From Oceanospirillaceae bacterium (GTDB lineage Bacteria; Pseudomonadota; Gammaproteobacteria; Pseudomonadales; Balneatricaceae), in the NCBI GenBank assembly GCA_013215375.1, contig JABSRB010000032.1, positions 1 through 44,981 on the forward strand: a stretch of DNA of 44,981 nt, written 5' to 3'. The position numbers and the translations under genes were made by a program. Below, piece by piece: positions 1 to 44,981 of the stretch; position 1 is the stretch's first letter, and each line of letters begins with the position of its first letter. The notes under the pieces are model-generated. The model was not told the origin of the DNA. It saw only the letters and a list, made by a program, of their open reading frames with translations, and did no database searches.

Positions 1-1
1 A

Positions 2-712
2 ACAGACAAAACTATTTTAATCACGGGCGCCGGCGATGGCATTGGTAAAGCCGCAGCCATCACTTACGCACAACATGGTGCCACTGTCATATTACTCGGC
101 AGAACGCCCGAGAAGCTGGATGCCGTTTACGATATCATCGAAGCCATGGGCGCACCTAAAGCCGCTACTCTCCCGTTTGACCTGCAAAGCGCCTCTGAGC
201 AAGAGTACATAGCACTGACTAATATTATCGACAATGAGTTTGGCTCTTTAGACGGCCTACTGCACAATGCCAGTTTGCTTGGTATGCGTACGCCACTAGA
301 AAATTACGACCCCATCACTTGGGATAACGTCATGAAAGTCAATGTCACTGCCGCTTTCCACCTAACCCAATCATTATTACCCCTACTACACAGAAGCTCA
401 AAAGCCTCTATTATTTTCACCTCTTCCAGTGTCGGAAAAACAGGCCGTGCTTACTGGGGCGCTTATAGCGTTTCAAAATTCGCCACCCAGGGCATGATGG
501 AAATACTGGCTGATGAGCTCGAAAACACCAGTAATATTCGCAGCAATGCTATTAACCCAGGAGCGACCCGCACCGCAATGCGCGCGGCAGCTTATCCCGG
601 AGAGAAGCCGGAGAAAAATCCTACACCGGATCAAATTATGCCGCTATATTTGTATTTGATGGGTAATGACAGTGACGCTATTAATGGACAAACCTTAAAC
701 GCCCAACCATAA
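2..712 (+). CDS. YciK-like SDR family oxidoreductase (5' end missing)
   Basis: Short-chain dehydrogenase/reductase, probably cytosolic and NAD(P)-dependent; substrate unknown. The frame is open from base 2, so the start lies before the window. The visible N-terminus has the Rossmann cofactor motif TGAGDGIG, followed by the NAG-like HNAS segment, the catalytic serine in TSSSVG and the YSVSK active-site motif. The C-terminal part (INPGATRTAMRA, IMPLYLYLMG) closely follows what I remember of E. coli YciK. Only a few N-terminal residues seem to be missing. A weak hairpin follows the stop (CGCTTG at 733-738 pairing with CAAGCG at 749-754). Seen: SDR motifs. Known: YciK has no firmly established role. 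Family assignment is strong, substrate unassigned. Confidence 0.88.
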   Translation, partial: TDKTILITGAGDGIGKAAAITYAQHGATVILLGRTPEKLDAVYDIIEAMGAPKAATLPFDLQSASEQEYIALTNIIDNEFGSLDGLLHNASLLGMRTPLENYDPITWDNVMKVNVTAAFHLTQSLLPLLHRSSKASIIFTSSSVGKTGRAYWGAYSVSKFATQGMMEILADELENTSNIRSNAINPGATRTAMRAAAYPGEKPEKNPTPDQIMPLYLYLMGNDSDAINGQTLNAQP

Positions 713-1077
713 GCTTTAGCTCTATAACGAGTCGCTTGCTGAGTATCACAAGCGGCACCTACCTACTATCCCTACTAACACCTTCTATCTACCACGCTCT
801 ATAATTACTATAACTGATAACACAGTACATATATTTACCCAAAAATCTAAGATAAGTTATTTTCAGCCCAGCACTATTAAAATAACTAATAGTAGTGTAT
901 CAATATTCTGGCTATCGCTTGTACCTAACGCTGTTACTGTTAGCATGGCTGAGAAATATCTAAATACACTGTTATAAAGACATGTTTTAGTATAAAAATG
1001 ATGTTTAAGATCAGAGTAATAAAGTAGTGATATAAACCAATAATAATACTTTCAGTGATTACAAAGGCACGCTATAA
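713..1077. other. Intergenic region upstream of the GS-like operon
   Basis: 365 bases without a convincing gene. It holds a weak hairpin just after the SDR gene, the perfect dyad at 873-893, and a second dyad CTAAC-N9-GTTAG at 925-943. The last 130 bases are AT-rich and probably carry the promoter of the downstream ligase gene, but no single -35/-10 pair stands out. Confidence 0.6.
873..893. promoter_or_regulatory. Candidate LysR-type operator, ACTATTA-N7-TAATAGT
   Basis: A perfect 7-bp inverted repeat with a 7-base centre. Its core ATTA-N7-TAAT has the T-N11-A geometry typical of LysR-family binding sites. It lies about 185 bases before the ligase start; a LysR gene ends the cluster at 5379-6332. 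The dyad is seen directly; assignment to that regulator is inference. Confidence 0.4.
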
Positions 1078-2457
1078 ATGATGAATCCTAGAGATGTTAA
1101 ATCAGTTCAAGATGCAAAAGAAATCGTAGAGCAAAGAGGTCTCAGCCACGTCAAAGTCGGTATTTTTGACATCGATGGGGTCATGCGTGGCAAGTATATG
1201 AATAAAGAAAAGTTTTTTTCCAGTTTAGACTCTGGATTTGCTTTTTGTAGCGTCGTTCTCGGCTGGGATTCAAACGATCAACTGTATGAAAATGTGGGTA
1301 TTGAATTCACTGGTTGGCACACAGGCTTCCCTGACGCACCAGTGAATATACTGCCCCACACTTGCAGAGAGCTTCCCTATGAAGACGATATGCTACTGTT
1401 TATTTGTGAATTTGCTGAAGATGCAGCAAAAATTTGCCCGCGAAACACCTTGTCTCGGGTGCTGAAAAAAGCAGAAGATATGGGCTTCAGTATCAATGCG
1501 GCCTTTGAATACGAGTTCTTCTTATTCAATGAAACCCCCGACTCAGTGAGAGCAAAGAATTATCGCAACTTAGAGCCCATTACGCCAGGCAATCACGGCT
1601 ATTCAATGTTACGTAGCTCAACCCATGCCGACCTCTATCACAGCATCATGCAACTTTCTGAACAAATGGACTTCCCTATTGAAGGACTCCATACAGAAAC
1701 GGGACCAGGAGTCATGGAAGCAGCTCTGAGTGTTTGTAACGCAGCGGATGCTGCCGACAAGGCCGCCCTCTTTAAAACCTTTACCAAAGTATGGGCACAA
1801 CATAACGAGATGATGGCCACTTTTATGGCGAAGTGGTCTAACGATTTCCCCGGCCAGTCAGGTCACATCCATGTTTCTCTCAATCAAACTGACGGCTCAG
1901 GCTCTGCCTTTTACGATCCACAGCAAACACATAACATGAGCAACACTCAACGACATTTCCTCGCCGGTTTGCAGCGTTTAATGCCTGAATTTTTAGCGAT
2001 GATGGCACAGAGCGTCAATGCTTACTCGCGTTTAATCCCTGGGTTCTGGGCCCCCACAGATGCAACTTGGGGTGTAGAAAATCGCACCACAGCACTGCGA
2101 GTCATACCAGGATCTAGCAAATCGCAGCGCATCGAATTTCGCTTAGGCTCAGCAGATGCCAATCCCTATATTGCTTTAGCAGCAGTTCTTGGCGCGGGTT
2201 TGTACGGCATAGAACATAAATTAGAACCTGAGGCTCAAGTCACCGGTAATGCTTACGAGCAACAACACCCTAAATCCCTATCACTGCCTCAAACCTTATC
2301 TGCAGCCGCATTTGCATTCAGTAAATCAACCGCGGCAAGAGAGTTATTTGGCGATGAGTTTGTCGATCACTACAGCGCGACTCGCGAATGGGAACAACGA
2401 GAGTTCAACAAACACATTACCGATTGGGAAATGAGCCGTTACTTTGAAATTATCTAA
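1078..2457 (+). CDS. Glutamine synthetase-family gamma-glutamyl ligase
   Basis: 459-residue ATP-dependent ligase of the GS superfamily, probably joining glutamate to an amine (PuuA/GlnA4/IpuC-like) rather than making glutamine. The GS beta-grasp is suggested by VGIFDIDGVMRGKYM near residue 30. Catalytic-domain motifs follow in order: FEYEFFLF, the HTETGPGVMEAAL substrate and metal segment, HIHVSL for ATP, and the arginine-rich RTTALRVIP and EFRLGSADANPY regions. An aldehyde dehydrogenase and an iron-type alcohol dehydrogenase follow on the same strand, pointing to amine or amino-alcohol catabolism. The start is ATG 1078 (a second ATG follows), with AAAGG at 1063-1067. The TAA stop falls inside the left terminal repeat of the dispersed element at 2454-2623. 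Superfamily is certain; the amine substrate is inferred. Confidence 0.85.
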   Translation: MMNPRDVKSVQDAKEIVEQRGLSHVKVGIFDIDGVMRGKYMNKEKFFSSLDSGFAFCSVVLGWDSNDQLYENVGIEFTGWHTGFPDAPVNILPHTCRELPYEDDMLLFICEFAEDAAKICPRNTLSRVLKKAEDMGFSINAAFEYEFFLFNETPDSVRAKNYRNLEPITPGNHGYSMLRSSTHADLYHSIMQLSEQMDFPIEGLHTETGPGVMEAALSVCNAADAADKAALFKTFTKVWAQHNEMMATFMAKWSNDFPGQSGHIHVSLNQTDGSGSAFYDPQQTHNMSNTQRHFLAGLQRLMPEFLAMMAQSVNAYSRLIPGFWAPTDATWGVENRTTALRVIPGSSKSQRIEFRLGSADANPYIALAAVLGAGLYGIEHKLEPEAQVTGNAYEQQHPKSLSLPQTLSAAAFAFSKSTAARELFGDEFVDHYSATREWEQREFNKHITDWEMSRYFEII

Positions 2458-2623
2458 CCCAGATATTACATGCAATGCCGTGATGATAGCGCCGCTAATT
2501 GTTTTTACAGGTTTTTTTTCGATTGAGCGCCGTACTGGTACGTCCGGTTGATTGAGAAAGAAAGTCTGCAAAAACAAGAAGCAAGCTAGAGCACGAGCAA
2601 TTGCTTACAATATTCGGGATAAA
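2454..2623 (+). repeat. Dispersed TIR element, copy A
   Basis: About 170 bp, matching the reverse complement of 19352-19522 with roughly 85-90 % identity by eye. Both ends carry an imperfect terminal inverted repeat close to TTAAYYCGRRTATTG-N4-CAA. Inside, TTGTTTTTAC and its near complement GCAAAAACAA can pair, so the whole element can fold into a long hairpin. No ORF. It begins on the stop codon of the ligase gene and separates it from the aldehyde dehydrogenase gene. MITE-like or REP/BIME-like; I cannot name the family. Confidence 0.8.
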
Positions 2624-2669
2624 GTACAAACTTATTTTAGATCACCATAAATACGACAAAGAGTGACAT

Positions 2670-4061
2670 ATGAGCAATTTACAAATCACTGTTTCACCCA
2701 TAGATGATTCAAACTACGTCTCTAGAGAACAAGCCAGCAGCCAGCAGATAAGTCACTGCTCTGAGTCTGCATTTACCGCACAGAAACAGTGGCGGGAAGT
2801 CTCTATCGCAGAACGTGCCAAAATTTGCTACAAAATGATAGATCTGTTTGTTGCGCAAAAAGAACAGATAGGCAAAGAGTTAACTTGGATGATGGGTAGA
2901 CCCATCCGCTACGCACAAGGCGAAGTAGCCGGCATGCAGGAGCGTGCTCTGCACATGATTGATATTGCTGAGCAATCCCTTGCCACCGTTAAACTTGAAG
3001 ACAAACCAGGATTCACTCGTTACATTAAACGCGTACCACTAGGTGTGGTATTTGTCATCGCACCTTGGAACTTCCCCTATATGACGGCTATTAACGCGAT
3101 AATGCCCGCAATAATGGCGGGCAATAGCGTTATTTTAAAACACTCTGCACAAACCCCTCTGTGTGCGGAACGACTTTATCAAGCATTTGATGAAGCCGGG
3201 CTCCCCAAGGGGGTATTTCAATTTTTACATCTCTCGCATGATGCTACTGCCAGTCTCATTCAAGATCCCAAAATAGATCACGTCTGTTTTACTGGCTCAG
3301 TGGATGCTGGCGCCAGTGTTGAGAAATCTGCCGCAGGACGATTTATTGGCTTAGGCTTAGAGCTGGGCGGAAAAGATCCAGCTTACATTCGTGCAGATGT
3401 TGACCTAGATGCCGCAGTCGAAACAGTCATCGATGGCGCTTTCTTTAATTCTGGGCAGTCTTGCTGTGGCATTGAGCGCATTTATGTTGACGCAACCATT
3501 CACGATCAGTTTATAGAAAAGGCCTGCGCGTTGATCAACCAGTATCAACTAGGTCGCCCCGACGATAGCAACACTACTTTAGGGCCAATGGTAAAAGCCA
3601 GTGCCGCAGATTTTGTTCGCGAGCAAATCAAGCAGGCTGTCGCCCAAGGTGCAACCGCTCATATCGATGAAAATAACTTCCCAATGAGCAAGCCTGGTTC
3701 TGCTTATTTAGCACCTCAGCTATTATCAAATGTGGACCACAATATGATGGTGATGACACAAGAGTCTTTCGGCCCAGTGGTCGGCGTACAGAAAGTTGAT
3801 TCTGATCAGCAAGCTATTGCGCTAATGAACGATTCAGAATTTGGCTTAACAGCCTCGATATTTACGCGCGACATAGAGACGGGCATCGCTCTCGGTGAGC
3901 AGCTTGAAACAGGCACTTTCTTTATTAACCGCTGCGATTATTTGGATCCAGCACTCGCTTGGACGGGCGTGAAAAACTCAGGCCGTGGCTGTACCCTTTC
4001 GAGCATGGGTTACGAGCAGCTAACACGTCCTAAATCTTTTCATATTAAAACCGAGCTATAA
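2670..4061 (+). CDS. Aldehyde dehydrogenase family protein
   Basis: 463-residue NAD(P)-dependent aldehyde dehydrogenase, cytosolic, oxidising an aldehyde to the acid. Motifs in order: VIAPWNFPY near residue 130, the FTGSVDAG cofactor loop, the general-base glutamate E231 in LELGGKDP, the catalytic cysteine C265 in GQSC, and ESFGPVVG near residue 370. The 34-residue spacing between E231 and C265 is normal for active ALDHs. The length is at the short end, like succinate-semialdehyde and lactaldehyde-type members. It starts at ATG 2670 after a GAG-type ribosome site. Placed between a gamma-glutamyl ligase and an alcohol dehydrogenase, it probably performs the final oxidation of a gamma-glutamylated aldehyde; that substrate is inference. 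Confidence 0.9.
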   Translation: MSNLQITVSPIDDSNYVSREQASSQQISHCSESAFTAQKQWREVSIAERAKICYKMIDLFVAQKEQIGKELTWMMGRPIRYAQGEVAGMQERALHMIDIAEQSLATVKLEDKPGFTRYIKRVPLGVVFVIAPWNFPYMTAINAIMPAIMAGNSVILKHSAQTPLCAERLYQAFDEAGLPKGVFQFLHLSHDATASLIQDPKIDHVCFTGSVDAGASVEKSAAGRFIGLGLELGGKDPAYIRADVDLDAAVETVIDGAFFNSGQSCCGIERIYVDATIHDQFIEKACALINQYQLGRPDDSNTTLGPMVKASAADFVREQIKQAVAQGATAHIDENNFPMSKPGSAYLAPQLLSNVDHNMMVMTQESFGPVVGVQKVDSDQQAIALMNDSEFGLTASIFTRDIETGIALGEQLETGTFFINRCDYLDPALAWTGVKNSGRGCTLSSMGYEQLTRPKSFHIKTEL

Positions 4062-4114
4062 TAAAATAATAAAAAATCGCTCTCACTATGTACCCTATTT
4101 GTAAGGAGGCACAC

Positions 4115-5284
4115 ATGTCTTACCAAAATTTAAATGGCAACTGGAATTATCCTAACAAAATCCTCACGGGTGCCGGTCGCATCCAAGAGTTAGCCACTAG
4201 CGCGAAAGAGCTCGGCATGCGCTCACCACTCCTAGTCACTGACTCTGGTCTTGCATCACTACCTATGGTGCAAGATGCGATTAACCTGTGCATCGAAAGC
4301 GGCTTGAGCTGTGGCCTATATAGCCAAATAAAGTCAAACCCCAATGGCGACAATGTCATGGATGGTGTAGCCGCCTATCACGCAGGCAATCACGATGGCA
4401 TCATTGCCTTTGGCGGAGGCTCAGGCCTTGATGCAGGCAAGGCAATTGCGTTAATGGTCGGCCAAGACCGCCCCCTATGGGATTTCGAAGATATTGGGGA
4501 TAACTACCTGCGAGTCAACGAGGCGGGGGTTGCCGCTATTATCGCCATTCCCACTACTGCAGGCACTGGTTCTGAAGTGGGTAGAGCATCGGTGATCACC
4601 GATGAAGACGCTCATATCAAACGTTTAATCTTTCATCCGCTGATGCTTCCTAGCATCGTAATTTTAGACCCGCAGCTGACTGTTGGCCTGCCGCCACATA
4701 TTACTGCCGCGACCGGTATGGATGCACTTTCACACAACTTAGAGGCACTCTGCTCGCCTTTTTATCACCCACTTGCTGAGGGAATCGCCGTTGAAGGCAT
4801 ACGCTTAGTGAAAGAATATTTACCTCGCGCAGTTGCAGATGGAACGGATATAGAGGCGCGAACCCATATGTTAGTCGCCTCCACTATGGGTGCTACAGCA
4901 TTTCAAAAAGGGCTCGGTGGCATGCACGCACTCGCGCACCCTCTGGGAGCTCTATACGACGCTCATCACGGTTTATTAAATGCTATTTTGATGCCCTATG
5001 TGCTGCAGGCAAATAGAGAGGTAATCAGTCAGCGTATCGAGAGACTAGCCCGCTACATAGATTTACCTGACTGCACGTTTGATGGCTTTTTAGCTTGGGT
5101 ATTAGACATGCGCAGCAAACTAAAAATCCCTCATACACTCGCTGAAATTAATATAGATGATCAACAGCAGAGCTTAGTAGCTGTAATGGCAACAGAAGAC
5201 CCATCTGCGGCGGGAAATCCAATTAAATTCACCGCAGATCAATATCAACAAATATTTATTAATGCGGTGAAAGGAAAATTGTAG
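4115..5284 (+). CDS. Iron-containing alcohol dehydrogenase
   Basis: 389-residue group III (metal-dependent) alcohol dehydrogenase, cytosolic, interconverting an alcohol and an aldehyde with NAD(P). The GGGSGLDAGKA nucleotide loop lies near residue 97, PTTAGTGSEV follows, and metal-binding histidines sit in MHALAHPLGALYDAHHG. I chose ATG 4115 because AAGGAGG lies at 4103-4109, five bases upstream; an in-frame ATG at 4088 has no such site. The gene lies 53 bases after the aldehyde dehydrogenase, consistent with an operon. It would supply the aldehyde that its neighbour oxidises. It ends against a tandem-repeat hairpin shared with the convergent LysR gene. Confidence 0.9.
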   Translation: MSYQNLNGNWNYPNKILTGAGRIQELATSAKELGMRSPLLVTDSGLASLPMVQDAINLCIESGLSCGLYSQIKSNPNGDNVMDGVAAYHAGNHDGIIAFGGGSGLDAGKAIALMVGQDRPLWDFEDIGDNYLRVNEAGVAAIIAIPTTAGTGSEVGRASVITDEDAHIKRLIFHPLMLPSIVILDPQLTVGLPPHITAATGMDALSHNLEALCSPFYHPLAEGIAVEGIRLVKEYLPRAVADGTDIEARTHMLVASTMGATAFQKGLGGMHALAHPLGALYDAHHGLLNAILMPYVLQANREVISQRIERLARYIDLPDCTFDGFLAWVLDMRSKLKIPHTLAEINIDDQQQSLVAVMATEDPSAAGNPIKFTADQYQQIFINAVKGKL

Positions 5285-5286
5285 AT

Positions 5287-5372
5287 CGTTAGTCGTTAGT
5301 CGTTAGTCGTTAGTCGTTAGTCGTTAGTCGTTAGTCGTTAAGTTTATAACTAACGACTTCAGACTAACGACT
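5287..5372. repeat. (CGTTAGT)7 tandem repeat with inverted copies: convergent terminator-like hairpin
   Basis: Seven perfect 7-bp CGTTAGT units run from 5287 to 5335 with a degenerate eighth to 5342. They start two bases after the alcohol dehydrogenase stop. Two reverse-complement units (ACTAACG at 5349-5355 and 5363-5369) follow, so the RNA can form several alternative hairpins. The convergent LysR gene ends at 5379. Likely a bidirectional transcription stop with an unstable repeat number. Confidence 0.8.
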
Positions 5373-5378
5373 ACATCT

Positions 5379-6332
5379 TTAATCCCCCACCTTAATATCC
5401 GCCATCATCCAGGGAAAATTAGTACTGATTACGTTCTCATACTTTTGCGTTAATATGCGCCGACAATCATTGGCGATATCTCCAGGTAAATCTCCCAACT
5501 CACGCTCTCGACTCACTAAATTTATTTGCCTACTCAAAGGCTCATCCAAAGCGAGAAGCTGCACTTGATGCTGCTTGATACCACTTTGAAATAAACATAA
5601 TGGCGTGGTAATAGTGCAGCCTATCCCTGATGCCACAGCAGCGACTACTGCAAACGAATTGTCTAATTGTAAATGCGCTGCGGGGTCCAGTTGATTACGT
5701 CGCAAATATTTTTCAATTTTCTGTGCGATCAGTGTCCCTGATGAGTAGCGAATAAGATGATACTGCTTTAAGACACTAACGATATCCTTACTCCCAACAT
5801 AGTCATTAGGCACCGCCAGCACAAAAGGTTCTGTTAAAATCCGATGCCGCGACAGACCCGAGTAATCATCCAGTGGATCATCTGAGATAGTAATATCAGC
5901 CTGCTTCGACAACAACATATGGGAGTGAAGATGAGATTGGCCTGAGACCACCGACCAATTTTGCGTACGATTATTAATAACATCAATCAGAGGTTTACCC
6001 ACTGCAGTGATAATCGAATCTACTAAGGCAACTTTTACGTGACGCAGTAATTTATAATCGGCTTTACGCATTTCTAGGCTAGTCGTTTCAGCAGCATCAA
6101 TAATACTTTGGGCACGATCGTAAAAAAAACGCCCAGCAGAAGTCACAGCCATAGGCCTTACAGACCTATCCATCAATTCAACCCCCAGGGACAACTCAAG
6201 CTGAGTGAGTATTTGCGACACTGAAGATTGTGACAGAGCCATTCTACTGGCTACCGTAGTAAGGTTGCCAGTTTCTACCACTAAGATGAAAACGCTTAAT
6301 GATTTAAGCTCAAACCCAAAAGATGGCGACAT
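5379..6332 (-). CDS. LysR-family transcriptional regulator
   Basis: 317-residue LysR-type regulator. The N-terminal winged helix-turn-helix is seen in SLSVFILVVETGNLTTVASR and MALSQSSVSQILTQLE (residues about 11-47), and the PMAVTSAGRFFYD hinge follows near residue 62. The remaining residues form the usual effector-binding periplasmic-binding-protein-like fold. It is convergent with the ligase/ALDH/ADH set and the only regulator beside it. A dyad of LysR-site geometry lies before the ligase at 873-893, so control of that set is plausible but unproven. The effector cannot be read from sequence. Confidence 0.88.
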   Translation of the reverse strand: MSPSFGFELKSLSVFILVVETGNLTTVASRMALSQSSVSQILTQLELSLGVELMDRSVRPMAVTSAGRFFYDRAQSIIDAAETTSLEMRKADYKLLRHVKVALVDSIITAVGKPLIDVINNRTQNWSVVSGQSHLHSHMLLSKQADITISDDPLDDYSGLSRHRILTEPFVLAVPNDYVGSKDIVSVLKQYHLIRYSSGTLIAQKIEKYLRRNQLDPAAHLQLDNSFAVVAAVASGIGCTITTPLCLFQSGIKQHQVQLLALDEPLSRQINLVSRERELGDLPGDIANDCRRILTQKYENVISTNFPWMMADIKVGD

Positions 6333-6432
6333 TCACTATTCCTGAAAAACTTATAATTTAGAAGCTTAAGTTTATAACAGGCGAAGATAACTGTAAGTTA
6401 AAATTGTTGCTTTGTTAGCGCTTTAGATCAAT

Positions 6433-6467
6433 TTAATCCGAGTATTGCATGCAATCTTCGGATTAAC
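6433..6467. repeat. Lone palindrome matching the TIR of the dispersed element
   Basis: AATCCGA at 6435-6441 pairs with TCGGATT at 6458-6464 around a perfect ATTGCATGCAAT centre. Each half fits the terminal-repeat consensus of the 170-bp element, so this looks like two ends fused without the core. It overlaps the kinase stop codon region and may act as a hairpin 3' end, although no T-run follows on either strand. Confidence 0.6.
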
Positions 6468-8478
6468 TCACCCGCATATCCGGAACAGCATCATCAGTAT
6501 CATGTTTGCCCTCTTGAAAAACCGGGGCTATCAACGGTAGCTCAATCGTAAATACAGTTCCCTCCCCCTCGGTTGAGTTCATCCAAATTTTACCACCTAA
6601 AATACTGGTCATAATGTTATGCACTATATTTAAGCCTAGCCCAGTACCGCCTGATCCGCGTCTGGTGGTGAAAAATGGCTCAAATATCTTATCGATGTTA
6701 GCAGCGTGAATACCTTTGCCTGTATCGGTAAAGGTTATCTGTACTTTATCTTCATCCAACTGGCCTATACCAATAAACACTTCTCCTCTCTCTTCATTAT
6801 CATAGCCGTGAGTTAAAGCATTGGCGGTTAGGTTAGTTACTACTTGCGCTAAAGAGCCAGGATAGCTGTCTAGGTTTATTCCCTCGGGAATATCCTGCTC
6901 TAACTTATGATGTTTATAAGTCGGCGCCAAAGTAGCTAATAGCTCTGCAACCATCGTTTTTAGATCAAAACTACGACGTTTAGAACTCACTTGATCAGCG
7001 GACACTTGCTTAAAGTTTTGCACCAAATCTGAGGCGGTCTCTAAGGTTCTACCCATCAAAACAGTGGCCTCTCCCACTCTTGAAATAAAGTGTTCCAAAG
7101 TATTTTTAGTCAACTTACCTTCAGTCATCAAACTATCAATTTTCTTATGTTCTGCTTCAAGAGCTGAATTCACCGTTACACTAATACCAATCGGAGTATT
7201 AATTTCATGGGCAACACCCGCTACTAACCGTCCTAAAGATGCCAATTTTTCAGTTTCTACCAAAGACTGTTGCGCATATTTCAGATCTTGAAAAGCGACT
7301 GCAAGTTTAGTATTGGTTTCTTTTAGGCTCTCGGTGCGCTTGATGACCTTCTCTTCTAGTTGATTGTTGAGTGAGGTCAACTCTAGTTCTGCAGTTTTTA
7401 GCTCTGTCACATCGTTGCCAAAACCAATCATGAAACGGATGGTGCCTGAATCGTAAAATGGCGCAAAACTCCAAATCAAAGTATTATTTTTTCCTGTTGA
7501 ATCATTCAACTGTAATTCAATGCTTTCTATAGATTCATATTTTTTTAATACGAGCGATAGCTGCTCCGTCTTATCTTCCTCGACAAATATGGACAGCCAA
7601 TCTTTACCGATGATGTTATCAACAGCTAAGCCACTGATTTCAGAACCTGCGGCATTGGTTGAATCAATGGTCAAATCACTGTTCAAACAACAAATAATAG
7701 TATTAGAGTAACTGATAACTGTTTTAGAAAAGTCACGCTCATAGGCTAGCTTTTCATTCACTAGCTGACGGGCGTTAAATTCTGAAATGGTCTTAGCTCT
7801 GGCAAAGTTAAAAGAATCAGCCAAGACATCTAGTTCATTATTTCTCTTGCGATCAGCACGACCATCCAATACAAGCGGCTTCTCCGACCCATCTGGACTC
7901 GCGGTACGAATATAGTCAACCATTTTTACAATGTGGCGGATAACAACTTGATGAAATAGACCTAGGATAATAATAGAAAGTAATAGTGAGATGATTATTT
8001 GACTTGATACAGCGTATATAATTTTGTCGATCAAACGTGCGTATACGCCATCTAAACTTGCAAAAATTTCTAACTGGCCTACTTCAGCGCCTTGATATTC
8101 CAAGGTAAAAGATCTGCCAAATGAGTTATCAATAGGTTCTACACCCACTTCAGACAGTACTATATTTACATTTTCTATAGTCTCGCGAATGCGCACATAT
8201 TGAATATCAGGGAAGTCTAGAATGCCATCAATCTGCACGGCAATTTGAGCTTCGTTGAGGTTCCAGACACTGACTGCAACTGACTGGCCAAAACTGGTAT
8301 AAATATTATCTATGTTTTCGAGTATTTGCTCTCTATCTGTTTGGTATTCCTGATATAAACTAAAACCCGAGGTGAATATAGCGAATAGAAAATTACAGAT
8401 AATGATAAAGAACAGCAATCGATAGGAGAGGCCTTGGCGGGGCATAAACTCACTGTTTGAAGTACTAAATTTAATCAT
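6463..8478 (-). CDS. Membrane PAS-containing sensor histidine kinase
   Basis: 671-residue sensor kinase in the inner membrane. The first transmembrane helix is near residues 20-42 (LLFFIIICNFLFAIFTSGF) and the second near 157-178 (IIISLLLSIIILGLF), enclosing a periplasmic sensor of about 115 residues. A HAMP-like linker, a PAS domain (about 250-360, ending in an MIGFGNDVTELK PAC-type segment) and a coiled coil follow. The H-box is LVAGVAHEINTPIG, with the phospho-accepting histidine in AHE. The ATPase has the N-box NLTANALTHG and the DTGKGI and GGTGLGLNIV motifs. No response regulator gene is adjacent, so it is an orphan and its signal is unknown. The coding end touches a palindrome at 6433-6467. 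Confidence 0.9.
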   Translation of the reverse strand: MIKFSTSNSEFMPRQGLSYRLLFFIIICNFLFAIFTSGFSLYQEYQTDREQILENIDNIYTSFGQSVAVSVWNLNEAQIAVQIDGILDFPDIQYVRIRETIENVNIVLSEVGVEPIDNSFGRSFTLEYQGAEVGQLEIFASLDGVYARLIDKIIYAVSSQIIISLLLSIIILGLFHQVVIRHIVKMVDYIRTASPDGSEKPLVLDGRADRKRNNELDVLADSFNFARAKTISEFNARQLVNEKLAYERDFSKTVISYSNTIICCLNSDLTIDSTNAAGSEISGLAVDNIIGKDWLSIFVEEDKTEQLSLVLKKYESIESIELQLNDSTGKNNTLIWSFAPFYDSGTIRFMIGFGNDVTELKTAELELTSLNNQLEEKVIKRTESLKETNTKLAVAFQDLKYAQQSLVETEKLASLGRLVAGVAHEINTPIGISVTVNSALEAEHKKIDSLMTEGKLTKNTLEHFISRVGEATVLMGRTLETASDLVQNFKQVSADQVSSKRRSFDLKTMVAELLATLAPTYKHHKLEQDIPEGINLDSYPGSLAQVVTNLTANALTHGYDNEERGEVFIGIGQLDEDKVQITFTDTGKGIHAANIDKIFEPFFTTRRGSGGTGLGLNIVHNIMTSILGGKIWMNSTEGEGTVFTIELPLIAPVFQEGKHDTDDAVPDMRVS

Positions 8479-8833
8479 CTAATAGTCTCTTGTCTGGATA
8501 ATAATTATATTAGCAACATTACTGAAGGGGTAATAGTTCAGCTTTCTCTAAACGCCTTAAATAGCTCGAGATAACATAGTCATACAAAACTGAACCAATA
8601 CACAAAACCCAGAGGACATTTACAGATATAAAAAGTTGTTTAATATTTATCAGCTGAATCCATTAACATTACCTAAATTATGTCTTACATTACAACCATA
8701 AAATATTATATCGACAAAAAATGTATATAAAATAATTCAAATTACTATTTTTAAGTAAAAATGAAGAATTTCTTTAAAATTATAAAATTAAGGCGTTAGA
8801 ATAGAACGATATTCCCATACGTATTTATTACTC
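8479..8833. other. Divergent AT-rich intergenic region
   Basis: 355 bases between the divergent kinase and arfB genes. Strongly AT-rich from about 8620 on. It must hold promoters for both directions; I see AT-rich -10-like stretches but no pair I would defend, no strong hairpin and no ORF worth calling. Confidence 0.5.
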
Positions 8834-9247
8834 ATGATTAAATTAAGTTCCTACATTACCATTACTGAAGATCAATTAGAGCTTATCCCCATCAGAGCGC
8901 AAGGCGCAGGTGGTCAGAATGTTAATAAGGTATCCTCAGCGATTCACTTACGCTTTGATATCAACAATTCATCGCTCCCAGAAGTTTATAAACAACGCCT
9001 GCTCGCACTCTCAGATAGACGCATCAATAAAGAGGGCATCATCGTGATTAAAGCGCAGCTGCATCGCACTCAAGAAAAAAACAAAGTGGATGCATTGCAG
9101 CGTTTGGAAGTGCTGATTAAATCCATCATGTTAGTGGTGAAAACACGCAGAGTAACTAAACCTAGTCGCAACTCGCAGCGTAAAAGATTAGACAGCAAAA
9201 AGAAGCACGGTCAGAATAAAGTACTTAGAAGTAAGAATTACGACTAG
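8834..9247 (+). CDS. arfB: Alternative ribosome-rescue factor ArfB (YaeJ)
   Basis: 137-residue peptidyl-tRNA hydrolase that frees ribosomes stalled at mRNA ends. The catalytic loop RAQGAGGQNVNK (residues about 22-33) carries the GGQ motif, followed by AIHLRFDI and GIIVIKAQ as in E. coli ArfB. The basic C-terminal tail (KPSRNSQRKRLDSKKKHGQNK) is the part known to enter the empty mRNA channel. The length matches the family (about 140). Start at ATG 8834 has no strong ribosome site. The last four bases overlap the convergent GST-like gene. Confidence 0.93.
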   Translation: MIKLSSYITITEDQLELIPIRAQGAGGQNVNKVSSAIHLRFDINNSSLPEVYKQRLLALSDRRINKEGIIVIKAQLHRTQEKNKVDALQRLEVLIKSIMLVVKTRRVTKPSRNSQRKRLDSKKKHGQNKVLRSKNYD

Positions 9248-9876
9248 GGAAACAGCTTAGGCACAGATTCCGGAATCCAGGCTGGGTATTTATCCATCAC
9301 CGCCACAAACAAATCAGAGGCTATTTGCCGATCCAGCCAGCGCTGCACACTCATAAATTCTGCCTGGTAAAACCACTGTTTATCCACATGAGCGAACTGG
9401 CGAATAAACGGAAATATCGCCGCATCTGCCAAGGAGATGCTAGAGCGACTTAAAAATTCCTGATCAGACAAAAGCACTTCTAGTTCATTAATAAATATGC
9501 AGCACTGAGCCCGATAATAAGCCTGATCAAACTCCGGGTGGCGATCTGCATATTTATATTTGTCTAACCAAGCTTTAAAGTTATCATCACACTTTGCTAT
9601 CAATGCCATCTGCTTATCGGTATTGGCTAACCACTGATCAGGGTCGGCACTGCTCAAGGCATAAAGCATAATATCTAAGCTTTCATCAAGCACCTCACCG
9701 CTACTCAGCACCAATACGGGTACTGTTGCCTTAGGAGAAACCTCTCGTAATTGCAGTGGTTTATTCCTCAATACAACTTCACGCAACTCGACATGCATAT
9801 TGGCATAGTTAATCGCAATTCTCGCCCGCATGGCAAATGGGCAGCGGCGAAAACTATATAAAATATCACTGCTCAT
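9244..9876 (-). CDS. Glutathione S-transferase-like protein
   Basis: 210-residue protein with a thioredoxin-fold GST N-domain (about 1-75) and an all-helical C-domain. The N-terminal SFRRCPFAMRARIA places a CPFA motif where cysteine-type (omega/beta-like) GSTs and stringent-starvation-type proteins hold theirs. KATVPVLVLSSGEVLDES is the glutathione-binding region with the conserved cis-proline after Val. Its ATG directly abuts the batD stop (9877), so it is probably translated as the last cistron of the MoxR/Bat operon, suggesting a redox or stress role. Substrate unknown. Confidence 0.85.
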   Translation of the reverse strand: MSSDILYSFRRCPFAMRARIAINYANMHVELREVVLRNKPLQLREVSPKATVPVLVLSSGEVLDESLDIMLYALSSADPDQWLANTDKQMALIAKCDDNFKAWLDKYKYADRHPEFDQAYYRAQCCIFINELEVLLSDQEFLSRSSISLADAAIFPFIRQFAHVDKQWFYQAEFMSVQRWLDRQIASDLFVAVMDKYPAWIPESVPKLFP

Positions 9877-11571
9877 TTATTTACTTCCCACTAAGTATTT
9901 AGGATATAGGCTGGGCTGCCCTTGTTTGTTTTTATCATCAGCAGTGTTTTGCAATAACTGTTTACGCAATACTTTAACCTGCTTGGAAAAACTAACTTTA
10001 TCCCACACCGCTAAGTTCTGCTCACTTGAAAACAGCTGCCTCTTTAACAGGCTAACACTGGATGTTAAAGTTTCATTCTGCCAATCTTTTATCGCCAAAT
10101 GCTTAGCCCAACGCTGCAGACTCTGATGTGTGACTAGAGGGTCATTTTTCTGTAGAGAATTGAGTAGCTGATCAAAAAGCTGTCGCTCTTTTTCAAGGCC
10201 GCTCTCAACCGGTGATTCAACCGCCACGAGATTTAACTTATTTTTTTTCAGTAACACCACTATCAGCATCGCCAAAATACATAATAGTAAAATACACAGC
10301 GCTAACAGCCATTGGTTGATAGGATTTGTAACCTTTATTTGTTCAATTTTGATAACACTAGGTTCTGACGCTAGGATTTTTGGCGCTAATTTTTCTTCAA
10401 CTTTATTAGTTGCGGCACTAGCAGGGGCGACTACATTTATGATCTTTTGCTCCAGCTTAGCGGTTTCAAACTGATGCTCACCAGCATTCCACCAGAGAAT
10501 GTTCATTGGCGGTATTATAAACTGGCCTATTTCGGTAGGTACTATAGCGAAACTTCGCACTCTAGAAGTCTCGATTCCCCCAGTAGTTTTTAGCTCCTTT
10601 TTATTGGCGACTTCAGGATATATTTTAATACCAGAGATTTGTGCCATGGTTAAAGCGCTAATGGTTTCCGCCTGCGCACCAGTTAATTCAAGACTAATTT
10701 CACGGGTTATGGACTCTCCCAGCTCTATACTCTGCGACCCCGTCCAAGTGTCTGTCAACTGTACGTTATCAGCAACTATAAAAGGCTGAGCACTATCAGG
10801 AGCCGCCGCTACCGGTATTGTTAGAGTCTCGCTTTGTAAACTAATCGTTTTCCCCTGGGTTGAATTGAATATTGAACTCCTACCTAGCTGTACTCTGATC
10901 TTTTGCGCGGGCAGAACAAGCTCTCCAGGGTTTTGCGCGAAGATGGCATAACTGATTTCATAGACGCCAAATTGCCGATTACCGATGCGTGTTTCATAGC
11001 TGTTATCTTTTAATTTAATCACTTGTGCGTTTTCTAAAGACAATTCGCTACTCTGTAAATTATTGACATGCTGAGCAAAAGAAAAACGTAACGTGACGAT
11101 AAGCTGCTCTTGTGGGATGACAGAGTCTTTATTGGCGATTAGCTCCAAGCTAAAGTCCGCGCCGTCATTTGCAGTAAGTTTCTCTTCCTTAACCTGCAGC
11201 TGTATTGCCTTACTACTCACGCCCATTATACTAAAACTAGGAATCTGTAATTGACCAATATGCTTAGGCTGTAGCTGTAAATTCCAGCGCACACTGCGAT
11301 TACTAACACCGTTAATGCTCTGCATACTATGGCTAACATTTTTAGATAACACTTTAAAATCATCACTGAGCACAGAAAAATCCGGCTCTGCCAAGGTTCC
11401 TATATCTTTGGCCTCCAGCTGCAGGCTAAAGCTATCCACAATACTAATGACGCTGCGATCAACAGTTGCACTCAAGGTGGCAGCGTTTAAAATGGGCACC
11501 GCACTTATCGCTACCAGCATCAATGAGACAGTTAACCATTGAATTATACCTTTAGATATTCTCACTACCAA
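9877..11571 (-). CDS. BatD-like oxygen-tolerance family protein
   Basis: 564 residues: an N-terminal signal peptide (LTVSLMLVAISAVPILNA), a large beta-rich extracytoplasmic region with repeated Ig-like segments, a transmembrane helix at about 424-445 (LLALCILLLCILAMLIVVLL) and a helical cytoplasmic tail. This is the layout of the BatD family, first linked to aerotolerance in Bacteroides. It overlaps the BatB/C gene by seven bases and is followed without a gap by the GST-like gene. Its role in a membrane complex with BatA/BatB is known only loosely for the family; here it is inferred from the operon. Confidence 0.85.
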   Translation of the reverse strand: MVVRISKGIIQWLTVSLMLVAISAVPILNAATLSATVDRSVISIVDSFSLQLEAKDIGTLAEPDFSVLSDDFKVLSKNVSHSMQSINGVSNRSVRWNLQLQPKHIGQLQIPSFSIMGVSSKAIQLQVKEEKLTANDGADFSLELIANKDSVIPQEQLIVTLRFSFAQHVNNLQSSELSLENAQVIKLKDNSYETRIGNRQFGVYEISYAIFAQNPGELVLPAQKIRVQLGRSSIFNSTQGKTISLQSETLTIPVAAAPDSAQPFIVADNVQLTDTWTGSQSIELGESITREISLELTGAQAETISALTMAQISGIKIYPEVANKKELKTTGGIETSRVRSFAIVPTEIGQFIIPPMNILWWNAGEHQFETAKLEQKIINVVAPASAATNKVEEKLAPKILASEPSVIKIEQIKVTNPINQWLLALCILLLCILAMLIVVLLKKNKLNLVAVESPVESGLEKERQLFDQLLNSLQKNDPLVTHQSLQRWAKHLAIKDWQNETLTSSVSLLKRQLFSSEQNLAVWDKVSFSKQVKVLRKQLLQNTADDKNKQGQPSLYPKYLVGSK

Positions 11572-13505
11572 CGTTGCTCCTTAGGCGGCTGCCATTGGCC
11601 ATTGAGATATGCCTGCCGCTTCTTTTGATATTCATAATTAAATTTATTGCGCACCAGCCTACTAGCATCTTCTGGCAATTGTCCCAGCCAATTTTCTAAC
11701 TGCTGCTCAGAGGGTGTTTTTTCACTCTTTTGTTCAGGAGTTTTTATTGCCTGCTGCGCATCAACCTGATCATTTTCCTCTTGCTGATCTTGTTGCTGTT
11801 CAGCAAACTGTGTTACTGCCTGTTGCTGCTTTTTTTGCTGCTCTTGTTTGAGTTTTTCTAAGGCCTGTTGCTCTGTATCTTCTGACTGCTGCGAAGTGGG
11901 CTGATCAGAAGAAGATTCTTTTTGCTGTTCAGCGTTTGGCGTATGTTGCTGATCGTCAGCGGTTGAATCCCCCTCTCCCTGAGAGGAGTCTTCGCTGCCA
12001 GCCCCTTTTTCTTGATCCGGTTTTTCACCTTTTGAATCAGCCTCTTTTGCTTGATCACTCTTGCTGTCTTTGTCCTTCCCCTGCTTATTCTTTTCCTCTT
12101 TGGACTGTTGCTCTTCAGCTTGCTTTTTTTCTAACAGCTTTGCGACAAGATCTCGGTTGTATGTTGCATCCTTCATATTGGTATCTAATGACAGTGCTTT
12201 GTCATAAGCCACCAGCGCCTCCTCTAAAGCATCGTCACGCGCTAATGCATTGCCTTGATTGTAATAGCCGTCAGCGTTGTTTTGCTGCGAAAAACTGCTC
12301 GCTGCATTTTGATAATTCCCCGCTTCAAATTGAGCCACACCGCGCCAGGGATGGTCTTCAAACTTAGCGGCTGCCTCTGTATACTTTTGCTGCTGCAGCA
12401 GCTCGGCTCCCTGCTGATTATTAGTTTTCCATAAATCTTGCCACTGATAAGCCATCGCAGGTTGCGCACTAAACATAGCGGAAATTAAAACCGATACCAT
12501 CGCCAGCTGCAAGATCAATCCACGGCGAAAGCTCAGTAGTGCAATAGGTATCAACAGCAGTAACAACCACTGCCCTGCATCTTCCCACTGGTCTCCAAAA
12601 GCTTGTTTTTCGGCTAACTTTTGATACGTTTTAGACACCCTATCATCAAGCGCCAACAGCTTATCGATATCTGAGTTTCCCAGTGACATAGGCGTGTAAA
12701 TACCCCCATTACTCTGCGCGATCGTCTTAAGCAGCTCACTATTTAATTTTGCCAGAACAATATTCCCCTGCCCATCCTTGGCAAAACCTTGCCCTGCTAC
12801 AGGAATAGGGGCGCCCTCTACAGTGCCGACACCTAATATAGACAGTTTATAGTTACTCTCTTGCAACAGCGCATTCACATTTATGCCTGCTGTTGGCGTG
12901 ATCCCATCGGTAAATAGAATAATATTGGCATCTTTATAACCTTGATTTTTTAACAGTGAGACGGCTAGGGCCAACCCTTCTTCAGTATTGCTGCCCTGCA
13001 CCGGCATCACATTGGGTGAGAGAGTTGGAATTAAGCTGATCAGTGTGGCACTGTCTTCACTCAATGGCGCTAATACATGGGCATCACCACTGTAAACGAC
13101 TAATGCTGTTAAGCCCTGTTTACGCGCTTGCAGAAAATCAATTAATTTAAAACGCATTTTAACCAGCCGCGAAGGTTTGATATCTGCAACGGCCATCGAA
13201 GGAGATAAATCGACCAACAATACTAAAGGCTGTTGATTGGCAAACTGCGGCTGTGGCAACTTTTGCCAACTCGGTCCCGCCATCGCCACAAAGGCACACA
13301 ACCAACAGATAGCTAACCCGATTAAAGGTAGTTTAGATAAACGCTGTACTTGCCCCTGCATTAAATGATTTAACAACTCACTATCAATAATACCGTGCCA
13401 TTGTTGCACTGAATTTTTGATACGCCACAGCAATAAGCAAATAATGGGTATCACTAACCAGCCTAACAACCAAAGAGGACGTAAAAAGTGGAAATCATCT
13501 AACAT
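11565..13505 (-). CDS. BatB/BatC fusion: von Willebrand A domain plus TPR protein
   Basis: 646 residues. Two N-terminal transmembrane helices flank a basic linker, then a von Willebrand A domain begins at VLLVDLSPSM, whose DLSPS is the metal-binding MIDAS motif; LFTDGITPT is the second metal segment. After further transmembrane helices near residue 320-365, a BatC-like part carries TPR repeats (KYTEAAAKFED, YYNQGNALARDDALEEALVAYDKAL) and then a long low-complexity Gln/Glu/Lys/Ser tail. I chose ATG 13505, giving MLDDFHFLRP, which overlaps batA by 11 bases; the upstream extension to 13583 lies inside batA. BatB and BatC are separate proteins in Bacteroides; the fused form is common in Proteobacteria. 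Confidence 0.87.
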   Translation of the reverse strand: MLDDFHFLRPLWLLGWLVIPIICLLLWRIKNSVQQWHGIIDSELLNHLMQGQVQRLSKLPLIGLAICWLCAFVAMAGPSWQKLPQPQFANQQPLVLLVDLSPSMAVADIKPSRLVKMRFKLIDFLQARKQGLTALVVYSGDAHVLAPLSEDSATLISLIPTLSPNVMPVQGSNTEEGLALAVSLLKNQGYKDANIILFTDGITPTAGINVNALLQESNYKLSILGVGTVEGAPIPVAGQGFAKDGQGNIVLAKLNSELLKTIAQSNGGIYTPMSLGNSDIDKLLALDDRVSKTYQKLAEKQAFGDQWEDAGQWLLLLLIPIALLSFRRGLILQLAMVSVLISAMFSAQPAMAYQWQDLWKTNNQQGAELLQQQKYTEAAAKFEDHPWRGVAQFEAGNYQNAASSFSQQNNADGYYNQGNALARDDALEEALVAYDKALSLDTNMKDATYNRDLVAKLLEKKQAEEQQSKEEKNKQGKDKDSKSDQAKEADSKGEKPDQEKGAGSEDSSQGEGDSTADDQQHTPNAEQQKESSSDQPTSQQSEDTEQQALEKLKQEQQKKQQQAVTQFAEQQQDQQEENDQVDAQQAIKTPEQKSEKTPSEQQLENWLGQLPEDASRLVRNKFNYEYQKKRQAYLNGQWQPPKEQRW

Positions 13506-14520
13506 TGTCAGAGCGCCTCTCTTTAATAGCAACCAGAGATAAACGCCAGTGATTAAACAGATAAAACAGCGCCCAAAGCACACTCAGTAACAATGCACTC
13601 CCCAATGGCCAGAAAAACAAACTGCGCTGGGGCACCACTTCTTTACCTATATTAGGTTGCGGCTCAAGTTCATCTAATAATTGATAAACCTCTACCAACT
13701 CATCGATACTGCGTGCCCGAAAATACTTGCCACCCGTCATCTGTGCAATTTTTTTAAGACTATCTTCATCGAGATCCGCCGAGGGGTTAATCCGCTGATT
13801 GCCAAAAATACTCTGCACAATATATTCATCTGCACCAAAGCCCAAAGTATATATTTTCAAACCGTGTTTGGCTGCCATTGCCGCTGCGTCTAAAGGCGTC
13901 ACTGTGCCTGCCGTATTAGCGCCATCGGTCAGCAAAATTAATACACGGCTTTTTTGTGGGCTATCTTGCATACGCTTTAATGCTAGACCAATGGCATCAC
14001 CAATCGCCGTTTTTTGCCCGGCAAAACCTATTTGAGCCTCGTTTAAAAACTTTGCCAAGGAGCGATGGTCTAAAGTCAGTGGCGTTTGAATATACGCGTT
14101 ATCGGCAAATAAGATTAACCCCATCCGATCTTGTTTACGCTTGTTGATAAAACCATCTAAAACAACTTTAATCCCCACTAAACGATTGACCATTTGCGAG
14201 CCCAACTGCATGTCTTTGGTCTCCATGCTGCCCGATATGTCTACTGCTAACATTAAATCTCTAACACTGTTGGTTACAGGCTGAGGCTCCCCCAACCATA
14301 AGGGCTTAGCGCCAGCAGATAATAACAACACCCATAATAGTGATAAAAAGGCGAACTTCACTTTACTCAGTGATTGCCCAGCGACTGATTGATGTTTTAG
14401 TAGTGCAAAAAAAGGAACTTTCAAAGCACTTTGTTGATTGCTGACAGGCTTACTAAACCGATAAACCAACAGCGGCAATAATAGTGCAGCAAACACCCAG
14501 GGCCACGCAAAACTAAACAA
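13495..14520 (-). CDS. BatA-like von Willebrand A domain membrane protein
   Basis: 341 residues. Two N-terminal transmembrane segments (WVFAALLLPLLVY; FLSLLWVLLLSAG), a von Willebrand A domain from about residue 85 with an intact MIDAS (AVDISGSM, then LILLTDGANTAG), and a C-terminal transmembrane helix near 305-325 (LGSALLLSVLWALFYLF). The domain therefore probably faces the periplasm. It overlaps the DUF4381 gene by eight bases and the BatB/C gene by eleven, so the operon is translationally coupled. Likely partner of BatB and the MoxR ATPase. Confidence 0.88.
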   Translation of the reverse strand: MFSFAWPWVFAALLLPLLVYRFSKPVSNQQSALKVPFFALLKHQSVAGQSLSKVKFAFLSLLWVLLLSAGAKPLWLGEPQPVTNSVRDLMLAVDISGSMETKDMQLGSQMVNRLVGIKVVLDGFINKRKQDRMGLILFADNAYIQTPLTLDHRSLAKFLNEAQIGFAGQKTAIGDAIGLALKRMQDSPQKSRVLILLTDGANTAGTVTPLDAAAMAAKHGLKIYTLGFGADEYIVQSIFGNQRINPSADLDEDSLKKIAQMTGGKYFRARSIDELVEVYQLLDELEPQPNIGKEVVPQRSLFFWPLGSALLLSVLWALFYLFNHWRLSLVAIKERRSDNVR

Positions 14521-15037
14521 TGGACTCCTCCTTGATCGCTATCAAATTATGATGTTTTTTGAGCCAGAGTGTAGCGCTGTTACACAAAGTTTCACGCCTC
14601 GCTAAGCTAAGATCCACATCCTGCGCGTAAATATTTACAAACTCATGGAACACATCAGCTTCAATAGCTTTTATATTACAACTAGAGCGCGCCAAAAACG
14701 TTTGCCAGCTAGCGCCACTAAGCTTGGCACATCCCGCCTGAGGATAACGTCTTATCGCCACTGATTTTAGCAATTGATTAATCTCCACTAAAAGCCGCTG
14801 ATCGCTATTGTGGGATTGATGATCTTGAAACATCTTGCCAAGATGTTTAATCGCCTCCCTTCTATAAGCATTTTTCATAATGCAGCGATGCATAAACTTT
14901 GCAGCTAGTAATCCAGTAACTATCAACACAATAACCGCTAACACCCAACCTGGCGCTATCGGTAAATTAGTCACAGCTTCTGGTAAATGAAGACCTTGTA
15001 ACTGATCAAGTGATGGGGCACTTTGCTGCGTCTTCAT
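14513..15037 (-). CDS. DUF4381 domain membrane protein
   Basis: 174 residues with one transmembrane helix at about 29-47 (VLAVIVLIVTGLLAAKF) and a cytoplasmic helical part. The LDQLQGLHLPEAV start and the GWVLAVIV segment are typical of DUF4381, a family found almost only in MoxR/Bat loci. It overlaps DUF58 (four bases) and batA (eight bases). Function unknown; probably a membrane adaptor in the complex. Confidence 0.83.
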   Translation of the reverse strand: MKTQQSAPSLDQLQGLHLPEAVTNLPIAPGWVLAVIVLIVTGLLAAKFMHRCIMKNAYRREAIKHLGKMFQDHQSHNSDQRLLVEINQLLKSVAIRRYPQAGCAKLSGASWQTFLARSSCNIKAIEADVFHEFVNIYAQDVDLSLARRETLCNSATLWLKKHHNLIAIKEESIV

Positions 15038-15972
15038 TGGTATCCCACTTGGCGTCGCCCTGAAAACCGCTGCTGCAATACGCTTATCAAATTATCAGCA
15101 GTACTTAATTGCAATATTTCAATACGATGCGCCATACAGATGGCTTCAAGTTTTTCCAGGCGCTGTTGCATGATATTAAAATTCACATTGCTGCCTATTT
15201 CATTGCTACCCACACCATCACTGATTCTTAAATGGCTATCTGCTGGTAGCTTCCACTCAAGGGGGTCTGAAATCAAAATAAAAGTGACCTGGTTGTGTTG
15301 ACATATTTTTGACAACAGACCGGGATTCACCGTCGCTATGTCATGAAAGTCACTGGCTATATAAATGGCGCTACCAGGCTTAGTGACTCTTTTTAGCTTA
15401 GTGAGTAGTTGGTTCAAGCTCTGTTTTTGCGTTAATGCAATAGGAGATTTCAATTGCTGCGCATACTCATGCAAATAGTGGATAAATGAAAGCACCACTT
15501 TACGACTGGATTTAGGGCGCAACTCCATATGTTTGTCATCGCCAATCACAATGCCTCCCACTCGGTCTTTGGCATCTAACGCTATCCAGGAAAGCGCACT
15601 CATTAATGCCGCACAGCTTACTGATTTAAAACAGTTAACAGAGCCAAAGAACATATCCGAGCGCAGATCTGCAGCCAAAATAATTGGCCGCTCCCGCTCT
15701 TGAGTGAAAAGTCGAGTATGAGTTTTCTGCGTTTTAGCAGTCACGCGCCAATCGATACTACGTATATCGTCACCCGCCTGATAGAGCCTTACTTCAGCAA
15801 AATCTAATCCTCTGCCACGTGCGCGGCTATGCCAATTTCCAGCGCTTGGGTTAGTATGCACTGCAGCATCTAAGCTCAGCCTCTGTGTATACTTGCGCAG
15901 CGCTAATAATTGCTGCACATTTGGGTACACCCCTTTAAGAGAAAACAACTCAGCGTAATCAGTATCGTTCAT
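15034..15972 (-). CDS. DUF58 domain protein
   Basis: 312 residues, soluble here with no clear membrane segment. The hallmark RGLDFAEVRLYQAGDD, RSIDWRVTAKT motif lies at residues about 54-82, and the following half has a von Willebrand-like fold (ILAADLRSDMFFG, AIYIASDFHD). DUF58 proteins almost always lie next to a MoxR ATPase, as here, and are presumed clients or partners of it. The start at 15972 is 35 bases after the moxR stop; the end overlaps DUF4381. Confidence 0.88.
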   Translation of the reverse strand: MNDTDYAELFSLKGVYPNVQQLLALRKYTQRLSLDAAVHTNPSAGNWHSRARGRGLDFAEVRLYQAGDDIRSIDWRVTAKTQKTHTRLFTQERERPIILAADLRSDMFFGSVNCFKSVSCAALMSALSWIALDAKDRVGGIVIGDDKHMELRPKSSRKVVLSFIHYLHEYAQQLKSPIALTQKQSLNQLLTKLKRVTKPGSAIYIASDFHDIATVNPGLLSKICQHNQVTFILISDPLEWKLPADSHLRISDGVGSNEIGSNVNFNIMQQRLEKLEAICMAHRIEILQLSTADNLISVLQQRFSGRRQVGYQ

Positions 15973-16007
15973 CTAAAAAACATCCAATCATCTTTCATGT
16001 TGGAGCC

Positions 16008-16976
16008 TTAGCCTACTGGGACTTGCTCTATTAACTGATCAATCACCTTGTCAGCATCTATGCCATTTGCCTCGGCTTCAAAGGTCAAAATTAAGCGGTG
16101 TCGATAGACATCAAAAACCACTTGCTGCACATCTTCAGGGGTAACGTAGTCTCTGCCATTTAACCAGGCAAGCGCCCTAGAACATCGATCTAAGGCAATA
16201 CTCGCTCTAGGGCTCACTCCCACTTCTATCCAACCCGCTAACTGTTGAGAATAACGATGAGGTTCACGTGTTGCCATGGTTAGCTGCACGATATACTCCT
16301 CTATAGGTTCGGCCATATGCATAGCCAATACTGCTGCTCTAGCGCCGAGCAGTTCTTCATCACTCATTGCCTGAGGCGCTGGCTCTTTAATGCTACTGGC
16401 TTCAGCACGTGCCAACTTCAATATTTCTCGCTCTGCTGCAACATCGGGATAATCGACTTTCACTTTCATCAAAAATCGATCGAGCTGCGCTTCCGGTAGC
16501 GGGTATGTGCCCTCTTGCTCCAATGGATTTTGCGTGGCCATCACCATAAAAATATCCGGCAGAGGGTAGGTATTGCGCCCAACACTGATTTGTCGCTCAG
16601 CCATTGCCTCTAACAGCGCTGACTGCACTTTCGCAGGAGCGCGATTGATCTCATCCGCCAATACTAAATTATGAAAGATAGGCCCAGGAGAAAACGAGAA
16701 GCTACCATCTTCAGGATGAAAGATGTCACTACCAGTTACATCTGAGGGCAGTAAATCTGGGGTAAACTGAATACGATGAAAATCGCCACTGATACCTTTA
16801 GATAAAGAATTAATCGCGCGAGTTTTAGCGACACCAGGAACACCTTCAACTAACAAGTGCCCGTCCGCCAATAACGCAATTAATAAACGCTGCACCAACA
16901 GCGGCTGACCTATTATTTCCCTAGACAGCCAAGCTTGTAAATTCGTAAATCTTTCATTTAATTCCGTATTATTCAA
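16008..16976 (-). CDS. MoxR-family AAA+ ATPase
   Basis: 322-residue cytosolic AAA+ ATPase. Walker A is GVPGVAKT (about residue 44), Walker B is LVLADEINRAPAKVQSALLEAM, sensor 1 is MVMATQNPLEQEGTYPLPEAQLDRF, and the C-terminal lid carries SPRASIAL. MoxR proteins act as chaperone-like ATPases that mature or insert metal into von Willebrand A proteins. It is the first gene of the minus-strand operon running through DUF58, DUF4381, BatA, BatB/C, BatD and the GST-like gene; the promoter must lie in the AT-rich region beyond 16976. The specific client is unknown. Confidence 0.93.
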   Translation of the reverse strand: MNNTELNERFTNLQAWLSREIIGQPLLVQRLLIALLADGHLLVEGVPGVAKTRAINSLSKGISGDFHRIQFTPDLLPSDVTGSDIFHPEDGSFSFSPGPIFHNLVLADEINRAPAKVQSALLEAMAERQISVGRNTYPLPDIFMVMATQNPLEQEGTYPLPEAQLDRFLMKVKVDYPDVAAEREILKLARAEASSIKEPAPQAMSDEELLGARAAVLAMHMAEPIEEYIVQLTMATREPHRYSQQLAGWIEVGVSPRASIALDRCSRALAWLNGRDYVTPEDVQQVVFDVYRHRLILTFEAEANGIDADKVIDQLIEQVPVG

Positions 16977-17773
16977 AATCTATCTCTCACATAAAACCGT
17001 TGAATATAGAGCACATAACTGCTGCGAAGTTCACATTTCCCGCCGTTGTTCAGCCCATTGATGCACTCTTTATAAATGAACTATTCAGTCATTACCAATA
17101 CTATAAAGAAAAGATATAGTAATGATTTAAAACAATAACCTGCAAAATTGACCGCCAGTATGGTCAACGCTATATAATTTTAACGCCTTGCATTAGATAT
17201 TGTGGCAAATTGACAAAATGCAATTGGGAATCATTAGAATAGGACCAACATTTCCCACTATTTCAAGCTGGTATCTTATTTTCTAAGCGCTGGCGCAAGC
17301 TTAATTTATACTATTGATCTTTTTTCAGAAAAGCCGAAAACCAGCCAAATGCATTTCTCAAAGCTTCCCTAGCGGATCGCGACGACTACTTAACCAAGCA
17401 GTTACCGCCGCTAAAATTATATTGATAAAATAACCGAGTAAATGTAGTACGCATTTTTATTAATTTATTCTATTGAGCCTAAATCAATTCTTTTAAAAAC
17501 AAAAAATAACTAATTGTATTAAAAGACTTATTTTTAATTAGCTGTCCTATAATGATATTTATTAACAAAAAATTAATTAATGAACAACAAATATGTATCC
17601 ATTATACTATTGATATCGACCTCTCATTAATATTATATTCACTAACAACAATAATGAACAAAAGATAAACATCAATAGAACACTGATAATATCCGTAAAA
17701 GACTCTTAGCTTAAAGTAAAGGATCCATCCAACACGCTCCTCTGAGACTTTTACGCTATTAAGGAGAGTAAAT
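16977..17773. other. Long AT-rich intergenic region
   Basis: About 800 bases between the divergent moxR operon and the DUF3135 gene, without a credible gene. It becomes very AT-rich after 17400. It contains the promoter-like dyad at 17148-17178 and the good ribosome site AAGGAG (17761-17766) of the next gene. The remainder shows no clear repeat or RNA motif. Confidence 0.55.
17148..17178 (+). promoter_or_regulatory. Promoter-like site with dyad TTGACC-N8-GGTCAA
   Basis: TTGACC at 17148-17153 and TATATA at 17171-17176 are spaced by 17 bases, close to the sigma-70 consensus; TATAAT overlaps at 17173-17178. The -35 element is half of a perfect 6-bp inverted repeat ending at 17167, as expected for a regulated promoter. 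No gene follows for 600 bases. Confidence 0.35.
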
Positions 17774-18139
17774 ATGTATGAACTACCTAGTTTTGACAAA
17801 TTAGTAGCTCTTAACCAATCAAACCCCGAAGCCTTCGAGACATTACGCGAGCAACTGGTTGACGGCTACATTGATACGGTCCCTACTGAGCGCCAACACC
17901 GCTTGCAAGGATTACAATTCCATATTAATTCTCGCCGCGATATGGCAAGCAATCCACTGGATTCTTGTATCTCTCTCTCTAGAATGATGCACGAAACATT
18001 TTGGGATATGCACACATCACTTGAAGATCTGTCGAACTTAACCAGCGATAATAATTCACACGCCAGCTTGATCGAAACTCAGCGCCTATTACTTGATAAA
18101 AAGCCCGCCGAAGTATTGCAACTCAATATGCATCACTAG
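17774..18139 (+). CDS. DUF3135 domain protein
   Basis: 121-residue soluble protein. LPSFDKLVALNQSNPEAFETLREQLVDGYI, the RQHRLQGLQFHI segment and NPLDSCISLSRMMHETF follow the pattern of DUF3135, a small gammaproteobacterial family without known function. The family part covers about residues 3-80; the C-terminal tail is less conserved. AAGGAG at 17761-17766 supports ATG 17774. Monocistronic, ended by the strong hairpin at 18147-18180. Confidence 0.8.
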   Translation: MYELPSFDKLVALNQSNPEAFETLREQLVDGYIDTVPTERQHRLQGLQFHINSRRDMASNPLDSCISLSRMMHETFWDMHTSLEDLSNLTSDNNSHASLIETQRLLLDKKPAEVLQLNMHH

Positions 18140-18146
18140 TTTCCCC

Positions 18147-18180
18147 GCTAGTGCTAGCCGATATCTTAGCTAGCACTAGC
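18147..18180. terminator. Bidirectional hairpin terminator
   Basis: A perfect 12-bp stem, GCTAGTGCTAGC at 18147-18158 with its complement at 18169-18180, and a 10-base loop. It lies between the convergent DUF3135 and VanZ-like genes (stops 18139 and 18183). A short pyrimidine-rich run follows on the plus strand. Shape and place fit a shared terminator. Confidence 0.75.
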
Positions 18181-18182
18181 AC

Positions 18183-19283
18183 CTACTCTTTCTTGCTAAA
18201 ATCCAACAGCGCTAGTAGCTGTACATAAACAACATACATAATCGCTCCAAACACCCCACCCAGTGCATTTAGATACAAATCCCTCAAGCTTGAATGCCTT
18301 GTAATCAACCAAGCCTGACGATATTCGATAATAAAACTCAGCAGAAATCCACATAGGAACGTAGCTGCCAACAAAAGACCAAAGCGACTTAACTCATGTT
18401 TAAAACTCACCGGAATTTTAAACATCAGTGCCGCGATCAAAAAACCAAAAGGAGCAAAACCTAAAAAATTCAATACTATATCCTTCAACGCACTCCCTGA
18501 GTACAGATTAAATGATTCATTACCAAACAGGCGGTGTTTTAACAAAGCCACTTCCCTAGGTATATACAACCAACTATTCGCCACATTATCCAAGGCGTTT
18601 TCAAGTGAGGCGTCAAATTTTATTTTCTCAAAACCAGGCATTGGCTCCAGCGGCAATACTGAGAAGCTGCTAATAGCCCCATGCCAGTTATTCTCAAGCA
18701 GCTCAGAACCAGATAACAGTAATCTAACGCCTAATTCACTATTGGGCAGGTTAAAAATTTTCGTGGCTTTTTTAACTTTCTTTTTACCATTCAAACTCAA
18801 CACCGTTGTTCCAGAGGTCACGGTTAACTTTAACTGTTGATAGCCTCTATTAGGCTCGGTAATTTTTATCCTTAAACGGGGTTTCTTTTGCCGATAATTG
18901 TAATCATCACCATTCATCACAATGATATAATCTCGAACTTGAGCAATCACAAATTGCTCAGCTGCGTTACCATTGGATAACAACATCAAAAATTGAAAAT
19001 TATGTTTAACGAAAGATAGCGGGGAAAAAGTTAAGCGAACTTCAAAGCCGCTTGTATTGAGTCTATTAATCATCGAGTGGCTGATGGTTTGTTTCGAGTA
19101 TGCGAGCCCTCGTTCACCAAAAAACAGAGCATTATCAGCGACAGAATACCGAACTTGGTTCTCTGACGGTATATCATCCTTTAGCCCCATATAGAGCATA
19201 GCGGTAATGACTATCATCAAATACATGCACAATAGCCTTTTACTCTCCAACCAAGAAACCATGTTTATATCTCTAGTGTGCAT
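18183..19283 (-). CDS. VanZ-like membrane protein with lectin/LamG-like domain
   Basis: 366 residues. An N-terminal transmembrane helix (LLCMYLMIVITAMLYMGL, about 17-34) leads to a beta-rich extracytoplasmic region of about 180 residues resembling a concanavalin/LamG-like fold. The C-terminal third has four hydrophobic helices and the VanZ-type pattern (LNFLGFAPFGFLIAAL, EYRQAWLITRHSSLRDLYLNALGGVFGA). VanZ was first seen in teicoplanin resistance, but most homologues have unknown roles; the lectin-like insertion suggests glycan contact. A downstream start at 19259 is equally possible. Located after repeat copy B. Confidence 0.75.
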   Translation of the reverse strand: MHTRDINMVSWLESKRLLCMYLMIVITAMLYMGLKDDIPSENQVRYSVADNALFFGERGLAYSKQTISHSMINRLNTSGFEVRLTFSPLSFVKHNFQFLMLLSNGNAAEQFVIAQVRDYIIVMNGDDYNYRQKKPRLRIKITEPNRGYQQLKLTVTSGTTVLSLNGKKKVKKATKIFNLPNSELGVRLLLSGSELLENNWHGAISSFSVLPLEPMPGFEKIKFDASLENALDNVANSWLYIPREVALLKHRLFGNESFNLYSGSALKDIVLNFLGFAPFGFLIAALMFKIPVSFKHELSRFGLLLAATFLCGFLLSFIIEYRQAWLITRHSSLRDLYLNALGGVFGAIMYVVYVQLLALLDFSKKE

Positions 19284-19351
19284 TATAAAACAGTAAGTTG
19301 TAGCTAGCCTTTTATCTCACGCTCAATTAGCGCCTTAGGACTTTAAAAGTA

Positions 19352-19522
19352 TTTAACTCGAATATTGTACCCAATTGCTCGTGCCCTAGCTTGCTCCTTG
19401 TTTTTACAGACTTTTCTTTCTCAATCAACCGGACGTACCCGTACGGTGTTCAATCAAAAAAAAGCCGGTAAAAACAACTAGCGGCGCTATCATCACGGCA
19501 TTGCATTCAATACCCGGGTTAA
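19352..19522 (-). repeat. Dispersed TIR element, copy B (inverted to copy A)
   Basis: About 171 bp, aligning along its whole length with copy A at 2454-2623 in reverse orientation with few gaps. Terminal repeats are clearer here: TTTAACTCGAATATTG at the left and the complement of TTAACCCGGGTATTG at the right. A perfect internal inverted repeat, TTGTTTTTAC and GTAAAAACAA, flanks the middle. No ORF. It lies between the modF stop and the VanZ-like start, both minus strand. Confidence 0.8.
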
Positions 19523-19557
19523 TAGTTCTGTTTAAATATTGTTATTCAAACCAGCCA

Positions 19558-20997
19558 TTACAATTCAGCATTATTACTGGCGTTTTTAGTCATTTCCTTA
19601 TAACGCTCTATACCCGCGATAGCATCTTCGCGGTGATGATTCACATACAGTACTGTCGACTGGCCACCGGCACAGATCTTTTCTATCAGAGCTAATACCA
19701 GCTGCCTATTTATATCATCAAGACCCAAACATGGCTCATCTAATATCAATAATGGAGGATGTTTTACCATCGCTCTCGCTATTAATAATAAGCGCTGATC
19801 ACCGAAAGACAACTTATTAAAACTTACATCAGCTCGATCATCCATTCCCAACAACACCAGCCACTGATCAGCTATCGTTTTTTGATTGTCACTCGCTTTA
19901 GTGTACAAACCTATGCTGTCGTAAAATCCAGAGACAATGACATTACGCAGGCTAGTACCCACCCGATACTCCCACTGCAAAGCGGTAGAAACGTAACCAA
20001 TATACTGCTTAATCTGCCAAATACTCTCACCACTGCCTCTTTTAAAACCAAATACAAATATATCGTTAGAGTAACTCTGGGGGTGATCGCCCGTAATCAG
20101 CGACAAGATTGCTGTTTTTCCACTGCCATTTGGTCCACTTAACTGCCAGTGCTCGCCAGGATTAATTTGCCAATTAAAATCTTCAACAATTTTAACTTGA
20201 TCGTACTTCACAGCAATATCGGTGAGTTTTACCAAAGGTTGCCCTGGATCTAAGCCCTGTTTAATCGTGCTTATATCCGTCACTGGTATTTGCAAATCGC
20301 TGGTTTTTATATGCAAGAGCTGCAACAACTCTCTGCTTGCCTGCTGATCCGTTAACGCGGCAGTATGGGCTAATGTCCCCTGCTGCATATAACCTAAGTG
20401 AGTAATAAACGCAGGTATCTCATCGCACCTATTAAGTACCATTAAAATATTAGTCTGTTTTGACAACTGCGTTAAATAGTTTTGTAACATAGCCAAAGTA
20501 TTGGCATCCAGCCCATCAAAGGGCTCATCGAGTATCAACAACTCAGGCTGGCTAGCCATCGCTTTGATCAATAAAACCTTACGTGTTTCACCCGTTGATA
20601 AAGCTCTAAAAGATCGCTCCAGCAAATATTGCAGCTCAAACTTAGCCAGTAAATCGGCAATTTCTTCAGCAGCACTACCGTCCTCTGCTAATATTTCAGC
20701 CACCGTTGTCCCCACTGCCACCACATCCATGATGTCAGCATCGTCCTTCTTACGCTCACGCTCAATTAATAGCGCTTGTGCCTCAAACGACACCAACGCA
20801 ACTTTATCGGGAAGCCCCAGCAGCTCACCTGTTAACTTATCACCAAAGCCTGCGAGGATTGCTACCAGCGCTGATTTACCCGAACCGTTAGCACCGGTAA
20901 TCACCCAGTGTTGAGTATCACTAATCGTCCAATTTATATTTTTAAGTTCAAAGCGCTGGTCAAAATCAAACCCACAGTTAATTAATTCAATATTCAT
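19558..20997 (-). CDS. modF: ModF-like tandem ABC ATPase
   Basis: 479 residues with two ABC nucleotide-binding domains and no membrane part. Domain 1 (about 1-225): Walker A GANGSGKS, signature LSTGETRK, Walker B LLILDEPFDGLD. Domain 2 (about 250-470): Walker A GPNGSGKT, signature LSFGDQRL, Walker B LLILDEPCLGLD. This layout matches ModF, sometimes called PhrA, found near molybdate transport genes in E. coli; the real role is unclear. No molybdate genes are near here, so ModF is a family label rather than a demonstrated function. Confidence 0.82.
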   Translation of the reverse strand: MNIELINCGFDFDQRFELKNINWTISDTQHWVITGANGSGKSALVAILAGFGDKLTGELLGLPDKVALVSFEAQALLIERERKKDDADIMDVVAVGTTVAEILAEDGSAAEEIADLLAKFELQYLLERSFRALSTGETRKVLLIKAMASQPELLILDEPFDGLDANTLAMLQNYLTQLSKQTNILMVLNRCDEIPAFITHLGYMQQGTLAHTAALTDQQASRELLQLLHIKTSDLQIPVTDISTIKQGLDPGQPLVKLTDIAVKYDQVKIVEDFNWQINPGEHWQLSGPNGSGKTAILSLITGDHPQSYSNDIFVFGFKRGSGESIWQIKQYIGYVSTALQWEYRVGTSLRNVIVSGFYDSIGLYTKASDNQKTIADQWLVLLGMDDRADVSFNKLSFGDQRLLLIARAMVKHPPLLILDEPCLGLDDINRQLVLALIEKICAGGQSTVLYVNHHREDAIAGIERYKEMTKNASNNAEL

Positions 20998-21027
20998 GCA
21001 AACACCTTCAAAACAAAATCAAGACCA

Positions 21028-21058
21028 AAAAAAACCAAGATAATTTCTTGGTTTTTTT
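21028..21058 (-). terminator. Intrinsic terminator of ilvC
   Basis: A 13-bp perfect stem (A7CCAAGA at 21028-21040 pairing with TCTTGGT7 at 21046-21058) and a 5-base loop. Read on the minus strand it follows the ilvC stop (21140) by about 80 bases and ends in a T-run. It precedes modF, so the two genes are probably transcribed separately. Confidence 0.85.
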
Positions 21059-21139
21059 AATCCCTAGCCTAACAAGGTCAGACTTAACTTGAAGTAGCTA
21101 CCACTTAATAGCACCAACTACTTCAGCTTAGAGACAAAA

Positions 21140-22615
21140 TTAAACGATAGCTTTCATGTCAGACATGTGACCACGTAAGATACCACCGATAGTTTCAACG
21201 GGATGCTCGCGCAAAGCAGAGTTTACTTCGATCAATCTGGCATTATCAACGCCGTTGTCATCGTTAGTGGTGCCTTTACCGATAACATCGGTATCGATAT
21301 TCTTCATGAAGTCCGCAAGCAGTGGCAGACAAGCGTGGTTATACAAGTAGCAACCGTATTCAGCAGTATCAGAAATAGTCGCGTTCATCTCGTACAATTT
21401 CTTACGCGCGATAGTGTTAGCGATTAACGGCGTCTCATGTAGCGACTCGTAGTAAGCAGACTCAGCGATGATACCTGCAGCAGTCATCGTTTCGAATGCT
21501 AGCTCAACACCGGCTTTAACCATCGCCACCATCAAGATACCGTGATCAAAGAACTCTTGCTCTGAAATTTCAACATCGCCAGCAGGCGTCTTTTCGAATG
21601 CTGTCTCAGCGGTGTCTGCACGCCATCCTAAAAGATTCGCATCATCGTTAGCCCAGTCAGCCATCATGCCTGAAGAGAAAGTACCGTCGATGATGTCATC
21701 TTGATGTTTGTTGTAAAGTGGGCGCATGATTAACTTAAGCTCTTCAGCCAAATCAAATGCTTTGATTTTATCTGGGTTAGACAGACGATCTAGCATATTA
21801 GTCACGCCGCCGTACTTAAGCGCTTCAGTAACCACTTCCCAGCCGTATTGAACAAGCTTAGAGGCATAACCTGCATCAACACCCTTCTCAACCATTTTGT
21901 CGAAACAAAGGATAGAACCGGTCTGCAACATACCGCAAAGGATAGTCTGCTCGCCCATAAGGTCAGATTTAACTTCAGCAACGAAAGAAGACATCAATAC
22001 GCCTGCTTTATGCCCGCCTGTACCCACAGCGTATGCTTTAGCAAGCGCTAGACCATGGCCTTGTGGATCGTTAGCTTCGTGAACAGCGATCAGTGTTGGA
22101 ACACCGAAACCACGAACATATTCTGCACGTACTTCAGTACCTGGGCACTTAGGTGCAACCATGATGACAGTTAAATCTTCACGAATTTTCATGCCTTCTT
22201 CAACGATATTGAAACCGTGTGAGTAAGAAAGGCAAGCACCTTGCTTCATTAGCGGCATAATAGCGTTAACAACAGGAGTATGTTGCTTATCAGGTGTTAA
22301 GTTAAGAACCACATCCGCAGTAGGGATAAGCTCTTGGTAAGTACCAACCACGAAACCGTTCTCTGTGGCGTTCTTCCAAGATTGGCGCTTCTCATCGATT
22401 GCCGCTTGACGCAATGTGTAAGAAACATCTAAACCGCTGTCGCGCAGGTTAAGACCTTGGTTAAGACCTTGAGCACCACAACCTACGACAACAATTTTTT
22501 TACCTTTTAACGCATCAACGCCTTCAGTAAATTCGTTTAAGTGCATAAAGCGACATTTGCCTAACTGTTCAAGTTGGTCGCGTAACGTAAGAGTGTTGAA
22601 GTAATTATTAGACAT
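21140..22615 (-). CDS. ilvC: Ketol-acid reductoisomerase (class II)
   Basis: 491 residues, the length of the E. coli enzyme. It converts acetolactate or acetohydroxybutyrate to the dihydroxy acid in valine, leucine and isoleucine synthesis, using NADPH and Mg2+. The N-terminus [21 protein letters not shown] is almost the E. coli one. [19 protein letters not shown] is the NADPH loop; [11 protein letters not shown] and the duplicated C-terminal catalytic domain define the long class II form. I chose ATG 22615 over 22621 because GGA then sits at a normal distance and the length fits. ilvB/N are not adjacent. Confidence 0.96.
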
Positions 22616-22852
22616 AGTCATGTTCCGTTTAATAAAGATAAATGAGGCAACGCCTGAATCATCTAAGGTTATTCAAAAATAGGGTCATATTTATATATGA
22701 TTTGATGAGCCAGATATTAGCGTAATTATCATTTTGCGTATATTGATATATAAAACCTACAGCATTGCAATTTGTGCAACATGAAGAAAAGCTGTCCACA
22801 AATAGTCCGGACAAAATTATACACAGCGCTATATTCAAACTTAACTATGCTT

Positions 22853-22858
22853 TATAAT
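22853..22858 (+). promoter_or_regulatory. Candidate thrS -10 element (TATAAT)
   Basis: A perfect TATAAT 139 bases before the thrS start. The -35 region at the right distance is weak. It would give a leader of about 130 bases that contains the hairpin at 22885-22907. Confidence 0.4.
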
Positions 22859-22884
22859 CGCCGCCTGTTTTTACTAGTTATTGA

Positions 22885-22907
22885 AAACACTCAATGTGAG
22901 AGTGTTT
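22885..22907 (+). promoter_or_regulatory. thrS leader hairpin with anticodon-like UGU loop
   Basis: AAACACTC at 22885-22892 pairs with GAGTGTTT at 22900-22907, leaving a 7-base loop AATGTGA. Loop positions 3-5 read UGU, an anticodon of tRNA-Thr, in the place an anticodon occupies. In E. coli, ThrRS represses its own mRNA by binding a tRNA-Thr anticodon-arm mimic in the leader. The hairpin is seen; its role is inference. Confidence 0.45.
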
Positions 22908-22996
22908 CATGCTGCTAGCATTGTACCTTTATTAGTTTGTAAATTTTAGTTCATGTGACCCATTGTAGGGGGCACCACTGAGCACAGGGAAAAGTC

Positions 22997-24922
22997 ATGC
23001 CAATTATTACACTGCCAGATTCAAGCACCAGAGAATTCGATCACCCCGTCAGCATTTTAGATGTCGCAATGGATATAGGCCCAGGCCTTGCCAAAGCAAC
23101 GGTCGCCGGTCGCATAGACGGCGTATTAGTAGACGCTTGCGAAATGATCAACAGCGATGCCAAAATTGAAATCGTCACCGCGAGAGACGATGCTGGCCTT
23201 GAAATCATCCGCCACTCTTTTGCTCACTTAGTCGGACACGCTGTAAAGCAGCTATATCCTAGCGCTAAAATGGCCATCGGCCCGACCATCGAAAACGGTT
23301 TCTACTACGACATCGATTTAGAAGAAAACCTCACTAACGATGACCTAGCTGCCATTGAAAAGCGCATTACTGCGTTAATCAAAACCGACTACGATGTCAT
23401 TAAGAAGATGACACCTGTGGCTGAGGCACGCGCCTTATTTGAAAGCCGTGGCGAGACATACAAACTAGAGTTGATCGACAACTTAGATGACAGCATCACC
23501 GAAGTCGGTCTTTATCATCATCAAGAATACGTCGACATGTGTCGCGGCCCGCACGTGCCTAACACTCGTGTACTGCGCTCATTTAAGCTGATGAACCTAG
23601 CCGGCGCATACTGGCGCGGTAACTCAGACAACAAAATGCTACAGCGAATTTACGGTACAGCATGGAGCGATAAAAAAGCCCTTAAAGCCTACCTAAAACG
23701 CCTGGAAGAAGCGGAGAAGCGTGATCACCGTAAACTGGGCAAAAGCTTAGACTTGTTCCACATGCAAGAAGAAGCGCCGGGCATGGTTTTCTGGCATCCA
23801 AATGGCTGGGCCCTCTATCAGCAGATAGAGCAGTACATGCGCGCCAAGCAACAGACACATGGCTACCACGAAATTAAAACGCCGCAAATAGTCGACCGCT
23901 CTCTCTGGGAGAAATCGGGCCACTGGGACAAATTTGCTGCGGGTATGTTTACCACGGGTTCAGAAAATCGCGACTACGCGATCAAGCCAATGAACTGCCC
24001 TTGTCACATTCAGGTATTCAACCAGGGACTACGCTCATATCGCGACCTTCCCTACCGTTTAGCGGAGTTTGGCTCATGCCATCGCAACGAGCCTTCAGGG
24101 GCACTACACGGCATCATGCGTGTGCGTGGCTTTGTGCAAGACGACGGTCACATTTTTTGCGCCGAAAAAGATATCCAAACTGAAGTGGCAAGCTTCATCA
24201 GCTTCTTACACGAAGTGTATGACGACTTCGGTTTCACTGACATCATCTACAAGCTCTCCACCCGCCCTGAACAGCGCGTTGGCTCAGACGAGAGCTGGGA
24301 TAAAGCAGAGAAAGCATTGGGCGACGCACTGGACGCAGCCGAGCTTGATTGGGACATCCTTCCAGGGGAAGGCGCTTTCTATGGACCTAAAATTGAATTT
24401 TCTCTAAAAGATTGTCTTGGTCGTGTCTGGCAATGTGGTACTATCCAAGCCGATTTCTCAATGCCTGGCAGATTAGATGCACAATTTGTCAACGAAGAGG
24501 GTAATCGCGAAACACCGGTAATGCTGCACCGCGCAATTTTGGGCTCATTTGAGCGCTTCATCGGCATTTTAATCGAGCACCATGCTGGCGCGTTACCTAC
24601 TTGGTTAGCACCAAAACAGCTGGCAATTATGAACATCACCGACAAACAAGGTGACTATTGCCGCGAAATTGCGAAAAAGTTAGAACTAAATGGCTTTAGA
24701 GTCATTCAGGACTTGAGAAATGAGAAGATCGGCTTTAAAATCCGCGAGCGCACTCTACAAAAAGTCCCCTACCTATTAGTGGTTGGCGATAACGAGGTCG
24801 AAAACGGCACTGTTGCAGTTCGTACTCGCACAGGCGAAGACCTTGGCGCAATGACATTAGACGCTTTCACTCACTACTTAAAAGATGAAGTAGAGCGTAA
24901 AGGTCGCAAAGACAATGATTAG
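22997..24922 (+). CDS. thrS: Threonyl-tRNA synthetase
   Basis: 641 residues (E. coli 642). It charges tRNA-Thr. Domains: TGS (1-61), editing domain with the [16 protein letters not shown] and [13 protein letters not shown] metal-type motifs (about 65-225), class II catalytic core (about 245-535) and anticodon-binding domain (about 540-641). The zinc cysteine is C334 in MNCPCH, the same number as in E. coli. GGGAAAAG lies just before ATG 22997. The stop codon overlaps the ribosome site of infC, as in most gammaproteobacteria. A leader hairpin at 22885-22907 may mediate self-repression. Confidence 0.97.
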
Positions 24923-24933
24923 GAGATATCAAG

Positions 24934-25476
24934 ATTAGACGCGATAATAAAAGAGGGGCGCGCACCGATAACCGTGCTCCCATTAATGAGAACATCCGAG
25001 CTCAAGAAGTTCGCCTTATAGATGAAAATGGCGAGCAAGTGGGAGTAGTACCAATCAAAGATGCACTTGAGCGAGCTCAAGTAGCAGAACTTGATCTGGT
25101 TAAAATTTCTGACTCAGATCCAGTAGTTTGTAAACTAATGGATTACGGTAAGTTCCAATACGAGCAGAAAAAAGCGGCGAACGAAGCTAAGAAAAAGCAG
25201 CACCGCACCCAGATCAAGGAAATAAAGTTTCGTCCTGGCACGGAAGATGGGGATTATCAGGTAAAGCTACGCAACCTGACACGTTTCCTAGAAGCAGGAG
25301 ATAAAGCCAAGATAACGTTACGTTATCGCGGTCGTGAGATGGCTCACCAGCAATTGGGCATGAATCTGATGTTACGAGTTGAAGAAGACTTGAAAGAAGT
25401 CGGAATCGTGGAACAACGCCCAAAGATGGAAGGTCGTCAAATGGTCATGGTGATAGCTCCGAAGAAGAAAAAGTAG
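24934..25476 (+). CDS. infC: Translation initiation factor IF-3 (AUU start)
   Basis: 180 residues, the E. coli length. IF-3 binds the 30S subunit and rejects wrong starts. The first ATG-type start in frame (25039) would cut off the conserved N-terminus; the frame instead stays open back to ATT 24934, eight bases after AGGAG (24921-24925), and encodes [16 protein letters not shown], which IF-3 proteins share. The rare AUU start is known to allow IF-3 to repress its own synthesis. N-domain is about 10-80; the C-domain has [18 protein letters not shown]. Located 11 bases after thrS. Confidence 0.95.
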
Positions 25477-25489
25477 TTAGCAGACGTAT

Positions 25490-25525
25490 AAAACCTGCAG
25501 CTGTTGCAAAATAGTCGCGGGTTTT
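25490..25525 (+). terminator. Hairpin with T-run between infC and rpmI
   Basis: AAAACCTGC (25490-25498) pairs with GCGGGTTTT (25517-25525), nine pairs including one G-U, followed by a T-rich run. It resembles an intrinsic terminator or attenuator. L20 controls rpmI-rplT at this place in E. coli through the mRNA leader, so a regulatory role is possible. Confidence 0.5.
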
Positions 25526-25621
25526 GTTGTTTCTTTGTCAACGAAATTTCATTACTGATCAGTTATTTATAACCGATATTAACAGTAAAAATAAATTAAC
25601 GAATGCGTGGAGTATTTAAAA

Positions 25622-25816
25622 ATGCCAAAAATGAAAACTCATCGTGGAGCAGCTAAACGCTTCAAGAAGACTGCGAACGGCTTTAAGCACAAGCAAGCCT
25701 TCAAATCTCACATTCTGACCAAGAAAAGTACTAAGCGTAAGCGTCAGCTTCGCCCGATGCTTCAGGTTCACGCAGCGGACAAGAAACTTGTTCAACGCAT
25801 GTTGCCTTTCATCTAG
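25622..25816 (+). CDS. rpmI: 50S ribosomal protein L35
   Basis: 64 residues, highly basic. [17 protein letters not shown] and the C-terminal [21 protein letters not shown] are standard L35. ATG 25622 follows GGAG at 25609-25612; the in-frame upstream start at 25607 would add residues absent from the family. Expressed with rplT, 48 bases downstream. Confidence 0.97.
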
Positions 25817-25864
25817 ACAACTTTTTTTTAAACTTAAACAGAATTGAATATAGGAAGGTAAAGA

Positions 25865-26221
25865 ATGGCTCGTGTAAAACGTGGTGTTCAGGCTCGTCGC
25901 CGTCACAAGAAAGTACTTAAGCAAGCTAAAGGTTACTACGGAGCGCGTTCACGTGTTTTCCGTGTTGCTAAACAAGCTGTCATCAAAGCTGGTCAATATG
26001 CATACCGTGACCGCCGTCAAAGAAAACGTCAATTCCGCGCACTGTGGATTGCTCGTATCAATGCGGCAGCTCGTATTCATGGTATGTCTTACAGCCGTTT
26101 CATTGCTGGTCTTAAAAAGGCAAGCATCGAAATCGACCGTAAGGTACTAGCAGACTTAGCTGTCCGCGAACAAGTAGCATTTGCTGCCGTTGTTGAGAAA
26201 GCGAAAGCTGCTCTGGCATAA
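25865..26221 (+). CDS. rplT: 50S ribosomal protein L20
   Basis: 118 residues, the usual length. L20 binds 23S rRNA early in 50S assembly and represses its own operon. [23 protein letters not shown] and [16 protein letters not shown] are family hallmarks. AGGAAGG lies at 25853-25859. Two hairpins follow the stop, the second an intrinsic terminator, separating it from pheS. Confidence 0.97.
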
Positions 26222-26230
26222 CGCACCTTA

Positions 26231-26260
26231 AGTCGGTGATTTATTTATAAATCACCGACT
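26231..26260 (+). terminator. Hairpin after rplT
   Basis: AGTCGGTGATTTAT at 26231-26244 with its perfect complement at 26247-26260. The nominal loop is two bases, so the top AT pairs must open. No T-run directly after it; it may protect the 3' end or act with the next hairpin. Confidence 0.6.
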
Positions 26261-26273
26261 AAATGCTAGTTTG

Positions 26274-26312
26274 AAAATAGGGAAAGGGTGCAAACTCTCT
26301 CCCTATTTTTTT
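26274..26312 (+). terminator. Intrinsic terminator after rplT
   Basis: AAAATAGGGA (26274-26283) pairs with TCCCTATTTT (26300-26309), followed by more T to 26312. It should end the thrS-infC-rpmI-rplT transcript, or attenuate read-through into pheST. Confidence 0.75.
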
Positions 26313-26405
26313 GAGTGGCGTTTAGCCCTCGAAAATATCAGTTTGCTCTACTTATTACTTTTGTGCTTAAACAAAGAGCACTAAATAGAGTAAATTATTT
26401 AGGCA

Positions 26406-27451
<1,046 letters not shown>

Positions 27452-27489
27452 GCCATTTTATACGTTTTTATCCAACAAAATTTAACTGG

Positions 27490-27645
27490 AGAGCTGTTAC
27501 TAAGCGTAGCGAGCGAAGATAAGACAAGGCAAAAACCAACGAAATAGCGGAATCAGTGTGCCCCTTTTTATGGGTATTACATTGAAACGTAATGTTGAGC
27601 TGGTTTTTAACACCGTATTATCGAGCGCAGTAGCTTGAAAGGTTC
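27490..27645 (+). repeat. Imperfect palindromic element between pheS and pheT
   Basis: The two arms align as imperfect complements: the left carries GCGAGCGAAGATAAGAC and AAAAACCA, and the right arm's complement has GCGCTCGATAATAC and AAAAACCA. Inner hairpins CCC/GGG (27562-27573) and ATTAC-N8-GTAAT (27576-27593) sit in the centre. No ORF. It splits a gene pair that is usually close together. It looks like a mobile intergenic repeat, but no second copy is in the window. Confidence 0.5.
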
Positions 27646-27658
27646 TCAAAGGTGATAT

Positions 27659-30049
27659 ATGAAATTCAGTGAACAGTGGTTGCGTGAGTTAGTTCAACCC
27701 AACATCAATACCCAACAATTAGCCGACCAAATAACCATGGCTGGCCTAGAAGTCGACGGCATCGAAAATGTCGCCAACGATTTTAGCAAAGTAGTGATCG
27801 CCAAGATCATCAGTGCAGAGCAACACCCTAATGCCGATAAGCTTAGAGTATGCGTAGTTACCGACGGCACTAACGAATATCAAGTCGTTTGCGGCGCTCC
27901 TAACGCACGCGCCGGCCTCATTACAGCACACGCCCAAATAGGCGCAGAGCTGTTTGATGGCGAAGGCAAGTCGTTCAAAATCAAAAAAGCAAAATTGCGT
28001 CAGATAGAATCCTTTGGCATGTTATGTGCAGATGCAGAACTTGGCATATCCGACGAGAGCGCGGGCATTATGGAGCTGCCACTAGATGCACCCATAGGTA
28101 CTGACCTACGTGAATACTTGTCTCTAGATGACAAAATCATCGACGTTGACTTAACCCCTAACCGGGGTGACTGCCTCAGCATTAGCGGCTTAGCCCGTGA
28201 AGTTGGCGTACTCAACAAAGCAGCTGTTAGCTACCCACAGGTCGAAGTTACCGCTACTTCAATTACCGATACCGTCACCGTAACACTAGAATCTCCAGCA
28301 GATTGCCCGCGTTATTTAGGCCGTGTGATTCGTAATGTTGACGTAAAAGCTGCGACACCCACGTGGATGGTTGAAAAACTACGCCGTAGTGGCGTGCGCT
28401 CAATCGACCCTGTGGTCGATGTCACCAACTACGTATTACTTGAACTTGGCCAGCCGTTACACGCGTTTGATCTAGACAAATTAGCGGGTAACATTGTCGT
28501 ACGTAAAGGTCGCGAGCAAGAGAAACTGGTATTACTCGATGGTAACGAAATCACCATCAAAGAAGACACACTAGTGATCGCAGATGACAGCGGTGCTGTG
28601 GCCCTTGCCGGCGTATTTGGCGGTAAAAAAACCGGCGTTACTACCGACACTACTAACATCTTCTTAGAGTGTGCTTTCTTCAACCCCATCTCTATTGCCG
28701 GTAAAGCACGTCACTACGGTCTGCACACTGATGCATCCCACAGATACGAGCGCGGCGTAGACTGGCAGTTGCAACAGCGAGGCATTGAACGTGCGACACA
28801 GTTATTAGTCGCCATCACTGGCGGCGATGTGGCACCCATTAGCGAAGCGGTCAGTGAAGCGCACTTACCTAAGCTGAACTACATCACCCTGCGTCACGCA
28901 AAAGTAAACGCTATGTTAGCCTTTGAGATGCCAGCGGCAGAAATCGAAGAAATCGTCACCCGCTTGGGCATGACCATTACTTCCCAAACAGCAGATAGCT
29001 GGGAAATCACCGCACCTTCTTATCGTTTTGACATCACCATTGAAGTCGACATTATCGAAGAGCTTGCGCGTGTATACGGCTACAACAACCTCCCGGTAAA
29101 AATGCCTTCAGCGGCACTGGACTTCACCCCTAGCACTGAAGCTAAAATAAGCATGCACAACATCCGCCGCACTTTAGTATCCCGTGGCTACCAAGAGGCA
29201 ATTACTTACAGCTTCATTGAAAAAGAACTGCAAAAGCAGTTTGATGACATCAACACCGGCATAGCACTGGCAAACCCTATCTCCGCCGAAATGGCAGTGA
29301 TGCGTACCAGCATCTGGCCAGCACTGGTTAAAACAGTCCAGTACAACCAAAACCGTCAGCAAAATCGCGTGCGTATTTTTGAGTCAGGCCAATGCTTTAT
29401 TAAAGATGGCGATGACATCAAGCAAGAAAACGTCATCAGCGGCGCTATCGTCGGCCGTCGCCATCCAGAGAGCTGGAGCAGTGATAACCAGAGCGTCGAT
29501 TTCTTTGACCTTAAAGGCGACTTAGAAGCGCTGCTAGACTTAACCGGATGTGCAGACGAGTTTACTTTCGTAAAAGCTGAACACAAGGCACTGCACCCTG
29601 GACAGAGCGCGCAAATCATCCGTCATGGTGAAGTTATAGGTTTCATCGGTGCATTGCACCCTACACTGGCTAAGTCTTTCTCGATCAATGGCAACTTATT
29701 CTTGTTTGAGATCAACCAGCAAAAGCTACAACAGGCAAAACTAACTGAATTTAACAGCTTGTCGAAGTTCCCTGAGAGCAAAAGAGACATTGCTGTCGTC
29801 GTTGAAGAAAATGCTATTTTTGACTACCTTAAGCAAATAATTAGCACAAGTGGCGGCGATTTTCTAAAAAATGTTACCTTATTTGACGTCTATCAGGGGC
29901 AAGGTGTTGAAAAAGGTAGAAAAAGTCTTGCTATAAACTTGACGTGGCAGCATCCATCGCGCACTCTTAATGAAGAGGAAGTAAATGCTTCTATCCAAAT
30001 GGTCGTTTCAGCGCTAGCAAATCAAGCTGGAGCAGTGTTAAGAGATTAA
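27659..30049 (+). CDS. pheT: Phenylalanyl-tRNA synthetase beta subunit
   Basis: 796 residues (E. coli 795). The beta subunit binds tRNA-Phe and edits mischarged tyrosine. Domains: N-terminal B1, the EMAP-like tRNA-binding domain (about 40-148), the B3/B4 editing domain (about 210-385, RRSGVRSIDPVVDVTNYVLLELG and HAFD), B5 (about 400-475), a class II-like core, and the C-terminal anticodon-fold domain (about 705-796, SKFPESKRDIAVVV). GGTGA lies just before ATG 27659. Ordinary for the family. Confidence 0.97.
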   Translation: MKFSEQWLRELVQPNINTQQLADQITMAGLEVDGIENVANDFSKVVIAKIISAEQHPNADKLRVCVVTDGTNEYQVVCGAPNARAGLITAHAQIGAELFDGEGKSFKIKKAKLRQIESFGMLCADAELGISDESAGIMELPLDAPIGTDLREYLSLDDKIIDVDLTPNRGDCLSISGLAREVGVLNKAAVSYPQVEVTATSITDTVTVTLESPADCPRYLGRVIRNVDVKAATPTWMVEKLRRSGVRSIDPVVDVTNYVLLELGQPLHAFDLDKLAGNIVVRKGREQEKLVLLDGNEITIKEDTLVIADDSGAVALAGVFGGKKTGVTTDTTNIFLECAFFNPISIAGKARHYGLHTDASHRYERGVDWQLQQRGIERATQLLVAITGGDVAPISEAVSEAHLPKLNYITLRHAKVNAMLAFEMPAAEIEEIVTRLGMTITSQTADSWEITAPSYRFDITIEVDIIEELARVYGYNNLPVKMPSAALDFTPSTEAKISMHNIRRTLVSRGYQEAITYSFIEKELQKQFDDINTGIALANPISAEMAVMRTSIWPALVKTVQYNQNRQQNRVRIFESGQCFIKDGDDIKQENVISGAIVGRRHPESWSSDNQSVDFFDLKGDLEALLDLTGCADEFTFVKAEHKALHPGQSAQIIRHGEVIGFIGALHPTLAKSFSINGNLFLFEINQQKLQQAKLTEFNSLSKFPESKRDIAVVVEENAIFDYLKQIISTSGGDFLKNVTLFDVYQGQGVEKGRKSLAINLTWQHPSRTLNEEEVNASIQMVVSALANQAGAVLRD

Positions 30050-30057
30050 CGCTTAGC

Positions 30058-30262
30058 CGCCCTTATTCTATTAGCTGAAAATTAAGCTACAATATTAAGG
30101 GCGATCAGACTAGAGGCAATGAAATTAAAGCTCCCCGGGCAAGGCCCTCTCGCTTTGCGAGCCTTCACTAAGTGAAGCTGGGCATTTTTAGTACTTTTGG
30201 ATCTATAATGTTAACGACCCAAAGGCCCGGGAATCAACCCTTGATGATTTAGGCTCCGCCTA
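30058..30262 (+). promoter_or_regulatory. Hairpin-dense spacer between pheT and ihfA
   Basis: CGCCCTTA (30058-30065) pairs with TAAGGGCG (30096-30103). Then CCCGGGC (30134-30140) and GCCCGGG (30225-30231) can close a region that contains two further hairpins, CTCGC-TTT-GCGAG (30149-30161) and CTTCACT-A-AGTGAAG (30163-30177). TAGGCTCCGCCTA follows at 30250-30262. A TATAAT lies at 30204-30209 and may be the ihfA -10 box. It looks like a structured RNA, but I do not recognise a known class. Confidence 0.5.
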
Positions 30263-30318
30263 ATTCATCTCTATTGAATCTAAATTTGGTTGTAGTAAAA
30301 GCTGACAGAGGAAAGAAT

Positions 30319-30621
30319 ATGAGTTCTTTGACAAAAGCAGACATGGCAGAACGCCTTAACGAAGAATTAGGGTTAAACAAACGCGAAGCAAAAGACATCG
30401 TTGAAAGTTTTTTCAACGAGATACGTCAGAGCTTAGCCAACAATCAGCAAGTTAAATTGTCAGGATTTGGCAACTTTGATTTGCGCGATAAAAACCAGCG
30501 CCCAGGGCGCAACCCAAAAACAGGTGAAGAAGTGCCTATTTCAGCGCGACGCGTTGTCACCTTTCGCCCGGGCCAAAAACTTAAGGATCGCGTAGACAGC
30601 TATGCCGCAAACTGTTCTTAG
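30319..30621 (+). CDS. ihfA: Integration host factor subunit alpha
   Basis: 100 residues (E. coli 99). DNA-bending nucleoid protein that pairs with Ihf[12 protein letters not shown] start, [27 protein letters not shown] beta arm with the intercalating proline in RPGRNP, and [16 protein letters not shown] are nearly identical to E. coli. ATG 30319 has GAGGAAAG upstream; the longer reading from 30274 adds non-conserved residues. Overlaps the merR gene by 20 bases. IHF is also used by P2-like phages, of which one lies just downstream. Confidence 0.97.
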
Positions 30622-30964
30622 CCCGCAAGAGCTTCCAGGAATACCGCCAAAGCGTTACTTCACCATCGGCGAAGTAGCGCAATTATGTGATGTTAAAACA
30701 CACGTACTTAGGTATTGGGAGCAAGAGTTTTCCCAGATCAAACCGGTAAAGCGCAGTAATCGCCGCTATTACCAACGCCAAGACATCATTGTGATACGTC
30801 AAGTACGCTCTCTTTTACACGAGCAAGGCTACACCATCAGTGGTGCAAAACAGTGGTTAAAAGGCGATAAAGGCTCCCAGGAAAGCGACCGATACAAGCA
30901 GGTAATTCGCCAGACAATCAACGAGCTAGATGAAATTTTAGTTTCTTTAAAAAAAACCAATTAG
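30602..30964 (+). CDS. MerR-family transcriptional regulator
   Basis: 120 residues. The N-terminal winged helix ([27 protein letters not shown], about 17-43) and the wing [10 protein letters not shown] are MerR type; a short helix with [19 protein letters not shown] follows. There are no effector-binding cysteines. This small MerR is the standard neighbour of ihfA in pseudomonads and relatives and overlaps ihfA here, so the two are co-translated. Its targets are unknown to me. Confidence 0.9.
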
Positions 30965-31030
30965 CCCTTTGCCAATCCCCACACATCGGGTAAGATGCCG
31001 TTCTGATTTCGCGCAAGCTAAGTCAATTGT

Positions 31031-31107
31031 CGGGGTATAGCGCAGTTTGGTAGCGCACTTGTCTGGGGGACAAGTGGTCGCAGGTTCAAATCCTGCTACT
31101 CCGACCA
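31031..31107 (+). tRNA. tRNA-Pro (anticodon GGG)
   Basis: 77 bases with encoded CCA. The acceptor CGGGGTA (31031-31037) pairs with TACTCCG (31097-31103, one G-T pair). The anticodon stem CTTGT/ACAAG encloses CTGGGGG, giving anticodon GGG. The T-arm has GGTTCAAATCC. It stands at the junction between chromosome and prophage, so its 3' end is the probable attachment site. Confidence 0.96.
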
Positions 31108-31161
31108 ATTCTATCTTTAAATCAATAAGTTACAACACAACCCCATTGATCATTATTTGCC

Positions 31162-31191
31162 CGTGCAAAGCTCGTGCAAAATCCGTGCAAA
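31162..31191 (+). repeat. Three CGTGCAAA direct repeats at 11-bp spacing
   Basis: CGTGCAAA occurs at 31162-31169, 31173-31180 and 31184-31191. The 11-bp period places all sites on one face of the helix. It lies 55 bases after the tRNA end; integrase arm-type sites or repressor sites would look like this. Confidence 0.6.
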
Positions 31192-31358
31192 ACCCTACCT
31201 GTTAATACCCTTCCAAAGCTCTCTTATAAACACCCACTTCGATATACATTGAACCATCAGATATTATTAGATATGTGCCAACATATACGTTATATACGCG
31301 CGCACACATACCCGCGTGTAAAGCAGACTAAAATATCTAGGTTGGGGTCGGGAAAAGA

Positions 31359-31657
31359 GTTGCAAAAGTTGCAAAAGTTGCAGCCAATCAAGAACAGTTA
31401 TAACTATATGATACTTATACTTAATATACTTATCTTAAAAGGTAACAAAAACGTACCAATAAAGTATTTCTGCAACTCTTTTTTTTGTAACTTTCTTAAA
31501 ATATTATATCAATAAAAATCAATTAGTTAACTTTCTGGTACCTTTTGTGCAACTAATTGTTACTCTTTTTAGTAACAGGATTTACATTTTAAACAACCAA
31601 ATATCAATCACTTACAATCACCCTCGATACCCTGCAACCTTTGCAACTCTTTTCCGG
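31359..31657. repeat. TTGCAA iteron-like array with flanking inverted block
   Basis: GTTGCAAAA is repeated at 31359-31367 and 31368-31376, with a partial third at 31377-31383. More NTGCAAC sites lie at 31470, 31547, 31632 and 31641. The block AAAAGAGTTGCAAA near 31353 recurs inverted at 31631-31657. Looks like iterons of an origin or operator set; no initiator gene is in view. Confidence 0.5.
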
Positions 31658-31799
31658 AGGTCAAATAAATATATTAGTTATTCTTCGTCAGCCTGTAATT
31701 CAATAAATGACTAAATATATTGCTATAACTGCATGTTTTTGCGAGGATTCAAGGCACGCTATATACATCTAGACCACAAACAACCACGGGTCTTGAGCT

Positions 31800-33197
31800 G
31801 TGTACAACTATTGCAAGAAAAAAGGGTTCATAAACGAGCCGCAGGCGTGGTGGGATGATTGCGCGACAGAAGTGTCCAGTGCATTAATAGGTAAATACAT
31901 TACCTCAGGGGGTAACTTGAATAATTTTAATCTTTCATTTATGACAATAGACGATAGGTTTTCTATAAATTTTGATCATATGAATGAAGAGGCTAATCTG
32001 CTTGTTTCGAAGCTTTTATTCTGTTTTGATAAAGTTGAAGTGGAAGCTGAAACATTACACTTTACCGCTGAGCAAAGAGCCACATCTGAACTTAAATTAA
32101 GAATTTGTAATTTGATCCAGCCTTATTTAAGTCAACATCCCCAGATGAATAAGCTAAAAGCAAAAATTTCAAATATTCCTGACAACCAATTCTTTTTGGT
32201 TCTACAAGAGATACCCACTGATACTGAAACGCTTTTATTATATGAGCTATGGGTTGAAACCTTGAATGAAACTGAAGACCCTAATGAATTGAAATCTTCA
32301 TTTATTAAAAAGAGCACACAGTTAAACGGTTTTTCTGGATATTTAGTCAGTAATTATCAAGTACACATCCCAAGAAATGATAGGCGAACTATAATAGGCA
32401 ATGCTACAAAAGATGATCGGTGCTGTAGATTTTGTGGTAAAAGTAATCAAAATGGTGCCTTTTTTAAAAAAGTAGCTCATGCTATACCTGAAGCATTAGG
32501 AAATAAGAATATAATACTTGGCGATGAATGCGACGAATGCAATCAATTCTTTGGAGATAACATTGAACCATGCTTAATCGAGTATTTTAATATATACAGA
32601 GTTATGCTAAATACGAAAGGAAAGAATGGATCACCATTTATTGGGTATAAGAATGGGAGCATACATCACGATGGTAATATGGTTGTACTAACATCAACTA
32701 TAATTGAAAATATCAAAGATTCAGAATTTACTATCAATTTAAACTCATCGAAAGAAATTACCCCAGTAAATATATATAAAGCTTTATGTAAAATAACTCT
32801 TTCCACTATCGATAAGTCTTGTATCCCTTTATTAAGTGAAACAATAAATTGGATACGAAGTGGTGCTGTTGAAGAAAAAGTTCTACCTAAAGTGGCTTTT
32901 ACTATTGAACATTCTGGTTTTACTAAGCAGCCTCAAATTGTCAACTATGTTAGAAAAACCAAAAATCATGATATTCCTCATGTAGTTTCGGAATTCAGAA
33001 TTGGTAGTTTTGTTTATGTCTACATTCTGCCTTTTAGCGATAACGATACTGAAGACTTTACTAAGGAGGAGTCTTTCAAAAATTATTGGGACACATTTAA
33101 TCATTACAGTGGTTTGAAGACTTGGAAATTTTTCAGCCTAACTGGTACCTCCAAAGTATCTGCTAGTAGTGTTATTAAATTGAAAATAAACAAATAA
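31800..33197 (+). CDS. HNH-like zinc-finger protein, putative nuclease
   Basis: 465 residues, AT-rich, unlike the neighbouring phage genes. In the centre C209-x2-C212 and C244-x2-C247-N248 would bind zinc, with H227 in AHAIPEALGNKN between them: the layout of HNH_5-type endonucleases. The flanking regions (about 1-200 and 260-465) match nothing I recognise. The start is uncertain: GTG 31800 is close to the upstream stop and has no good ribosome site. Its place between attL and gene Q is where P2-like phages often carry accessory defence or toxin genes, so such a role is possible. Nuclease activity is inference from the motif. Confidence 0.6.
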   Translation: MYNYCKKKGFINEPQAWWDDCATEVSSALIGKYITSGGNLNNFNLSFMTIDDRFSINFDHMNEEANLLVSKLLFCFDKVEVEAETLHFTAEQRATSELKLRICNLIQPYLSQHPQMNKLKAKISNIPDNQFFLVLQEIPTDTETLLLYELWVETLNETEDPNELKSSFIKKSTQLNGFSGYLVSNYQVHIPRNDRRTIIGNATKDDRCCRFCGKSNQNGAFFKKVAHAIPEALGNKNIILGDECDECNQFFGDNIEPCLIEYFNIYRVMLNTKGKNGSPFIGYKNGSIHHDGNMVVLTSTIIENIKDSEFTINLNSSKEITPVNIYKALCKITLSTIDKSCIPLLSETINWIRSGAVEEKVLPKVAFTIEHSGFTKQPQIVNYVRKTKNHDIPHVVSEFRIGSFVYVYILPFSDNDTEDFTKEESFKNYWDTFNHYSGLKTWKFFSLTGTSKVSASSVIKLKINK

Positions 33198-33289
33198 TTA
33201 CTAAAGTAATTGGCTGTTTATTAGGATAGCTAAAAATATCAAGCTAAACCCCTATAGCCTTCTAAAATACTGTGGTTCAAAAGGAGTCA

Positions 33290-34303
33290 CTATATTTCAT
33301 AACCCTTAAACCTAACAACCTCCTCCCCCATCCAATCATTAAGTTCTAAAAATTTATTCTGCAGCGGTTCAAGTTCATTCCTGGCAAAGACTTGAGCTGC
33401 TACATCAGGGCTACTAAACCCACCACTGTTCGTCGGTATAATCCCCATCAACTGCGGTGGTACCCGATGCGCTGCGAGCATGTCATCACGCGTCACGTTT
33501 TTGATATTGAAGATTTCATCCTTAGCCGCCACCTCACTGATCGGTATAATTTGCATCCCGTCTTTTTTTCCGCCTGGTGCGTACATGAATAAGTTTTTGA
33601 AATTTCCAGGCCCCTTTGAATCTTTCAGTGCCTGGCGTAAATTATTTATATCGTCTTCATTGTGTGCAGGGTCTGTCAGGTACATGATAAACCCCGCATG
33701 GCTGCCGTTTTGATAATACTTCCTGCGGAACAAAGTAGCCGATTCATTTAACCAGGCACTATTTAATGCCGCTAGATATTGAGGCAAGCCGTAAATCTCT
33801 TGGTTGATGTCATGCTCCAACAAGTGGTGTACTTTACCTTTGGGAAATTGATGCTCTTGATTCCAGCTTTGCACAAACCAGTAATCATCTAACGCTAAGC
33901 CACGGCGAGTGTATTTTGCTAAAGTGGGCTTTAGCTGCAGCGCTCTACCCAATGGCCCTTCTCGTTTTTCCACGTAGCTATTACCAAACACCAAATAATC
34001 TAATGCCCAACGCCTAAACGCATCACGGCTCAATAACTTGTGCGGTATAAAACAACTGGCCAAGATATCGCGTTTAAAATAGATCGGGCTTGAATGATGT
34101 ACCGCTGCAGGTAAAGACTTGGCCAACCCCTCCCATGAGATCGGCGGCTCGTACCATTTCTGCATTTGCACACATTCGATATAATTCATCATATCCATTT
34201 TATCTAATACCGGTACCGGATCGCCAAAACTGAATACATGGCTGGTTTTTTTCGTTGCCGGCTTAGCTTCTACTGCTGGGTGCTGATGAGTTGCTGAAAT
34301 CAT
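33290..34303 (-). CDS. Q: P2 gpQ-like portal protein
   Basis: 337 residues (P2 gpQ 344). Forms the ring through which DNA enters the capsid. VFSFGDPVPVLDKMDMMNYIECV and the PPISWEGLAKS region match the PBSX/P2 portal family; near the C-terminus, AHRVPPQLMGIIPTNSGGFSS is a strong hallmark. It starts within the stop of the terminase gene P (TTAATG), so Q and P are translated together, leftwards, as in P2. Confidence 0.95.
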   Translation of the reverse strand: MISATHQHPAVEAKPATKKTSHVFSFGDPVPVLDKMDMMNYIECVQMQKWYEPPISWEGLAKSLPAAVHHSSPIYFKRDILASCFIPHKLLSRDAFRRWALDYLVFGNSYVEKREGPLGRALQLKPTLAKYTRRGLALDDYWFVQSWNQEHQFPKGKVHHLLEHDINQEIYGLPQYLAALNSAWLNESATLFRRKYYQNGSHAGFIMYLTDPAHNEDDINNLRQALKDSKGPGNFKNLFMYAPGGKKDGMQIIPISEVAAKDEIFNIKNVTRDDMLAAHRVPPQLMGIIPTNSGGFSSPDVAAQVFARNELEPLQNKFLELNDWMGEEVVRFKGYEI

Positions 34304-36093
34304 TAATGTATCTCCATAAAACTTTTAGTGGTGGTATTGGTTCCAGCATCTAGCGGATCTTTATCTAGTGCGTGCATCGTCGCCCAAGCTAAATCAGCGT
34401 GGCCGGTGGTACTGTTACGCCCTGCGTTAAAGGTCATTCTCATCCCTGCAGCGGTGGTGGTTTTACGAATCGCCATAAAGGATTGGGCGATGTCGGTGCT
34501 ACCCGCGTCAAACTCCAAACGGCCTTTATTGATGATGTTGTAAGATTTCATCACCAAAGCCACTTTTAATTCAGGGGTATATTGATATTGTTTAACTGCA
34601 GGGAAGAAGTTTCTGACCAATTGATAAACCGCAGCTCCAAGGCCAGTAGTGTCTATACCAACATGCACCACGTTATAACGCTTAGTGATTGCTTCAATCT
34701 GATTAGCTTGTGATTCAAAATCTAAGCCACGCCACTGGTGCCGCTCAATGATTCTATGTTTACCGCCAGGTATCGCGGCTGGTAGCACCACCACACAACC
34801 GGCATTATCACCCTTTTCATTCTCACCATTGGGATCATAACCCACCCAAACCGGTTGATTACCAACGGGCCGTGGCGCAAAAGGTTTGTAATCGCTCCAC
34901 TCTTCCCAACTATCGACCATGCATTTTTGCAGCATCATCAAACCAAAGATGCTGGCGTTATCGTCGACAAACTCACACATCAATAAATTGAGATATTCTG
35001 GATCGCTGTATTCCATGCGCAGTTGATCAATATCGAACAGATCACAGCCCTGGGTTATCGCATCCTCAACCGTAACAATGTGTCGCCACTGGCCATCGGC
35101 ACATTTAAAACCCTCCTTAAGCGCGCTGTGGCTAATATCCACATCAACCTTGTCTTGCTTATTCCTGCCTTTATTAAATAACTCCCCAGACCAGTACGGA
35201 TACGCATCATGGCTTAAACTTGAAGGGGTTGAGAAATAGGTTTGGCGCCACTTCTTATGAATGGCCATGCCCGATGCCACTTTGCGCAACTCTTGAAACT
35301 TATAAGTCCAAAAATACTCATCAAAATATAAATTACCGTGATAACTTTGCGCCGTTCTAGCATTGGTACCTAAAAAGTATAATGTGGCGCCATTTGGCAA
35401 CACAATAGGATCGCCCGATAAATCCAAGTCGGCCACATCTGCGGCATAATTCATAATGTACTGCTTGAAAACATGCGCCTGCGCCCTAGAGGCTGATAAG
35501 AATATTTGATTGCGGCCAGTCTCTACCGCATCCAGCAATGCCTCTCTGGCAAAGTAATAAGTAGCACCGATTTGCCGAGACTTTAAAATATCCCTAATAC
35601 GATGCTCTAGCCCCGCGTAATACCAAACCTTCTGATAATCAAACAACTCATCCATAAACGCATCGCGCAGCATTTGCGCTTGCTCATCAGAATAGTTATT
35701 CCTAAGTACCTTTTTCTTAGGCCTAGCATTACGATTGGCCACTTTCGGATTCAAATCACCTTCATGCCCACCGGGTAATTCATAACGTCTAACCCTGGCT
35801 AAACGCTCAATCTGTCGCCCCAGTAAATCAATCTCTTTAAAGTCGCGGCCGTCTTTATCCTCTTTAATAATCAGCTGCATCATGCGCGATTCGATCGCAC
35901 CTTCCACCCGGTCAATTGGCTTGCTCTCATCCCATTTATCGCGGCTTTTCCAACTGTGTATTGTCGGCTCTTTCTCCTCCAAAACTTCAGCAATGCGCAC
36001 TACCCGCCAACCTTGCCAATATAAAAACTTAGCCTGGCGGCGGTTATCATTGTCAGATTTATCAGCGATCAGCCGTTGCGTTTTTGCGTTCAT
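34303..36093 (-). CDS. P: P2 gpP-like terminase ATPase subunit
   Basis: 596 residues (P2 gpP 590). Motor that packages DNA. The N-terminal helix-turn-helix segment (RRQAKFLYWQGWRVVRIAEVLEEKEPTIHSWK) and FKEIDLLGRQIERLARV are P2-like. Catalytic core: RDILKSRQIGATYYFAREAL holds the Walker A-like loop, and GNLYFDEYFW the Walker B. The C-terminal nuclease-like part has VWVGYDPNGENEKGD and HVGIDTTGLG. Divergent from gene O; the 164-base gap presumably holds the late promoters in both directions. Confidence 0.96.
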   Translation of the reverse strand: MNAKTQRLIADKSDNDNRRQAKFLYWQGWRVVRIAEVLEEKEPTIHSWKSRDKWDESKPIDRVEGAIESRMMQLIIKEDKDGRDFKEIDLLGRQIERLARVRRYELPGGHEGDLNPKVANRNARPKKKVLRNNYSDEQAQMLRDAFMDELFDYQKVWYYAGLEHRIRDILKSRQIGATYYFAREALLDAVETGRNQIFLSASRAQAHVFKQYIMNYAADVADLDLSGDPIVLPNGATLYFLGTNARTAQSYHGNLYFDEYFWTYKFQELRKVASGMAIHKKWRQTYFSTPSSLSHDAYPYWSGELFNKGRNKQDKVDVDISHSALKEGFKCADGQWRHIVTVEDAITQGCDLFDIDQLRMEYSDPEYLNLLMCEFVDDNASIFGLMMLQKCMVDSWEEWSDYKPFAPRPVGNQPVWVGYDPNGENEKGDNAGCVVVLPAAIPGGKHRIIERHQWRGLDFESQANQIEAITKRYNVVHVGIDTTGLGAAVYQLVRNFFPAVKQYQYTPELKVALVMKSYNIINKGRLEFDAGSTDIAQSFMAIRKTTTAAGMRMTFNAGRNSTTGHADLAWATMHALDKDPLDAGTNTTTKSFMEIH

Positions 36094-36257
36094 GCGCTTA
36101 GATTATCTAAAAAGCCCACCCCTTAGTTTTATTCCTCTGGTAGCGTCACTTCATACATACACAGCACATTGTTCTCACGCACAAGCTGGCTAATCATAGA
36201 TCCCTATCCATAACCGTTTTACACCAACACCCTATTTTCTATGTGATGAGGCTAGCC

Positions 36258-37076
36258 ATGTTAAAGAGTAAATTTTTTAGAATTGCCGTTGAGGGCGACA
36301 CCACAGACGGCCGCGATATCGACCGTAAATGGCTAGAAGACATGGCCGCCAGTTACAACCCTGAAAAATATACAGCGTTGATCAACATTGAACACATGCG
36401 CGGCTACGGCCCAAATAGTGATTTTGGCAACTACGGCAAAGTACTGGCGCTAAAGACCGAAGAAATCGAAGTAGATGGCGAAAAACGCCTGGCGTTACTA
36501 GGTCAAATCAATCCCAATTCAAACCTGTTGGCACTCAATGAAAGGGGCCAAAAGCTATTCACCTCAGTTGAGATACAGCCAGACTTTGCCGGTAAAGAAC
36601 AAGCCTATCTCGTCGGTTTAGCAGTGACAGACTCCCCCGCCTCGTTAAGTACCGAAATGCTAGAATTTTCATCCAAGGCAAAAACCAACCCATTATCAGC
36701 GCGTAAACTCAGCCCCGACAACATCCTTAGCGCCGCCCTAGAAGCTGAACTGGAATTCACCGATGACAGCAAAGAGGGCGAACCCACCCTACTGTCAAAA
36801 GTAAAAGCCCTATTCAGCAAAACCAACAAACAGCAAACCGAAAATTTTGCCGATGTGCACAGCGCCGTTGAAGAAATAGCCGGGGCCGTCTCTGATCTAC
36901 AAAACAAGTTTTCTGAATACGACTGCACCGCCAAAAAATTTGATGAGTTAGCAATCAAGCTCAGCAGTGAAGAAAAAATCAATAAAGAATTTAGAGAGAA
37001 AATAGAGAACACCGATTTTAATTTCCAACGCCCCCCAGCTGCAGGTGGAGACGGCGTAGTGACAACCGACTGTTAA
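36258..37076 (+). CDS. O: P2 gpO-like capsid scaffolding protein / protease
   Basis: 272 residues (P2 gpO 284). Scaffold for the procapsid; its N-terminal serine protease cleaves the capsid proteins and itself. SKFFRIAVEGDTTDGR, INIEHMRG (catalytic His) and LVGLAVTDSPASLSTEMLEF (catalytic Ser) are conserved. The C-terminus is a coiled coil ending in AAGGDGVVTTDC, similar to P2. I chose ATG 36258, six bases after GAGG (36248-36251), over GTG 36243 or ATG 36246. Confidence 0.93.
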   Translation: MLKSKFFRIAVEGDTTDGRDIDRKWLEDMAASYNPEKYTALINIEHMRGYGPNSDFGNYGKVLALKTEEIEVDGEKRLALLGQINPNSNLLALNERGQKLFTSVEIQPDFAGKEQAYLVGLAVTDSPASLSTEMLEFSSKAKTNPLSARKLSPDNILSAALEAELEFTDDSKEGEPTLLSKVKALFSKTNKQQTENFADVHSAVEEIAGAVSDLQNKFSEYDCTAKKFDELAIKLSSEEKINKEFREKIENTDFNFQRPPAAGGDGVVTTDC

Positions 37077-37131
37077 CCAACCCCCTTAGCATCATCAACA
37101 ACGCATTGTAAAAACGACCGGAGAACCACCC

Positions 37132-38139
37132 ATGAACAACCAAACACGCATCGTATTTAACGCCTACTTAATGGCCGTGCAAACCCTTAATAATGCGGTG
37201 GATGCCAGCAAGCGCTTCAACGTATTACCTAGCGTACAACAAACATTAGAAACCAGAATACAAGACAGCTCCGTTTTCTTACAAAGCATTAACCTAGTAC
37301 CCGTCGATGAAATGAGCGGCCAAAAGCTAGGCCTTGGTATCGGCAGCCCAATAGCGAGCAACACCAACACCACCAATAAAGATCGCCAAACCAGCAACCC
37401 AACCAACCTAGAAGCGGACGGTTATGAATGCCGTAAAAACAACAGCGATACCCACCTAACCTATGGCCAACTAGATATGTGGGCAAAATTCCCAGAATTT
37501 CAAGCACTAGTGCGCGATGTCATCATCAAACGCCAGGCACTAGATCGCATCACCATCGGTTTCAACGGTACCCACTATGCTGCAGACAGTGACCGTAGCG
37601 CCAACCCATTATTGCAAGATGTCAACATCGGCTGGTTCCAAAAAATGCGAGAAAACGCATCAGCCAGGGTATTAAAAGAAGGTGATACCGCCGATAAAAT
37701 CATCGTCGAATCAGGTGGCGATTATGAAAACCTAGACGCCCTAGTCATGGACGCCGTCAATAACTTGATAGAACCTTGGCATCGTGAAGATACAGCGCTC
37801 GTCGCCATCATGGGCCGCGATTTACTACACGACAAATACTTCCCCTTAGTCAACCAACAACAGCCCTCATCAGAAGTGATCGCCACCGATATGATCCTGT
37901 CACAAAACAGAGTCGGTGGTCTAGGCGCTATCAGAGTCCCGTTTGTACCCGCTGGTAGCATCATGATTACCCGATTAGACAACCTCTCCATCTACTTCCA
38001 ATCTGGCTCGCGCCGCCGTCACATCGAAGAAAATGCTAAACGCGATCGCATTGAAAACTACGAATCATCCAACGATGCCTACGTGGTTGAAGATTACGAA
38101 ATGGCCTGCTTAATCGAGAACATCCAGTTCACGGCTTAA
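37132..38139 (+). CDS. N: P2 gpN-like major capsid protein
   Basis: 335 residues (P2 gpN 357). Head shell protein with an HK97-type fold. FNAYLMAVQTLN start, then SSVFLQSINLVPVDEMSGQKLG, SDRSANPLLQDVNIGW, GGDYENLDALVMDAVNNLIEPW and RRHIEENAKRDRIENYESSNDAYVVEDYE follow the P2 protein almost stepwise. Located 55 bases after O with an ACCGGAGAA ribosome site. The N-terminus is probably cut by gpO. Confidence 0.97.
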   Translation: MNNQTRIVFNAYLMAVQTLNNAVDASKRFNVLPSVQQTLETRIQDSSVFLQSINLVPVDEMSGQKLGLGIGSPIASNTNTTNKDRQTSNPTNLEADGYECRKNNSDTHLTYGQLDMWAKFPEFQALVRDVIIKRQALDRITIGFNGTHYAADSDRSANPLLQDVNIGWFQKMRENASARVLKEGDTADKIIVESGGDYENLDALVMDAVNNLIEPWHREDTALVAIMGRDLLHDKYFPLVNQQQPSSEVIATDMILSQNRVGGLGAIRVPFVPAGSIMITRLDNLSIYFQSGSRRRHIEENAKRDRIENYESSNDAYVVEDYEMACLIENIQFTA

Positions 38140-38184
38140 GCCAGCACTACCAATAAACGCTTAACCAACCACGGGACGCACATC

Positions 38185-38868
38185 ATGAGCTTAGCCAGAA
38201 AGCACTTCCAAAAAACCATGGCCGCTGCACAAGCGGCCACCGATCAAGATTCACCGGTTCGCGCCAATGCCAATCAATACGAACTCATGCAAGCGCAACT
38301 ACACGCGCACAAATTAGAACTAAAATCGATCCAATCAATCACCAACAAATGTCAAAAGAAAGCCGAATTTCTACCGCTCTACACGCCTTACATTGAAGGC
38401 GTATTAGAATCCGGCAACGGCCAACCCGACATCGTATTAATGATGGTCATGCTCTGGAGCATCGACGCAGGCAACTACACCACCGCCCTTAACATCGCCG
38501 CCTATGCCCTCAAAAACAACCTATCAATGCCTGATGCACACCAGCGCAGTACCGCTTGTGTCATCGCTGAAGAAATCGCCGATGCGGCCCTTAAAACAGA
38601 TCCAAGCCATCCCGTCTCACTATTGCAATTAGTCGCGGCCTATCAACTATTGGCAGATGCCGACTACCCAGATCAAGTAAAAGCAAAACTCGAAAAAGCC
38701 ATGGGCCTCACCTATCAGGAAAATAACCAGCCAGAAACGGCCCTTAAACACCTAAAATCCGCACTGCTACTCAATGAACGATCGGGCGTTAAAAGCACCA
38801 TCAAAAGCCTAGAAAAACAGCTCAAAGAAACACCCGCCAAACCAAACACAGAGGCCACCCCCTCTTAA
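38185..38868 (+). CDS. M: P2 gpM-like terminase endonuclease subunit
   Basis: 227 residues (P2 gpM 247). Small terminase that cuts at cos. SLARKHFQKTMAA start and LPLYTPYIEGVLESGNGQPDIVLMMVMLWSIDAGNYTTAL are characteristic. The C-terminal half is helical with TPR-like stretches, then a charged tail. Third in the order O-N-M-L. Confidence 0.93.
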   Translation: MSLARKHFQKTMAAAQAATDQDSPVRANANQYELMQAQLHAHKLELKSIQSITNKCQKKAEFLPLYTPYIEGVLESGNGQPDIVLMMVMLWSIDAGNYTTALNIAAYALKNNLSMPDAHQRSTACVIAEEIADAALKTDPSHPVSLLQLVAAYQLLADADYPDQVKAKLEKAMGLTYQENNQPETALKHLKSALLLNERSGVKSTIKSLEKQLKETPAKPNTEATPS

Positions 38869-38973
38869 CCGAGCGTCCCACGCACCACGGCGGCACGGTA
38901 CACAAGTCAGATGCTGAAAACCTCAACCTGAGTTGTTGTGCCGTCCACCGCCGTACTTAACAGTGAGCAAACC

Positions 38974-39438
38974 ATGAGTGCATTTATCGCCGCCGGCGCC
39001 AACACAGAAGACACCATCATCAGCAACGATGAGTTTTTCCCCGCTGTCGATCCCAACCTGTTCCGCTCACTCATGCGCCTAGATAACTCCGTCACCAACC
39101 CCCGTATTCGCCAGGCACTCATCGATGCCATGGGCAAAACCAACACCGATTTAGCCGCGTGGCAAACCACCCAACAAAATCAAGGCAACGCCGATTTATC
39201 AAATGTCGCCGCCCCACAGATCGACGGCAAAACCCGCCACGAACACGACTACCAACGCGCCGTTTACTGCCAAGCCAAAGCCGAAATCACCGAGCGCTAC
39301 CAAGATTATGACACCACCGCTGCAGGCACCAGTCACGCCGAAGAGATAGAGAACAGCATCGATGATTACAAGCGCCAGGCACGCTTTGCCATTCGCCGTA
39401 TCTTGGGCCAATCCCAATCAACCATCGAGCTCATCTAA
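38974..39438 (+). CDS. L: P2 gpL-like head completion protein
   Basis: 154 residues. Closes the head-tail connector. FFPAVDPNLFRSLMRLDNSVTNPRIRQALIDAM and the YQRAVYCQAKAEITERYQDYD segment match P2 gpL, as does SIDDYKRQARFAIRRILGQ. I chose ATG 38974, preceded by GTGAG; GTG 38938 is a longer alternative. Its stop overlaps the X start (TAATG). Confidence 0.92.
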   Translation: MSAFIAAGANTEDTIISNDEFFPAVDPNLFRSLMRLDNSVTNPRIRQALIDAMGKTNTDLAAWQTTQQNQGNADLSNVAAPQIDGKTRHEHDYQRAVYCQAKAEITERYQDYDTTAAGTSHAEEIENSIDDYKRQARFAIRRILGQSQSTIELI

Positions 39439-39644
39439 TGCAATATCGTACGGTACAAGGCCAAACACTGGATCTCATCTGCTACCAGCACTATGGCACC
39501 TCCCACCTAACCACCGAGATAGTCATGGAAGCCAACCCAGAGTTGTCCGCCAACGGCCCCATCATCGCCGAAAACACCCTAATAGAACTACCCGCAATAA
39601 CCACCCCAACCCCCAAGATAAACACCCTACAACTGTGGGATTAA
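39438..39644 (+). CDS. X: P2 gpX-like tail protein
   Basis: 68 residues, LysM-like fold. TVQGQTLDLICYQHYG and the following VMEANPELSANGPIIAENTLIELP are the hallmark of tail protein X. Essential for tail assembly in P2. Start overlaps the L stop. Confidence 0.93.
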   Translation: MQYRTVQGQTLDLICYQHYGTSHLTTEIVMEANPELSANGPIIAENTLIELPAITTPTPKINTLQLWD

Positions 39645-39655
39645 TGGAGAGTCAC

Positions 39656-40003
39656 ATGGCCGAACCAAGCACCGCCGCCACCGCCGTACTAAGCACCACA
39701 ATTGCATTAGCCAGCTTTTTACCGGGTATCGATGGCAACGCACTAATCGGTGCATTTGCCGGTGCCACCCTCTTTGTCATGACCTCCAAAGAACTCGGCC
39801 TGCTCACCCGTTTTATCTACCTCTTTATCAGCCTCATCATGGGCTATCTGCTAGTGCCCTCAGTACTCGCCCACACCCCTATCAAAGAGCCCGCACTCGC
39901 AGGCTTTGTCGCCAGTTTGTTTTGTATCACCATCGCCTTAAAAGGCATGCAGCAAATTGAGAATGCCAACTTAATAAACATATTGCGGGGTAAATCCAAG
40001 TGA
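39656..40003 (+). CDS. Putative phage holin (first membrane protein of the lysis block)
   Basis: 115 residues with about three hydrophobic helices (STTIALASFLPGI; LIGAFAGATLFVMTS; FIYLFISLIMGYLLVPSVLA; ALAGFVASLFCITIALKGM). It resembles the holin-like proteins of P2-type Pseudomonas prophages that read AFAGATLFVM. GGAG at 39646-39649 supports ATG 39656. Holins open the membrane for the lysin; here that rests on position and topology. Confidence 0.75.
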   Translation: MAEPSTAATAVLSTTIALASFLPGIDGNALIGAFAGATLFVMTSKELGLLTRFIYLFISLIMGYLLVPSVLAHTPIKEPALAGFVASLFCITIALKGMQQIENANLINILRGKSK

Positions 40004-40302
40004 ATTTGCTCGATATCCTACTCATCATCCTGTCACTGTCTAGCTGCCTGCGCCTACTATTCTACCGCCGTGGCATCAGTGTATTTAAAGTCGGTTACTC
40101 CGTTATCGCCTACCTATTAATCGTCAGCAGCGGCGCACTGGGCCTGGCTATATTAACCGGCATATTACAGGGCGAAACCATCCCCACCGTCATTATTCTA
40201 CTGATCAAAACCACCGCCATCGCCATCTTTTACAGCGGTGGCAATGTCGCCCGTTTACTCAAACTACCAGGGAGAATCAAACATGCTATTAATTTTAGGT
40301 AG
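40000..40302 (+). CDS. Second holin-like membrane protein (HP1-type holin/antiholin candidate)
   Basis: 100 residues, three hydrophobic segments (LLDILLIILSLSSCLRLLF; GYSVIAYLLIVSSGALGLAIL; PTVIILLIKTTAIAIFYSGG). GTG 40000 overlaps the preceding stop, and the end overlaps the muramidase start by 20 bases. The pattern resembles HP1-family holins. Which of the two adjacent proteins is holin and which antiholin cannot be told. Confidence 0.7.
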   Translation: MNLLDILLIILSLSSCLRLLFYRRGISVFKVGYSVIAYLLIVSSGALGLAILTGILQGETIPTVIILLIKTTAIAIFYSGGNVARLLKLPGRIKHAINFR

Positions 40303-41086
40303 CACCGGCCCCGCCGTAAAAGTACTACAGCACCGGCTAACCAAAGCAGGCTTTAAAGTGGTCGAAACCGGCACCTATGACGAGCTCACCTTATTTGCCG
40401 TCACCCGCTTTCAGCGCGCCAACAACCTAGTAGTCGATGGTATCGTCGGCGACAAAACCACCGGCCTGTTATTAAACCCCGCTCAAAACCACTGGTTAAG
40501 CCAAAGCGATCTAGCACAAGCCGCCCAAGATCTAGGTGTTTCCATGGCCTGTGTGCACGCCATCAAAACCGTCGAGAGCAAAGGCCTCGGCTTTCTTAAT
40601 GATGGCCGCCCGAAAATACTCTACGAACGCCACGTCATGCTCAAACGCCTACATAAAAACAGATTAGGCAAAATCACCATCGCCAACGCCCGTACCAATC
40701 ACCCCGATCTAGTCAACCAAAAACCAGGCGGCTACAAAGGCGGCACCCGCGCCCACAATCGCCTAGCCATCGCCCAAACCATTGATGATACCAGCGCCCT
40801 AGAAAGCTGCAGTTGGGGCCTATTCCAAATAATGGGCTACCACTGGAAACACCTAGGCTATACCAGCGTCCAAGAATTTGTCGCGCTCATGCACGCCAAC
40901 GAGGGCAACCACTGGCAGGCATTCACCCGTTTTGTCAAAGCCGACAAAGCCCTACACCGCGCCCTCAAAGCGCAAAACTGGTCAGAGTTTGCCCGCCGCT
41001 ACAACGGCCCCGCTTACAAAAAGAACCACTACCACACCAAATTGGCCAACGCCTATCACAGCTACCAACCGCAGGTCACCCCATGA
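40283..41086 (+). CDS. Phage lysin: peptidoglycan-binding plus N-acetylmuramidase
   Basis: 267 residues. An N-terminal peptidoglycan-binding domain (LGSTGPAVKVLQHRLTKAGF to VVDGIVGDKTT, about 5-60) precedes an N-acetylmuramidase domain (DUF3380 type, about 75-260) with the probable catalytic glutamate in KTVESKGLGFL and SCSWGLFQIMGYHW. No signal peptide, so it needs a holin. ATG 40283 fits the family N-terminus; longer frames are unsupported. Takes the place of P2 gene K. Confidence 0.92.
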   Translation: MLLILGSTGPAVKVLQHRLTKAGFKVVETGTYDELTLFAVTRFQRANNLVVDGIVGDKTTGLLLNPAQNHWLSQSDLAQAAQDLGVSMACVHAIKTVESKGLGFLNDGRPKILYERHVMLKRLHKNRLGKITIANARTNHPDLVNQKPGGYKGGTRAHNRLAIAQTIDDTSALESCSWGLFQIMGYHWKHLGYTSVQEFVALMHANEGNHWQAFTRFVKADKALHRALKAQNWSEFARRYNGPAYKKNHYHTKLANAYHSYQPQVTP

Positions 41087-41499
41087 GCTACCTCATCATA
41101 ATCATGACGGTCATTAGCCTCTTAAGCGGCGGCGTTAACTACTGGCAATACCAACAGCAACAAACCACCAGTAAGCAATTGGCTGTCATAGAACAAACCG
41201 CCAACGATCGGCTACTAGTGATAGAAAATTTACAGGCCAATGCCCAGCAACAAGCCGCGCACGTCAAAGCCCTAAACCGCACCCAAACCAGTATTCGCCA
41301 CCGCCTAGCCAAGCGCGAGCAACTACTGAGGAGCCTAAAAGATGAATACCAAGACTATAAACGTTGGGCCAGTATTAAGTTGCCTGCTATTACTCAGCGG
41401 CTGCGCCAGCGCCCCGCCATTACCGGCGCCAGTGCTTATCAGCAACACTTGTCCAATAATAACCCCCTGCAGCCTAATGCCGAGCCACCCGCGCACTAA
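41083..41499 (+). CDS. Inner-membrane spanin Rz (LysB-like)
   Basis: 138 residues: one N-terminal membrane anchor (LIIIMTVISLLSGGVNYW), then a periplasmic coiled coil rich in Gln/Ala/Arg. Starts in ATGA overlap with the muramidase stop. The Rz1 gene is nested in another frame at its 3' end, the classic spanin arrangement, and this identifies it better than sequence similarity. Confidence 0.85.
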   Translation: MSYLIIIMTVISLLSGGVNYWQYQQQQTTSKQLAVIEQTANDRLLVIENLQANAQQQAAHVKALNRTQTSIRHRLAKREQLLRSLKDEYQDYKRWASIKLPAITQRLRQRPAITGASAYQQHLSNNNPLQPNAEPPAH

Positions 41500-41605
41500 C
41501 TCAGATTTAGAGCTCGATTTAGAACGCACCGAGGGCGCCTGGGCACTGTGCGCCGCCAAGGTAGACATCATCGTCGACTGTCAAAGCAGGGAAACTCAGT
41601 TGTGA
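41342..41605 (+). CDS. Outer-membrane spanin lipoprotein Rz1 (LysC-like)
   Basis: 87 residues with a lipoprotein signal: hydrophobic LSCLLLLSG then lipobox cysteine in SGCASAPP. A proline-rich start of the mature part is usual for Rz1. It begins inside Rz and runs past it. With Rz it spans the envelope and disrupts the outer membrane at lysis. Its stop overlaps the GTG of R. Confidence 0.85.
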   Translation: MNTKTINVGPVLSCLLLLSGCASAPPLPAPVLISNTCPIITPCSLMPSHPRTNSDLELDLERTEGAWALCAAKVDIIVDCQSRETQL

Positions 41606-42057
41606 AAAAGCCCGCCCAACTGCGCGATCATCTGCTAGCCAGCGTGGCGCACCTGCAACGCAATCCCGATTCGCTGCTAATCTACATAGCATCGGGCACC
41701 TTGCACACTCGGCTATTAACCAACCTCAATTTTGATTACAACTACCAACTGCAAATCATTGTCACCGACTTTGCAGAACACCCCAACGCCATCATCGTGC
41801 CGCTACTTGCCTGGCTAAAGCATCATCAAATAGATTTAAAAGAACAGGACATCAAATTCGAAGCGGATATCATTCGTAAAGACCTCATCGACCTACAAAT
41901 CACCCTGCCACTCAACGAATGTGTCATCGTCAACCAAGACGATCAAGGCCGCTACAGCGCCGAGCATTTACCCGAGCCAATCCCAGAATACAACCAGCCA
42001 GACCCCGACCCGTTCCAAGAACTGTTCCACGACGAGTCCAACCTAACCAATGGATGA
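41602..42057 (+). CDS. R: P2 gpR-like tail completion protein
   Basis: 151 residues (P2 gpR 155). KKPAQLRDHLLASVAHLQRNPDSLLIYIASG and the IIVTDFAEHPNAIIVPLLAWLKHHQ core match the family. The GTG 41602 start gives the family N-terminus and overlaps the Rz1 stop; the ATG-type start at 41548 would add residues from the Rz1 region. Confidence 0.9.
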   Translation: MKKPAQLRDHLLASVAHLQRNPDSLLIYIASGTLHTRLLTNLNFDYNYQLQIIVTDFAEHPNAIIVPLLAWLKHHQIDLKEQDIKFEADIIRKDLIDLQITLPLNECVIVNQDDQGRYSAEHLPEPIPEYNQPDPDPFQELFHDESNLTNG

Positions 42058-42493
42058 CCTACGCCGCCTAGAAACATGGGTCGAACCACTACTGGCACAA
42101 ATCACGCCTGCAGCACGCAAGCGCCTGGCCAAACAAATAGGCACAGACCTGCGCAAATCACAGCAACAGCGCATCAAAGATCAACAAAATCCAGGCGCGA
42201 CCCTATACGCAAAAAGACGCCTGCAGCAAAAAAAAGGCGCCATCAAACGCAAAGCCTTGTTCGTTAAATTAAAGCGCAATAAATACCTAAAAGTAAAAGC
42301 CAGGGCCGACCGGCTAAGCGTAGGATTTTTCGGCCGCGTGGCCCGTATCGCCAATGTGCATCAGCAGGGGCTGAGGGACAAAGCCTACAAGAATGCACAG
42401 TCGATACGCTATAAAAAGAGGGTGTTATTAGGCTTTACGGATCGGGATAAAGATCTGATTATGGATGGGCTGTTGGATCATTTATCAGGTTAG
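42050..42493 (+). CDS. S: P2 gpS-like tail completion / virion morphogenesis protein
   Basis: 147 residues (P2 gpS 150). LAKQIGTDLRKSQQQRIKDQQNPGATLYAKRR is the conserved N-terminal pattern; VGFFGRVARIANVHQQG and LLGFTDRDKDLIMDGLLDHL the C-terminal one. Overlaps R by eight bases. The tail gene run is then interrupted by the reversed SEL1 gene. Confidence 0.92.
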   Translation: MDDLRRLETWVEPLLAQITPAARKRLAKQIGTDLRKSQQQRIKDQQNPGATLYAKRRLQQKKGAIKRKALFVKLKRNKYLKVKARADRLSVGFFGRVARIANVHQQGLRDKAYKNAQSIRYKKRVLLGFTDRDKDLIMDGLLDHLSG

Positions 42494-42556
42494 CCTGAAA
42501 GAAAACTAATGAATTTAAGGGTAATACGCTTTAAACATAGTACCCCGTATTTCAAT

Positions 42557-43570
42557 TCAACTACTTTTTTGTTTAGCTTTTATAAATACCCTTGGGGTTT
42601 CATACCGAGTACATCCTCTATTTTTCTCAGTAATAATGCATTTCCATTTTGGAATTTCTTTTATCGGTTCAACCTTCCCGATAATTTTCATTTGAAGCTC
42701 TTCGTTCAGTATTTTAGCTTTTTCATGCCCTTGTTCAGCTGCTCGAGTAGACCATAACAACGCGCCCATTTCATTTACTTCAAGATCAATACTAGGAAAT
42801 CCTTGGAGAAAATAGTTAGCAATTGTGTACTGGGCTTCTTTATGACCAATTTCAGCAGCTTTTAGAAAATACTTAAATGCACTATCCTCATTTTTTTCTG
42901 TATATTTCCCCTCCTCATACATAGTGGCTAAAATATATGATGCATCCGAAGGGTTATATTTGTTAGCTGCCTTGCGGAAATAATTAAAAGCTTTTACTCC
43001 ATCTTTTTTAACGCCTTCCCCTTCAACGTACATTTTACCAAGAATATAAGCAGATCTATAATAGCTTCCCCCGTTAACTTCTAACCACTTTAACGCTTCT
43101 TTATAATCTTTAGTTACTCCCTTACCTAAATAGTACATATTGCCTATCATATACTTAGCGCCACTTATGTTTTGATCAGCAGCCAACTTTAACCATTTAA
43201 GAGCAGCATTATAATCTTGATATTTTCCATCCGCGAAAAAAAATCTCTCACCTAAATTCCACTGCGCTATTCCATTTCCTTGCTTAGCACTTGCCATAAA
43301 AAACTGAAAACTTTTATCATAATCTTTTTTTACTTTGCTATTTCCAAAATATAATATTACGCCCATTAAATTTTGCGCTTGAGCGTCCTCCTTTTTCACA
43401 AAAGGTGTTAACATTTCGACAGATTTTTTAAAATTACCTTTGTAATACTCATCGACAGCTTGTTTAACAGAGTTCGCATATGTTTGCCCTGAAAATAAAG
43501 AAAACAACATAATATATATAATCAGCATCCTATTAAACTTAACAAATTTTAGAATTGGTAGATTTTGCAT
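42557..43570 (-). CDS. Secreted SEL1-repeat (TPR-like) protein, phage cargo gene
   Basis: 337 residues from ATG 43570, which has AGGG nine bases upstream and begins with a signal peptide (basic KFVKFNR, hydrophobic LIIYIMLFSLFSG, cleavage near TYA). A longer start at 43636 exists. The rest consists of about six SEL1-like repeats of 36 or so residues (such as GAKYMIGNMYYLGKGVTKDYKEALKWL). It is AT-rich, transcribed against the late genes, and inserted between S and V, so it fits a moron expressed in the lysogen. SEL1 proteins mediate protein-protein contacts, in some bacteria with host or envelope partners. The exact function is unknown. Confidence 0.82.
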   Translation of the reverse strand: MQNLPILKFVKFNRMLIIYIMLFSLFSGQTYANSVKQAVDEYYKGNFKKSVEMLTPFVKKEDAQAQNLMGVILYFGNSKVKKDYDKSFQFFMASAKQGNGIAQWNLGERFFFADGKYQDYNAALKWLKLAADQNISGAKYMIGNMYYLGKGVTKDYKEALKWLEVNGGSYYRSAYILGKMYVEGEGVKKDGVKAFNYFRKAANKYNPSDASYILATMYEEGKYTEKNEDSAFKYFLKAAEIGHKEAQYTIANYFLQGFPSIDLEVNEMGALLWSTRAAEQGHEKAKILNEELQMKIIGKVEPIKEIPKWKCIITEKNRGCTRYETPRVFIKAKQKSS

Positions 43571-43819
43571 GTTTGATTGCCCTGTTAATTCGTGCAGTTG
43601 ATTGATCAGATATTTTCTTAGTAATAAAATAGACATATAAAGTAGTTGATTTTCATCAGATATTTCTATCGTTTACATCCAGCGTCTTCGATTATAGATA
43701 ATATTAGTCATACTAAAAAGAAAGTACTATTAAAATATTAACTATAATCTTTTGTAACACTCCCCCCTACACCCACCCCCAATAGCTTTCGCGCCCGCGC
43801 GTAGTGCAAACTAAGCACT

Positions 43820-44356
43820 ATGAATACAGCAGAACTAAATCGACTCACCCAGAACCTAATCCGCATCGGCACCATCGCCGTGGTTGATCATGCTGCACGT
43901 CGATTAAAAGTGGCCAGCGGTAAGCTACTTACAGCCTGGTTAGATTGGCCCGCTGAAATCGGCCGCAACTACAAACGTTGGCAGCCACTGCGCATCGGTA
44001 CCCAAGTTATTCTAGCTTGCCCAGGTGGTGACCCTGCCCAAGCCATAATCATCGGCATGCTTTACAGCAATTCCCATCCATCACCCAGCACCGATCCCGA
44101 TATTGACCTCATTCAATTTGATAATGGCAGCTTTATTGCGCACAACCACAGCGCCAAAACCCTCACATTACACAGCGCCGGTGACCTAATATTCAGTGCC
44201 AAAGGCCAGATAAGTCACCGCGCAGAGCAACACAATATCAGCGGCCCCGTTACCCAAACCGGTGGCGACAGCACCAGCGATGGTATATCAGCACAGTTCC
44301 ACAAACACGGTGGCATCGCCAAAGGCCTCGACATAACCAAAGTACCCGAGGGCTAA
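43820..44356 (+). CDS. V: P2 gpV-like baseplate spike protein
   Basis: 178 residues (P2 gpV 211). Trimeric spike at the tail tip that pierces the outer membrane. The N-terminal OB-fold region includes RIGTIAVVDHAARRLKV and RWQPLRIGTQVILACPGGDPAQAIIIGMLY. The middle is beta-helix-like, and FHKHGG near the end provides an HxH motif like the iron-binding tip of P2 gpV. The P2 late order resumes here after the SEL1 gene. Confidence 0.92.
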   Translation: MNTAELNRLTQNLIRIGTIAVVDHAARRLKVASGKLLTAWLDWPAEIGRNYKRWQPLRIGTQVILACPGGDPAQAIIIGMLYSNSHPSPSTDPDIDLIQFDNGSFIAHNHSAKTLTLHSAGDLIFSAKGQISHRAEQHNISGPVTQTGGDSTSDGISAQFHKHGGIAKGLDITKVPEG

Positions 44357-44359
44357 ATT

Positions 44360-44710
44360 ATGTCAGGCATGCACGCCAGCACCGGTCGCCAACTTCCCAG
44401 TGATGTGGCCCATATCCAACAATCAATTGCCGACATCATCACAACACCGGTGGGCACAAGAGTCATGCGCCGCGATTACGGCAGCGTCTTGCCCGAGCTA
44501 ATCGACCAGCCCCTCAATGAAAAAACCATCCTGCGCCTATACGCCGCCACCGCCATTGCCATCATGCGCTGGGAGCCAAGATTCTCGCTCACCGCCGTAC
44601 AACTCACCATCAGTGCCACCAATGTCACCCTGCAAATCACTGGCGCCCTCTACAGCGCCATTCACACTCCACTCACCACCGACATCATCTTAAACAGGGT
44701 CAACCCATGA
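44360..44710 (+). CDS. W: P2 gpW-like baseplate wedge protein
   Basis: 116 residues (P2 gpW 115). GPW/gp25 family, part of the baseplate inner ring. SDVAHIQQSIADIITTPVGTRVMRRDYGSVLPELIDQP is highly typical. Stop overlaps the J start (ATGA). Confidence 0.95.
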   Translation: MSGMHASTGRQLPSDVAHIQQSIADIITTPVGTRVMRRDYGSVLPELIDQPLNEKTILRLYAATAIAIMRWEPRFSLTAVQLTISATNVTLQITGALYSAIHTPLTTDIILNRVNP

Positions 44711-44981
44711 GCGGATTTGCAGCCATAGATTTAGACAAGCTCCCCGCGGCCGATATCATCCAGCCGCTAGATTACGAACAGATCCTCAGCGAGTTAAAAG
44801 CCGACCTAATCGCCCGCGCCCCCGCACTCATCGAGGCTCTACAATACGAATCCGAACCCCTCAACAAACTGTTAGAAATCACCGCCTATCGCGAGCTAAC
44901 CTTACGCCAGCGCATCAACGAAGCCGCCAAAGCCGTGATGCTCGCCTACGCCAAAAAAGCCGACCTCGACAACCTCGGCGC
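44707..44981 (+). CDS. J: P2 gpJ-like baseplate protein (3' end missing)
   Basis: 91 complete codons visible, cut by the window end; P2 gpJ is about 300 residues. FAAIDLDKLPAADIIQPLDYEQILSELKADLI and ESEPLNKLLEITAYRELTLRQRINEAAKAVMLAYA are the family start. Overlaps W. Next in P2 would be I and H, the tail fibre genes. Confidence 0.93.
   Translation, partial: MSGFAAIDLDKLPAADIIQPLDYEQILSELKADLIARAPALIEALQYESEPLNKLLEITAYRELTLRQRINEAAKAVMLAYAKKADLDNLG

Follow-up and report, generated by a model that had tools for sequence, protein, structure and literature searches.

We identified two inverted copies of a short gene-less mobile element in a contig from an Oceanospirillaceae bacterium (JABSRB010000032.1, positions 1 to 44,981; this whole stretch of 44,981 nucleotides is referred to as the window), and copies of the same element are scattered in the rest of its genome and in related animal symbionts. 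The pair very probably represents a non-autonomous MITE that is mobilised in trans by a DDE transposase of the IS1380 family. The element shows the features of a MITE, since it is short, multi-copy and without a transposase gene and has terminal inverted repeats and a target duplication. A probable partner insertion sequence (IS) carries the same ends in relatives, exactly so in the family that includes Endozoicomonas (f8, 37 genomes) and nearly so in the Osedax symbiont Rs1 (G003). The original prediction had proposed a MITE or BIME-like family moved by a transposase elsewhere, and its MITE reading is supported by the multi-copy spread, the target duplications and the IS with nearly the same ends. 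The features in the window are as follows.

2454..2457, left target duplication of copy 1, CTAA, the last three bases of which (TAA) are the stop codon of a glutamine-synthetase-like gene (1078-2457)
2458..2618, + strand, MITE copy 1, 161 bp, non-coding, a single long hairpin
2619..2622, right target duplication of copy 1, ATAA, one base different from CTAA
6433..6436, target duplication of the palindrome, TTAA
6437..6462, 26-bp palindrome, two element ends back to back
6463..6466, target duplication of the palindrome, TTAA; the stop codon of a histidine-kinase-like gene (6463-8478, - strand) lies within it
18183..19283, - strand, VanZ-like gene, neighbour of copy 2
19353..19356, target duplication of copy 2, TTAA
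19357..19518, - strand, MITE copy 2, 162 bp
19519..19522, target duplication of copy 2, TTAA
19558..20997, - strand, ABC-transporter gene, neighbour of copy 2

With their borders, the two copies (2454-2622 and 19353-19522) align in opposite orientation with 89% identity across the element, at the positions originally given for them, and the similarity ends sharply at either edge, at YTAR borders. A larger ordinary duplication was rejected because the similarity stops at these YTAR edges. The terminal inverted repeats are CCCGGATATTGCAT and, as reverse complement, CCCGAATATTGCAC. When the copies were laid out with their flanks, the element proper was seen to begin at CCCG, and the outer CTAG, CTAA or TTAA was mostly equal on both sides. 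The terminal motif first described for the pair was therefore correct except for its first four bases (TTAA/CTAA), which are the target duplication and lie outside the element. Folded as RNA, the two copies form hairpins of -59.3 and -67.2 kcal/mol (z -6.0 and -7.1), and none of 200 shuffles was equally stable; copy 1 folded as DNA gave z -4.0. The expectation that each copy forms one long hairpin was thus borne out, with both folds far beyond shuffles. It had also been suggested that the inverted copies might mediate inversion of the 17-kb segment between them. This found no support, as the segment is colinear in the congeners G001, G002 and G004, each of which has all flanks on one contig and in a single orientation. 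Elsewhere in the window, positions 5286-5340 hold 7.9 copies of the heptamer tandem repeat TCGTTAG, and this stretch has matches in G004, G005 and G002.

A BLAST search of the window's own genome (G000; 5.0 Mb in 96 contigs, a draft 95% complete) returned 31 rows, of which 27 were separate copies (L001-L027) with 74-100% identity, the remainder being the short form L028 and reverse self-matches or a fragment. Matches occurred in six of 57 genomes including G000, namely G000, G001, G003 and G004 within the genus and, weakly, G010 and G042. The element accounted for 7 of the 9 rows in Rs1 and for at least 36 of the 46 rows in Oceanospirillaceae DT_74 (G004, a draft 93% complete), the latter being a minimum since the scoring covered 40 of 101 first-look candidates. 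The exact 23-base end pattern matched 12 stretches in the genome contig database, ten from DT_74 and two from Rs1, although records of or near the window genome may be absent from this database. A 19-base end with two mismatches allowed matched 12 of 293 genomes of the order, and only G000 more than once. The element of G042, a genome of f8, follows the same plan at 67% identity to the genus element; used as a query, it matched 17 of the 37 f8 genomes with up to 40 rows in one, where the rows include fragments and reverse self-matches and the matches in G331 and G333 are weak and perhaps IS ends. No plasmid matched the genus-type element, and the f8 element had one partial match, on an Endozoicomonas plasmid. 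Further copies therefore exist in the genome and in relatives (27 in G000, others in G003, G004 and f8) and the flanking similarity does not continue, these being the two points on which the original prediction could have failed.

The copies are bordered by a 4-bp duplication of the form YTAR. Identical 4-mers flanked 15 of 26 copies in G000 (shuffled mean 4.7, 0 of 5000 shuffles as high; L023, whose left end is missing, was dropped and L028-L030 were not used), 9 of 12 in G003 and G004 together (shuffled mean 4.3, p 0.003) and 14 of 26 in f8 (shuffled mean 8.9, p 0.003; 26 of 30 loci scored, with the partial L249-L251 counted as mismatches). Pooled over all sets, identical 4-mers were present at 38 of 64 copies against a shuffled mean of 16.3, and the target-site duplications looked for are thus present above shuffles. 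CTAG and TTAA are palindromic; where CTAA or TTAG stood at either border, nine copies had direct and three had inverted repeats. Inverted YTAR flanks were found in 3 of the 64 copies (L078, L245 and L258) and also at the IS L115.

Genes flanking the two window sites were found in all six congeners when 1078-6900 and 17700-21500 of the window were searched, and no element was detected between the neighbouring genes at either site in any of the six, the intergenic DNA of these congeners having diverged too far for the exact empty site to be read. The glutamine-synthetase gene of G001 has the identical terminal sequence gaaattatctaa and is not followed by an element, which indicates that copy 1 inserted into a CTAA that includes the stop codon. 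Because YTAR contains TAA or TAG, a stop codon can serve as the insertion site and be restored in the process; the stop codon lies within the target duplication at both copy 1 and the window palindrome. In G004, a different copy sits just upstream of the same glutamine-synthetase gene.

None of 44 sites in G000 (27 full copies, three mid-size forms and 14 palindromes) lay inside an ORF of at least 90 aa. A few ORF ends overlap an element edge, at most by 119 bases of a 100-aa ORF (L013). Since this test alone cannot detect split genes, a neighbour-domain test was added, in which Pfam was run on the neighbours of the 17 of 44 sites that are flanked on each side, at no more than 130 bases, by ORFs of the same strand. 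No split gene was apparent in any of the 17 pairs and no split domain was shared. The neighbours matched different Pfam families in 15 pairs; at L202 both begin with a pilin N-terminal motif and are two genes, and at L207 one neighbour has no Pfam match.

The YTAR duplication together with CCCGGATATT ends is a combination that we take to point to IS1380. A search for PF13701 over the 57 genomes gave six matches in Rs1, four of them full ORFs, and none in G000, G001, G002, G004, G005 or G006. G000 and G004, the genomes richest in the genus-type element, are both without a match, possibly owing to loss of the transposase or to assembly gaps. For the transposase predicted to lie elsewhere, an IS with nearly the same ends was thus found in relatives, but not in the draft genome of the window itself. 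The four full ISs of Rs1 are 1719-1720 bp long, have the ends CCCGCATGTTGCACC and CCCGCATATTGCATG and are flanked by the duplications CTAG, TTAG, CTAG and CTAG. Their transposase, of 464 aa, scored 468 bits with PF13701 and 381 bits with the IS1380 model NF033539 (cut-off 180). The transposases of these IS1380 copies (L113, L125, L131 and L134) are identical, which suggests recent activity. Compared by eye, the left end of the element differs from one end of the Rs1 IS (ATTGCATG) at one of 15 bases, and the right end of the element from the other (TTGCACC) at two of 15.

Transposases of this type also occur in f8, where PF13701 is above cut-off in 22 of the 37 genomes. Both ends were near CCCGGATATTTCAT in 8 of the 12 PF13701 loci read (L265, L289, L267, L268, L290, L269, L270 and L292), three others had one such end and L118 had none. 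The MITE and IS ends in f8 are both CCCGGATATTTCATAAA, so that from one lineage to the other the ends change along with the local IS. The duplications of five of the seven f8 ISs cut out were identical (TTAG, ATAG, CTAA, CTAA and CTAA), those of L270 and L292 being one base off. Transposases of the Rs1 lineage and f8 are about 53-55% identical. Across f8 the presence of the element and that of the IS agree only in part: both are present in G254, G324 and G321, many ISs with no strong element match were found in G330, G331 and G333, and in G293, G323 and G328 there are 33-40 element rows alongside PF13701 matches that are few or fragmentary. That f8 includes Endozoicomonas is seen from the IS L265 of G254, which shares 99.8% identity along its whole length with a plasmid (CP092490.1) of Endozoicomonas sp. 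Mp262. The interior of the element was also considered as a deletion remnant of these ISs, which found no support, since only the ends, up to about 24 bp, match convincingly in comparison with 14 ISs (15 loci were given, and L269 was not cut).

RNAalifold placed 61 pairs in 22 distinct f8 copies, with 97.0% of cells paired, and found 20 pairs with double changes in 43 cells, where 300 shuffles reached at most 11 and 16. Among 36 distinct genus copies there were 4 such pairs in 8 cells against shuffle maxima of 6 and 7, which is no clear signal, and the 58 copies combined gave 25 pairs and 353 cells against 23 and 151. All such counts are inflated by relatedness and could result from arm-to-arm correction as well as from selection. 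The sample came from 40 genus loci (38 cut, 36 distinct) and 30 f8 loci (24 cut, 22 distinct). Judging from these alignments, hairpin pairing is maintained through compensatory changes in f8, and we limit this claim to f8. If the element were instead a structured RNA, or a regulatory hairpin of the ERIC or terminator type, that serves neighbouring transcripts and has spread only incidentally, this would account for the very stable fold, the f8 covariation beyond shuffles and the position of the sites between genes, some of them touching stop codons. Nevertheless, we consider this explanation very unlikely, as the YTAR duplications and the IS1380 ends are signs of transposition, congeners have no element at the window sites, covariation within the genus is weak and the only Rfam match at gathering score over the window was a tRNA, with no family for the element. 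A terminator and promoter scan around copy 1 found none within the element and one terminator-like site outside it. It is possible that the hairpin has a job on top of mobility.

The f8 consensus has one open frame with codon-position contrast (permutation p 0.013, best of three frames), in a test that is confounded by the hairpin, and the genus consensus has a TGA in the corresponding frame and no such contrast; a coding element is therefore not claimed. A longer f8 subfamily of about 215 bp (L294-L305), with some 50 extra bases, has a frame that is open through most copies.

The 19-base end pattern also gave pairs of matches 7 bases apart, which proved to be 26-bp palindromes. The one at 6437-6462 is a third member of the family in the window, beyond the pair originally noted. 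With up to three mismatches, palindromes were found in G000, G004, G003 and G118 and not in G001, G002, G005, G006 or G042, and a reversed control pattern gave 0 in all nine genomes. We read 36 sites with their flanks, 14 in G000 (L235 being doubtful), 20 in G004 and one each in G003 and G118; 6 of the 19 G000 loci examined gave none, in a search for 26-bp forms only. Identical 4-mers flanked 11 of the 36, and 101 of 144 flank positions matched directly against 82.7 after shuffling (0 of 2000 as high), compared with 90 inverted matches (p 0.097). The 14 sites of G000 and the 20 of G004 do not coincide, L200 and L211 flanking one gene, and the four congeners examined where the window palindrome lies (G002, G004, G005 and G006) have none there. 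A comparison that included 9 of the at least 36 full copies of G004 showed no place occupied by a palindrome in one genome and by the full element in the other. Mid-size forms (L038, L040 and L043) also exist.

The explanation that we favour for these palindromes is deletion in place between copies of a short repeat, helped by the hairpin. A repeat of 6-7 bp is present at the junction that would give the 26-mer in 23 of 36 full genus copies, and of 2-4 bp in the other 13. In f8 the repeat at the same junction is only 2 bp in 21 of 22 copies, and a palindrome occurs in one of the 37 genomes, though full copies are many. An A/G difference between the palindrome arms (21 of 33, leaving out L235, L194 and L197) resembles that of the element ends (27 of 36), which is a weak argument. 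A bolder reading is that the palindromes are themselves mobile as two abutting 13-bp ends with IS1380-type recognition, the hairpin of the full element being kept as a transposition substrate. This seems unlikely to us, but if true such palindromes, with 4-bp duplications at unrelated sites, would be about the smallest DNA transposon conceivable. That the 26-bp forms are instead operator sites of a regulator, unrelated to transposition, might be thought from their perfect or near-perfect symmetry, their position between genes and the empty reversed control in nine genomes; this is highly improbable given that their flanks match directly above chance, that the sites of G000 and G004 differ and that palindromes occur only in genomes holding the full element.

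Two other sources of mobility were weighed. A partner from the IS5 group would also duplicate YTAR, the motif given for IS5 in passages of PMC10359306, but the ends of the element match IS1380 elements in two lineages and vary between lineages with them, and an IS5-group transposase is scarcely credible as the partner. Spread as a REP- or BIME-type repeat by a RAYT (IS200/IS605-like) enzyme, suggested by many palindromic copies between genes and by 26-bp forms that resemble REP units in size, is almost certainly wrong, and with it the BIME-like alternative of the original prediction, because both the 161-bp and the 26-bp forms have a 4-bp target duplication and the ends are those of a DDE-transposase IS.

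Under the preferred explanation, a MITE with an IS1380-family partner, the transposase would move the elements in trans, presumably by cut-and-paste. Insertion into YTAR would duplicate 4 bp and may regenerate a stop codon, and selection would leave only copies outside genes. The interior would be a base-paired arm that is not derived from the ISs seen. Old copies would lose this interior by slippage-type deletion between TGCAAT repeats near the ends, giving the 26-bp palindromes.

The analysis ties a repeat shared by relatives of the Osedax symbiont and the Endozoicomonas family to IS1380 transposition, and this repeat was not found in the literature searched. No MITE with IS1380 ends appears in the portions consulted of PMC4133298, PMC10813416, PMC10359306, PMC5240137, PMC9330008, PMC3281130 or PMC3542288, and searches for Endozoicomonas with MITE or IS1380, and for IS1380 with direct repeats or CTAG, found nothing. 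Two lineages whose ends vary with the local IS provide a natural test of end recognition. The series of 161 bp, about 60-76 bp and 26 bp suggests how hairpin elements erode, and the leftover palindromes could be mistaken for operators or terminators.

Compared with known systems, the element is similar to the ERIC, Correia and nemis repeats, which are also bacterial intergenic hairpin repeats of about 100-200 bp. Those repeats are bordered by TA, whereas the element described here is bordered by YTAR. For Correia (CREE) elements, an excerpt of PMC9330008 likewise gives a target that is mostly TA. IS1380 transposases serve as an outgroup to piggyBac, which targets TTAA, according to part of PMC10813416; TTAA is among the targets here, but the element is bacterial and uses YTAR rather than TTAA only. 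With IS1380 itself (NF033539, PF13701) it shares the ends and YTAR of the IS copies found here, and it differs in having no transposase and a length of about 162 bp rather than about 1.7 kb. A 5-bp duplication is given for IS1247, a member of the IS1380 family, in a section of PMC3281130, and 4 bp is therefore not universal in this family. MITEs are defined, in the relevant parts of PMC4133298 and PMC3542288, as short and gene-less, with IS-like terminal inverted repeats, a target duplication and many intergenic copies. The element shares with type I MITEs its short size, lack of a gene, IS-like terminal inverted repeats, duplication and copies between genes, and is set apart by its IS1380 partner, an interior unrelated to the ISs seen, a single paired arm and 26-bp end-dimers. 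Overall, the repeat is a well-supported member of a familiar class of elements, in which its partner family is uncommon; its hairpin is maintained in one lineage, and its 26-bp derivative is unusual.
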